From positions 1-33,683 of the IMG/VR virus record IMGVR_UViG_3300044638_003806: DNA of 33,683 bases; one strand, given 5' to 3'. The stretch comes from a virus. Made by a program: the position numbers and the translations under genes. Positions 1-33,683 of this stretch are shown here, piece by piece. The notes beneath the pieces are model-generated. The model saw only the letters and a list, made by a program, of their open reading frames with translations. It was not told the origin of the DNA and made no database searches. Position 1 is the first letter of the stretch. Every line of letters begins with the position of its first letter.

Positions 1-1615
1 CAGGAGACCCAGCCATTGTTGGAGTGATGCCTGTAATCTGAAGTAATTTCTCTACATCGTGTTGGTACGCTAAAATCCATTCAGACAATTGCTTACCAAT
101 ACCACCTTCCAACTCTTCAAAAGATTTGTTGGTGTTAACCTTACCTCCTAGGAGAGAAGATTTATAGAAGAAGTTACCTGTGTGAGAATATACTTGAACG
201 AGGTCAAATGGTGTGTACATTGAACCTGCGATACTATTAATATTTAACGCTCCAATATCAATTGCGATACCCTTTGGAGCAGCGGCTAATTTAGCGGCTT
301 GTAATTTAAGGTGGTTGATTTGAAGAGAGTCGTAAATAGGTATGGCAGTTTCTGTGATTGACTTACCCGGAATCTTTTCAAAACGGTAAGAGATTTGAGG
401 CTTTTGTTTGCTCACTCTCTTCATATTTTTTTGCTTACCACCTACTGTGATGTTTGCCCCTGGAAGGAAGTATCCTTCGTAAATAACGTGAGCGTCAACA
501 ATAACAGTTTTCTTTTTATCCGTATTTACATATTCCCCAAATTTATCTGAGTAGAATGTGTGAATACCATCACGATCTTTCTTTTTATAGAACTGAGTGT
601 CCTTTGAAATATATTCAAATTCAAGAACATCTACAAAGAAGTCATCGTAACGCATACGGTCTGTAATAGTGTCACGCTGTGCGTACCAAGACCAACCATA
701 TCTGTCATTAGAGTAAGTTAAATCAAATGCCCACTTAGCAATTCTATTAACTTGTTTTTCAGTATCTTCTTCGCTCCATCCGTTTTGGATAAGGAGGTCA
801 CGAACTTGAGGAATACTATATTTTTCAAAGTGACCTGCAAAAGGAGTGTTATCCCCTTGAGAGTCATCGGTCCATGCACAAATAAATTTGGTTACGTCAA
901 CGTACTTAACCTTTGCCATTCCTGTGTGAGCATCGGTGTAATCCTTACAAACCATAAAGTTGAAGTTAATTGCATCGTCTTTTAACTGACGCTCAATCTT
1001 ACCCCAATCGCTATTTGTAAAACCTAACTCTATTAACTTCTCTAAAGTAATTTCTAAATTTTGTTTGAAACCACCAAGACTTTCGAACACATCTAACTCA
1101 ACATTATTTTCGGGTAAAAACTCCCCCTCTCCTGTTTGAGGTATTCCAATCTCTCTCATTAAAGGCTCCATCTTAGACTTAACGTAAAGAGTTGCCTTAT
1201 CTAATGCTTTTTTATTTTTAATCTCTGGGTTAATGCAGTCAACTTGAACTCGTTGGTTGTCAGTACCTACAACAGAGTGAATGATTCTTTTTAGTTCGGG
1301 AGCGATTGAGAAAATCTCAAAGTTCATGTTGGCATATCCCTTTCTACGAATACGTTGTGCTTGTGGGTTTGGACTTGATACACTTGCTTTTTCTTCCCCA
1401 CGCTGAATCCACATATCAATATACTTCTGTTGGTTTTGTCTTCCCTCAGAGTAATTTCTTATTTCAAATAAACGAGCAATATCTTGACGACCAAAATAAG
1501 TTTTGTTATTTTCGTAACGATAAAAAATAGCACGACCAATTTGAGACAACCAGTTATTGTCTTTCTTTTTAGGATCGATATCATCCTTTGGCCACAAGAT
1601 AGTATATTCGCTCAT
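1..1615 (-). CDS. Portal protein (3' end beyond window)
   Basis: The minus-strand frame is open from an ATG at 1615 to base 1, giving about 538 residues with no stop, so the C-terminus lies outside the window. It begins MSEYTILWPKDD and starts three bases after the large terminase stop, the classic terminase-portal order. Near the visible end it has an IPIYDSLQINHLKLQ stretch followed by an Ala-rich helix, and before that a VIYEGYFLPG strand. These resemble portal proteins of Bacteroidota phages. A portal forms the dodecameric ring at the capsid vertex through which DNA is packaged and ejected. The assignment combines gene order with sequence feel; no catalytic motif exists to confirm it. Confidence 0.8.
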   Translation of the reverse strand, partial: MSEYTILWPKDDIDPKKKDNNWLSQIGRAIFYRYENNKTYFGRQDIARLFEIRNYSEGRQNQQKYIDMWIQRGEEKASVSSPNPQAQRIRRKGYANMNFEIFSIAPELKRIIHSVVGTDNQRVQVDCINPEIKNKKALDKATLYVKSKMEPLMREIGIPQTGEGEFLPENNVELDVFESLGGFKQNLEITLEKLIELGFTNSDWGKIERQLKDDAINFNFMVCKDYTDAHTGMAKVKYVDVTKFICAWTDDSQGDNTPFAGHFEKYSIPQVRDLLIQNGWSEEDTEKQVNRIAKWAFDLTYSNDRYGWSWYAQRDTITDRMRYDDFFVDVLEFEYISKDTQFYKKKDRDGIHTFYSDKFGEYVNTDKKKTVIVDAHVIYEGYFLPGANITVGGKQKNMKRVSKQKPQISYRFEKIPGKSITETAIPIYDSLQINHLKLQAAKLAAAPKGIAIDIGALNINSIAGSMYTPFDLVQVYSHTGNFFYKSSLLGGKVNTNKSFEELEGGIGKQLSEWILAYQHDVEKLLQITGITPTMAGSP

Positions 1616-1618
1616 ACT

Positions 1619-4027
1619 TTAATAATAATCAAATGTATCAAAAAGTTTTGAATCTATATTCATAGATTGCTCATTTAATTCTACAAATTTAGGGTAAACT
1701 GACTTACTTCCCAAAAGTGCATAGCCTCCAGCAGCAAATAAATCGTATTTTGTCATTTCTTGCTTACCGTCAATATTCGCACACTCCTCCAAAATCTCTA
1801 TGTGATTTTCTCCCTCTACTCCGTTTTTGAGGTAATGTTCCCAACTATCAAATATATCTTGCTTTGCAGAATTACTAGATCCGTCTGTTGTAATTCTACC
1901 CGGCAATGGCTTTCTGAATCCATTTTCGTCCATGTCGTATAAGAGATACCCTCTCAACCCCCACTCTAAAAACTTTTCGTAGAGGAAGGTGATATTCATC
2001 TCGGGATAGAGCATTGCTCCAAAGAACATACAAGCCTTTGCCATATCATCGCAATACTCCTCCCTTCCAACATCTCTTTGTTTGTAAGTGAGGACAAACT
2101 TGTCTGATGTCCACATTCCTCTTGGTTTAATAAGAAGACCTGTGTCACCATCAAGATGTTCGTCTTTCTTGTAATACATTGCCCCTGCGTTGTAAGACTT
2201 TTTCTTACCGCTTACTTCATGAGATTCGTATTTGGCAGGGTCAGCTCCCATCACGAACTTATTCATAACAGTCCACCCTGGCTTCCAAGACTCTAGTTCA
2301 GAGTCCCACTCTTTTATATTTCTCGCACCAGCAGGGGGGAGATATGAGATGTTAAACTTACCTTCGTCATCTTCAACAAGTTTTACACGAGAGCATCTTC
2401 CATTTTCCCACTCAAAGTTGTATCTACGAGTCTTGTGTTTTTCAAACGTCAACTCAGTAATTCTCTTTCTTATTTTTAGTACAGGGAAAGAAGAGTCTTT
2501 GGATGCCGACATAAAGCATTCCTTCAAATTCATTGGGAAGTTTTGCATTTCCTCAATGAGTCCTGTTTGATCCCCATTCATCTCAAATGCTCTTCGCTTG
2601 TTTTGGAGATAAGTCTTTGCCCCCATTGAAACAAACTTTCCGTCAACATTCTTAGTTGGCTTCTCCGGATCTTCAATAATGGAATTTCCAAACTCATCAA
2701 TGAATCCATCCAATCCATCGTGGGCAGGGAAGAACAAAGTGAGTAGACCAGTCATTGTCTGTCCGTTATCGTTCCTTTCGTTGAAACGAGAACCAAGGAT
2801 AAGTTTCTTCATCTGCTCACCACCACCCTTTTCCATCTCTCCGAGAGTTGAAGTCAATAGTCCAACACCATGTATGTAAGGACCTTGTGCAAGACACTTC
2901 ATAACGACTCTCCATCTGTCAACAACATTAATGTTGATACCTGCCTTAGGGTCAATCTTTCCAACCTCATCGTGGTGAATGAAGTGAAGTTTTTCCATGT
3001 CATATGCTCTCTCTCCAGATGGTCGGTGGTTAATCCAACCCTCGTGTGGAGGAAGAGAAGTTGTTCCAACACCACCTGCTGTTCTATTTGCTGGTGCCGT
3101 AAATTGTATGGCTTCTTTTGGAACGGAAGACCCTTCCGTCATCAACTTGAAAAAGAAAGGCATCCTTCTCAAACGCTTTGCAATGTGATCCACAAAAACT
3201 TGAGTGGAGTGGTAGTCCGACATACTTTGGATACCTCCAAATCTTTGGATTCCCATCGTTGCCGTAATGTACCAATTCATAAAACCTGCACGAGATGTCG
3301 CTCCCTCTCTTCGGTGTTTTGGGTAGATAACTCCGTAAGTTGTTCTCTCTCCTGTGTCTACAATGTACTCACCTTTTTCTACATAACAATCCCTGTGCTT
3401 CTCCTTAAACTCATCTACACTTTTTTGCATATTGAAGTAGCGTACATAACTCTTTTTCTTTTCGAGGTAAACTACTTTGTATTTATAGAACGCTTCCTTT
3501 GTTGTGTATGCATACATAACAGTCAAGAACCATCTTCTATCTCTGTCTCTATACTCTGCTAATCCTTTTGTATTTCTTCCGTTACCAATTGGCCAATAGT
3601 TCAAGTAGGTGTATTGACACCCAGGCATATATGTTGGCGTTCCGTTGTTAAAGAAAAAGTAACCCTTGTAATGCCTCTTGATTTGTTTCTTAATCCATTG
3701 AATCTCTTTGGAGTAATACGAAACATCGTTAAATAATTCCTCATCAATGTCTTCTAACTTAACTACATCTTTCGGCTTCATCTGTTTTTTTCTACGAATC
3801 ACAGATTCAATCTCAGATAGTTTAGAGGGCATCTCTTGGTAAGTAAACTTCTGCTTTTCGGGAGGAAGTCCGTAACCCTCAACTTTTTTTATCGCCTCTT
3901 CATATGGCAAGTTATAATACTCTTCGAGAGAAGGGACTTTGATTTTTATTGGATACAAATCCTCATCATCGTTATTAACGACAATGAACTCCTCGGGTTG
4001 ATTGTATTTATATTTTACTTCACGCAT
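1619..4027 (-). CDS. terL: Terminase large subunit, with long N-terminal extension
   Basis: This is the ATPase-nuclease that pumps DNA into the procapsid and cuts it. At 802 residues it is longer than the usual 450-600. The first ~235 residues form an extension containing GYFFFNNG (122-129) and YRDRDRRWF (159-167), a pattern I associate with Bacteroidota phage terminases. A deviant Walker A-like loop RREGATSR lies at 239-246, Walker B HHDEVGK at 351-357, and the coupling motif LLTST at 390-394. The nuclease domain starts near MGADPA (593-598), whose Asp is the likely first metal ligand. It overlaps the upstream gene by 8 bases and is followed directly by the portal gene. It has no intein or frameshift that I can see. 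Confidence 0.88.
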   Translation of the reverse strand: MREVKYKYNQPEEFIVVNNDDEDLYPIKIKVPSLEEYYNLPYEEAIKKVEGYGLPPEKQKFTYQEMPSKLSEIESVIRRKKQMKPKDVVKLEDIDEELFNDVSYYSKEIQWIKKQIKRHYKGYFFFNNGTPTYMPGCQYTYLNYWPIGNGRNTKGLAEYRDRDRRWFLTVMYAYTTKEAFYKYKVVYLEKKKSYVRYFNMQKSVDEFKEKHRDCYVEKGEYIVDTGERTTYGVIYPKHRREGATSRAGFMNWYITATMGIQRFGGIQSMSDYHSTQVFVDHIAKRLRRMPFFFKLMTEGSSVPKEAIQFTAPANRTAGGVGTTSLPPHEGWINHRPSGERAYDMEKLHFIHHDEVGKIDPKAGININVVDRWRVVMKCLAQGPYIHGVGLLTSTLGEMEKGGGEQMKKLILGSRFNERNDNGQTMTGLLTLFFPAHDGLDGFIDEFGNSIIEDPEKPTKNVDGKFVSMGAKTYLQNKRRAFEMNGDQTGLIEEMQNFPMNLKECFMSASKDSSFPVLKIRKRITELTFEKHKTRRYNFEWENGRCSRVKLVEDDEGKFNISYLPPAGARNIKEWDSELESWKPGWTVMNKFVMGADPAKYESHEVSGKKKSYNAGAMYYKKDEHLDGDTGLLIKPRGMWTSDKFVLTYKQRDVGREEYCDDMAKACMFFGAMLYPEMNITFLYEKFLEWGLRGYLLYDMDENGFRKPLPGRITTDGSSNSAKQDIFDSWEHYLKNGVEGENHIEILEECANIDGKQEMTKYDLFAAGGYALLGSKSVYPKFVELNEQSMNIDSKLFDTFDYY

Positions 4028-4685
4028 CTATATCAGGGAATACATCTCCATTTTGTTCAAACTCACGAATGTACTCTTCGGGTCTTATGCCGAGAGAATC
4101 TAACAATGTAAACTCAGTCAACTCATCTTCTAGTTCCTTACTCTTTTCACCTTGAAGAAAATCTGTTTTTGAGGATGCGATTTGCGACATCGTCATATTA
4201 ATAATTTCTCTTCGAGTCTTTTCCGCTTGAACTATTTTAGCTTGAGCAACTTCGTCTTCAGCCTCTAATTTAATCTCTAATTCAGTATAACGCAAGAGGG
4301 CCTCTTCCGCAGACTTCCAAACCATGTACTGCTCACCACCCATCAACATAAGGAAGTAAATTGCTCTTCTGTTAACTCCTTTGATTTTCCAGTTGAGCAT
4401 ATCCTTAATTACATCTTCGTATGGAGGCTCAATGTTTAAACATTGTAACGCCCAAACTTTCCTTCTCTTCAAGTCGGGAATACCTTGACCTGGAGAACCA
4501 AGGTCGTACATATAAATCAAATACCGCATAACGATATCAGGATCTAACTTCTTAGGTAAATCAGGTGCCGAGAATATTATAGAGAACTTAGATAAGTCTG
4601 AAAACTCAAAAAGCACAGGTGTGCCTAATGGTATTTTATGGATAGGATATTTTAGTTTGTTAAACTCATTCTGTTCAAACTTCAT
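4020..4685 (-). CDS. Hypothetical protein upstream of terL (small-terminase candidate)
   Basis: A 221-residue soluble protein beginning MKFEQNEFNKLKYP. The N-terminal half is mixed, with several aromatic and proline residues. From about residue 125 it is a long charged helix rich in Glu, Lys and Ala (around EALLRYTELEIKLEAEDE), probably a coiled coil. The C-terminal end is acidic. It overlaps the gene before it by 11 bases and terL by 8 bases, so it is translationally coupled to packaging genes. Position next to terL and a helical oligomerisation region are compatible with a terminase small subunit, but I see no clear helix-turn-helix. A neck or other head protein is equally possible. Confidence 0.7.
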   Translation of the reverse strand: MKFEQNEFNKLKYPIHKIPLGTPVLFEFSDLSKFSIIFSAPDLPKKLDPDIVMRYLIYMYDLGSPGQGIPDLKRRKVWALQCLNIEPPYEDVIKDMLNWKIKGVNRRAIYFLMLMGGEQYMVWKSAEEALLRYTELEIKLEAEDEVAQAKIVQAEKTRREIINMTMSQIASSKTDFLQGEKSKELEDELTEFTLLDSLGIRPEEYIREFEQNGDVFPDIDA

Positions 4686-5301
4686 ACGCTAGAATTTCAT
4701 TATGTCTGATGAGATGATATTCTTCTTTCAACTTTTTATTTAACCCTGCTTCTAATGGTATTCCGCAATTCTTACGTCCTAATATGATTGATCCAACAGG
4801 AGGTACAGCGTCTTTTCCATACATTATTTCATGAGCAGGTGATGGACCACCAACAGCAATTACTTCCCACTCAAATTCTTTAAACTTCTCATCAAATGCT
4901 TCGGGTATAAATAACAAAGAGTCTTTAGGTTTTTCTGGAACTTGTTTTATTAAACACCAACCATCTTGAGGAATAAGTTCACCATCTCTAATTGTTAGAT
5001 AAACAAGATCAGGTCTTACCAAAAGAACTTCCTGATCATCTATGTCAATAATACGTTTGTTTTTACCCTCGCTATATGCTCCAACAACTTCTCTAATCTC
5101 TACATATTTAACAAACACTTCGTCTCCTTTTTTCCACCTTCCGTAGTCTTTATAAACTACACAATCTGTGTTTGTCCAGTAGTCAGCCTCTTCAGAAGCA
5201 CTTCGTATTACCATGTGAATTCGCGTGTCCCCAACGTCAACACCATCCGCTAGATGGTCTTTGTATTTCATAACTACAGGCAAATAATTCAAATACTTCA
5301 T
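4675..5301 (-). CDS. Double Cpn10/GroES-like protein
   Basis: I start this 208-residue protein at ATG 5301 (MKYLNYLPVV), because the frame further upstream runs through hairpins and low-complexity sequence. The C-terminal half (about 110-208) has the Cpn10 pattern: GWCLIKQVPEKP, then EWEVIAVGG, then VGSIILGRKNCG, and a terminal YHLIRHNEILAYE strand. The N-terminal half shows a similar order (KKGDEVFVKY, then QEVLLVRPDLVYLTIR), so two GroES-like folds may sit in tandem. GroES-like proteins cap GroEL for folding of capsid proteins. Here it lies just before the packaging genes and may help head assembly. The family call is inferred from pattern only and the duplicated fold is a hypothesis. Confidence 0.6.
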   Translation of the reverse strand: MKYLNYLPVVMKYKDHLADGVDVGDTRIHMVIRSASEEADYWTNTDCVVYKDYGRWKKGDEVFVKYVEIREVVGAYSEGKNKRIIDIDDQEVLLVRPDLVYLTIRDGELIPQDGWCLIKQVPEKPKDSLLFIPEAFDEKFKEFEWEVIAVGGPSPAHEIMYGKDAVPPVGSIILGRKNCGIPLEAGLNKKLKEEYHLIRHNEILAYEV

Positions 5302-5339
5302 TTTGAAAATATTAAGTGTGTTTTTTGTGTGTGAATTGA

Positions 5340-5374
5340 TGTACTTTTGTACAGCATCGTTCTGATGCTTGATT
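5340..5374. other. Two small hairpins in the 5' leader of the Cpn10-like gene
   Basis: GTACTTTTGTAC at about 5342-5353 is a 4-bp hairpin, and AGCATC-GTTCT-GATGCT just beyond it (about 5355-5371) is a 6-bp hairpin followed on the plus strand by TGATTTTTG. No gene runs rightward here, so on the minus strand these are leader structures between the metallophosphoesterase terminator and the start at 5301. The second hairpin could act as a weak rightward terminator. The function is not clear. Confidence 0.4.
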
Positions 5375-5404
5375 TTTGTTATTGTGTTCTTTATTTGTGT
5401 GCAG

Positions 5405-5432
5405 AAAATGGGGACAAAGGTTCCCATTTTTT
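5405..5432 (-). terminator. Hairpin terminator after the metallophosphoesterase gene
   Basis: AAAATGGG (5405-5412) pairs perfectly with CCCATTTT (5423-5430), with a 10-base loop. The stem is AT-rich at its base, so on the minus strand it ends in a T run inside the stem. It starts immediately after the metallophosphoesterase stop at 5434. Because the stem is symmetrical it could also act rightward. Confidence 0.6.
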
Positions 5433-5433
5433 G

Positions 5434-6312
5434 TTAGTGATCTCGTACTTGTGTAAACGTAGGGAGCAACAATATTGCCTCTCTACCATTCTCTGTCTCA
5501 TAGGCAGTATCAAATGACAGAATGTAACCACCGATTGGTTTAGGAGGTCTTCCTTTTTCAACGTGATATCCAAAGTCACCTACTCCGTATTCCTCTTTGT
5601 AGGCTGCCGTTCTAATATGATGAACATATCTATGCTTTATAAAGTAGCCTCTCTTTGAATGGTGTTCAAGAGATTCCTGTCCGTCAATCACATGATACAA
5701 TTCGTGAACGTGTCCCATCCAAATGCAGTCAGCTCCAGAAATCATAACACCCATTCGGTTGTTTTGTATGGTTCCCTTCGTGACCGGTCCTCCGCCCCCC
5801 GTCCCATGGTAGTATTTCACGTTAAACGAGAATGTTGCGTGTTTCTTATGCTGAACTTGCAGTTTCCACCAACCTCCGTAACCACCAACATAAACACTTG
5901 TCTTGTTCTTGTAGTTTAACAAGTCAACAAAACGCTGGAGAGGATCTGTCTCTGTGTTTTTAATGATTGCCGTTTCATGGTTTCCGTAACCAATCCACAA
6001 AATATGTTCAGCGTAAGGAGACCACCAGTCAACAGCGTCTTCAATTACAGCGTCAAGATAGTTGTGTACATTGTGTTCGGGACGAATATCTTTCTTGTTT
6101 CTCCGGGGGTCCCACTTCCCTTGCATAAGACATAGGAAGTCCCCATTGATTACGATTTTTATTCCGTTCTTAACAGCGTAGTCAAGGTGATTTTTTAATG
6201 TTTCTCTCTTACACTTCGGATTATCCCAATGGATATCTGAAATCATAAGAAACTTGTCTGTTGTTGAACACTCTGTAACTAGAATGTTTTTGCCGTACTT
6301 AGTGGTTTGCAT
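5434..6312 (-). CDS. Calcineurin-like metallophosphoesterase
   Basis: This 292-residue protein has the full set of metallophosphoesterase motifs: SDIHWD at 25-30 (Asp and His ligands), NGDF at 56-59, GNHE at 110-113 and a late GHVH near 204. These residues bind the two metal ions that hydrolyse phosphoesters. Phage members include DNA-processing nucleases related to SbcD/Mre11 and protein or cyclic-nucleotide phosphatases; the substrate cannot be read from the sequence. It overlaps the preceding gene by 14 bases and ends at a hairpin terminator, so it closes a short transcription unit that starts with the DUF3127-like gene. It has no signal peptide or membrane segment. Confidence 0.85.
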   Translation of the reverse strand: MQTTKYGKNILVTECSTTDKFLMISDIHWDNPKCKRETLKNHLDYAVKNGIKIVINGDFLCLMQGKWDPRRNKKDIRPEHNVHNYLDAVIEDAVDWWSPYAEHILWIGYGNHETAIIKNTETDPLQRFVDLLNYKNKTSVYVGGYGGWWKLQVQHKKHATFSFNVKYYHGTGGGGPVTKGTIQNNRMGVMISGADCIWMGHVHELYHVIDGQESLEHHSKRGYFIKHRYVHHIRTAAYKEEYGVGDFGYHVEKGRPPKPIGGYILSFDTAYETENGREAILLLPTFTQVRDH

Positions 6313-6652
6313 TATTATGAAATTCGTTAGATTTTAAAAGCGTGAAATATTCCACGAATGATTGATATGGAGCGTCTATAATTAGAGGCTCTGTAGATCC
6401 GGTGATATATACTAAGGTTCGTGAACCTATAGACGCTGAACCATCGTTACGAAATTCTACGTCTGCTTGTATTGCGGCAACTTTTGTTATGTCAAATATT
6501 ATTGGCACAGAGTCCGTATACAGACCTTGTCCAGGATTGCTTTCAATCTCTTCTTCGCTATTCCATACTACGCAGGTAGTGGCACAAAGCACAGGAAGTG
6601 GTTTACTGTTTTCCTCTTCCTCCTCTTTTCTCTTCTTGGACTTAAAGAACAT
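6299..6652 (-). CDS. Hypothetical protein with charged N-terminus
   Basis: I choose ATG 6652 (MFFKSKKRKEEEEE), because the longer frame reads back through the terminator of the upstream gene. The 117-residue product starts with a Lys/Arg block followed at once by a Glu block, then a predicted beta-rich domain (around VPIIFDITKVAAIQADVEF, then SRTLVYITGSTEPLIID). It shares 14 bases with the metallophosphoesterase gene and should be co-expressed with it. I do not recognise the family. The beta-rich body could be a small structural or binding domain. Confidence 0.65.
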   Translation of the reverse strand: MFFKSKKRKEEEEENSKPLPVLCATTCVVWNSEEEIESNPGQGLYTDSVPIIFDITKVAAIQADVEFRNDGSASIGSRTLVYITGSTEPLIIDAPYQSFVEYFTLLKSNEFHNNANH

Positions 6653-6674
6653 ACGGTTAATTTTATCCAAAAAT

Positions 6675-6702
6675 ACAAAAATCCCCCTAAAGAAGGGGGA
6701 CT
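6675..6702 (-). terminator. Rho-independent terminator after the DUF3127-like gene
   Basis: TCCCCCT (6682-6688) pairs with AGGGGGA (6694-6700) around a five-base loop. On the minus strand the stem is followed directly by TTTTT. It lies about 14 bases after the stop of the gene ending at 6714. On the plus strand TTTGTTTTT follows, so it may stop rightward transcription as well. Confidence 0.85.
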
Positions 6703-6713
6703 TTGTTTTTATA

Positions 6714-7058
6714 TTAGAATGGGAGGTCGTCTTCTGTGCCTTTTGACTCCCCCTGTGGAACTTCTGTCTGTGGTTGTGGCGTGGGTTCATTTTGTGGTTT
6801 TGCCTCCCCTTCTATTTTCCAAACTTGGAGAGAATTGTAAACCCTTCCGTTGTACTCCCTACCCTTTAAATTGAAGTGAGCGTCAATCTCATCTCCAGCA
6901 CTAAATGGGTCAATAAGAAGGGTGTTGTTGTTAATTAGTTGGAACTCTACTAACTCTGGGTACTTACCCTCTAGTTCTAGGACAAATGTTCTAATAGAAA
7001 ATTTGGCACTCTTCTGTTCGGTGTTACCTACCGATTTGATTTTTCCTTTTACGTTCAT
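6714..7058 (-). CDS. DUF3127-type single-stranded-DNA-binding-like protein
   Basis: This 114-residue protein starts MNVKGKIKSVGNTEQ and has the OB-fold-like pattern of DUF3127: a first strand, KFSIRTFVLELEGKYPELVEFQLINN, then GDEIDAHFNLKGREYNGRVYNSLQVWKIE. DUF3127 is mostly seen in Bacteroidota and their phages. The last third is a Pro/Gln/Glu-rich tail ending in DDLPF. This closely copies the acidic tip of bacterial SSB (DDIPF), which recruits replication and repair proteins. The protein is therefore probably the phage SSB. It stands alone between its own promoter-like box (7075-7082) and a strong terminator, fitting high-level independent expression. Confidence 0.85.
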   Translation of the reverse strand: MNVKGKIKSVGNTEQKSAKFSIRTFVLELEGKYPELVEFQLINNNTLLIDPFSAGDEIDAHFNLKGREYNGRVYNSLQVWKIEGEAKPQNEPTPQPQTEVPQGESKGTEDDLPF

Positions 7059-7074
7059 TGTAATTTAATTTTCA

Positions 7075-7082
7075 CAAATGTA
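7075..7082 (-). promoter_or_regulatory. Promoter -7 box for the SSB-like gene
   Basis: The minus strand reads TACATTTG, matching the Bacteroidota -7 consensus TAnnTTTG, 16 bases before the ATG at 7058. No good TTTG element is present 19-21 bases upstream, so this is a partial match. It faces the rightward TATATTTG box at 7164, making the 7059-7194 gap a divergent promoter region. Confidence 0.5.
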
Positions 7083-7163
7083 TGAATTATATTGAAAGGT
7101 TCTTCGAATAGTTTTTAACATTGTTGTGTATAAAATATTTTTAGGATTTTGATTTGGATAATG

Positions 7164-7171
7164 TATATTTG
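7164..7171 (+). promoter_or_regulatory. Promoter -7 box, rightward
   Basis: TATATTTG fits TAnnTTTG and lies 23 bases before ATG 7195. The expected upstream element 19 bases away is TTAG rather than TTTG. The spacing to the start codon leaves a short A-rich leader (AACACATAACAAAA), as is usual in Bacteroidota. Confidence 0.55.
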
Positions 7172-7194
7172 CCAATAATTAACACATAACAAAA

Positions 7195-7410
7195 ATGAAC
7201 GTAGATAAAAATATACCGATTCCAAGCACAAGTGGGAGAGGTAGAAAAACCGAATATGTTTTGCCAGATATGGAAGTTGGAGATTCTTTCTTCGTTCCTG
7301 GAGAGACATCAAAATACCTTGCTAAACTTTTCTACCAAAAGAAAAAGAAGAACTACGAACTAACTGCCCGATCAATGGACGGTGGAGTTCGTGTTTGGAG
7401 AGCAGCGTAA
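7195..7410 (+). CDS. Small conserved phage protein (GDSFFVP / VRVWR type)
   Basis: A 71-residue protein with the order YVLPDMEVGDSFFVP (25-39), a Lys-rich middle, and ELTARSMDGGVRVWR near the C-terminus. I recognise this pattern from many small phage proteins of unknown function, where a beta strand leading to a G-x-R-V-W-R end is conserved. It is basic and could bind nucleic acid, perhaps as a transcription or replication accessory. It is the first gene of the rightward module and precedes a strong promoter that overlaps its own 3' end. The start is fixed by the A-rich leader after a -7 box. Confidence 0.75.
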   Translation: MNVDKNIPIPSTSGRGRKTEYVLPDMEVGDSFFVPGETSKYLAKLFYQKKKKNYELTARSMDGGVRVWRAA

Positions 7411-7424
7411 TTTTATTATCTTTG
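7394..7424 (+). promoter_or_regulatory. Strong Bacteroidota-type promoter
   Basis: TTTG at 7394-7397 is followed after exactly 19 bases by TATCTTTG at 7417-7424. This is a full match to the Bacteroidota sigma-70-type consensus. The -33 element lies inside the end of the preceding gene. The predicted start point is about 7429-7431, exactly where the structured RNA begins. Confidence 0.82.
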
Positions 7425-7429
7425 TTTTC

Positions 7430-7520
7430 AATTCGGGTCGCAGCGAATTAAAAAACATAAAATACTAGCCCTGTTGAATAGGTGAGACTGCGACCTCCCT
7501 GTTCTTCGGGGCATTTTTAT
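7430..7520 (+). ncRNA. Candidate structured RNA with pseudoknot (leader or small RNA)
   Basis: The hairpin AATTCG (7430-7435) / CGAATT (7444-7449) presents an 8-base loop, GGTCGCAG (7436-7443). That whole loop is perfectly complementary to CTGCGACC (7488-7495). A small hairpin CCTGT-TGA-ATAGG sits between (7470-7482). GCCC (7468-7471) can also pair with GGGC (7509-7512), just before ATTTTT. The RNA would begin at the predicted transcription start and end at a T run 12 bases before the next gene. It may be a cis-acting leader controlling the replication genes or a free small RNA. It does not match a riboswitch class I can name. Confidence 0.6.
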
Positions 7521-7530
7521 CTCAAAAATT

Positions 7531-7830
7531 ATGGAGGATTACAGTAAAATGATTGGAGTGACTCAAACTTCAATATGTCCACGAACAAGAACAAATATTT
7601 ATGTTATGATAGACCACCATACTGGTCATTATAAAATAGGTAGAAGTAAAAGACCTACAGAGCGAGAGTCTACTTTACTTAGTCAAAAATCATCTATTGA
7701 ACTTTTGTTTTTTTTCTCAGGTTCAATAAAACAAGAAAAAATTTTACATCAAGTTTTTGAGGACAAATGGGTTAGAGGTGAATGGTTTTCCTTAACTGAG
7801 GATGATTTGGAATTTATTAAAAACATATAA
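7531..7830 (+). CDS. GIY-YIG-like / T5orf172 family protein
   Basis: This 99-residue protein has the compact T5orf172/MUG113 form of the GIY-YIG fold. IYVM (23-26) opens the domain and YKIGRSKRPTERE (34-46) holds the conserved Gly, Arg and spacing. EKILHQVFEDKW then VRGEWF (about 69-86) carry the Glu and the characteristic H-x3-F and G-E-W-F residues. Members are DNA-binding or nuclease proteins. A homing or accessory nuclease is plausible; a free-standing regulator is the alternative. The gene follows the structured RNA and is two bases from the next gene. It is more AT-rich than the primase gene downstream, which suggests a separate origin. Confidence 0.8.
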   Translation: MEDYSKMIGVTQTSICPRTRTNIYVMIDHHTGHYKIGRSKRPTERESTLLSQKSSIELLFFFSGSIKQEKILHQVFEDKWVRGEWFSLTEDDLEFIKNI

Positions 7831-7832
7831 TT

Positions 7833-8573
7833 ATGAGTGAATCAATAGCATATTCGGTATCTATACCCATGAGTATATTAATGGACAAAAAATTATCTAG
7901 CACAGATAAATTAGTGTATGCCATGATTTGTGGGTTGTCTAAAAAAAATGGAGATTGTTGGGCTAGTAATGCATACATAGCTTCTCAATTAGACTTAAAA
8001 AAAGATACGGTAAGTAGGGTTATTTCAAAGTTAGTTGAAATTGGATATGTAAAAAGAAAGGAGTTTAGAAATGAGAATAAAGAAGTTGTCAAAAGATTGC
8101 TTTCAAGTATTCATGCTTTATCAAATGTCCTACCCGATTTTAATACTATACCCCTATTGGAGGAAAATGAAAACCCTATCGGAGAATTCTCCAATACCTC
8201 TCCTGGAAAAATCCAAGTGTATATAGAAGATTATAATAAAGAAGATATTAAAGATAATAATATATCGGCAAAGCCAAAAAAGAAAGTTTTTGTGCCACCC
8301 ACATTAGACGAAGTTAAAGTATTTTTTAGAGAGAATTGGTACTCAGAAGAAATAGCAATTAGGGCATTCAAACATTACGAAGAGAATGATTGGAAGGACA
8401 CATATAACAACAAGGTTTTGAATTGGAAGAGCAAGATGAGAAACAATTGGTTCAAAGACCAGTACAAGATTCAAGAGCAAAAGTTTAAAGTCAGAGACAC
8501 ATTCGGAAGCATACACTACAAAACACAACAAGAAATAAACAAAGCTGAACCAGGATTTTTCAATAAAATATGA
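7833..8573 (+). CDS. Winged-helix replication protein (replisome organiser type)
   Basis: A 246-residue protein. Residues about 15-75 form a winged helix: STDKLVYAMICGL, then SNAYIASQLDLKKDTVSRVISKLVEIGYVKRK, with the recognition helix in the TVSRVISKL part. A disordered linker follows. The C-terminal domain (about 150-215) has PPTLDEVKVFFRENWYSEE followed by repeated Trp residues in a helical N-W-K-x-K-M-R pattern, as in many phage replication initiators of the lambda O / DnaD-like kind. The stop overlaps the primase-helicase start (ATGA), so it probably loads that enzyme at the origin. The N-terminal half is clearly more AT-rich than the C-terminal half, hinting at domain shuffling. Confidence 0.8.
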   Translation: MSESIAYSVSIPMSILMDKKLSSTDKLVYAMICGLSKKNGDCWASNAYIASQLDLKKDTVSRVISKLVEIGYVKRKEFRNENKEVVKRLLSSIHALSNVLPDFNTIPLLEENENPIGEFSNTSPGKIQVYIEDYNKEDIKDNNISAKPKKKVFVPPTLDEVKVFFRENWYSEEIAIRAFKHYEENDWKDTYNNKVLNWKSKMRNNWFKDQYKIQEQKFKVRDTFGSIHYKTQQEINKAEPGFFNKI

Positions 8574-10315
8574 GCAACTACCAAAAATTATCTGCCCTTG
8601 GAATTGTCTGCAAGGATACCTCGGCACAACAAAAAGTAAACTGTCCGTTCTGTAAAGACACGAGAAGTAACAAGAGAGACAAGAGTCTTTCAGTAAATGT
8701 CGAGTTAGGTGTGTACAAGTGCCACTACCCAAACTGCGAAGCGTTTATGGGGAAGAGCGTAAACAAGTCAGACCGAAAGGTTGAGTACTTCATCCCAACA
8801 TCTAAACTTCAGAAGGTGAGCGATAAGGTTCTCGCTTGGTTTGAAAAGAGAGGGATTTCCAACAACACTTTGTTGAAACTGAAGGTTACGGAAGAGGAGT
8901 GTTACTTTCCTCAAGCCGGGGAAAATAGAAACGCTATATGTTTTAATTACTTCCGAGGAAGTGACTTGGTCAACATCAAGTATAGAGATGCGGCAAAGAA
9001 CTTTCGGATGGTCAAGGATGCTGAATTGATTCTATACAATTTGAACTCCATAGAGGGCTATAATTGGTGTGTAATCGTTGAAGGTGAAATGGATGCCCTC
9101 TCTTTGGAAGAAGCTCAAATTTACCCTGTCGTAAGCGTTCCTAACGGAGCAACGAAGGGAAACCAAAACCTCAAGTATCTTGATAACTGCATTGACGCAT
9201 TTGCCGACAAGGAGAAGGTTATCATTTTCACCGATAACGATTCATCTGGTCTCTCTCTTCGTGAGGAGTTGACACGAAGACTTGGTCGGGAGAAGATTTG
9301 GTATGTAAACATTCCCGATGGATGCAAGGATGCTAATGAGATCCTAGTTAATTACGGAGTAGAACTTCTTCAAAAGGTAGTTGCCGAAGCCTATCAAATT
9401 CCAATAGAAGGCATTGAGAAGGTAAATGACGTAAAGGAGAAAATATCTGATATATATCTTAATGGGTTTCCTCATGGGTTGAAAGCAGGGTTTAATCAAT
9501 TCGATGAACATATCTCGTTCCGAGGTTCAGAGTTCACAATTATTACAGGAACACCTAACGCAGGAAAGTCAACTTTTCTGAACAATTTACTTGTCAGATT
9601 GTCTGCGAAACATTCGTGGAAGATAGCAATGTTTTCCCCAGAAAAGCAACCTACAGAGATACTTTTTTCTGAACTTGCTGAAATATTTATCGGGAAGCCT
9701 TTCTTCTCATTTGTGCCTACTGCAAAGATGAGTCAAGAGGAGGTAGACAAGGCAAGAGACTTTGTTGAGGAGTACTTCTACTTCATGAAGATTGATGAGA
9801 TGGATGTGACCATTGATGGTATCCTAGACAAAGCTGCGGAACTTGTTAAGCGTAACGGAATCAATTGCCTTGTGATAGACCCTTGGAACTATGTTGAACA
9901 CCAGGTGCCAAAGGGAATGAGTGAGACGCAATACATATCAGAGGCACTCACCAAGGTTAAACGATTCAAGGATCGTTACGGAGTCCATGTGTTTGTTATT
10001 GCTCATCCAACAAAGATTAGGAAAGAGAACGGTGTTTATGTTATGCCGACACTTTATGACATAGCCGGATCTGCTCACTTCTTCAATAAGTGTGATAACG
10101 GATTTGTTGCTTACCGAGACTATGTGTCTGGGCAAACCCTCATCAACATCCAAAAAATTCGTTGGTCTTTCATAGGTCGCGTGGGAGAAGTTCCCTTTGT
10201 GTACGATGTGAAAACAAAAAGGTTTGCAGAGATTGGAGATGATAGTAAGGGAATTCTATTAGACGAATACGAAACAAGACAACACGAATATGAAGACGAA
10301 GACATACCATTCTGA
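8570..10315 (+). CDS. DNA primase-helicase (T7 gp4-like)
   Basis: This 581-residue fusion carries all parts of a phage primase-helicase. A zinc ribbon has CPFC (25-28) and CHYPNC (51-56). A Toprim domain has VEGEMD (170-175) and FTDNDSSG (220-227). A RecA/DnaB-type helicase has Walker A GTPNAGKS (327-334), SPEKQP (356-361), Walker B CLVIDP (433-438) and IAHP (477-480). It makes RNA primers and unwinds DNA 5' to 3' at the phage fork. The tail ends in an acidic DEDIPF, like SSB tips and like the DUF3127 protein here. It follows the wHTH protein with an ATGA overlap and is itself overlapped by the next gene. Confidence 0.95.
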   Translation: MSNYQKLSALGIVCKDTSAQQKVNCPFCKDTRSNKRDKSLSVNVELGVYKCHYPNCEAFMGKSVNKSDRKVEYFIPTSKLQKVSDKVLAWFEKRGISNNTLLKLKVTEEECYFPQAGENRNAICFNYFRGSDLVNIKYRDAAKNFRMVKDAELILYNLNSIEGYNWCVIVEGEMDALSLEEAQIYPVVSVPNGATKGNQNLKYLDNCIDAFADKEKVIIFTDNDSSGLSLREELTRRLGREKIWYVNIPDGCKDANEILVNYGVELLQKVVAEAYQIPIEGIEKVNDVKEKISDIYLNGFPHGLKAGFNQFDEHISFRGSEFTIITGTPNAGKSTFLNNLLVRLSAKHSWKIAMFSPEKQPTEILFSELAEIFIGKPFFSFVPTAKMSQEEVDKARDFVEEYFYFMKIDEMDVTIDGILDKAAELVKRNGINCLVIDPWNYVEHQVPKGMSETQYISEALTKVKRFKDRYGVHVFVIAHPTKIRKENGVYVMPTLYDIAGSAHFFNKCDNGFVAYRDYVSGQTLINIQKIRWSFIGRVGEVPFVYDVKTKRFAEIGDDSKGILLDEYETRQHEYEDEDIPF

Positions 10316-10712
10316 TCCGGCTTTTCAGTATGGCCTTCGACAAATTGCAATTACAAAACTGAAGGATGGTGAGTTAATTGGTTCAAAACAAGATTTTTAC
10401 GAAAACATTGAAGCTGTTTATATCTGTGTTGATAAAAAATATGTTGAAATAGTTGAAGTTTTATTTGGATTTTGTGAAAAGAATGTTAGATATTTGCGGA
10501 ACAATAACATTATCTCTAAAGAAGTCAGCGATGAAATTAAAAGTAAAGCGAATAAAAGGACTTGTAAAGAACTTGGCCTCGACAAGCCGATCAACTCTGA
10601 AAATTACAAACATAAATATTTTCAAAATCTGTACAAGTTCGTCTACTGGGACTTTATCCAACGACACACACTAGAGCAAGTTCAAGAAATTTTTAATAAC
10701 CTAAAACAATAA
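10290..10712 (+). CDS. Hypothetical protein in the replication operon
   Basis: This 140-residue protein overlaps the end of the primase-helicase gene by 26 bases, so its translation is likely coupled. It starts MKTKTYHSDPAFQYGLRQIA. The N-terminal third looks beta-alpha. The rest is helical and basic, ending in HTLEQVQEIFNNLKQ. I do not recognise the family. Its place between primase-helicase and the DnaA-like protein suggests a replication accessory such as a helicase loader or modulator, but nothing in the sequence proves this. Base composition is AT-rich compared with the primase gene. Confidence 0.75.
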   Translation: MKTKTYHSDPAFQYGLRQIAITKLKDGELIGSKQDFYENIEAVYICVDKKYVEIVEVLFGFCEKNVRYLRNNNIISKEVSDEIKSKANKRTCKELGLDKPINSENYKHKYFQNLYKFVYWDFIQRHTLEQVQEIFNNLKQ

Positions 10713-10723
10713 CAAAAACAAAA

Positions 10724-11233
10724 ATGGAAGTTCAAGAAGAAAAGACAATTCATTTTGGAGACATCCTAGAGTATGTGCCAAATGATCGTAAAGAGAGATT
10801 CATTCACGATTTGATTCTCTATGTACCTCACTTAAAAGAAGAGGCTGACAAGTTTAGCCATGTGATTCACAATGTTGCTATAGGCACTAATATGAGAAAC
10901 TATATAGACCTCATGAAAGATTTGGCAATGAAAATATACAACGCATCAGGTGAAGAGAACAGAAAGAGAGAGAATGTAGTCTATAGACAATTAGTTTTTT
11001 GGATGATGTATAAAACACTTCCTGTAACATTAGGTGGGATTGGTAGCGAATTTAAAAACAAAAACCACGCAACGGTCCTTTACGGAATCAAAACATTTGA
11101 GGATACAATACTAACCTCTTGGAAGGACAGAATGCTAGTACAATACTTTGTTGAGAAAATGGAAGAGCTTGGCTACCCACAACCTAGACAAGCATACAGA
11201 GACCTTTACTTTAAACTTAAAATCGAGAAATAA
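10724..11233 (+). CDS. DnaA domain IV-like DNA-binding protein
   Basis: A 169-residue protein. Residues 81-130 match the DNA-binding domain of DnaA: VVYRQLVFWMMYKTLP, then IGSEFKNKNHATVLYG (106-121). This parallels the DnaA signature in which IG-x-x-F-x-x-[RK]-[DN]-H-x-TV contacts the DnaA box. There is no AAA+ ATPase domain. The N-terminal 75 residues are helical and unfamiliar. Such a protein could recognise the phage origin or compete with host DnaA for its boxes. It lies just after the primase-helicase and one unknown gene, with an A-rich leader, so a replication role is well supported by context. Confidence 0.8.
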   Translation: MEVQEEKTIHFGDILEYVPNDRKERFIHDLILYVPHLKEEADKFSHVIHNVAIGTNMRNYIDLMKDLAMKIYNASGEENRKRENVVYRQLVFWMMYKTLPVTLGGIGSEFKNKNHATVLYGIKTFEDTILTSWKDRMLVQYFVEKMEELGYPQPRQAYRDLYFKLKIEK

Positions 11234-11234
11234 A

Positions 11235-11471
11235 ATGGAGATTACGATTCAAAAACCACACAAGACAGAGTATTACTTTAAAGGAGAAATTACTTTAGAT
11301 GTGAAGTACGAATACACCCTGGCTAAATCTGTAACTGCGGAAGGAACAATTTACGGAGTGTCTGCTCAACTATCAAAAGACGAGACAGATACAAGTGATT
11401 GGAGCGAAACAAAACAAAAGTTTGTTGAGAATATTATCCGAAAACACTACGAGACTTATGGAGCAGAATAG
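11235..11471 (+). CDS. Hypothetical protein, 78 aa
   Basis: The start is ATG 11235 (MEITIQKPHKTEYYF), one base after the DnaA-like stop. The frame is open further upstream but that part lies within the previous gene. The protein has a beta-rich first half (TLDVKYEYTLAKS) and an acidic region DETDTSDWSE leading to a C-terminal helix. It overlaps the next gene by 14 bases. Small, soluble and without cysteines or membrane segments. I do not recognise it. Confidence 0.7.
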   Translation: MEITIQKPHKTEYYFKGEITLDVKYEYTLAKSVTAEGTIYGVSAQLSKDETDTSDWSETKQKFVENIIRKHYETYGAE

Positions 11472-11694
11472 TACCCACAACATAGAGCCTCGCTATGAAC
11501 TTAAAGACTCCAAGATCTTAACCAAGTTAATGGAGGATCTTAAAAACAGAGAAAAGAAAGGGTTTTTACAGTACGGAACAACAGTTGACCGAACTGACTA
11601 TGACCACCTAATGTGGTTACAAGAAGCCTACGAGGAGTGCCTTGATATGGCTGTATATTTAAAAAGTGCAATCGAAAAAATAAAGAACAAATGA
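11458..11694 (+). CDS. Small helical phage protein (MazG-like pattern)
   Basis: I start at ATG 11458 (MEQNSTHNIEP); the longer frame only adds sequence lying inside the previous gene. The 78-residue product has a K-x-x-KGFLQYGTTVDR turn and then WLQEAYEECLDMAVYLKSAIE, an all-helical segment with an E-E-x-x-D arrangement. This pattern is widespread in phages and resembles the metal-binding helices of MazG-type nucleotide pyrophosphohydrolases. It is too short to be a complete classical MazG domain. It overlaps the methyltransferase start by four bases (ATGA). Confidence 0.7.
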   Translation: MEQNSTHNIEPRYELKDSKILTKLMEDLKNREKKGFLQYGTTVDRTDYDHLMWLQEAYEECLDMAVYLKSAIEKIKNK

Positions 11695-13091
11695 GATACG
11701 GATCAGTATGCTCGGGTATCGAAGCTGCAACAATGGCTTGGCACTCATTAGGATGGAAGCCACAATGGTTTTCTGAAATAGAACCATTCCCATCTGCTGT
11801 ACTACAGCACCATTACCCAGAAACCCCAAACCTTGGGGACATGACTTTAATTCACTCAAACCCTATATTTAATGAAACAACTATCGATGTTCTCGTTGGA
11901 GGAACTCCCTGCCAATCATTCTCAGTTGCAGGTCTCCGAAAAGGAATGGAAGACCCTCGTGGCAACTTGGCCCTTGAATTCTGTCGCATTGCTGACAAAG
12001 CAAAACCCCAGTGGATTGTTTGGGAAAATGTCCCTGGCGTCTTGTCAAGTAACGGAGGAAAAGATTTTGGTTCCCTCCTCGGGGCGTTGGGGGAACTCGG
12101 GTATGGGTTCGCCTACAGAGTTCTTGACGCTCAACACTTTGGAGTCGCACAAAGACGCAGAAGAGTCTTTCTTATCGGATACCTTGGAGACTGGAGACCT
12201 GCCTCAGCGGTTCTATTTGAGTCAGAAAGCCTGTGCAGGGATATTGCGGAGAGCAGAAGTAAGAGGCAAAAAGTTACCCGAGCGATTGAGGGAGGCCCTA
12301 CTCCATACCGTAAATCAAGCAGAGCAACAACCAAAGACGGATTAGAAACTTGGGTAGAAGATCAGGTGTCAAATACATTGAATTGTTTTGATGTGGGAGA
12401 CGTTAGATCTACTGTTTCTGTTGTAGAAAACGGATCTTGGTGGGACGGAGGACAAACAGCCGCTAGTTTAACCACTCGTTGCCATGATCAATATATGCCC
12501 GATAAAGGGCATTTTTCCGCTGTAATTCAAAAGGACGTTTACGAAAATCACCCAAACGATAGTCGAGTTAAAGAGATGGGTGAAACAAGTAGTACAGTTA
12601 CATCTCGTTGGGGAACAGGTGGTGGAAACACACCAATAGTTTCTGAAACAAAGTGGTTATCTCCAAATGATTCCGAAACAGTAGGATCTTTATTAGCAAG
12701 AGACTACAAGGGAATGGGAAATCAAGACCTAGAAGACGGAAGAGGACTAGTTGTTTCTGACCCACCAGTTGCTGTTGATATGTACAACATGAGCATCAAC
12801 GAGCAGACTTCTCAAACTCTTTCATCCTCCGCTTCGGATATCAATCACACAGGTGGTACAATTCAGAACGCAAGAGTTCGTAGATTAACTCCTGTGGAGT
12901 GCGAGAGACTACAAGGATTCCCCGATAACTTTACAAACATTCCATATAGAAAAAAGGAAGAGTCTCCCGATGGTCCAAGATACAAAGCGTTAGGCAACTC
13001 AATGGCTGTTCCTGTGATGGCGTGGATTGGACAAAGAATTCAAGAAGTTACTGATATAATTAACGAACAAAACAATGTCGAAAACAAATAA
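11691..13091 (+). CDS. dcm: DNA (cytosine-5-)-methyltransferase
   Basis: A 466-residue C5-methyltransferase with the motifs in order. Motif I is SGIEAAT (8-14). Motif IV GGTPCQS holds the catalytic Cys74. Motif VI is ENV (112-114) and motif VIII is QRRRRVF (154-160). A target-recognition region of about 230 residues follows, then motif IX/X features RLTPVECERLQGFP and YKALGNSMAVP near the end. It transfers a methyl group from SAM to cytosine. No cognate endonuclease is adjacent, so protection of phage DNA from host restriction is the likely role, although a PD-(D/E)XK-like protein is encoded 1.1 kb downstream. The large variable region sets specificity, which I cannot predict. Confidence 0.95.
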   Translation: MRYGSVCSGIEAATMAWHSLGWKPQWFSEIEPFPSAVLQHHYPETPNLGDMTLIHSNPIFNETTIDVLVGGTPCQSFSVAGLRKGMEDPRGNLALEFCRIADKAKPQWIVWENVPGVLSSNGGKDFGSLLGALGELGYGFAYRVLDAQHFGVAQRRRRVFLIGYLGDWRPASAVLFESESLCRDIAESRSKRQKVTRAIEGGPTPYRKSSRATTKDGLETWVEDQVSNTLNCFDVGDVRSTVSVVENGSWWDGGQTAASLTTRCHDQYMPDKGHFSAVIQKDVYENHPNDSRVKEMGETSSTVTSRWGTGGGNTPIVSETKWLSPNDSETVGSLLARDYKGMGNQDLEDGRGLVVSDPPVAVDMYNMSINEQTSQTLSSSASDINHTGGTIQNARVRRLTPVECERLQGFPDNFTNIPYRKKEESPDGPRYKALGNSMAVPVMAWIGQRIQEVTDIINEQNNVENK

Positions 13092-13269
13092 AAAAATAGT
13101 CTCAGCAGTTTTACTTATTGCAATAACTTGCCTAGCATTAAGCTGCACAACAAATAATTACTACCCATTAAGTAAAGAAGATTACCAAATGTTTAAGGCT
13201 ACTTACATACCAAGGGATACTGTTTATGTAGATCCTATTACTATTGGAACAACAACTGATCCCGAATGA
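13075..13269 (+). CDS. Small lipoprotein
   Basis: This 64-residue protein overlaps the methyltransferase gene by 17 bases. It starts with a charged MSKTNKKI, then a hydrophobic stretch VSAVLLIAITCLALSC that ends in a lipobox-like L-A-L-S-C. The mature peptide would begin CTTNNYYPLSKED. It is predicted to be exported and lipid-anchored. Phage lipoproteins of this size can be outer spanins or superinfection-exclusion proteins. No inner spanin is next to it, so exclusion or another envelope role is open. Its ATGA overlap with the PP-loop gene places it in the modification operon. Confidence 0.75.
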   Translation: MSKTNKKIVSAVLLIAITCLALSCTTNNYYPLSKEDYQMFKATYIPRDTVYVDPITIGTTTDPE

Positions 13270-14099
13270 AGACAGTAAATAGTTTAAGCGGAGGGAAGAC
13301 ATCTTCGTACTTAGCGGTTCATTACCCTGCTGACTACAATGTCTTCTCTCTTGTGAGGACCGATGATAAGCGAGTTCTCTTTCCAGACGAGAAGGTAAGA
13401 CAGATTGTTTCCGACAAGATTGGGAAGGAATTCATTGGGACTCTTGAAGAAGACACAATTGTGTACACAATGTTGGACCTTGAGCAATACATCGGGCAAG
13501 AAATAATATGGCTAAGTGAGACAACCTTTGAGAAGGTAATCAAAGTTGCTGGGGGTTACTTGCCAAATGTAACGAGAAGATTTTGCACCTCTAAAATGAA
13601 AGTTGAACCTATTGCCCAATGGTGTTATGAGAACACAGAACTTCCTATAGACATGAGAATTGGATTTCGTGCAAACGAGATGAGTCGTGCAAGAACTATG
13701 TTGAATAAGGCTGAAGACGGAATAGAAATGTTTAAGTTTAAGGTAGGCGAAAAGAACGGAAGAAAAAAGTGGAAGACATTGCCATACCGAAGTGTCTCGT
13801 TCCCCTTGATCGAAGACGGAATATTCAAGGACGCTGTAGAGACTTACTGGAAAGACAAACCTGTTCGTTTTGCTTACAAGAACAATTGCGTAGGTTGTTT
13901 CCATCGCAACGAGATTTTCCTCAACCACATGAGCAAGAGGGACGAGAAGCAGTTTGATTGGTTCATGAGAATGGAGCAGGAAAACAACTGCACGTTTAAG
14001 AACGGAATCACATACGAAAAGATAAAGAACTACAAGATGCAGTTGGATCTATTTGATGAAGACTTTAACGACTGCGACTCTGGATATTGCGGACTATAA
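13266..14099 (+). CDS. PP-loop ATPase, PAPS reductase / DndC-like superfamily
   Basis: The 277-residue protein opens with the PP-loop SLSGGKTSS (6-14), which adenylates a substrate in the adenine nucleotide alpha-hydrolase fold. Downstream are RRFCTSKMK (about 104-112), NNCVGCFHRNEIF (about 202-214) and a terminal CDSGYCGL, so several cysteines could bind a metal or an iron-sulfur cluster. The family includes PAPS reductases, tRNA thiolases and the DndC sulfur-transfer enzyme. Phage members are common and mostly uncharacterised. It sits between a lipoprotein and a small membrane peptide, in the same operon as the C5-methyltransferase, so nucleic-acid modification is a reasonable guess. Sulfur metabolism is the alternative. 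Confidence 0.85.
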   Translation: MKTVNSLSGGKTSSYLAVHYPADYNVFSLVRTDDKRVLFPDEKVRQIVSDKIGKEFIGTLEEDTIVYTMLDLEQYIGQEIIWLSETTFEKVIKVAGGYLPNVTRRFCTSKMKVEPIAQWCYENTELPIDMRIGFRANEMSRARTMLNKAEDGIEMFKFKVGEKNGRKKWKTLPYRSVSFPLIEDGIFKDAVETYWKDKPVRFAYKNNCVGCFHRNEIFLNHMSKRDEKQFDWFMRMEQENNCTFKNGITYEKIKNYKMQLDLFDEDFNDCDSGYCGL

Positions 14100-14111
14100 A
14101 AAACAAATACG

Positions 14112-14210
14112 ATGAATAAATTTCTAATGGCAGCTGTGATCATAACAGCGATAATAGTATTCCTCTCCTACTTTGGGGGTGATGATAACCAAACTGGATT
14201 TCAATCATGA
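14112..14210 (+). CDS. Single-pass membrane peptide, 32 aa
   Basis: This short gene reads MNKFLMAAVIITAI and continues through a hydrophobic stretch to SYFGGDDNQ. One membrane helix spans about residues 4-21, with a short polar C-terminus. It begins 12 bases after the PP-loop gene and ends with an ATGA overlap with the next start, which supports real translation. Small membrane peptides in phages can be lysis helpers or envelope modifiers; nothing more specific can be seen. Confidence 0.6.
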   Translation: MNKFLMAAVIITAIIVFLSYFGGDDNQTGFQS

Positions 14211-14695
14211 CGATTAAACTAAACGAATCTGAAGTTCACTTTTTGAGAACACTTGCCTCCACAAGATCTTTCTTCAGTAGAAAGAAAAATGTGATGGACC
14301 AAAAGTTTGCCTCGGACAAGTCGGGGTTTGAAATAGACTTTGACGGATGTCTTTCGGAGTATGCCTTCTGCAAGTGGCACAACATCCATTTCAGTTTGTC
14401 TTTTGGAGATGATACGGCAGGTCAACCAGACTGCGTGTATAAGAATTTGACAATAGACATCAAAAGCACTCGCCTTCCAAAAGGGCGTATGATTGTCAAG
14501 TTAAACTCTCAACCGATGGATATGTACGTCCTCGCCATAGTGGAGGATGACTACACAATTCGGTTTGCTGGATACTCTCGTTCAGAGGATGTAAAAAAAG
14601 AAGAGAACATTCGTAACCTTGGGACAGGAGACTCGTATGTGTTAGAACAAGACCAACTATTAAGATTTAAAGAAAATGCACACAAAAAAAATTAA
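14207..14695 (+). CDS. PD-(D/E)XK nuclease-like protein
   Basis: A 162-residue protein with a nuclease-like core. GCLSEYAFCKWHN (about 47-59) gives a conserved Glu on a helix. QPDCVYKNLTIDIKST (about 73-88) supplies the Asp and the D-x-K pair of a PD-(D/E)XK motif. The preceding F-G-D-D-T-A-G-Q-P-D turn fits the metal site. The C-terminal half is beta-rich. Possible roles are phage DNA processing, host DNA degradation or a restriction-like activity paired with the C5-methyltransferase upstream. The start ATG overlaps the stop of the membrane peptide. Confidence 0.7.
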   Translation: MTIKLNESEVHFLRTLASTRSFFSRKKNVMDQKFASDKSGFEIDFDGCLSEYAFCKWHNIHFSLSFGDDTAGQPDCVYKNLTIDIKSTRLPKGRMIVKLNSQPMDMYVLAIVEDDYTIRFAGYSRSEDVKKEENIRNLGTGDSYVLEQDQLLRFKENAHKKN

Positions 14696-14879
14696 GAAGA
14701 CATTCTTCCACGATCAGGAGGAAGGGAAGTTTATGGAAGTCTCTGAATGGGCCAATGGCGCAGGAGTGGATGTTGCTATAACCGATGATAAGGGCAGACA
14801 ATTGATTCCTCTCTCCTATAGAGACGCAAAGAACCTACGAAGATTAATCCGACATATCCTAAGACCAAATGTTGATTAG
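14676..14879 (+). CDS. Small hypothetical protein, 67 aa
   Basis: A basic N-terminus (MHTKKIKKTFFHDQ) is followed by EVSEWANGAGVDVAI, a beta hairpin, and LSYRDAKNLRRLIRHIL, an amphipathic helix. The W-x-N-G-x-G-x-D-V-x-I and L-S-Y-x-D-x-x-x-L pattern recurs in small phage proteins of unknown function. It overlaps the nuclease-like gene by 20 bases and the following gene by 11 bases. The whole run of genes is therefore one overlapping operon. Confidence 0.7.
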   Translation: MHTKKIKKTFFHDQEEGKFMEVSEWANGAGVDVAITDDKGRQLIPLSYRDAKNLRRLIRHILRPNVD

Positions 14880-15123
14880 AGGCTATTATATAGAGGCTTT
14901 GGAGGTCCTAACCAATAGCGGAAACATAAACTTCTTCGACTTAACTCCAACTGAACAACTAGTAAGAACTATGTTCGACATTCGAGACGTAATGTCTATA
15001 CGTCAAGTGGATGAATTGGTTCCGGAATACGCTGTAATAGAAATAGGCATGGGAAACCCACGCCTATTTAAATTACCTTACGAATCAATTAAGTCTATCT
15101 TTATGAACCGAGATTCTATTTAG
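14869..15123 (+). CDS. Hypothetical protein, 84 aa, last gene of the rightward replication module
   Basis: It begins MLIRGYYIEALEVL and contains a likely helix around LTPTEQLVRTMFDIRD. A beta-rich end VPEYAVIEIGMGNPRLFKLP follows. It is acidic and soluble. It overlaps the gene before it by 11 bases. Its stop at 15123 overlaps by eight bases the stop of the leftward gene ending at 15116, so the two modules converge with no terminator between them. I do not recognise the family. Confidence 0.7.
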   Translation: MLIRGYYIEALEVLTNSGNINFFDLTPTEQLVRTMFDIRDVMSIRQVDELVPEYAVIEIGMGNPRLFKLPYESIKSIFMNRDSI

Positions 15124-15445
15124 GTTTTTTACAAGACGCATCCATCTTGTTGATATTCACTCGACCACCCTTACCGCCTTTCACAACTACTCCTTTTTTT
15201 CCACCCTTATCTGCTTTAGCCTTATCTCTCCAGTCTTTTGTTTTTGGAGTAGATGCAGTCTCTTCAACAGGAGTGCCTTTGTAGTATTGCTTTAAAGCCT
15301 TACCTTGCTTTTTAATACCCTCGTTAAGGCTTTTGTTTAAAGCTCTCTCTTCTCTTCTAACCTGTCTCTTTTCTTGACGAGGGTTATTATCTGTAGACAT
15401 TCCTGTAATAGGGTTAGTCTTAGAAGTGGTATACATTTTAGCCAT
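15116..15445 (-). CDS. Basic small protein, Lys/Gly-rich
   Basis: I place the start at ATG 15445 (MAKMYTTSKTNPITG), which overlaps the stop of the gene before it by eight bases; the longer frame adds only sequence inside that gene. The 109-residue product is very rich in Lys, Arg and Gly. It has a glycine-lysine stretch near the C-terminus (KGGKKGVVVKGGKGG) and ends in a short Cys-containing tail. It looks intrinsically disordered and would bind nucleic acid or another acidic surface. Similar small basic proteins lie near structural genes of Bacteroidota phages. A virion DNA-condensing role is plausible but unproven. Confidence 0.7.
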   Translation of the reverse strand: MAKMYTTSKTNPITGMSTDNNPRQEKRQVRREERALNKSLNEGIKKQGKALKQYYKGTPVEETASTPKTKDWRDKAKADKGGKKGVVVKGGKGGRVNINKMDASCKKPK

Positions 15446-15842
15446 TGAATTTCTTAGGTAAGTTAGTTCCTTTGTACATTTTCTTCGCACTCTCTCTAAC
15501 TGAAAGTTTGTTTTTAGTTTCTTTTGCTTTCTTAGGGTCTACACCAAAAGCTTTAGAAGTAGTCTTTTTTCTACTTGTCTCAGGATTTACATCAAGCATA
15601 CGCTTTCTACCTGCCGCACCTGTATATTTAGTCTTGTTGATAACATCAACCATCTGCTCTCTTGGAGAAATTACCATTTTACTTGAAGTAATTTTCTTAC
15701 CTCCAGTCTTTAAATTTTTAGACACTGTAGTTTTTGCTACGCGATTTCCAGTGACTTCACGAGTTTTCTCATTACCTAAACGAGTAATTTTAACATCACG
15801 ACCTAAAAGGTTCTTGCGTGTTTTTACTAATGGTTGTTTCAT
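15438..15842 (-). CDS. Basic small protein, Lys/Thr-rich
   Basis: A 134-residue protein beginning MKQPLVKTRKNLLGRDVKI. It is rich in Lys, Arg, Thr and Val. RKRMLDVNPETSRKKTTSK is followed by a C-terminal VRESAKKMYKGTNLPKKFNG. No hydrophobic core or known motif is evident. It belongs to the leftward run of seven small genes from 17476 to 15116. Its coding sequence has many A and T bases, yet the composition of the product is strongly cationic. A structural or DNA-binding role in the particle is the best guess. Confidence 0.68.
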   Translation of the reverse strand: MKQPLVKTRKNLLGRDVKITRLGNEKTREVTGNRVAKTTVSKNLKTGGKKITSSKMVISPREQMVDVINKTKYTGAAGRKRMLDVNPETSRKKTTSKAFGVDPKKAKETKNKLSVRESAKKMYKGTNLPKKFNG

Positions 15843-15853
15843 TTTTTTTATTT

Positions 15854-16228
15854 TTAGTATGCGTTATTAGTTGATTGGATAATTCTATAAACATCAACCT
15901 GAGAATGAAGGCGACCTACATTAGCTCCTGCCGCGTTCATTATATCCCTATTTGATTCATAACATATAAAACTGTCATTGTTTTGCCAGTCAGGGTCATA
16001 TGGGAAATATTCTGAACAATAAGCTTCAGTATCTGTGTCCAATCCCTTATTAGCCAAACTTACTTGATTTAAAGTTGGTGTTGTATTAGGAATACTCGCT
16101 GTAACTCCTTGAACAATTTCAGTTTTAACGTATTGCAACTTGTAAAAATTGTATTCCTCGTATCCCCCACCATTTGGGATTCTTACAACATTCTGAGTAT
16201 CTTCTAATTCTTTTGTACCTATAATCAT
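15854..16228 (-). CDS. Hypothetical protein, possible minor virion protein
   Basis: Unlike its neighbours this 124-residue protein is not basic. It starts MIIGTKELEDTQNVVRIPN and is rich in Asn, Thr, Ser and Tyr, with two cysteines near AYCSEYFPYDPDWQ and FICYESN. It ends in QVDVYRIIQSTNNAY. The composition is typical of beta-rich surface or decoration proteins of phages. A promoter-like box (16246-16253) lies 17 bases before the start, so it may begin its own transcript, leading into the two genes downstream. I do not recognise the family. Confidence 0.68.
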   Translation of the reverse strand: MIIGTKELEDTQNVVRIPNGGGYEEYNFYKLQYVKTEIVQGVTASIPNTTPTLNQVSLANKGLDTDTEAYCSEYFPYDPDWQNNDSFICYESNRDIMNAAGANVGRLHSQVDVYRIIQSTNNAY

Positions 16229-16245
16229 CGCTTTAAATATTTACA

Positions 16246-16253
16246 CAAATATA
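16246..16253 (-). promoter_or_regulatory. Promoter -7 box, leftward
   Basis: The minus strand reads TATATTTG, an exact TAnnTTTG match, 17 bases before the ATG at 16228. A TTG lies upstream on the same strand at 16269-16271, but the spacing (15 bases) is shorter than the usual 19-21. The call therefore rests on the -7 box alone. Confidence 0.45.
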
Positions 16254-16264
16254 CTATTTTTTTA

Positions 16265-16537
16265 TTAACAATTCCATTTTCTTAACGAAAGTGCCTTTCT
16301 TGTTGGGCGGCCTTTTTCGTCCTTCATTGGACCCGGCATACCTGACATTCTCGCGCAAAAACTTTTTCTTCTCTTCGCGTCTTTACTTCCAGGCTTTAGT
16401 TTAGACGGCTTGGTAGTCACAGCGGTCTGCAACTTTGATCCTGGATTTGCTTTTCTATAAGAAGCGACTCCTTTTGCATTGAGTCCACCTTTTGGGTCCT
16501 TACCCTCCTTTCGAGTCCATGCTGGTGTCTTAGCCAT
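16265..16537 (-). CDS. DUF6321-like basic phage protein
   Basis: A 90-residue protein with an arrangement I recognise from many tailed phages. It begins AWTRKEGKDPKGGLNAKGVASYR near the N-terminus. After a variable Lys-rich middle it has SFCARMSGMPGPMKDEKG and ends RPTRKALSLRKWNC. The conserved parts are the KGGLNAKG loop and the R-M-x-x-M-P-G-P-M-K-D-E-K-G-R-P-T-R end. The function is unknown; it is usually encoded near structural or packaging genes. Very basic throughout. It lies six bases from the gene upstream of it in the leftward operon. Confidence 0.78.
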   Translation of the reverse strand: MAKTPAWTRKEGKDPKGGLNAKGVASYRKANPGSKLQTAVTTKPSKLKPGSKDAKRRKSFCARMSGMPGPMKDEKGRPTRKALSLRKWNC

Positions 16538-16542
16538 TAGCT

Positions 16543-17166
16543 TTATTTTTTTGCCGCTTTTCTATATTCATTACCTATTCCAAGAGCCATAAGCCCATTT
16601 TGAGCAGCAACAGCAACTCTTTTTGGTAACTGCTTTGCTTTATATATCCTTGTTTTATTCAAAGGATTTCTTTCTATTTTTGTACCCTTCATGGTATTAG
16701 TTCTTTCTAGGTCCATTACTGTACTATTGTTTTTTGCTGCCTTTTCAAGTTCTTTTTTCTTTGTACGGAAAGCATCTGTTGTTTTTTTAACCTCTATATC
16801 TTTTTTAGTTACTAATACTCTTTGGTTAGGATTAGATGATGGTGTGTATTTTCCACCTTTTCTTTTTATAAAGTTATCTAAGTTTTTTGTTTTCACAGCC
16901 TTTACATCACCCTTTGATTTGAATATTCCTTTGTATCCAAGAGGGGCTTCAGTTGTGCTTCCACTTTTTACAACAACAGTTCTTTTTGGAGAAATAGATC
17001 GAGTCTTAACCACTTCCTTTCGAGTAGTAGTTGTACCCCTTTTATCATTTCTTTCAGTTGTAATATTTGTCTGTTTGTCTTTAACTTGTCCAAAAATGTT
17101 TCTTCTCCCTCTGTAGTCTCCATTAGGATTTGAAGCTTTCTTTTTTCTGTCAGTATTTGTTGCCAT
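16543..17166 (-). CDS. Basic Lys/Thr-rich protein, 207 aa
   Basis: It starts MATNTDRKKKASNPNGDYRG and is dominated by Lys, Arg, Thr and Asn. Repeated short basic blocks such as TTTRKEVVKTR and KRTVVVKSG suggest a disordered, multivalent nucleic-acid binder. The C-terminal 40 residues (KAKQLPKRVAVAAQNGLMA) look more ordered. The start overlaps the stop of the gene before it (TAATG). A scaffold-like or DNA-packing role would fit its place in the run of basic proteins, but no homologue is recognised. Confidence 0.7.
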   Translation of the reverse strand: MATNTDRKKKASNPNGDYRGRRNIFGQVKDKQTNITTERNDKRGTTTTRKEVVKTRSISPKRTVVVKSGSTTEAPLGYKGIFKSKGDVKAVKTKNLDNFIKRKGGKYTPSSNPNQRVLVTKKDIEVKKTTDAFRTKKKELEKAAKNNSTVMDLERTNTMKGTKIERNPLNKTRIYKAKQLPKRVAVAAQNGLMALGIGNEYRKAAKK

Positions 17167-17342
17167 TACTTTTTCTTTTTAGTTTTAGAGTTGATAATTT
17201 TTTTCTGCATTTCCATTGCGGCAGTAGGAGCCTTTGGTTTTGCGCCAGTCTTTTTATTTTGAGCTGCCTTGGCTCTCAAATTATCCCAAAGTCCTCTTGG
17301 AGACACGCTACCATCCTTTCTTTTAAGCATCTGTTTTTTCAT
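17166..17342 (-). CDS. Small basic protein of the KRKDGSVSPRGLWDN type
   Basis: A 58-residue gene read MKKQMLKRKDGSVSPRGLWD followed by NLRAKAAQNKK and a Lys-rich tail. The block K-R-x-D-G-S-x-S-x-R-G-L-W-D-N is one I recognise as very widespread in phages of Bacteroidota and others, always of unknown function. It shares ATGA with the gene before it and TAATG with the one after it, so coupling supports that it is real. The product is strongly cationic and probably virion-associated. Confidence 0.78.
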   Translation of the reverse strand: MKKQMLKRKDGSVSPRGLWDNLRAKAAQNKKTGAKPKAPTAAMEMQKKIINSKTKKKK

Positions 17343-17476
17343 CGCCCTTGACCTCTATATGATTTAACATAGTTTTTAGAGTTCTTTGAGCAAGAACACT
17401 TTGTCTTTGCGATTACACCAGGTCTGCGGACCTTCGGTTTCTTCTTAAATGTGCTAGTTGACTGAACCTTTGCCAT
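17339..17476 (-). CDS. Small basic protein of the KKKPKVRRPGVIAKTK type
   Basis: A 45-residue protein starting at ATG 17476 (MAKVQSTSTFKKKPKVRRPG). The core KKPKV-x-RPGV-x-AK-x-K followed by S-K-N-S-K-N-Y and a terminal RGQGR is a pattern I recognise from many Bacteroidota phages. It also has a C-S-C pair (CSCSKNSKNY) that the copies I recall do not usually have. The function is unknown. It is the first gene of the leftward basic-protein operon and has a TATCTTTG box 18 bases upstream (17495-17502). Confidence 0.78.
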   Translation of the reverse strand: MAKVQSTSTFKKKPKVRRPGVIAKTKCSCSKNSKNYVKSYRGQGR

Positions 17477-17494
17477 ATTATATTTTTTGCTAAA

Positions 17495-17530
17495 CAAAGA
17501 TATGTAAATAAGTTTCTCTCCGTATATTTG
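17495..17530. promoter_or_regulatory. Divergent promoter pair
   Basis: On the minus strand TATCTTTG (17495-17502) precedes the gene starting at 17476. On the plus strand TATATTTG (17523-17530) precedes the gene starting at 17551. Both are full TAnnTTTG matches and lie back to back, 20 bases apart. Neither has a convincing TTTG element at 19-21 bases. Confidence 0.5.
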
Positions 17531-17550
17531 TATAACCAAAATTTATAGTC

Positions 17551-17700
17551 ATGAGCGAACTACTTTTTCTTAAATCTCAACTTAAAGCCTTTCATCCCGA
17601 GTGGACTAACGAGCAAATTGAAATGGAGGCTATTAGAATAAATAACGAGGCACACTCTATCGAGGACGATGACGAAGGGTGCTTATACTGTGGGTCATGA
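17551..17700 (+). CDS. Small acidic protein, 49 aa
   Basis: It reads MSELLFLKSQLKAFHPEWTN, then a helix, and ends in an acidic stretch EDDDEGCLYCGS. The terminal C-x2-C could bind zinc or pair with the next protein, which has its own cysteines. It starts 20 bases after a -7 box and shares ATGA with the downstream gene. I do not recognise the family. Confidence 0.65.
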   Translation: MSELLFLKSQLKAFHPEWTNEQIEMEAIRINNEAHSIEDDDEGCLYCGS

Positions 17701-17858
17701 AAAAGCCGAAATATAAATGCCCTGTCTGTGGCTACTACAACGCTCACCAACTTGGATGTCCCGAGATAGACAAGAAGATAAAGTTATGTGACATTGTCAA
17801 CGACTACAAAGCCGCGAAAGAAAGTGGAGAGGAGTACAAACTTCCTCCAAATCTATAA
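17697..17858 (+). CDS. Small zinc-ribbon-like protein, 53 aa
   Basis: It begins MKKPKYKCPVCGYYNAHQLG followed by C-P-E-I-D and a helical tail. The C-x2-C at 8-11 and cysteines at 21 and 31 suggest a small zinc finger, with His17 a further possible ligand. It overlaps the preceding gene by four bases. Small zinc proteins in phages often bind RNA polymerase or nucleic acid; which of these applies cannot be told. Confidence 0.65.
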   Translation: MKKPKYKCPVCGYYNAHQLGCPEIDKKIKLCDIVNDYKAAKESGEEYKLPPNL

Positions 17859-17903
17859 TCCGTATTGTTGAAAACTTACTAATCATTACTCCAACAACTT
17901 TTG

Positions 17904-17911
17904 TATATTTG
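17904..17911 (+). promoter_or_regulatory. Promoter -7 box, rightward
   Basis: TATATTTG matches TAnnTTTG and lies 17 bases before ATG 17929. A clear -33 TTTG at the right distance is missing. Confidence 0.45.
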
Positions 17912-17928
17912 TGAAAATAATAAACAAA

Positions 17929-18201
17929 ATGCAAAGATTAAAAGTAACAAACGAGACAGTACAGGAGTTTGCTCTCTCATGCCATAAACTATTAACCGAG
18001 TTGTTGGCGCTTAACATGGAGTTGAGCAACGAAGAAATTCTCGAGTCTTTTGAAGGATTAACTAAAGATCTAACTTCTGTAGCAAACGATGCTCTCAACG
18101 CAATGAGAAATGATCCGGAGTTCCAACAAGAGTCTGTTGCTTTTCTAAACGCTTTACAATTAGGGGCATCCAATGAAGATAGTGAAGCAGCTAGTTTATG
18201 A
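17929..18201 (+). CDS. Hypothetical helical protein, 90 aa
   Basis: I take ATG 17929 (MQRLKVTNETVQEFALS) rather than the GTG at 17911, because that GTG is part of the -7 box. The protein is helical and acidic, with LLTELLALNMELSNEEILESF and a later LTKDLTSVANDAL. A serine- and glutamate-rich C-terminus follows. No known domain is seen. The next gene begins inside its 3' end in another frame. Confidence 0.68.
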   Translation: MQRLKVTNETVQEFALSCHKLLTELLALNMELSNEEILESFEGLTKDLTSVANDALNAMRNDPEFQQESVAFLNALQLGASNEDSEAASL

Positions 18202-18301
18202 GCGAATGCTCCGCAAGACCTTTAGTGAGGATATCTCCGATGAGTTGAAGTTAGAGGTCTTGACATGGGTACTCTCTCAAATGAATAAGAAAGAAAAATA
18301 A
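18173..18301 (+). CDS. Short helical protein, 42 aa
   Basis: It reads MKIVKQLVYERMLRKTFSED, then a helix ending in VLSQMNKKEK. It overlaps the previous gene by 29 bases. A second possible ATG lies at 18206, outside most of that overlap. The charge pattern and position support a real gene, but length and overlap make it uncertain. Confidence 0.5.
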   Translation: MKIVKQLVYERMLRKTFSEDISDELKLEVLTWVLSQMNKKEK

Positions 18302-18409
18302 AAATGCAACCACACAGAGCGTCTCCTCGTAATAGATGTGGTGTATGTTACCCTTGAGTACAGCTAACAGCATTTTTGAAATTAAACATAAATGATTGAT
18401 AAAAACACA

Positions 18410-18459
18410 AATGTCTAAACTTATTTTTTAGACATTCGTTAGACATTTTTTTAGACATT
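18410..18459. repeat. TTAGACATT repeat array with alternative hairpins
   Basis: AATGTCTAAA (18410-18419) is the reverse complement of TTTAGACATT (18427-18436). Two more copies follow: TTAGACATT at 18439-18447 and TTTAGACATT at 18450-18459. The three direct copies are 11-12 bases apart, close to one helical turn. They end eight bases before the start codon at 18467. They could be protein-binding sites on one DNA face, or a leader in which one 5' arm can pair with any of three 3' arms. The rest of 18302-18466 shows nothing clear. Confidence 0.75.
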
Positions 18460-18466
18460 TATAGAT

Positions 18467-18691
18467 ATGACACCAAAAGTTAAAGCAAAGGAATTAGTCG
18501 ATAGCTTCATGAATTTGAAGCCTCCAAAACTATCCGACTACTCTCAAATATACCTCCCTACAGCAAAGCTATGTGCTTTAAAAGTAGTAGACGAAATTGT
18601 CAAGGAGGTTCTAGAATTTCAATACGATGAAACAACTGCTCCACACAGAATCTACTGGAGGAAGGTGGAGTTAGAAATAAAGAAGTTATGA
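18467..18691 (+). CDS. MTPKxKAKELV protein, copy 1
   Basis: A 74-residue helical protein beginning MTPKVKAKELVDSFMNLKPP. Its first helix and its last segment (YWRKVELEIKKL) match the next gene. The pattern M-T-P-K-x-K-A-K-x-L-V-D at the start, x-K-x-C-A-L-x-x-V-x-E-I in the middle and W-x-x-V-x-x-E-I at the end is one I recognise in many Bacteroidota phages. Function unknown. It is the first gene after the TTAGACATT repeat array and overlaps copy 2 by four bases. Confidence 0.75.
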   Translation: MTPKVKAKELVDSFMNLKPPKLSDYSQIYLPTAKLCALKVVDEIVKEVLEFQYDETTAPHRIYWRKVELEIKKL

Positions 18692-18924
18692 CACCAAAGG
18701 AAAAAGCGAAGAGTCTAGTCGACAAGTATTGGATATATCTACGAGCAGGACTGCTTTATGATGAGGAGGCAAAAGACGATGCAAAGCATTGTGCCTTAAT
18801 AGCAGTAGCTGAAATAGAAGAGGCACTTACCGATTATGGTAGAAGCGACTCATTTCAACTTCAAAACATGGATTCTGAATTTAGATTTTGGGAACAAGTA
18901 AAAACAGAAATAGAAAAGCTATGA
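18688..18924 (+). CDS. MTPKxKAKELV protein, copy 2
   Basis: A 78-residue paralog of the preceding gene: MTPKEKAKSLVDKYWIYL, then HCALIAVAEIEEAL, ending FWEQVKTEIEKL. The two copies are tandem and coupled (ATGA), so they arose by duplication or assort together. Both are predicted all-helical and slightly acidic. They could form a heterodimer. Overlap with the next start at 18921 keeps the operon tight. Confidence 0.75.
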   Translation: MTPKEKAKSLVDKYWIYLRAGLLYDEEAKDDAKHCALIAVAEIEEALTDYGRSDSFQLQNMDSEFRFWEQVKTEIEKL

Positions 18925-19163
18925 GCAAGGTAACAATAGAATTTGACCGAGTAGAAGAGGCGGATGAACTGCGTACTGCTCTCGATGGGTTTAAGTACAA
19001 GATGTTTATCTGGGACCTAGACCAAAAGCTTCGCAGCGTACATAAGTACGGAAACGCCCTCGAAGGATCAGGAGAAGCCACTCCAGAAGAAATGGACGTA
19101 TGCTACAGGTTACGAGAGTACATCCGCCAGGAACTACAGGACAGTAATTTAACAATAGAGTAG
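18921..19163 (+). CDS. Small conserved phage protein, 80 aa
   Basis: It begins MSKVTIEFDRVEEADELRTA and contains YKMFIWDLDQKLRSVHKYGN followed by a helix VCYRLREYIRQEL. The W-D-L-D-Q-x-L-R-x-x-x-K-Y-G pattern recurs in phage genomes without a known role. The start at 18921 gives ATGA overlap with the previous gene; a longer frame reads back into that gene and is not needed. Confidence 0.75.
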   Translation: MSKVTIEFDRVEEADELRTALDGFKYKMFIWDLDQKLRSVHKYGNALEGSGEATPEEMDVCYRLREYIRQELQDSNLTIE

Positions 19164-19165
19164 AT

Positions 19166-19396
19166 ATGGAAAAGAAACAAACTGCGGTTGAATGGTTAGT
19201 AAATCACATTACTGAAGACCAAATAATAAAAGCAAAATCAATGTATGAATGGTTAGAAATCTTTGAACAAGCCAAGCAAATGGAGAAGGAGCAGATTGAA
19301 ATGGCAATGGGTACTGGTTTTAATGATGGATGCGCATATATGTACGATGGTAAACCTGAGTTTAAAAATCCTGAACACTACTACAACGAAACTTAA
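19166..19396 (+). CDS. QTAVEW protein, copy 1
   Basis: A 76-residue protein: MEKKQTAVEWLVNHI, a helix EIFEQAKQMEKEQIEMAMGTG, and an end PEHYYNET. The order Q-T-A-[VI]-E-W at the start, a helix with A-K-x-M-E-K-x-Q-I, and Y-Y-N-E-T at the end is common in Bacteroidota phages. It is followed by a related copy. It starts two bases after the previous stop. Function unknown. Confidence 0.75.
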   Translation: MEKKQTAVEWLVNHITEDQIIKAKSMYEWLEIFEQAKQMEKEQIEMAMGTGFNDGCAYMYDGKPEFKNPEHYYNET

Positions 19397-19406
19397 GGAG
19401 GTCAAG

Positions 19407-19649
19407 ATGAGTAAACAGACAGCTATAGAGTGGTACAGTAACGCAGTTAATGCTATATTAATAGCAAGGCAAGATAACAAAATTGACGATGAGTTATTTA
19501 TTCAAAACCTATTAAATGCAAAACTTCAAGCTAAACAAATAGAGAAGCAACAAATTGAAGATGCTTATGATATGGGATATTTAGACTACCAAAATCTAAC
19601 ACACGATTCATCGAAAGAATATTTTAACAAAACTTACGGAAATGGCTGA
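19407..19649 (+). CDS. QTAIEW protein, copy 2
   Basis: An 80-residue paralog: MSKQTAIEWYSNAVNAI, then LQAKQIEKQQIEDAYDMGYLD, ending EYFNKTYGNG. The start ATG 19407 has AAGGAGG six bases before it, one of the few strong Shine-Dalgarno sequences in the window. The gene overlaps the next by eight bases. The paralog before it suggests duplication and divergence. Confidence 0.78.
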   Translation: MSKQTAIEWYSNAVNAILIARQDNKIDDELFIQNLLNAKLQAKQIEKQQIEDAYDMGYLDYQNLTHDSSKEYFNKTYGNG

Positions 19650-19842
19650 TATAAGTAAATGCAACCCAGGGACAAGTTGTCCCCATAAAGAAAAGTGCTA
19701 CCGATTTACAGCACCTGCTGATGAATACCGTCAGGCGTATTTTTCAAAGCCGCCAATCAAGGAGGACGGAACCTGCGACTTTTTCTGGGGACAGGCTCAA
19801 ACAGACATCCTCTCCCAACTCAAGGAGATCGTCAAGGGATAG
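19642..19842 (+). CDS. Small cysteine-rich phage protein, 66 aa
   Basis: It starts MADISKCNPGTSCPHKEKCY and continues to a later DGTCDFFW. The C-x5-C-x5-C spacing and the fourth Cys could form a zinc site. The pattern C-x-x-G-x-x-C-P-x-K-x-x-C-Y-R with a later C-D-x-F is common in phages of this host group. It ends with a helix before the repeat-rich gap at 19843. Function unknown. Confidence 0.75.
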   Translation: MADISKCNPGTSCPHKEKCYRFTAPADEYRQAYFSKPPIKEDGTCDFFWGQAQTDILSQLKEIVKG

Positions 19843-19911
19843 TTTTACCTTTTTGAATTTTTACTATTGAAGTAAGTTGCTTTTTGTAACAAAAACATAG
19901 GTAAAATTGTT

Positions 19912-19990
19912 ACCACACTATAGTATGGTATAGCAGTCATTAACCCCAAAATTTGACTGTAAGAACCCTATTTTAATACTAAAGTGTGGT
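19912..19990. repeat. Nested inverted repeats in a promoter gap
   Basis: ACCACACTATAGTA (19912-19925) and TACTAAAGTGTGGT (19977-19990) are inverted copies with one mismatch, 51 bases apart. Inside them CAGTCA (about 19934-19939) pairs with TGACTG (about 19954-19959). The left arm is itself part of a near-perfect palindrome, ACCACACTA/TAGTATGGT. The whole lies just before a promoter-like box at 20012. An operator that loops DNA, or a cruciform site, would fit. Confidence 0.7.
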
Positions 19991-20019
19991 TTTTCCGTCA
20001 CAATTTTAGCATACTTTTG
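19990..20019 (+). promoter_or_regulatory. Possible promoter after the inverted repeat
   Basis: TACTTTTG (20012-20019) fits TAnnTTTG. A T run at 19990-19994 lies at about the -33 distance, giving TTTT rather than TTTG. Transcription would start near 20024 and enter a region with no gene until 20291. Confidence 0.45.
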
Positions 20020-20023
20020 TGAC

Positions 20024-20165
20024 AAACAAAGGACAGTAAACCTCTTCCACTGGCAAATGTTTGATCGTGGAAAATAATCCCCGGAATCAGCCCTTTAGTG
20101 GAAAATAATCAACATCAATTCGGAATATAGCCGAGTTACTGCATGAATTTTTCCAAAAAACCTCA
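20024..20165 (+). ncRNA. Possible untranslated RNA with 13-base direct repeat
   Basis: This stretch has no credible gene. GTGGAAAATAATC occurs at 20067-20079 and again at 20098-20110. TTCCAC (20045-20050) can pair with the GTGGAA of either copy, giving two alternative hairpins. A small TCGG/CCGA hairpin follows near 20120-20135. A promoter-like box lies just upstream. No terminator ends it before the next promoter at 20236, so it could equally be a protein-binding region. Confidence 0.35.
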
Positions 20166-20235
20166 TGTCAAGTTTTCTGTGCCATTTAGTTGACACCGAC
20201 AAGATGGTTAGTAGATGTAACCAACTCATTTATTT

Positions 20236-20266
20236 TTTGCAGAGTAAACCAAGCTTTGTATATTTG
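20236..20266 (+). promoter_or_regulatory. Strong Bacteroidota-type promoter
   Basis: TTTG (20236-20239), 19 bases, TATATTTG (20259-20266): an exact consensus match. It lies 24 bases before the ATG at 20291 and drives the MAIKKT gene pair, which ends at a strong terminator. This makes a compact, probably highly expressed unit. Confidence 0.85.
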
Positions 20267-20290
20267 TGTATTATTAATAACAAAAAAACA

Positions 20291-20455
20291 ATGGCAATTA
20301 AGAAAACAACCGGTATGGGTACAACACCCAAGAAGCCAACTCAAAAACCTAACCCATACACCACAAAACCAAGTGTAAGCAAAACAACATACACAAGAAG
20401 CGGTGTTACCTTTGTAAAGAATCCTGACGGAACATTCTCAAAAAAGACTAAATAA
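20291..20455 (+). CDS. MAIKKT basic protein 1, 54 aa
   Basis: It reads MAIKKTTGMGTTPKKPTQKP and ends GVTFVKNPDGTFSKKTK. It is rich in Lys, Thr and Pro and likely disordered. The first six residues are identical to those of the next gene. It has its own exact-consensus promoter and an A-rich leader (AATAACAAAAAAACA). Strong expression and high positive charge suggest a structural or DNA-binding protein. The terminal FVKNPDGTFSK pattern is seen in small phage proteins. Confidence 0.75.
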   Translation: MAIKKTTGMGTTPKKPTQKPNPYTTKPSVSKTTYTRSGVTFVKNPDGTFSKKTK

Positions 20456-20469
20456 ACATATAAAAAACC

Positions 20470-20847
20470 ATGGCAATTAAGAAAACAGTTAAGATGAGTG
20501 CAGCACCTAAAAAGGTAGCACCTAAGACATCAAATAAAAAAGTAGAAGCTTCTAAAAAAGTAGTGCTTAAAAAAGCAAATTCTAGTAAGAAAGATCCAGG
20601 AAAGGGAGTCTTTCAAACAATAAAAGACACAACAGCCGCATTAAAAAAAGCACCTGCGCCTAAAGACTCAGCAGATTGGGCTAAAATCAGTAGAATGAGA
20701 AATTCAGAGGCTTTAAATGCAGGAATCAGAAGGTCAGCAATTTTAAACCCTAAAGGCTACGAAGAAGTTTTAAGACTTGAAAAAAAGATGACTGAACAAA
20801 ATGAAAAATTCAAACCAGCAAATAGAGGTTTGCGTTGGAAAGACTAA
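20470..20847 (+). CDS. MAIKKT basic protein 2, histone H1-like composition
   Basis: A 125-residue protein starting MAIKKTVKMSAAPKKVAPKT. Residues 1-60 are dominated by Lys, Ala, Ser and Pro in a way reminiscent of histone H1 tails. The C-terminal half (about 65-125) is more ordered, with DWAKISRMRNSEALNAGIRR and a helix GYEEVLRLEKKM. It shares its N-terminus with the gene before it, 14 bases away, and the pair ends at a terminator. A nucleoid-like or virion DNA-binding protein is the likely role, from composition only. Confidence 0.75.
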   Translation: MAIKKTVKMSAAPKKVAPKTSNKKVEASKKVVLKKANSSKKDPGKGVFQTIKDTTAALKKAPAPKDSADWAKISRMRNSEALNAGIRRSAILNPKGYEEVLRLEKKMTEQNEKFKPANRGLRWKD

Positions 20848-20871
20848 ATAAAAAAATACTTCGCAATGAAT

Positions 20872-20894
20872 AAGCCTCGCAAGAGGCTTTTTTT
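20872..20894 (+). terminator. Rho-independent terminator
   Basis: AAGCCTC (20872-20878), loop GCAA, GAGGCTT (20883-20889), then a run of T. A perfect 7-bp stem with a tetraloop, 25 bases after the preceding stop. Confidence 0.95.
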
Positions 20895-21427
20895 ATGCCC
20901 TCTCATTTTTTTACCGCCAAAAATTTTTTTTCACCCTGGTCCCCACATCCTGATCAGCATTATGCAAGAAACGCATTTTGCGATACCACCCCCCCCATTA
21001 CAAAAATTACAAACCCAATAGAATCGGGATACTCACCGATGGACAAACCGCATTTTGGCCCATATTATTATAATCTTTAGAATAGATTTCGTATCTTTAT
21101 ATAGTCACAAAAAGGGGATCAAGGGGATACCCAATCCAAAACAAAAAGGGGGCGAGATGTGGACAGAGGGGGGTTTACCATGCGACATCCCACCACGCGA
21201 TCCGGTTGGAGATCAGGTTTTCCGAACCCACCCCCCCAGGAAAAAGCTGCTACGGATCAGGTTGAGCATCGCGCTACAGTTGGTTCTTCTCGCTTCCATT
21301 CGATAGGCAACATTCAATCCAAATCGCGTAGCAATATCACAACACCATCGGCACAATATAAACGCTCTACTGCCGTCACGAATCGCGTTGTCCTATGGAA
21401 TATCTGCCGAATAAATATGTTAGCAAC

Positions 21428-21562
21428 TTTGTTCGTAACTATTCAGCAAACCTATTGCATATTTACTACGGATTCACTAAGGCATTCATTGTTCATAACA
21501 TTGTTCGTAACTCTATAAAGGTTAATGTCGAATGAACCACAACATTTCGTAGCAAACCTATT
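21428..21562. repeat. Iteron-like repeats
   Basis: ATTGTTCATAAC (21488-21499) and ATTGTTCGTAAC (21500-21511) are adjacent 12-base copies with one difference. A third, TTTGTTCGTAAC, lies at 21428-21439. AGCAAACCTATT occurs at 21445-21456 and 21551-21562, each associated with an ATTCAGC. Tandem 12-base units in a gene-free region are typical of replication origins bound by phage or plasmid initiators. Confidence 0.65.
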
Positions 21563-21622
21563 CAGCGTTCAAGCACTAATTCCATAGGCAATTCAAAATC
21601 GAATACAAATCACATCCAATTG

Positions 21623-21686
21623 CGAGGAAATTATGGTGCATCCTAAATCATTTTTGGGTGCTTCATTATAGGTCTAATTTGCCTCG
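21623..21686. other. Compound stem-loop
   Basis: CGAGGAAATT (21623-21632) pairs with AATTTgCCTCG (21676-21686) with one bulged G. Inside, GCATCC (21638-21643) pairs with GGGTGC (21656-21661). The two-tier structure is 64 bases long and would be stable as RNA or as extruded DNA. No gene covers it. Confidence 0.45.
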
Positions 21687-22108
21687 TATGTGCTTTACAG
21701 TTGAAAATATGCACTTTTTTTTGTGGTGTTTTTGGTACTTAAAATGCTAATTTCCAGGCTCTTGCGTTAGGATTCCAATAATGGCTCTAAAAAATGTTTG
21801 GAATGTTTTGAATAGGGTTTGTAGGTTTGCAGAGCATTCAACGGAATGGCGAACATTGAAAGATTGGTTATTACTCCGCAACTGAATAGTTATATGCCTT
21901 TACATATGTGAATATCTAAAGCGAGGAATTAAAGAGAGCAACTACCAACCTAATATAAATAACAAGAGGAGCAACCTACAACCTTGACTACACGAGTACA
22001 ATAAACGAACGGAGCAATCTTAATAGAGGAAACGAAAGTGTGAAGTAGGGACGCAAATAGCGGGAAAGCGTATAAAGTCCGCAGTTCTTTGACGTAATGG
22101 AAATAATC

Positions 22109-22162
22109 TGAAATGCTTGGAGAGATGTGTATACATCTGATGGTTCGATTCCATCCATTTCG
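22109..22162 (+). tRNA. tRNA-like fold without D arm (relic or novel element)
   Basis: GATGG-TTCGATT-CCATC (22139-22155) is a perfect T arm with a GGTTCGATTCC B-box. Acceptor strands TGAAATG (22109-22115) and CATTTCG (22156-22162) pair over 7 bp with one G-T. Between them AGATGT-GTAT-ACATCT (22123-22138) makes an anticodon-like hairpin. Only seven bases stand where the D arm should be and there is no variable loop. It cannot be an ordinary tRNA; a decayed tRNA gene or tRNA-like signal is possible. Confidence 0.3.
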
Positions 22163-22185
22163 CTATACTTAATACATAAAACAAA

Positions 22186-22350
22186 ATGAAAAAGTCAATT
22201 GCCTTCGAAACATTCTTATTCGCTTGTATGCTAATAAGCACAATCATCATTCTAATTTCAATGGTGGAGAGAGATGTTAACTTATGTGAATTCGCATTCT
22301 TTACCTTCCTTATATCTGCCGTATCACTAATCATTAAACTGAAGAAGTAA
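22186..22350 (+). CDS. Two-pass membrane protein, 54 aa
   Basis: It reads MKKSIAFETFLFACMLISTI and so on, with a first hydrophobic helix at about 8-25. A short polar turn (VERDVNLCE) is followed by a second helix to residue 50 and a basic KLKK end. It is the first gene of the rightward island, with an A-rich leader. Two short helices with a small turn fit a class II holin, but many phage membrane peptides look alike. It has no overlapping partner. Confidence 0.65.
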   Translation: MKKSIAFETFLFACMLISTIIILISMVERDVNLCEFAFFTFLISAVSLIIKLKK

Positions 22351-22422
22351 ATCAATCAAAAATTTTAAGATGCAGTCCAACTGGAAATTGCATAAACACT
22401 AACAAAATAATAAATTTAAGAC

Positions 22423-22932
22423 ATGGAAAAGAAAGTTTTCACAATCGATGGTACAAAGAAATTCACCTTTGTAGGTTACACTAATGGTAATCGTTGGAAC
22501 GGATGGTTTACTCCCTACTTCAGCGAGGAGACCACGAAGAGCATTTGCGCTGAACAAGATAAATTGATAGCGGAATTTGGAGAGGAAGCGTTTGTGAAGT
22601 TGTGGATTAACGAGGATGGATTCCTCTGCATCTCGGATGAGGGTGAGACATATGTTGTCTCTGAAGGTATTCAGTACATAGACGGAGTAAGACACTACTG
22701 TTTTGACATGGGTTGGGTTTGGGAAGAGGACAATACATTCGAAAGATTCCTTGAGGAATTAGATTCGTTCTCGGTTGACCTATTCAGTATGACCAACGAA
22801 GATATTATGTATGACTTAGGGTACTACATCAAAGAACTGAAGGAGTACGGAATTAAAGTTCAGATGTCTCCAAACGGAGCGACTCTGCTTCACAATGTAA
22901 CACAAGCAATCAATCAATTCATTAACCAATAA
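22423..22932 (+). CDS. Acidic hypothetical protein (WNGW type), 169 aa
   Basis: The N-terminal domain has FTIDGTKKFTFVGYTNG, then WNGWFTPYFSEE, then FGEEAFVKLWIN and a Glu-rich strand region. A short motif around MGWVWEEDNTF separates it from a helical C-terminal part. The V-G-Y-T-x-G-x-x-W-N-G-W pattern occurs in proteins of phages and plasmids of Bacteroidota. Function unknown. The leader TTTAAGAC ends one base before the ATG. It is the second gene of the island. Confidence 0.75.
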   Translation: MEKKVFTIDGTKKFTFVGYTNGNRWNGWFTPYFSEETTKSICAEQDKLIAEFGEEAFVKLWINEDGFLCISDEGETYVVSEGIQYIDGVRHYCFDMGWVWEEDNTFERFLEELDSFSVDLFSMTNEDIMYDLGYYIKELKEYGIKVQMSPNGATLLHNVTQAINQFINQ

Positions 22933-22943
22933 TTTTTAAGACC

Positions 22944-23285
22944 ATGACAAAGAGAGTAACCAAGAAGTACATCTACGAAGCGTTCGAGAAATACTATAGA
23001 ACTGCTGACTGCGATAGATACGGACAACTGAAGACGATAGATGTCTTTCAACTATTTCCAACATCTAAATGGGGAGTAGGAAAGATTGAAGGTGCTTTGC
23101 CTACTGAAGACTGCGTTGCGTACATCATCGCAAAGGATATGGTCACTGTAAATACTTACGGATATCAGTATGGAACTTACAAGGGGATAGCACCTTGGGG
23201 AACATTCAGAGATGCGAAGTTGGAGCAGATATGCAAGGAAGCATTTGCTCAAAACGAGTCAAGAAATAATTGTAACAATTGGTAA
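22944..23285 (+). CDS. Hypothetical protein, 113 aa
   Basis: It begins MTKRVTKKYIYEAFEKYYRT, a basic first helix. A central region is rich in Tyr and Gly (VNTYGYQYGTYKGIAPWG) and a helix EQICKEAFAQNESR leads to an Asn-rich end. Unlike its neighbours it is near neutral. The TTTAAGAC leader motif precedes the start by one base. I do not recognise a family. Confidence 0.7.
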   Translation: MTKRVTKKYIYEAFEKYYRTADCDRYGQLKTIDVFQLFPTSKWGVGKIEGALPTEDCVAYIIAKDMVTVNTYGYQYGTYKGIAPWGTFRDAKLEQICKEAFAQNESRNNCNNW

Positions 23286-23305
23286 TAAAAAAAACAAACA
23301 AGAAA

Positions 23306-23563
23306 ATGAAAGATTTAAGAATCCCTATGCTAAAGCAAGACGCTTCAGCGCAAGACATCATCAACTACCTAACTTGGTTAGAGAATTCACCTTACGCTTA
23401 TCACCTAGACGATTGTCCTACGGATATCATTTGGGAAGTTGAGACGAGTGAAGAATACGTTAACCTACTCAAATGGAATCACGATGTGATGTGGAGCAGT
23501 TGTATGGCTGACTTCCTTTGGGACAACTACGGAGAGAACATCTCTGAAGACGAAAATTTTTAA
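23306..23563 (+). CDS. Acidic hypothetical protein, 85 aa
   Basis: The start is ATG 23306 (MKDLRIPMLKQDASAQDII) in an A-rich leader; the frame upstream lies in the intergenic gap. The protein is rich in Asp, Glu, Trp and Tyr, with LTWLENSPYAYHLDDCP and a later LKWNHDVMWSSCMADFLWD. It ends NISEDENF. Predicted to be helical and acidic. No known family. Confidence 0.7.
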   Translation: MKDLRIPMLKQDASAQDIINYLTWLENSPYAYHLDDCPTDIIWEVETSEEYVNLLKWNHDVMWSSCMADFLWDNYGENISEDENF

Positions 23564-23583
23564 TCACCTAATGCCTGATCAGT

Positions 23584-24183
23584 ATGAAAAGCACAATGAA
23601 ATTAGAGAAATCCATCTTCATTTTTGATGGTCACAACGGAACTTATATCCCACAATTGTTTGCAGAGGAGATGATACATCCTTCGTGCCTATATGAATTC
23701 AATACGGAGAGAGGAGATGCCTTGTTAACTGAGATGTTGAATGACCTAATCCAAGGGAGAGACAACGAATACTATTGGGACAATTGGAATACTATCATCT
23801 CTCACTACAACGAGATGCGTAAAATTGGAACGAACGAATTGTTCTACCTAACGCAAACTGAGGATGGTGACCTTTGGTTAGTTCACGAGGATGAACTTGA
23901 GGAATGGAATGAGTACGAAAGCGGAGAGCAGAAAGACTACAACCAATTCGTGCTTGTTGTAAGCGAAGTAGAAGAGCAATTAGGTAATTACTATTGCTAC
24001 ATCGAAGATTGGAAAGGAGATGTTGTTTGGGAATGTGACGATGAGGGGGTTGCCGATTTTAAATCTGACGGTACTCTGGTCAACCTTCCGCACGAAGACC
24101 TTGACCTTTTACTCACCTACCTACGCTCTATAGATAGACTTGGAGCAGAATCAAAATTAAGACTTAGTAATTCAATCCTTTAA
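23584..24183 (+). CDS. Strongly acidic hypothetical protein, 199 aa
   Basis: It begins MKSTMKLEKSIFIFDGHNGT, followed by YIPQLFAEEM, a D-G-H-N-G-x-Y-I-P-Q-x-F-A pattern I associate with small Bacteroidota phage and plasmid proteins. Asp and Glu greatly outnumber Lys and Arg, with stretches such as HEDELEEWNEYESGEQKD and WECDDEGVADF. Many Trp and Tyr residues suggest a compact fold. Acidic, aromatic-rich proteins from phages often mimic DNA (Ocr, Arn, Gam); that is only a possibility here. Confidence 0.72.
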   Translation: MKSTMKLEKSIFIFDGHNGTYIPQLFAEEMIHPSCLYEFNTERGDALLTEMLNDLIQGRDNEYYWDNWNTIISHYNEMRKIGTNELFYLTQTEDGDLWLVHEDELEEWNEYESGEQKDYNQFVLVVSEVEEQLGNYYCYIEDWKGDVVWECDDEGVADFKSDGTLVNLPHEDLDLLLTYLRSIDRLGAESKLRLSNSIL

Positions 24184-24197
24184 TCCCTTTTAAGAAA

Positions 24198-24473
24198 ATG
24201 AAGACAACACATCAAGACAAAGTAATGAATGCCGTTAACGATATTTGTTACGACATCAATCGCAGAATTTTGCACATGGATTATCAGCAAGAGAAATCAA
24301 TTCGAGAATATCTTGAGAACGAATTCGACAACTATCAGCGAGACTGCGAACAATTTATGTTATGCGATTTCGAGATTCGAGACATTGCTCACATTCTAGA
24401 TATAAACACAACTTGCATACTAGACATTTTAGTGGATCTCGGATTTGCAGCTTACGAAGAGGAAGAGAACTAA
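24198..24473 (+). CDS. Acidic helical protein, 91 aa
   Basis: I count about 21 Asp/Glu against 8 Lys/Arg. It starts MKTTHQDKVMNAVNDICYDI and is probably all-helical. It has a likely helix-turn-helix-like part near FEIRDIAHILDINTTCILDI and an E-E-E-E end. Five cysteines are spread along the chain. If the helix-turn-helix is real it could be a regulator; the negative charge argues for protein rather than DNA binding. Confidence 0.7.
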   Translation: MKTTHQDKVMNAVNDICYDINRRILHMDYQQEKSIREYLENEFDNYQRDCEQFMLCDFEIRDIAHILDINTTCILDILVDLGFAAYEEEEN

Positions 24474-24509
24474 TCAAAATCAAAATCAATAATTAAAACT
24501 TAAAGACAA

Positions 24510-25391
24510 GTGAAAAACACAAATTTAAATTGGGGGATTCCTGGCGAAGACCAAACGGTGAACGGATACACTAACATTGAAACCTTCACAATGATTTCAC
24601 ACATCCACAATAACCAAGATTGGATAGAAGATGCATTCGACAACATCAGAAGGTATAACAATCCAAACAACTTGAAAGCAAATTTTCAAGAGGAGATATT
24701 TAACGGAAGAGCGTTGTCGGATATATTTGGTCTAATGTCCTTCGATAGAATCAATTTTGAAGAGATATTCGAGAGCATGAAAGAGATGATGCCGAAAGAG
24801 GAGAAGTTCACCATTGGTGACTATCTGATGATTGTGGACGGAGAAGGACTGAAGTTCGGATGGAAAGGTAGAATCTTCCAACACGATTGTACTTATAGAG
24901 AAGCATTCGCAAGAGCAGAAGAGATTTGTGTTGAGGATTGTGCTTGTGGTAGAGTATACAACGTGAATCAGAATCGTTTCGTGAAGGTAACACACCAATG
25001 GAGATTCGTTGAGGAATCAGATAGATGGATATCTGAATGGAAAAACGAGAACTATGAGATTGTCGGAATCAATTACTTCCAAGGTCACGATTCCTTCGAT
25101 GACCTTCAAGATGACTTCTTCTTGCCTGATCTGAAACTTACTGAAAAAGTATTGGCGAAGCATATGCCTACTGACGATGCTATTTGGTCAGTCTTCCACG
25201 AGGAGAATATCAGCAAGGAAGAATTGATTGAGAGACTCTATTTGGCTCACGCACAAGCAACATTCTTGTTTGACCAATTGATTGAACTATGTAATGGTGA
25301 AGATAACAAAATGGTCATGGAACTATTTTACTCGCACAACATCAAGATACTTACTGACCTAACAACTGACGAATACAAATTTGACAAGTAA
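24510..25391 (+). CDS. DUF7249-like acidic protein, 293 aa (GTG start)
   Basis: The largest product of the island begins at a GTG, with TTAAAGAC just before it. Residues 18-40 read NGYTNIETFTMISHIHNN, resembling the N-G-x-x-N-x-E-T-W pattern of DUF7249-type phage and plasmid proteins. The middle has FTIGDYLMIVDGEGLKFGWK and a Cys-containing EEICVEDCACGRVYNV. The C-terminal third is helical and acidic. It may be a two-domain protein. Function unknown. The gene after it starts one base beyond the stop. Confidence 0.72.
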   Translation: MKNTNLNWGIPGEDQTVNGYTNIETFTMISHIHNNQDWIEDAFDNIRRYNNPNNLKANFQEEIFNGRALSDIFGLMSFDRINFEEIFESMKEMMPKEEKFTIGDYLMIVDGEGLKFGWKGRIFQHDCTYREAFARAEEICVEDCACGRVYNVNQNRFVKVTHQWRFVEESDRWISEWKNENYEIVGINYFQGHDSFDDLQDDFFLPDLKLTEKVLAKHMPTDDAIWSVFHEENISKEELIERLYLAHAQATFLFDQLIELCNGEDNKMVMELFYSHNIKILTDLTTDEYKFDK

Positions 25392-25392
25392 T

Positions 25393-25719
25393 ATGAAAAC
25401 AATAGAACTAAACACAAACGAGATAGAGAGAATCGCAATCATTCTCAACGATTATCTAAATGAGCAAGAGCCTGGTCTGATAGATTTGGATAGAGACTTC
25501 GTGTTGGATGACAAGACATTCGTCATCATTTGGATTGAAGGAAGGTATTCAATTGACCAATCCTTTCGACAAGGACAAATGCAGCAGAGACTTGAATTCG
25601 AATGCGAGACATTCCTTGTTCACGATGCCGATGACAACGAGCATCCACAAGAATGCGAATTACTATCATTCTCGGATAGCGAGACTTATTTCAGTCAAGG
25701 AAACGGATATTACATTTAA
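25393..25719 (+). CDS. Acidic hypothetical protein, 108 aa
   Basis: Starting at ATG 25393 (MKTIELNTNEIERIAIILND), with one base between it and the previous stop. It has a helix, then a beta region DKTFVIIWIEGRYSIDQSF, an acidic HDADDNEHPQECE and an end ETYFSQGNGYYI. Predicted alpha-beta and acidic. It is not recognised. The tight spacing implies shared translation with the DUF7249-like protein. Confidence 0.72.
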   Translation: MKTIELNTNEIERIAIILNDYLNEQEPGLIDLDRDFVLDDKTFVIIWIEGRYSIDQSFRQGQMQQRLEFECETFLVHDADDNEHPQECELLSFSDSETYFSQGNGYYI

Positions 25720-25732
25720 TAAATCAAACCAA

Positions 25733-25987
25733 GTGAAAAAGAACAATCAGAACGAAACGCTTAATTCACGCATTGCGGAACTGCGTTGCATCCAAGAACA
25801 AGAAATCCAAAACAACTTCGCCAATGGTGACCTTTGGAACAACTGCGAAGATGCTATTTGGTGTCTCGGTAGATTCGGACAAGAGAACTTCCCCAAGTCT
25901 ACCTACAATGAGAACGGTGTAAAAAATGGATATGAACTAAATGACGGAACACAAGTTCATTTCGGATGGAGTATTAATAATCAATAA
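25733..25987 (+). CDS. Hypothetical protein, 84 aa (GTG start)
   Basis: I choose GTG 25733, since its context AAGTGAAAAA is nearly the same as that of the other GTG gene in the island at 24510; a longer frame would overlap the previous gene by over 200 bases. The product starts MKKNNQNETLNSRIAELR and has a DLWNNCEDAIWCLGRFGQ helix. It ends in a beta hairpin with DGTQVHFGWSINN. Not recognised. Confidence 0.62.
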   Translation: MKKNNQNETLNSRIAELRCIQEQEIQNNFANGDLWNNCEDAIWCLGRFGQENFPKSTYNENGVKNGYELNDGTQVHFGWSINNQ

Positions 25988-26029
25988 AAAAAACAACAAA
26001 TCAAATCAATAATTAAACAATCAGAAAAA

Positions 26030-26440
26030 ATGGAGAAATTTAGAATCACAAGGCATTCATGCATCACCACACTGGACTCTTATGAGCATGGAGAACAACA
26101 AGAAGTCAACGCTCACACGATTGAGCGACACGAGGAATTCGATTCGATGGAGCAGCTTTTTGAACATCTTAATGCCCACATTGGAGCAGACTACAACGCT
26201 GACGATTTTGAGATTACTGAAGAAGCAATCTATACGGATGTCCTCTGCAAATATGTCAACGGTTTTTACTTCAGAGCATCCATTCAAGATGTCTCTCTTT
26301 GGAGACAAGGTCTAATTGACCTTTACAATTGTCACCACATATTCTATGTGGAGAGAATCATCAAGTTGAAGTTCACGAAGGAAGACGATAAAGAATCTCT
26401 CTTCAGCATATTAGGTAACGCATTAAATCCAAACAACTAA
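26030..26440 (+). CDS. Acidic hypothetical protein, 136 aa
   Basis: It begins MEKFRITRHSCITTLDSYEH and is rich in Glu, His and Asp through EFDSMEQLFEHLNAHIGAD. A beta-rich part VLCKYVNGFYFRASIQD is followed by a basic strand-helix end. A helix with regularly spaced His and Glu could bind a metal, but no known site is seen. A-rich leader; 42 bases separate it from the gene before. Confidence 0.72.
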   Translation: MEKFRITRHSCITTLDSYEHGEQQEVNAHTIERHEEFDSMEQLFEHLNAHIGADYNADDFEITEEAIYTDVLCKYVNGFYFRASIQDVSLWRQGLIDLYNCHHIFYVERIIKLKFTKEDDKESLFSILGNALNPNN

Positions 26441-26452
26441 AAACATAAGACG

Positions 26453-26734
26453 ATGGATAAAATTAAATGGGCGAGAAAAGACTCTGCAACTGGCAAAGGA
26501 ATGGACAAAGGTTATTGCGTCTACGATGGTGATGCCTACTTCGTGAATGAATCTGACCTAATCAAGTACTTGCGAGAGCAGAATGTTGACGAATACAACG
26601 AACTATCGGACGAATTTCTTCTGAAGGAAGCATACGAATGCGAGGACTACTACTTTACTGAATGGGACATTGAAGATAGTGATTACTACTACGAAGAACA
26701 AGCGGACGGAACATTAATAGAAATCAATAAATAA
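26453..26734 (+). CDS. Very acidic protein, 93 aa (possible DNA mimic)
   Basis: I count about 26 Asp/Glu and only 10 Lys/Arg, so the net charge is near -16. Most of the positive residues are at the N-terminus (MDKIKWARKDSATGKGMDKG). The C-terminal half is a run of Asp, Glu and Tyr such as ECEDYYFTEWDIEDSDYYYE. Size and charge resemble phage DNA mimics that block restriction enzymes or polymerase, although the sequence matches none that I know. ATAAGAC precedes the start. Confidence 0.72.
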   Translation: MDKIKWARKDSATGKGMDKGYCVYDGDAYFVNESDLIKYLREQNVDEYNELSDEFLLKEAYECEDYYFTEWDIEDSDYYYEEQADGTLIEINK

Positions 26735-26743
26735 ATCAAAACA

Positions 26744-27175
26744 ATGAAAAAAGAAATCACAGAAAAACATTTGCAAATTATCAATCAACTTGCAATGCAA
26801 GTCCTGATCAACTTGACTGAACAAAACATATTCGACAAGGATTCAGAAATCTTTGAAGACTTGAAGAGCATCACTAAACTTTGTCAACTTCCCGAAACGA
26901 TATCTGATTACGCAGAAGAGAAACCAATTCGAATGAAGACCTTGAATGTAGTCAAGGCATCTCGATTCCTTGATTGGTATTTCTCTGATGCGTCAGAGAT
27001 ACGAGAATTCGGAAGTGCAATGGTTGAGCAATTAGAGACATTTGGTACGGCAGATATTTCAGTAGAGCAATTGTTTGACGGATGCGGATACATTCCTCAA
27101 GACATTTGTGATTACGCTGAAGGGGATGAGGAATACTCTCCATCGGATATAGAATTGATTAATGACCTTAAATAA
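26744..27175 (+). CDS. Acidic helical protein, 143 aa
   Basis: It starts MKKEITEKHLQIINQLAMQV and is largely helical, with KDSEIFEDLKSITKLCQLPE, then FLDWYFSDASEIREFGSAMV, and an acidic end DYAEGDEEYSPSDIE. It is spaced nine bases from the gene before. There is no recognised domain. Like its neighbours it has a high content of Asp, Glu and aromatic residues. Confidence 0.7.
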   Translation: MKKEITEKHLQIINQLAMQVLINLTEQNIFDKDSEIFEDLKSITKLCQLPETISDYAEEKPIRMKTLNVVKASRFLDWYFSDASEIREFGSAMVEQLETFGTADISVEQLFDGCGYIPQDICDYAEGDEEYSPSDIELINDLK

Positions 27176-27196
27176 TAACTTAACACAATAAATAAC

Positions 27197-27559
27197 ATGG
27201 GATTTTTTAGTTGGAAAACAAGCGACACGAATCGCTCAATCAGTAACACATACTCAAACAAAGGAACATTCAGAGTAGTAATGCTAATGCCTAACGGAGA
27301 CAAGTTTGTCGAAGAGGATTACGAAGGATACGGTGTATTCGGAGGAATTGATTTTTACGATGCCGTCTACGAGCTTAACAAGGACAATCCAAACTTTGCT
27401 GATATCATTTCGGCTGAACGAGAGAAGAGGAGCATAGGAATTGACTTGGCTTTCAATCACAAAGGGATTATCTTCCCAAGATTCGTAGAGGATGACTCTC
27501 TCGCCTGGGGTGATGTAGAAGATTCAAAGAACTGCCCATCGCAAGGATTCTTCAATTAA
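27197..27559 (+). CDS. Conserved protein of the MGFFSWKTSDT type, 120 aa
   Basis: It opens MGFFSWKTSDTNRSISN and then has VVMLMPNGDKFVEEDYEGYG and VFGGIDFYDAVYELN. The arrangement G-F-F-S-W-x-T-x-D-T-x-x-S-I and Y-E-G-Y-G-V-F-G-G-x-D is one I recognise across phages and mobile elements of several bacterial groups, of unknown function. The C-terminal part repeats short acidic stretches. This is one of the few proteins of the island with relatives I can recall. Confidence 0.8.
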   Translation: MGFFSWKTSDTNRSISNTYSNKGTFRVVMLMPNGDKFVEEDYEGYGVFGGIDFYDAVYELNKDNPNFADIISAEREKRSIGIDLAFNHKGIIFPRFVEDDSLAWGDVEDSKNCPSQGFFN

Positions 27560-27572
27560 TAATAAGAAACAC

Positions 27573-27821
27573 ATGAAAAACTATTGGACAAAACAAGCCG
27601 AACAAATGTTAGTCGGTAAGGTCATTAAATCAGTAAGGTTTATGACAAAAGAAGAAATCGAAATGAACGGATGGTACAACAGCACAATCGTTATCACCTT
27701 GGATGATGGGGTTGAAATATATCCATCGCAAGACGAGGAAGGAAATGATGTCGGGGTGCTATGCCTCACCCACAAGAATCAGTTCGGGTTGATTCCTAAA
27801 CTATCGGGGGACGAAATATGA
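27573..27821 (+). CDS. Small beta-rich protein, 82 aa
   Basis: It reads MKNYWTKQAEQMLVGKVIKS, then FMTKEEIEMNGW, then STIVITLDDGVEIYPSQDEE, ending LIPKLSGDEI. The pattern of a first helix, G-K-x-I-x-x-V, then a beta hairpin with D-D-G-x-x-I-x-P-S-x-D-E-E-G-N-D is common in small phage proteins. It overlaps the membrane gene that follows by four bases (ATGA). Confidence 0.75.
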   Translation: MKNYWTKQAEQMLVGKVIKSVRFMTKEEIEMNGWYNSTIVITLDDGVEIYPSQDEEGNDVGVLCLTHKNQFGLIPKLSGDEI

Positions 27822-27967
27822 GTAACCTATTTGACAAAGTGATGGTGGTGGTATACATCGTCTTGCTCCTGGTCTTATTCGTAGCATTGCTCACCAAGTC
27901 TATCGGAGTCATATGCGTAGCAGCAATAATGCTCCCGATAGTTCATATCATCTGCAATCTCGAATGA
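27818..27967 (+). CDS. Two-pass membrane peptide, 49 aa
   Basis: It reads MSNLFDKVMVVVYIVLLLVL and continues with FVALL, then a short turn TKSIG and a second hydrophobic segment to residue 45, ending CNLE. Both ends are short, so two membrane helices with a tight turn are predicted. It is the last gene before a strong terminator. A holin-like role is possible, given the spanin-like genes 3 kb downstream, but other membrane roles cannot be excluded. Confidence 0.65.
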   Translation: MSNLFDKVMVVVYIVLLLVLFVALLTKSIGVICVAAIMLPIVHIICNLE

Positions 27968-27989
27968 GAATTTAATCATGGATAATCTT

Positions 27990-28024
27990 AAAAGGATGTT
28001 GTTAATTCAGCATCCTTTTTTTTT
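27990..28024 (+). terminator. Rho-independent terminator closing the acidic island
   Basis: AAAAGGATG (27990-27998) pairs with CATCCTTTT (28011-28019), followed by TTTTT. A 9-bp stem with a 12-base loop. The stretch 28025-28150 beyond it holds no gene that I can see. Confidence 0.93.
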
Positions 28025-28155
28025 GTGCCTAATTTTCAGAGGGTTATACCTTATTTGAGCCAATCCTGGTCCTCCTGATCTGATTTTCGCCTGATCACCT
28101 GGCGTTTTCAAAAAAATTACTATCACTTTCTGCAATAGGCAAGACGGTGCAAAGT

Positions 28156-28186
28156 TTTGATTTTATTGGCATTTATAGTACATTTG
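28156..28186 (+). promoter_or_regulatory. Strong Bacteroidota-type promoter for the recombination operon
   Basis: TTTG (28156-28159), 19 bases, TACATTTG (28179-28186): an exact consensus match just after the terminator. It lies inside the open frame that begins with GTG 28147, which argues that translation begins later, at ATG 28288. Confidence 0.85.
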
Positions 28187-28287
28187 GTTTGGAAAAACTT
28201 CTCGCACACATTTTACACCACAAGAATAGTTTGGATACCACGCAAGACAACAAGACACAGAAAAAGGTTATTGGAGATTCCCTATTG

Positions 28288-28524
28288 ATGTCCTTTATTA
28301 AGATCTGCCGTTCTCATGCAGATGTGTTAAACATGGCTTATATTAACCATATGTGCGGTAACGGACAGCGTTGGATGAGCGATATTGTGGGTAGAAAGAA
28401 GCCAATCAGAGACCGAGACAAGGTCATGAAGGTCATCAATTCCATCCTCCAATATTGTGACGAGGTAGAGGAAATGAGAGAGAAAATTGAACGCCTAAAG
28501 CATGAAATCGAAGCACAAGTATAG
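28288..28524 (+). CDS. Hypothetical helical protein, 78 aa
   Basis: The frame is open from GTG 28147, but an exact promoter at 28156-28186 lies inside it, so I choose the first in-frame ATG after the promoter, at 28288. TTGGAG stands about 10 bases before it. The product MSFIKICRSHADVLNMAYIN continues with GNGQRWMSDIVGRKKPIRDR and ends in a coiled-coil VEEMREKIERLKHEIEAQ. It overlaps the next gene by 23 bases. Not recognised. If the start is really 28147, the protein has 47 extra residues. Confidence 0.65.
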   Translation: MSFIKICRSHADVLNMAYINHMCGNGQRWMSDIVGRKKPIRDRDKVMKVINSILQYCDEVEEMREKIERLKHEIEAQV

Positions 28525-28741
28525 AGCGAATTGGCTCACCTATTTTGCCGAGAAGGACATCAACCCGAGGAACGCACTAAAGATATTCCGACCAGAGTTT
28601 GATCCGGTTAAGGTCAAGAGGATGATGTCTTTGTTTCATGGAAAGATGATTTTCGAAGAGCAAGACCTGGTCGATTGGAAGAATATAAAGTCATCTATAG
28701 AGAGAACGGACACAAGAAACAATGGCAAAATCTTTTCGTAG
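28502..28741 (+). CDS. Small basic protein, 79 aa
   Basis: It begins MKSKHKYRANWLTYFAEKDI and continues with NPRNALKIFRPEFDPVKVKR, a helix-turn-helix-like part, and a basic end. It is positively charged and might bind DNA. Both ends overlap neighbours (23 bases upstream, 20 bases downstream). The family is not recognised; its place before recT suggests a role in recombination or its control. Confidence 0.7.
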   Translation: MKSKHKYRANWLTYFAEKDINPRNALKIFRPEFDPVKVKRMMSLFHGKMIFEEQDLVDWKNIKSSIERTDTRNNGKIFS

Positions 28742-29012
28742 TCAGAAGTATTTAAAGAGGGCCGACACATACCTCGTCCTTGACACGATGCACAAAAGAG
28801 TGAACAAGATGTGTATCTCTCTGGGCATCCCACAAGATCCAAAGTCATATGTATACTTCGACCTCGCTCTTTTGAGCATTCCCCAGGGGGAGAGGAGGAA
28901 GATTCTCAAGCAGATATTCAGTAAGTGGGGGACGGATATAAAACTAGAACACGAACCTTACTTATTAACATTAGAAAAATTTACAAAAAAAGTTTTGGAG
29001 GGTTTCGAATAA
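28722..29012 (+). CDS. Basic helical protein, 96 aa
   Basis: It reads MAKSFRSQKYLKRADTYLVL, then a helical body with GIPQDPKSYVYFDLALLSIP and RRKILKQIFSKWG, ending TKKVLEGFE. The chain is basic in its first half. It precedes recT, with a probable promoter starting in its 3' end. I do not recognise it. Confidence 0.7.
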   Translation: MAKSFRSQKYLKRADTYLVLDTMHKRVNKMCISLGIPQDPKSYVYFDLALLSIPQGERRKILKQIFSKWGTDIKLEHEPYLLTLEKFTKKVLEGFE

Positions 29013-29025
29013 TGTGTTACATTCG
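28994..29025 (+). promoter_or_regulatory. Probable promoter for recT
   Basis: TTTG (28994-28997), 20 bases, TACATTCG (29018-29025). One base differs from TAnnTTTG and the spacing is 20. It lies 30 bases before the recT start, with an A-rich leader after it. Confidence 0.6.
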
Positions 29026-29054
29026 CAAAACATTAATAAAGAAAACTTATAATT

Positions 29055-29921
29055 ATGTCAAACATAACAATTTCACCAAAGACGGTTATGCCGTTCATCG
29101 AACCTCGCAGAGAGGAAATGATTAAACTGATGGGAGGAGAAGAAGTCCTCATGAGAGAGATGTCTTTCGCCATCCAAGCTGCTAACAACAACCAAGTGTT
29201 AGCGAATTCTAACCCACAATCAGTTGCAATGGCTGTGTACAATTGTGCATTGACCAAGTTGTCTCTGAACCCTGTGATGAACTTGGCTTACCTCGTTCCT
29301 TTCAAGGGCAACGCTAAACTAATGCCAGGCTACCAAGGGATGATTAAACTTATCTCTGATACCGGTATCATCAAGTCGGTTTCTTCGGGAGTAGTTTACC
29401 GAGGAGATGACTTCGACATCGTGCAGGGTACATCACCTCGCATCAACCACAAGCCGAAGGGAGAGACCTTCAAGGTTGACGATATCATTGCTGTGTACGC
29501 AATCTTCGTGTTGCATAACGATGAGACCTTGTTCGAGGTTATGTGGAAGCCACAAATCGATGCTATCAAGAATCGTTCAGAGACTGGTCGCAAGGATGTT
29601 GGCCCTTGGTCTACTGACTATGCAGAAATGGCTCGTAAAACCGTTGTGAAGAGAGGTTGGAAGTCTATCCCAAAGTCTTCATTTGCCTTGGATAAGATTG
29701 AGAAGGTTAACACCGCTATTTCTATTGACAACGAGGAGTACAAGACCGTTGAGTATGTGAAGATGAGCGAGGAGCAAGTTGAACGCTTACTTGAGAAGAC
29801 TACCAATGTGGTAGAACTTGAGACTGCTCTATCTGATGAGTCAGTAATGATTGATCCAGAGCAGAAGAAAGAGATCATTGAGAAGGCTCGTAAGAAAGTT
29901 AAAGGAGGGGACAATGAATAA
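29055..29921 (+). CDS. recT: RecT single-strand annealing recombinase
   Basis: The 288-residue protein has the RecT/Bet family hallmarks. AMAVYNCALTKLSLNPVMNLA is followed by YLVPFKGNAKLMPGYQGMIK (about 80-100). Then come VVYRGDDFDI and a helical part with YAEMARKTVVKRGWKSIPKS (about 195-215). RecT coats single-stranded DNA and anneals it to a homologous strand. It overlaps the YqaJ-type exonuclease gene by eight bases, the usual arrangement of a phage recombination pair. The C-terminal part is charged and poorly conserved, as is normal. Confidence 0.95.
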   Translation: MSNITISPKTVMPFIEPRREEMIKLMGGEEVLMREMSFAIQAANNNQVLANSNPQSVAMAVYNCALTKLSLNPVMNLAYLVPFKGNAKLMPGYQGMIKLISDTGIIKSVSSGVVYRGDDFDIVQGTSPRINHKPKGETFKVDDIIAVYAIFVLHNDETLFEVMWKPQIDAIKNRSETGRKDVGPWSTDYAEMARKTVVKRGWKSIPKSSFALDKIEKVNTAISIDNEEYKTVEYVKMSEEQVERLLEKTTNVVELETALSDESVMIDPEQKKEIIEKARKKVKGGDNE

Positions 29922-30597
29922 TCTATTAAACGAAATCCTAAAGGAACAAGCACAAGCGTCTAATCAACGCTCACAGGCTTGGTTCAACGCTCGTGTTGGT
30001 AAGTTCACCGCATCAGAGATATACAAACTAATGACTCAACCTCAAACAAAGGCAGCGAGAGAGAACGGAGAGTTGTCCGAGACCACCAAGACTTACATCA
30101 TGGGTAAGGTTGCTGAGGAGATGACCGGTATTGAGCAGACCACTAACTCTGCCGCTACGGATTGGGGTGTTGAACACGAAGCGGAGGCTTGTAATCTATA
30201 TGCCGAGATGATGGAATCTCACGTTGACTCTGTAGGGTTTATCCCCTACGGAGACCACGCAGGAGGCTCTCCCGATGGCATCTGCTCACGCTTCGGTGTG
30301 ATTGAGATTAAGTGTCCATATAACTTCGAGAACCACGTTCAGAACCTTCTGATTGCTGACGAGGATGACCTATTTAAGCAGAGAAAACCTTATTGGTGGC
30401 AGTTGCAAATGAATATGATTGTTGCAGGAAAGGAAGAGGGTATGTTCATATCTTACGACCCACGAATGGATGGTAAGAACAAGTTAGCGATAATTCCTGT
30501 ACATTTACAACCTGATTCAAAAGAAATTTTGGACAATGCTATCGAAATGGCAGTTAAATACAAGCAATTTTTAATCGAAAAGTTAGGCAAAAGATGA
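29914..30597 (+). CDS. YqaJ/lambda-exonuclease-type recombination nuclease
   Basis: I take ATG 29914 (MNNLLNEILKEQAQ), which follows a strong AAAGGAGGGG Shine-Dalgarno sequence. The 227-residue protein has AWFNARVGKFTASEIYKLM (22-40), the WGVEHE helix (84-89, catalytic Glu), GGSPDG (117-122, catalytic Asp) and EIKCP (131-135, Glu and Lys), then WWQLQ (161-165). This is the lambda-exo/YqaJ PD-(D/E)XK arrangement. It digests 5' ends of double-stranded DNA to give the 3' tails that RecT binds. The gene directly follows recT and overlaps the next gene by four bases. Confidence 0.93.
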   Translation: MNNLLNEILKEQAQASNQRSQAWFNARVGKFTASEIYKLMTQPQTKAARENGELSETTKTYIMGKVAEEMTGIEQTTNSAATDWGVEHEAEACNLYAEMMESHVDSVGFIPYGDHAGGSPDGICSRFGVIEIKCPYNFENHVQNLLIADEDDLFKQRKPYWWQLQMNMIVAGKEEGMFISYDPRMDGKNKLAIIPVHLQPDSKEILDNAIEMAVKYKQFLIEKLGKR

Positions 30598-30968
30598 TTC
30601 TAGACGAACACAAAAAACATCAGATAATTGCATCTATGCTACACGCTAATGCGTTTGTAAACATCTCCGACCAAATCGGGCCACCCTTTTGGGAGAAGGA
30701 GGTGAAGATGAAGGGTAACCAGTTCGTTAAAGCTGCCGAGCAGAGATACAAAGTATTAGCCACCGCCCTCTTTGACCTTGAGGGTGGTGACTACTACCTT
30801 CGAGCAATGGGTGACGCTGAGGAATTGATAGAGGAAATCTCTACACTACCCTGGTTTTCTTACTACGATATCGTTCAACTAATTAAAAAATACAAGGATG
30901 AAAAAGCTTTGGAAGAGAGAGAGAAAGTTCAAAAAAGAATGGACTCTGAACCCACAGCAGAAGGGTGA
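30594..30968 (+). CDS. Hypothetical helical protein, 124 aa
   Basis: It begins MILDEHKKHQIIASMLHANA and is mostly helical, with QFVKAAEQRYKVLATALFDL, then YYLRAMGDAEELIEEI, and a charged end KDEKALEEREKVQKRM. It overlaps the YqaJ gene (ATGA) and ends near a TGAGAT-ATCTCA hairpin (30966-30981). Probably co-expressed with RecT and the exonuclease; a recombination accessory is possible. Not recognised. Confidence 0.72.
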   Translation: MILDEHKKHQIIASMLHANAFVNISDQIGPPFWEKEVKMKGNQFVKAAEQRYKVLATALFDLEGGDYYLRAMGDAEELIEEISTLPWFSYYDIVQLIKKYKDEKALEEREKVQKRMDSEPTAEG

Positions 30969-31022
30969 GATTTATATCTCATTTGCTGTATTAATCATTA
31001 TCTTTATCTACACACAACTCTC

Positions 31023-31403
31023 ATGAAAGATCACCACAAGTTTTTAGCACTTGCCATAGGTATATTAACCTTCATTGCCACCATCCACATCCTTAGTGTT
31101 AAGGAGATGGAGGACAACAATGACGCTGATGCTATCCTCCGTAATCAAATAGAGGAACATCAGAAAGTTATAGATGCCAAGCAAGTGGAGATTACCCAAC
31201 TTCAGCAGACTCTTACAGGTCTGAAGGGAGATGTGGTTGTAATAGATAATAAATCAAAGGAAACTAAAACCAAATACAAAGATGAAAAAAGGTATATTGA
31301 TCTTGCTACTCCTAGTCAGCAATCAAGTCTTCTCTCAACTAACCTCACCCAGTTCAAGGATCTTGATAAACAAGGATACTTTGACCTGCCTGAAGGATAC
31401 TGA
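31023..31403 (+). CDS. Spanin-like protein A: N-terminal membrane anchor and coiled coil
   Basis: A 126-residue protein with one membrane helix at about 8-26 (LALAIGILTFIATIHILSV), then an acidic part and a coiled coil HQKVIDAKQVEITQLQQTL, ending in a soluble tail. N-terminal anchor, short length and periplasmic coiled coil are the features of an inner-membrane i-spanin (Rz type). The next gene starts 121 bases before its stop in the +1 frame, as Rz1 starts inside Rz in lambda. It would act in the last step of lysis, joining the inner to the outer membrane. Confidence 0.65.
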   Translation: MKDHHKFLALAIGILTFIATIHILSVKEMEDNNDADAILRNQIEEHQKVIDAKQVEITQLQQTLTGLKGDVVVIDNKSKETKTKYKDEKRYIDLATPSQQSSLLSTNLTQFKDLDKQGYFDLPEGY

Positions 31404-31731
31404 AATCAAAATCATTAACAAGATAGCGGCATCGGAGAGGTTCTACCACTCTATGTATGACACTCACTTGAGTAAGATTGCTAACCTTGAGAAGCAAATA
31501 TCCACATTGGATATGATTGCCGATGATTATAAGATTTCTTTCGAGGCTAAGTCAAGTCAATACGAATTATTACAGATGCAGTATAACTTAAAGGCAAAGG
31601 AGTACGATGAGTTGGAGAGTTCTTACTGGATTCTTGACACCAAGAAAACTACATGGAAGACTCTAACAATTGTCGGTATACCAGTATCCTTTGTTGGAGG
31701 AGTTCTACTTACCGCTAAACTTTTAAACTAA
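31282..31731 (+). CDS. Spanin-like protein B: signal peptide, coiled coil, C-terminal membrane helix
   Basis: The 149-residue product overlaps the previous gene by 122 bases in another frame. It has a Sec signal MKKGILILLLLVSNQVFS with likely cleavage before QLTSP, and no lipobox Cys. A long helical region NLEKQISTLDMIADDYKI and LQMQYNLKAKEYDELESS follows. A C-terminal membrane helix lies at about 127-147 (LTIVGIPVSFVGGVLLTAKLL). It is not a classical Rz1 lipoprotein. The overlap with protein A suggests a lysis pair of a different design; a tail- or envelope-associated role is the alternative. Confidence 0.6.
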   Translation: MKKGILILLLLVSNQVFSQLTSPSSRILINKDTLTCLKDTEIKIINKIAASERFYHSMYDTHLSKIANLEKQISTLDMIADDYKISFEAKSSQYELLQMQYNLKAKEYDELESSYWILDTKKTTWKTLTIVGIPVSFVGGVLLTAKLLN

Positions 31732-31736
31732 TATAA

Positions 31737-32003
31737 ATGAAAACACTAGCAGACAGAATTAAATTTTTGCCAATCACACAAGACCTTGTCAAGTCATCAA
31801 CCCTTGACCTATCCCACATTGGAACACAAGTTATTGAGGGGAAAGTTATTGAGGTTGGACCAGAGATTGAAGAGGTTAGCCTTGGAGACATCATCCGATT
31901 CAATGAAAAGACTCCAGTATACCTTGAGGAAAAGGGTGTGAAGGTTGGCTACATCATGGAGTCTGACGTGCTACTTATAATGGGCAATGAGAAGGAAGGT
32001 TAG
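31737..32003 (+). CDS. GroES/Cpn10-like co-chaperonin
   Basis: At 88 residues this is a typical Cpn10 length. It starts MKTLADRIKFLPITQDLVKS, like the R-V-x-x-x-P strand of GroES, and has a mobile-loop-like part (about 17-30). Then come GKVIEVGPEIEEVSLGDII (35-53) and an end VGYIMESDVLLIM. It would cap the host GroEL and help fold a phage protein, as T4 gp31 does. It lies outside the head-gene region and overlaps the next gene by 17 bases. Together with the double Cpn10-like protein at 4675-5301 the phage encodes at least two such proteins. Confidence 0.82.
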   Translation: MKTLADRIKFLPITQDLVKSSTLDLSHIGTQVIEGKVIEVGPEIEEVSLGDIIRFNEKTPVYLEEKGVKVGYIMESDVLLIMGNEKEG

Positions 32004-32313
32004 GTATTGGAACGATATCCAAATTGAGGATGGTGCTTGTTATATGTGGAATGGAGAGTACCAAGTTATAACATTCAACAACTCAAAGGTCGGATACTTT
32101 CACACTTGGGGGATTGTCTCTGGAGAAACTGTCGCTCTGATTGAAAATTATGAGGGACATATTGAGGCAATTAACCCAACATTTGTTAAATTTACACACG
32201 AGAACACAACCACACCTCATTTGTTTGAAGCATTATCCTTCATAGAAGATCAGGAGACGAGAGAGAGGGTTATAAATGTTTTCTTGAATACAAATGAGTA
32301 CAATAAAGGTTAA
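31987..32313 (+). CDS. Hypothetical beta-rich protein, 108 aa
   Basis: It starts MRRKVRYWNDIQIEDGACYM and has short strands: NGEYQVITFNNSKVGYF, then GETVALIENYEGHIEAI, with a helical end LFEALSFIEDQETRERVI. It overlaps the GroES-like gene by 17 bases and the RusA gene by 20 bases. Not recognised. The small beta-barrel look may be an SH3- or OB-like fold. Confidence 0.72.
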   Translation: MRRKVRYWNDIQIEDGACYMWNGEYQVITFNNSKVGYFHTWGIVSGETVALIENYEGHIEAINPTFVKFTHENTTTPHLFEALSFIEDQETRERVINVFLNTNEYNKG

Positions 32314-32626
32314 CATAAAACCTCTGTCCATAAACAAAGCCTTCCAGGGAAGGAGATTTAAGACAAAGGATTACAATGAATATGAAAAGTCATGCCTATT
32401 GATGATGCCCCGGCTACGGTTTCCCCAAGGCAAGGTCGCACTTCACATACGGTATGGCTTTTCTAATAAAGCATCAGATGTAGACAACCCAACCAAGTTG
32501 GTGTTGGACATTATGCAGAAGAAGTATAAGTTTAACGACAAAGATGTTTATGAGATCCATCTCTATAAACTGATTGTCCCACGAGGAAAAGAGTTTTGGG
32601 AGGTTACTATCATCCCTCTCGAGTAA
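32294..32626 (+). CDS. rusA: RusA-like Holliday junction resolvase
   Basis: A 110-residue protein with the RusA pattern. PLSINKAFQGRRFKTKDYNEYE (10-31) is followed by SDVDNPTKLVLDIMQ (61-75), with Asp62, Asp64, Lys68 and Asp72. NDKDVYEI (81-88) supplies a further Asp. These acidic residues bind magnesium and cut four-way junctions. RusA resolves branched DNA before packaging and pairs well with RecT and the YqaJ exonuclease upstream. It ends just before a bidirectional terminator that faces the HNH gene. Confidence 0.9.
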   Translation: MSTIKVNIKPLSINKAFQGRRFKTKDYNEYEKSCLLMMPRLRFPQGKVALHIRYGFSNKASDVDNPTKLVLDIMQKKYKFNDKDVYEIHLYKLIVPRGKEFWEVTIIPLE

Positions 32627-32644
32627 GTTTTTTTACTGTTGAGC

Positions 32645-32684
32645 AAAGGCGGTTACTTCAAACGTGGAGTGCCGCCTTTTCCGT
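32645..32684. terminator. Bidirectional terminator between convergent genes
   Basis: AAAGGCGG (32645-32652) pairs with CCGCCTTT (32672-32679) around a 19-base loop, followed by TCCGTTTT. The loop contains the stop codon of the leftward HNH gene (32658). It stops transcription from rusA and probably also from the opposite side. Confidence 0.75.
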
Positions 32685-33305
32685 TTTATGTCTAATCCCT
32701 TCATAAAGACTACCTTTAGAGCAGTTTTCACTTTCCCATAAAGGTTGCAAGTTGTCTAAAGCAAAAGCTTTTTTCACCTCTTCAGTATTATCCAAGTCAA
32801 ACAATACTAATGGTTTTATATGATCTATATGCCACCCATTTCTCCCGTAATTACCCCAATTCATTTCAGGTAAAAATTTAGATTCCAAATGTTTCACTAA
32901 TTCTAATGATGTATAACCTAATAAATCAAATGTTTTGAATTTTTTGTTTTTTATATTTGTAGAAATCATAGACCTCAATCTACATGACATTAATCTTGCT
33001 GGATTTTGTTTTACCTTCTCACTATACTTCTTATCAGATTTAGCCTTTATTTTTTTATACCTCTCAGATTTTTTGTATAATTTTAATTTCTCTTTATTTA
33101 CTTCCCTATAAACTTTACTTAGTTTACTTTTTTTTTCTTTATTATTTTCATTCCATTCTTTTAGATATTCTTTTCTAGAAGGCTCTTTTTTCCTACATTC
33201 TTTACACTTGTGATGCCTGCCATCTTTATGAGTTTTATATAAACCAAAACTATCTAAAGGTAAAAAAACCTTACAGGTGCAACATTTTTTAGTAGGTATC
33301 ATCAT
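32658..33305 (-). CDS. HNH endonuclease
   Basis: A 215-residue protein. A zinc-binding part at the N-terminus has C-C-x-C (8-11) and CKEC (34-37). A very Lys-rich helical linker (residues 45-105) follows. The HNH nuclease core begins near MNWGNYGRNGWHIDHIKPL (148-166) and continues with the LDNLQPLW motif (183-190). The H-I-D-H pair and the Asn of L-D-N-L-Q are catalytic or metal-binding. Such genes often act as homing endonucleases. The coding sequence is much more AT-rich than the structural and replication genes, supporting recent acquisition. Its ATG overlaps the stop of the gene before it. Confidence 0.88.
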   Translation of the reverse strand: MMIPTKKCCTCKVFLPLDSFGLYKTHKDGRHHKCKECRKKEPSRKEYLKEWNENNKEKKSKLSKVYREVNKEKLKLYKKSERYKKIKAKSDKKYSEKVKQNPARLMSCRLRSMISTNIKNKKFKTFDLLGYTSLELVKHLESKFLPEMNWGNYGRNGWHIDHIKPLVLFDLDNTEEVKKAFALDNLQPLWESENCSKGSLYEGIRHKTEKAALHV

Positions 33306-33592
33306 TTTTTTGTAGAAGATCCGTCACGACCATTACGTTTTCTATTCGCTGACTGACCTTCGCTAACAACCTTACCAACTTTAGTATGGCTCATATCCTT
33401 ACCATCCTTATTTCCGTAAGTTCCAGCCTTACGATTCTCCTTGTTCAGTTCTGAACGATACTTACGTCTCTCGGGAGTAGAGTGATATTCTTTGTTGTAA
33501 GCGTCTTTTTTAGCCTTCGCCTTTGGATTGGACTGAAAGTATTTGGCACTCTCTGACTTGCCTTTTTTAATACCTGCTAATGAATTTCTCAT
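33302..33592 (-). CDS. Basic small phage protein (MRNSLAGIKKGKS type), 96 aa
   Basis: It begins MRNSLAGIKKGKSESAKYF, then NPKAKAKKDAYNKEYHSTPE, and has a Lys/Arg/Gly-rich tail ending GRDGSSTKK. The K-x-Y-H-S-T-P-E-R-R-K-Y-R pattern is common in phages of Bacteroidota. It is very basic and probably virion-associated. The start ATG (33592) lies only four bases after a -7 box, so the mRNA is likely leaderless or almost so. It overlaps the HNH gene by four bases. Confidence 0.78.
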   Translation of the reverse strand: MRNSLAGIKKGKSESAKYFQSNPKAKAKKDAYNKEYHSTPERRKYRSELNKENRKAGTYGNKDGKDMSHTKVGKVVSEGQSANRKRNGRDGSSTKK

Positions 33593-33620
33593 GTAACAAA
33601 TATAACACTAAATTTGTTAC
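33593..33620. promoter_or_regulatory. Palindromic operator containing two divergent promoters
   Basis: GTAACAAAT (33593-33601) and ATTTGTTAC (33612-33620) are a perfect 9-bp inverted repeat, 10 bases apart. Each arm supplies part of a -7 box: TATATTTG leftward (33597-33604) and TAAATTTG rightward (33609-33616). The start codons at 33592 and 33622 lie four and five bases beyond the boxes, so both mRNAs should be leaderless. A dimeric regulator could bind the palindrome and shut off both genes. Confidence 0.65.
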
Positions 33621-33621
33621 G

Positions 33622-33683
33622 ATGATTATACATGAAATACAACAAGTGCTTTGGGTGGAGACGGAGTTAGGTGATGGAATTGC
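33622..33683 (+). CDS. Start of a plus-strand gene (truncated by window)
   Basis: The frame from ATG 33622 stays open to the window end and reads MIIHEIQQVLWVETELGDGI. The V-L-W-V-x-T-x-L-G-x-G pattern reminds me of small beta-rich proteins in Bacteroidota phages that begin with a strand and a G-D-G or G-E-G turn. Only 20 residues are visible, so the product cannot be named. A -7 box lies five bases before the ATG. Confidence 0.55.
   Translation, partial: MIIHEIQQVLWVETELGDGI

Follow-up and report, generated by a model that had tools for sequence, protein, structure and literature searches.

A conserved palindrome between two divergent phage genes resembles operators of Bacteroidota AbiEi (DUF6088) antitoxins

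Results and Discussion

Two divergent genes flank a palindromic region with two predicted promoters

The window, that is the whole stretch of DNA that was analysed (33,683 nucleotides), is an entire virus record of 33.7 kb that carries phage terminase, portal, primase-helicase and RecT-like genes, and its terminase is a distant relative of those of Flavobacterium, Cellulophaga, Tenacibaculum and Maribacter phages. Close to the end of the record two genes diverge from a short palindrome, which we refer to as site A:

32658–33305, minus strand: endonuclease-VII-like gene, with a 4 bp overlap with the end of the left gene
33302–33592, minus strand: left gene, encoding a 96-aa basic protein (phrog_6437)
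33593–33620, no strand: site A, a 28 bp palindrome of the GTAAC class with a 4 bp centre, candidate AbiEi-type operator
33597–33604, minus strand: −7 box TATATTTG of the predicted leftward promoter, 4 nt (TTAC) from the ATG at 33592
33609–33616, plus strand: −7 box TAAATTTG of the predicted rightward promoter, 5 nt (TTACG) from the ATG at 33622
33622–33683, plus strand: right gene, truncated by the end of the window and 69 aa long in relatives (MIIHEIQQVLWVETELGEG...)

The endonuclease-VII-like gene and the left gene are probably co-transcribed, and the former is missing at that place in the related records L002 and G001, so it is probably a mobile gene. Relatives of the left gene occur in Syn5 (gp50) and in the elemo phages of Flavobacterium sp. 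BAL314; the phrog_6437 family is common to Bacteroidota phages and cyanophages, and many of its members have a leaderless-looking start. An in-frame ATG further upstream (33580) was rejected as the start of the right gene because it is lost in relatives, making the ATG at 33622 the better choice. Neither gene flanking site A resembles a repressor or the regulator proposed below, and neither a repressor nor an integrase, as might accompany the operator of a lysogeny repressor, was recognised by eye among the proteins of G001. A DNA search of annotated phages for the site A locus gave zero matches, and no match to the left protein was confirmed in bacterial genomes.

An earlier note on this DNA had described a perfect 9 bp inverted repeat containing a TAnnTTTG box on each strand, with start codons four and five bases past the boxes, and all of these features were found at the positions listed above. 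The arms of the repeat are GTAACAAAT (33593–33601) and ATTTGTTAC (33612–33620); they extend to 12 bp at the cost of one mismatch, and with its flanks the site spans 30 bp (TGTAACAAATATAACACTAAATTTGTTACG). Both boxes match the sigma-ABfr promoters of Bacteroidota (TAnnTTTG), and a start at the ATG would agree in spacing with transcription start site mapping in Flavobacterium johnsoniae, where a gap of 4–5 nt separating the −7 box from the start served to define probable promoters and where it is normal for the −33 element to be weak or absent (PMC6847099). Transcripts from both promoters are predicted to begin at the ATG or no more than one base away from it, so that site A would differ from other sigma-ABfr promoters in that two divergent promoters overlap and both start at the start codons. 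Leaderless mRNAs are scarce in the phylum Bacteroidota, at about 4–6% (PMC7366714, PMC9723704). The earlier proposal of two divergent leaderless promoters is supported by the spacing and its retention in relatives, the transcription starts themselves being predictions from sequence.

TAnnTTTG by itself shows no enrichment across the window (41 occurrences against 36 expected), and hence the boxes are informative solely through their position. In many distant relatives that have the left gene without the palindrome, TAnnTTTG or a near variant ends about 4 nt before the ATG, which suggests that the leaderless-looking layout is a trait of the left gene that is separate from the palindrome; at other genes of these phages the box mostly lies at least 14 nt before the ATG. 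In phages that have no right gene (L063, L067, L083 and others) the left half-site GTAA[C/T] persists but overlaps a stop codon.

The palindrome is strongly conserved. The exact 28-mer of site A was found in 14 other IMG/VR contigs, each time between the same two genes, and the full palindrome was kept in all 31 scored copies of the divergent gene pair, so the loss in close relatives that the earlier note had regarded as decisive against its reading did not occur. In 29 of these copies the site has GTAAC arms and is 28 bp long, with two different centres; in the other two (L037 and L038) it has GTCAC arms and is 27 bp long, both arms having been altered while the two boxes and the ATG distances of 4 and 5 nt are unchanged. 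Boxes and distances are in fact constant across all 31 copies. The motif GTnACAA-N13/14-TTGTnAC is present three times in the window and in none of 60 first-order Markov shuffles, and its occurrence is therefore above chance.

Related palindromes in an origin-like noncoding region

The earlier note had suggested looking for the same palindrome elsewhere in the genome, and two further sites were found, separated by 83 bp and both located, away from promoter pairs, within some 450 bp of noncoding DNA:

19843–20291, no strand: noncoding region with sites B and C and DnaA-box-like repeats (GTGGAAAATAATC), candidate replication origin
19886–19913, no strand: site B, GTAACAAAAACATAGGTAAAATTGTTAC, of the same palindrome family and without an intact TAnnTTTG box
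19997–20023, no strand: site C, GTCACAATTTTAGCATACTTTTGTGAC, of the GTCAC class, with one TAnnTTTG box (20012–20019, plus strand)

Sites B and C also vary in length by a base. Relatives with longer records usually have site A plus B or C, and some add 29 bp palindromes with GTCGC arms (G002, G004 and G010) or GTCCC arms (G009), so that the phage family holds sites of all four arm classes recognised below and each larger relative carries multiple sites, in many cases belonging to two or three classes. Most sites in the noncoding region, including site B, have no intact TAnnTTTG box and yet keep their arms, which suggests that it is the arms rather than the promoter that are conserved.

A location of this kind raises the question of a structural or recombination element, such as a cruciform, a 28 bp recombination core or a replication element. 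The 28 bp length together with a 6 bp centre is reminiscent of dif-like cores, and sites B and C do lie in an origin-like region. We nevertheless regard such an element as extremely improbable: the length of the centre is variable, site B would form a poor hairpin (7 bp arms around a 14 nt loop), no integrase was recognised by eye among the proteins of G001, and the bacterial counterpart of the motif is a promoter. A dif-like recombinase core was rejected on account of the variable centre and the lack of a recognised integrase.

The equivalents of the origin-like region in G003, G009 and G010 likewise contain several palindromes along with DnaA-box-like repeats, which read TGTGGATAA in G003. 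A protein whose C-terminus resembles DnaA domain IV (HGTVLHGIKMFEN, read by eye) is encoded beside replication genes at 24026–24535 of G001 and, judging from gene order, at 10724–11233 of the window.

The motif precedes DUF6088-AbiEii operons in Bacteroidota

In bacteria the motif takes a 29 bp form, TGT[A/C][A/C/G]CAAATWTA-N3-TAWATTTG..ACA, for which ten exact matches were found in 84,980 genomes. Eight of the ten lie directly upstream of a gene encoding a DUF6088 protein (Pfam E-values of about 1e-52 to 1e-58); PADLOC assigns DUF6088 to AbiEi, AbiEii is encoded immediately downstream, as in a type IV toxin-antitoxin operon, and AbiEii/DUF6088 pairs have been listed as toxin-antitoxin systems (PMC12654330). 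A pattern search of 395 Bacteroidota genomes allowing up to two mismatches gave six matches, all six before DUF6088, and none for a reversed control. Conversely, among 53 DUF6088 entries drawn from Bacteroidota genomes, a few of which are the same locus fetched twice, 48 have an upstream palindrome, which is 29 bp long in all but one (47/48) and contains TAHHTTTG in 44, again with a few duplicates, in the layout seen at site A. Altogether 43 non-redundant DUF6088 genes have a 29 bp palindrome, with arms of GTCAC, GTAAC, GTCCC or GTCGC. A NikR-like geometry (6-N16-6) had also been considered for the palindrome and was dropped after the link to DUF6088 emerged.

This arrangement is much like that of characterised AbiE systems. 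Streptococcus agalactiae AbiEi represses its own promoter via inverted repeats with a 3 bp centre (PMC3985639, PMC7319586), and the inner repeat of that operator, ...CCACAAATAT-N3-AAAATTGTAGTG..., closely resembles the DUF6088 operator (PMC3985639). In AbiE autoregulation, as seen with S. agalactiae AbiEi and Mycobacterium tuberculosis Rv2827c/MenA4, a winged helix-turn-helix (HTH) antitoxin acts at inverted repeats that overlap its own promoter. Known AbiE sites are 23 bp repeats at their own operon, whereas site A lies in phage DNA before unrelated genes, in a divergent arrangement and with no antitoxin gene found.

The half-sites of site A fit GT[A/C][A/C/G]CA followed by an AT-rich inner part, and a −7 box TA[AT]ATTTG lies within the palindrome, as in the AbiEi/DUF6088 operators. 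No DUF6088-AbiEii operon lies behind it, and at 30 bp with flanks it departs from the bacterial rule of 29 bp with a 3 bp centre; at this locus only L037 and L038 have the 29 bp form, flanks again included. Since it is one base longer than the rule, we term site A AbiEi-operator-like rather than a proven member of the class. The 30 bp GTAAC version was absent, at up to two mismatches, from 399 genomes of the family of Flavobacterium difficile (Flavobacteriaceae level).

Arm class tracks the putative recognition helix of DUF6088

An AlphaFold2 model of DUF6088 is a winged HTH in which helix 32–44 would be the recognition helix and residues 49–57 the wing. Its best fold match in the PDB is the antitoxin Rv2827c, at modest significance (E 0.004, probability 0.99), while a PDB sequence search gave zero matches. 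Over the 43 non-redundant proteins the columns most informative of arm class are residues 36, 37, 57, 53 and 40, and no other region of the protein follows arm class as closely as residues 36, 37 and 40 (in the helix) together with 53 and 57 (in the wing). The GTAAC class, to which DUF6088 of Flavobacterium difficile (locus L331) belongs, goes with R36, L/V37, H40 and Q53, the GTCCC class with K36 and K37, and the GTCGC class with R53; about nine changes of arm class are placed on a tree built from the rest of the protein. The link between class and residues is partly confounded by descent. These comparisons make DUF6088 the likely binder of the palindromes. If this is true, the result provides a testable recognition code for DUF6088, relating helix residues to the arm that they read, and would allow the AbiE systems that a phage has met to be predicted.

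The motif is widespread in unrelated viruses

A first scan of viral sequences, in which two boxes had to face each other while the arms were only loosely constrained, recovered many unrelated contigs in which the flanks were largely GT[A/C]...[T/G]AC and the centre mostly 3 bp. The full 29 bp pattern (TGTMACAAATWTANNNTAWATTTGTKACA) gave 96 matches in IMG/VR compared with none for the reversed pattern, and a pattern with GTCSC arms gave nine viral matches. Sites from these contigs and from isolates, which include a perfect 29 bp GTCAC site at 46,055–46,083 of Tenacibaculum phage pT24 and a 29 bp site within a tRNA cluster of Maribacter phage Panino, group into 19 independent flank clusters, and most viral sites other than site A are at gene or tRNA promoters. 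Orthologous phage sites switch class on both arms together (GTCAC or GTCGC at one locus; GTAAC, GTCAC or GTCGC at another), and many phage sites are GTAAC/GTCAC hybrids. The double arm changes had raised the possibility of pure stem pairing, which was rejected because the hybrid arms and the promoter context in bacteria favour a protein site.

The largest viral cluster, comprising loci of the L166 type (47 contigs), has the operator upstream of genes for gp32-like single-stranded-DNA-binding proteins, as judged by eye, and this operator is often a GTAAC/GTCAC hybrid.

If there were no regulator at all, site A would be two back-to-back sigma-A promoters and its symmetry a by-product of similar −7 boxes and start regions. 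TAnnTTTGTG and similar strings are indeed repeated at other promoters of the phage. The retention of arms at site B and at most noncoding sites that have no intact box, the joint change of both arms among GTAAC, GTCAC and GTCGC, and the count of 96 against none in the reversed control all speak for a bound protein, and we consider a by-product very improbable.

That protein is probably encoded by the host, since neither PF19570 nor PF13338 was found in this phage or in 25 other phage records (26 in all). Likewise, no DUF6088 gene was found beside any of the 96 exact viral matches. We think it unlikely that some other phage- or host-encoded protein binds the motif, its likeness to abiE operators then reflecting shared or convergent specificity. 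Such a binder would suit the length of site A, which differs from that of the bacterial abiE operators, and the podovirus relative MW202828 has a 28 bp site next to a gene annotated as a repressor. The product of that gene has no homologue in this phage family and was rejected as a common regulator. No PF19570 or PF13338 protein marks a phage-encoded binder in the 26 records, and convergence would hardly account for hosts and phages sharing all four arm classes.

A tRNA gene lies within 100 bp of the site in 3 of the 19 viral clusters (P ~0.015), and this proximity is no more than suggestive of a link to AbiEii-family toxins. Relatives of the AbiEii toxin act on the acceptor stems of tRNAs, which they modify, with a preference for serine tRNAs in the case of MenT3 (PMC10435456), and it has been proposed that tRNAs encoded by phages serve as decoys against such toxins (PMC7725324).

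AbiEi-type operators directly adjoin phage tRNA genes at L158, L161, L217, L257, L287 and L408; the tRNAs include Arg-TCT, 7 bp past the site, and clusters with Ile, Phe and Ser.

A probable host-type operator over predicted phage promoters

We consider it reasonably probable, from the comparisons above, that site A is a host-type AbiEi (DUF6088) operator that overlaps two divergent leaderless sigma-A promoters, which would be repressed and later freed by titration. With a GTAAC-class DUF6088 dimer from the host sitting across the two −7 boxes, both genes would be shut off; as the phage DNA multiplied, site A and the noncoding sites would soak up the repressor and the two genes would switch on, sites without a box acting as decoys. 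Titration would at the same time loosen repression of the host abiE operon. We infer autoregulation by DUF6088, binding of the host protein at the phage site, repression and titration alike. The earlier proposal of one symmetrical operator over both boxes is supported, the palindrome being kept in every scored copy, with its repressor a prediction; unlike in that proposal, the operator would not be private to the phage, given its likeness to host AbiEi/DUF6088 operators and the 19 independent viral contexts. Doubts concern the length mismatch of site A, the GTAAC/GTCAC hybrids and a benefit to the phage that is not obvious.

A rather unlikely alternative is that the sites serve mainly as a sponge for host AbiEi, leaving the abiE operon, antitoxin included, derepressed or AbiEi occupied, with control of the genes at site A secondary. 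Site B and the sites with GTCGC or GTCCC arms, which are noncoding and have perfect arms and no intact −7 box, would fit this role, as would the several sites of each larger relative, which often belong to two or three arm classes. Against it, a genome contains only a handful of sites, most of the other viral sites are located at promoters of genes or tRNAs, and all 31 copies of site A retain the two boxes and their distances from the ATGs.

The exact bacterial form in many unrelated viruses that have no abiE genes suggests that these viruses have borrowed a host defence switch. It is conceivable, though somewhat doubtful, that Bacteroidota phages have repeatedly taken up AbiE operators of several classes as sensors and decoys, the host antitoxin switching phage genes, some of them for tRNAs that could compensate for a tRNA-modifying toxin of the AbiEii family, and extra sites titrating the antitoxin during infection. 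If true, this would be a new way for phages to meet an abortive-infection system, in which a DNA control site is copied rather than the toxin blocked; our searches of the open-access literature yielded no previous description of AbiE operators in phage genomes. Phage promoters under host repressors exist, for example in LexA-controlled phage genes. The present case would be alike in placing phage genes under the operator of a host regulator, and unlike in that an antitoxin of a phage-defence system is the putative regulator and that several specificity classes of site exist.

Among bacterial loci, the abiE promoter of L270 (2738–2826) contains two tandem palindromes of different class, GTCGC and GTAAC. 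Genes for more distant AbiEi-like proteins are preceded by other palindromes, namely TGTCCAG..CTGGACA (L339, L357, L361, L362 and L368), TGTCAAG..CTTGACA (L363) and GTCAGAAAT..ATTTCTGAC (L355 and L356), which would be further operator classes.
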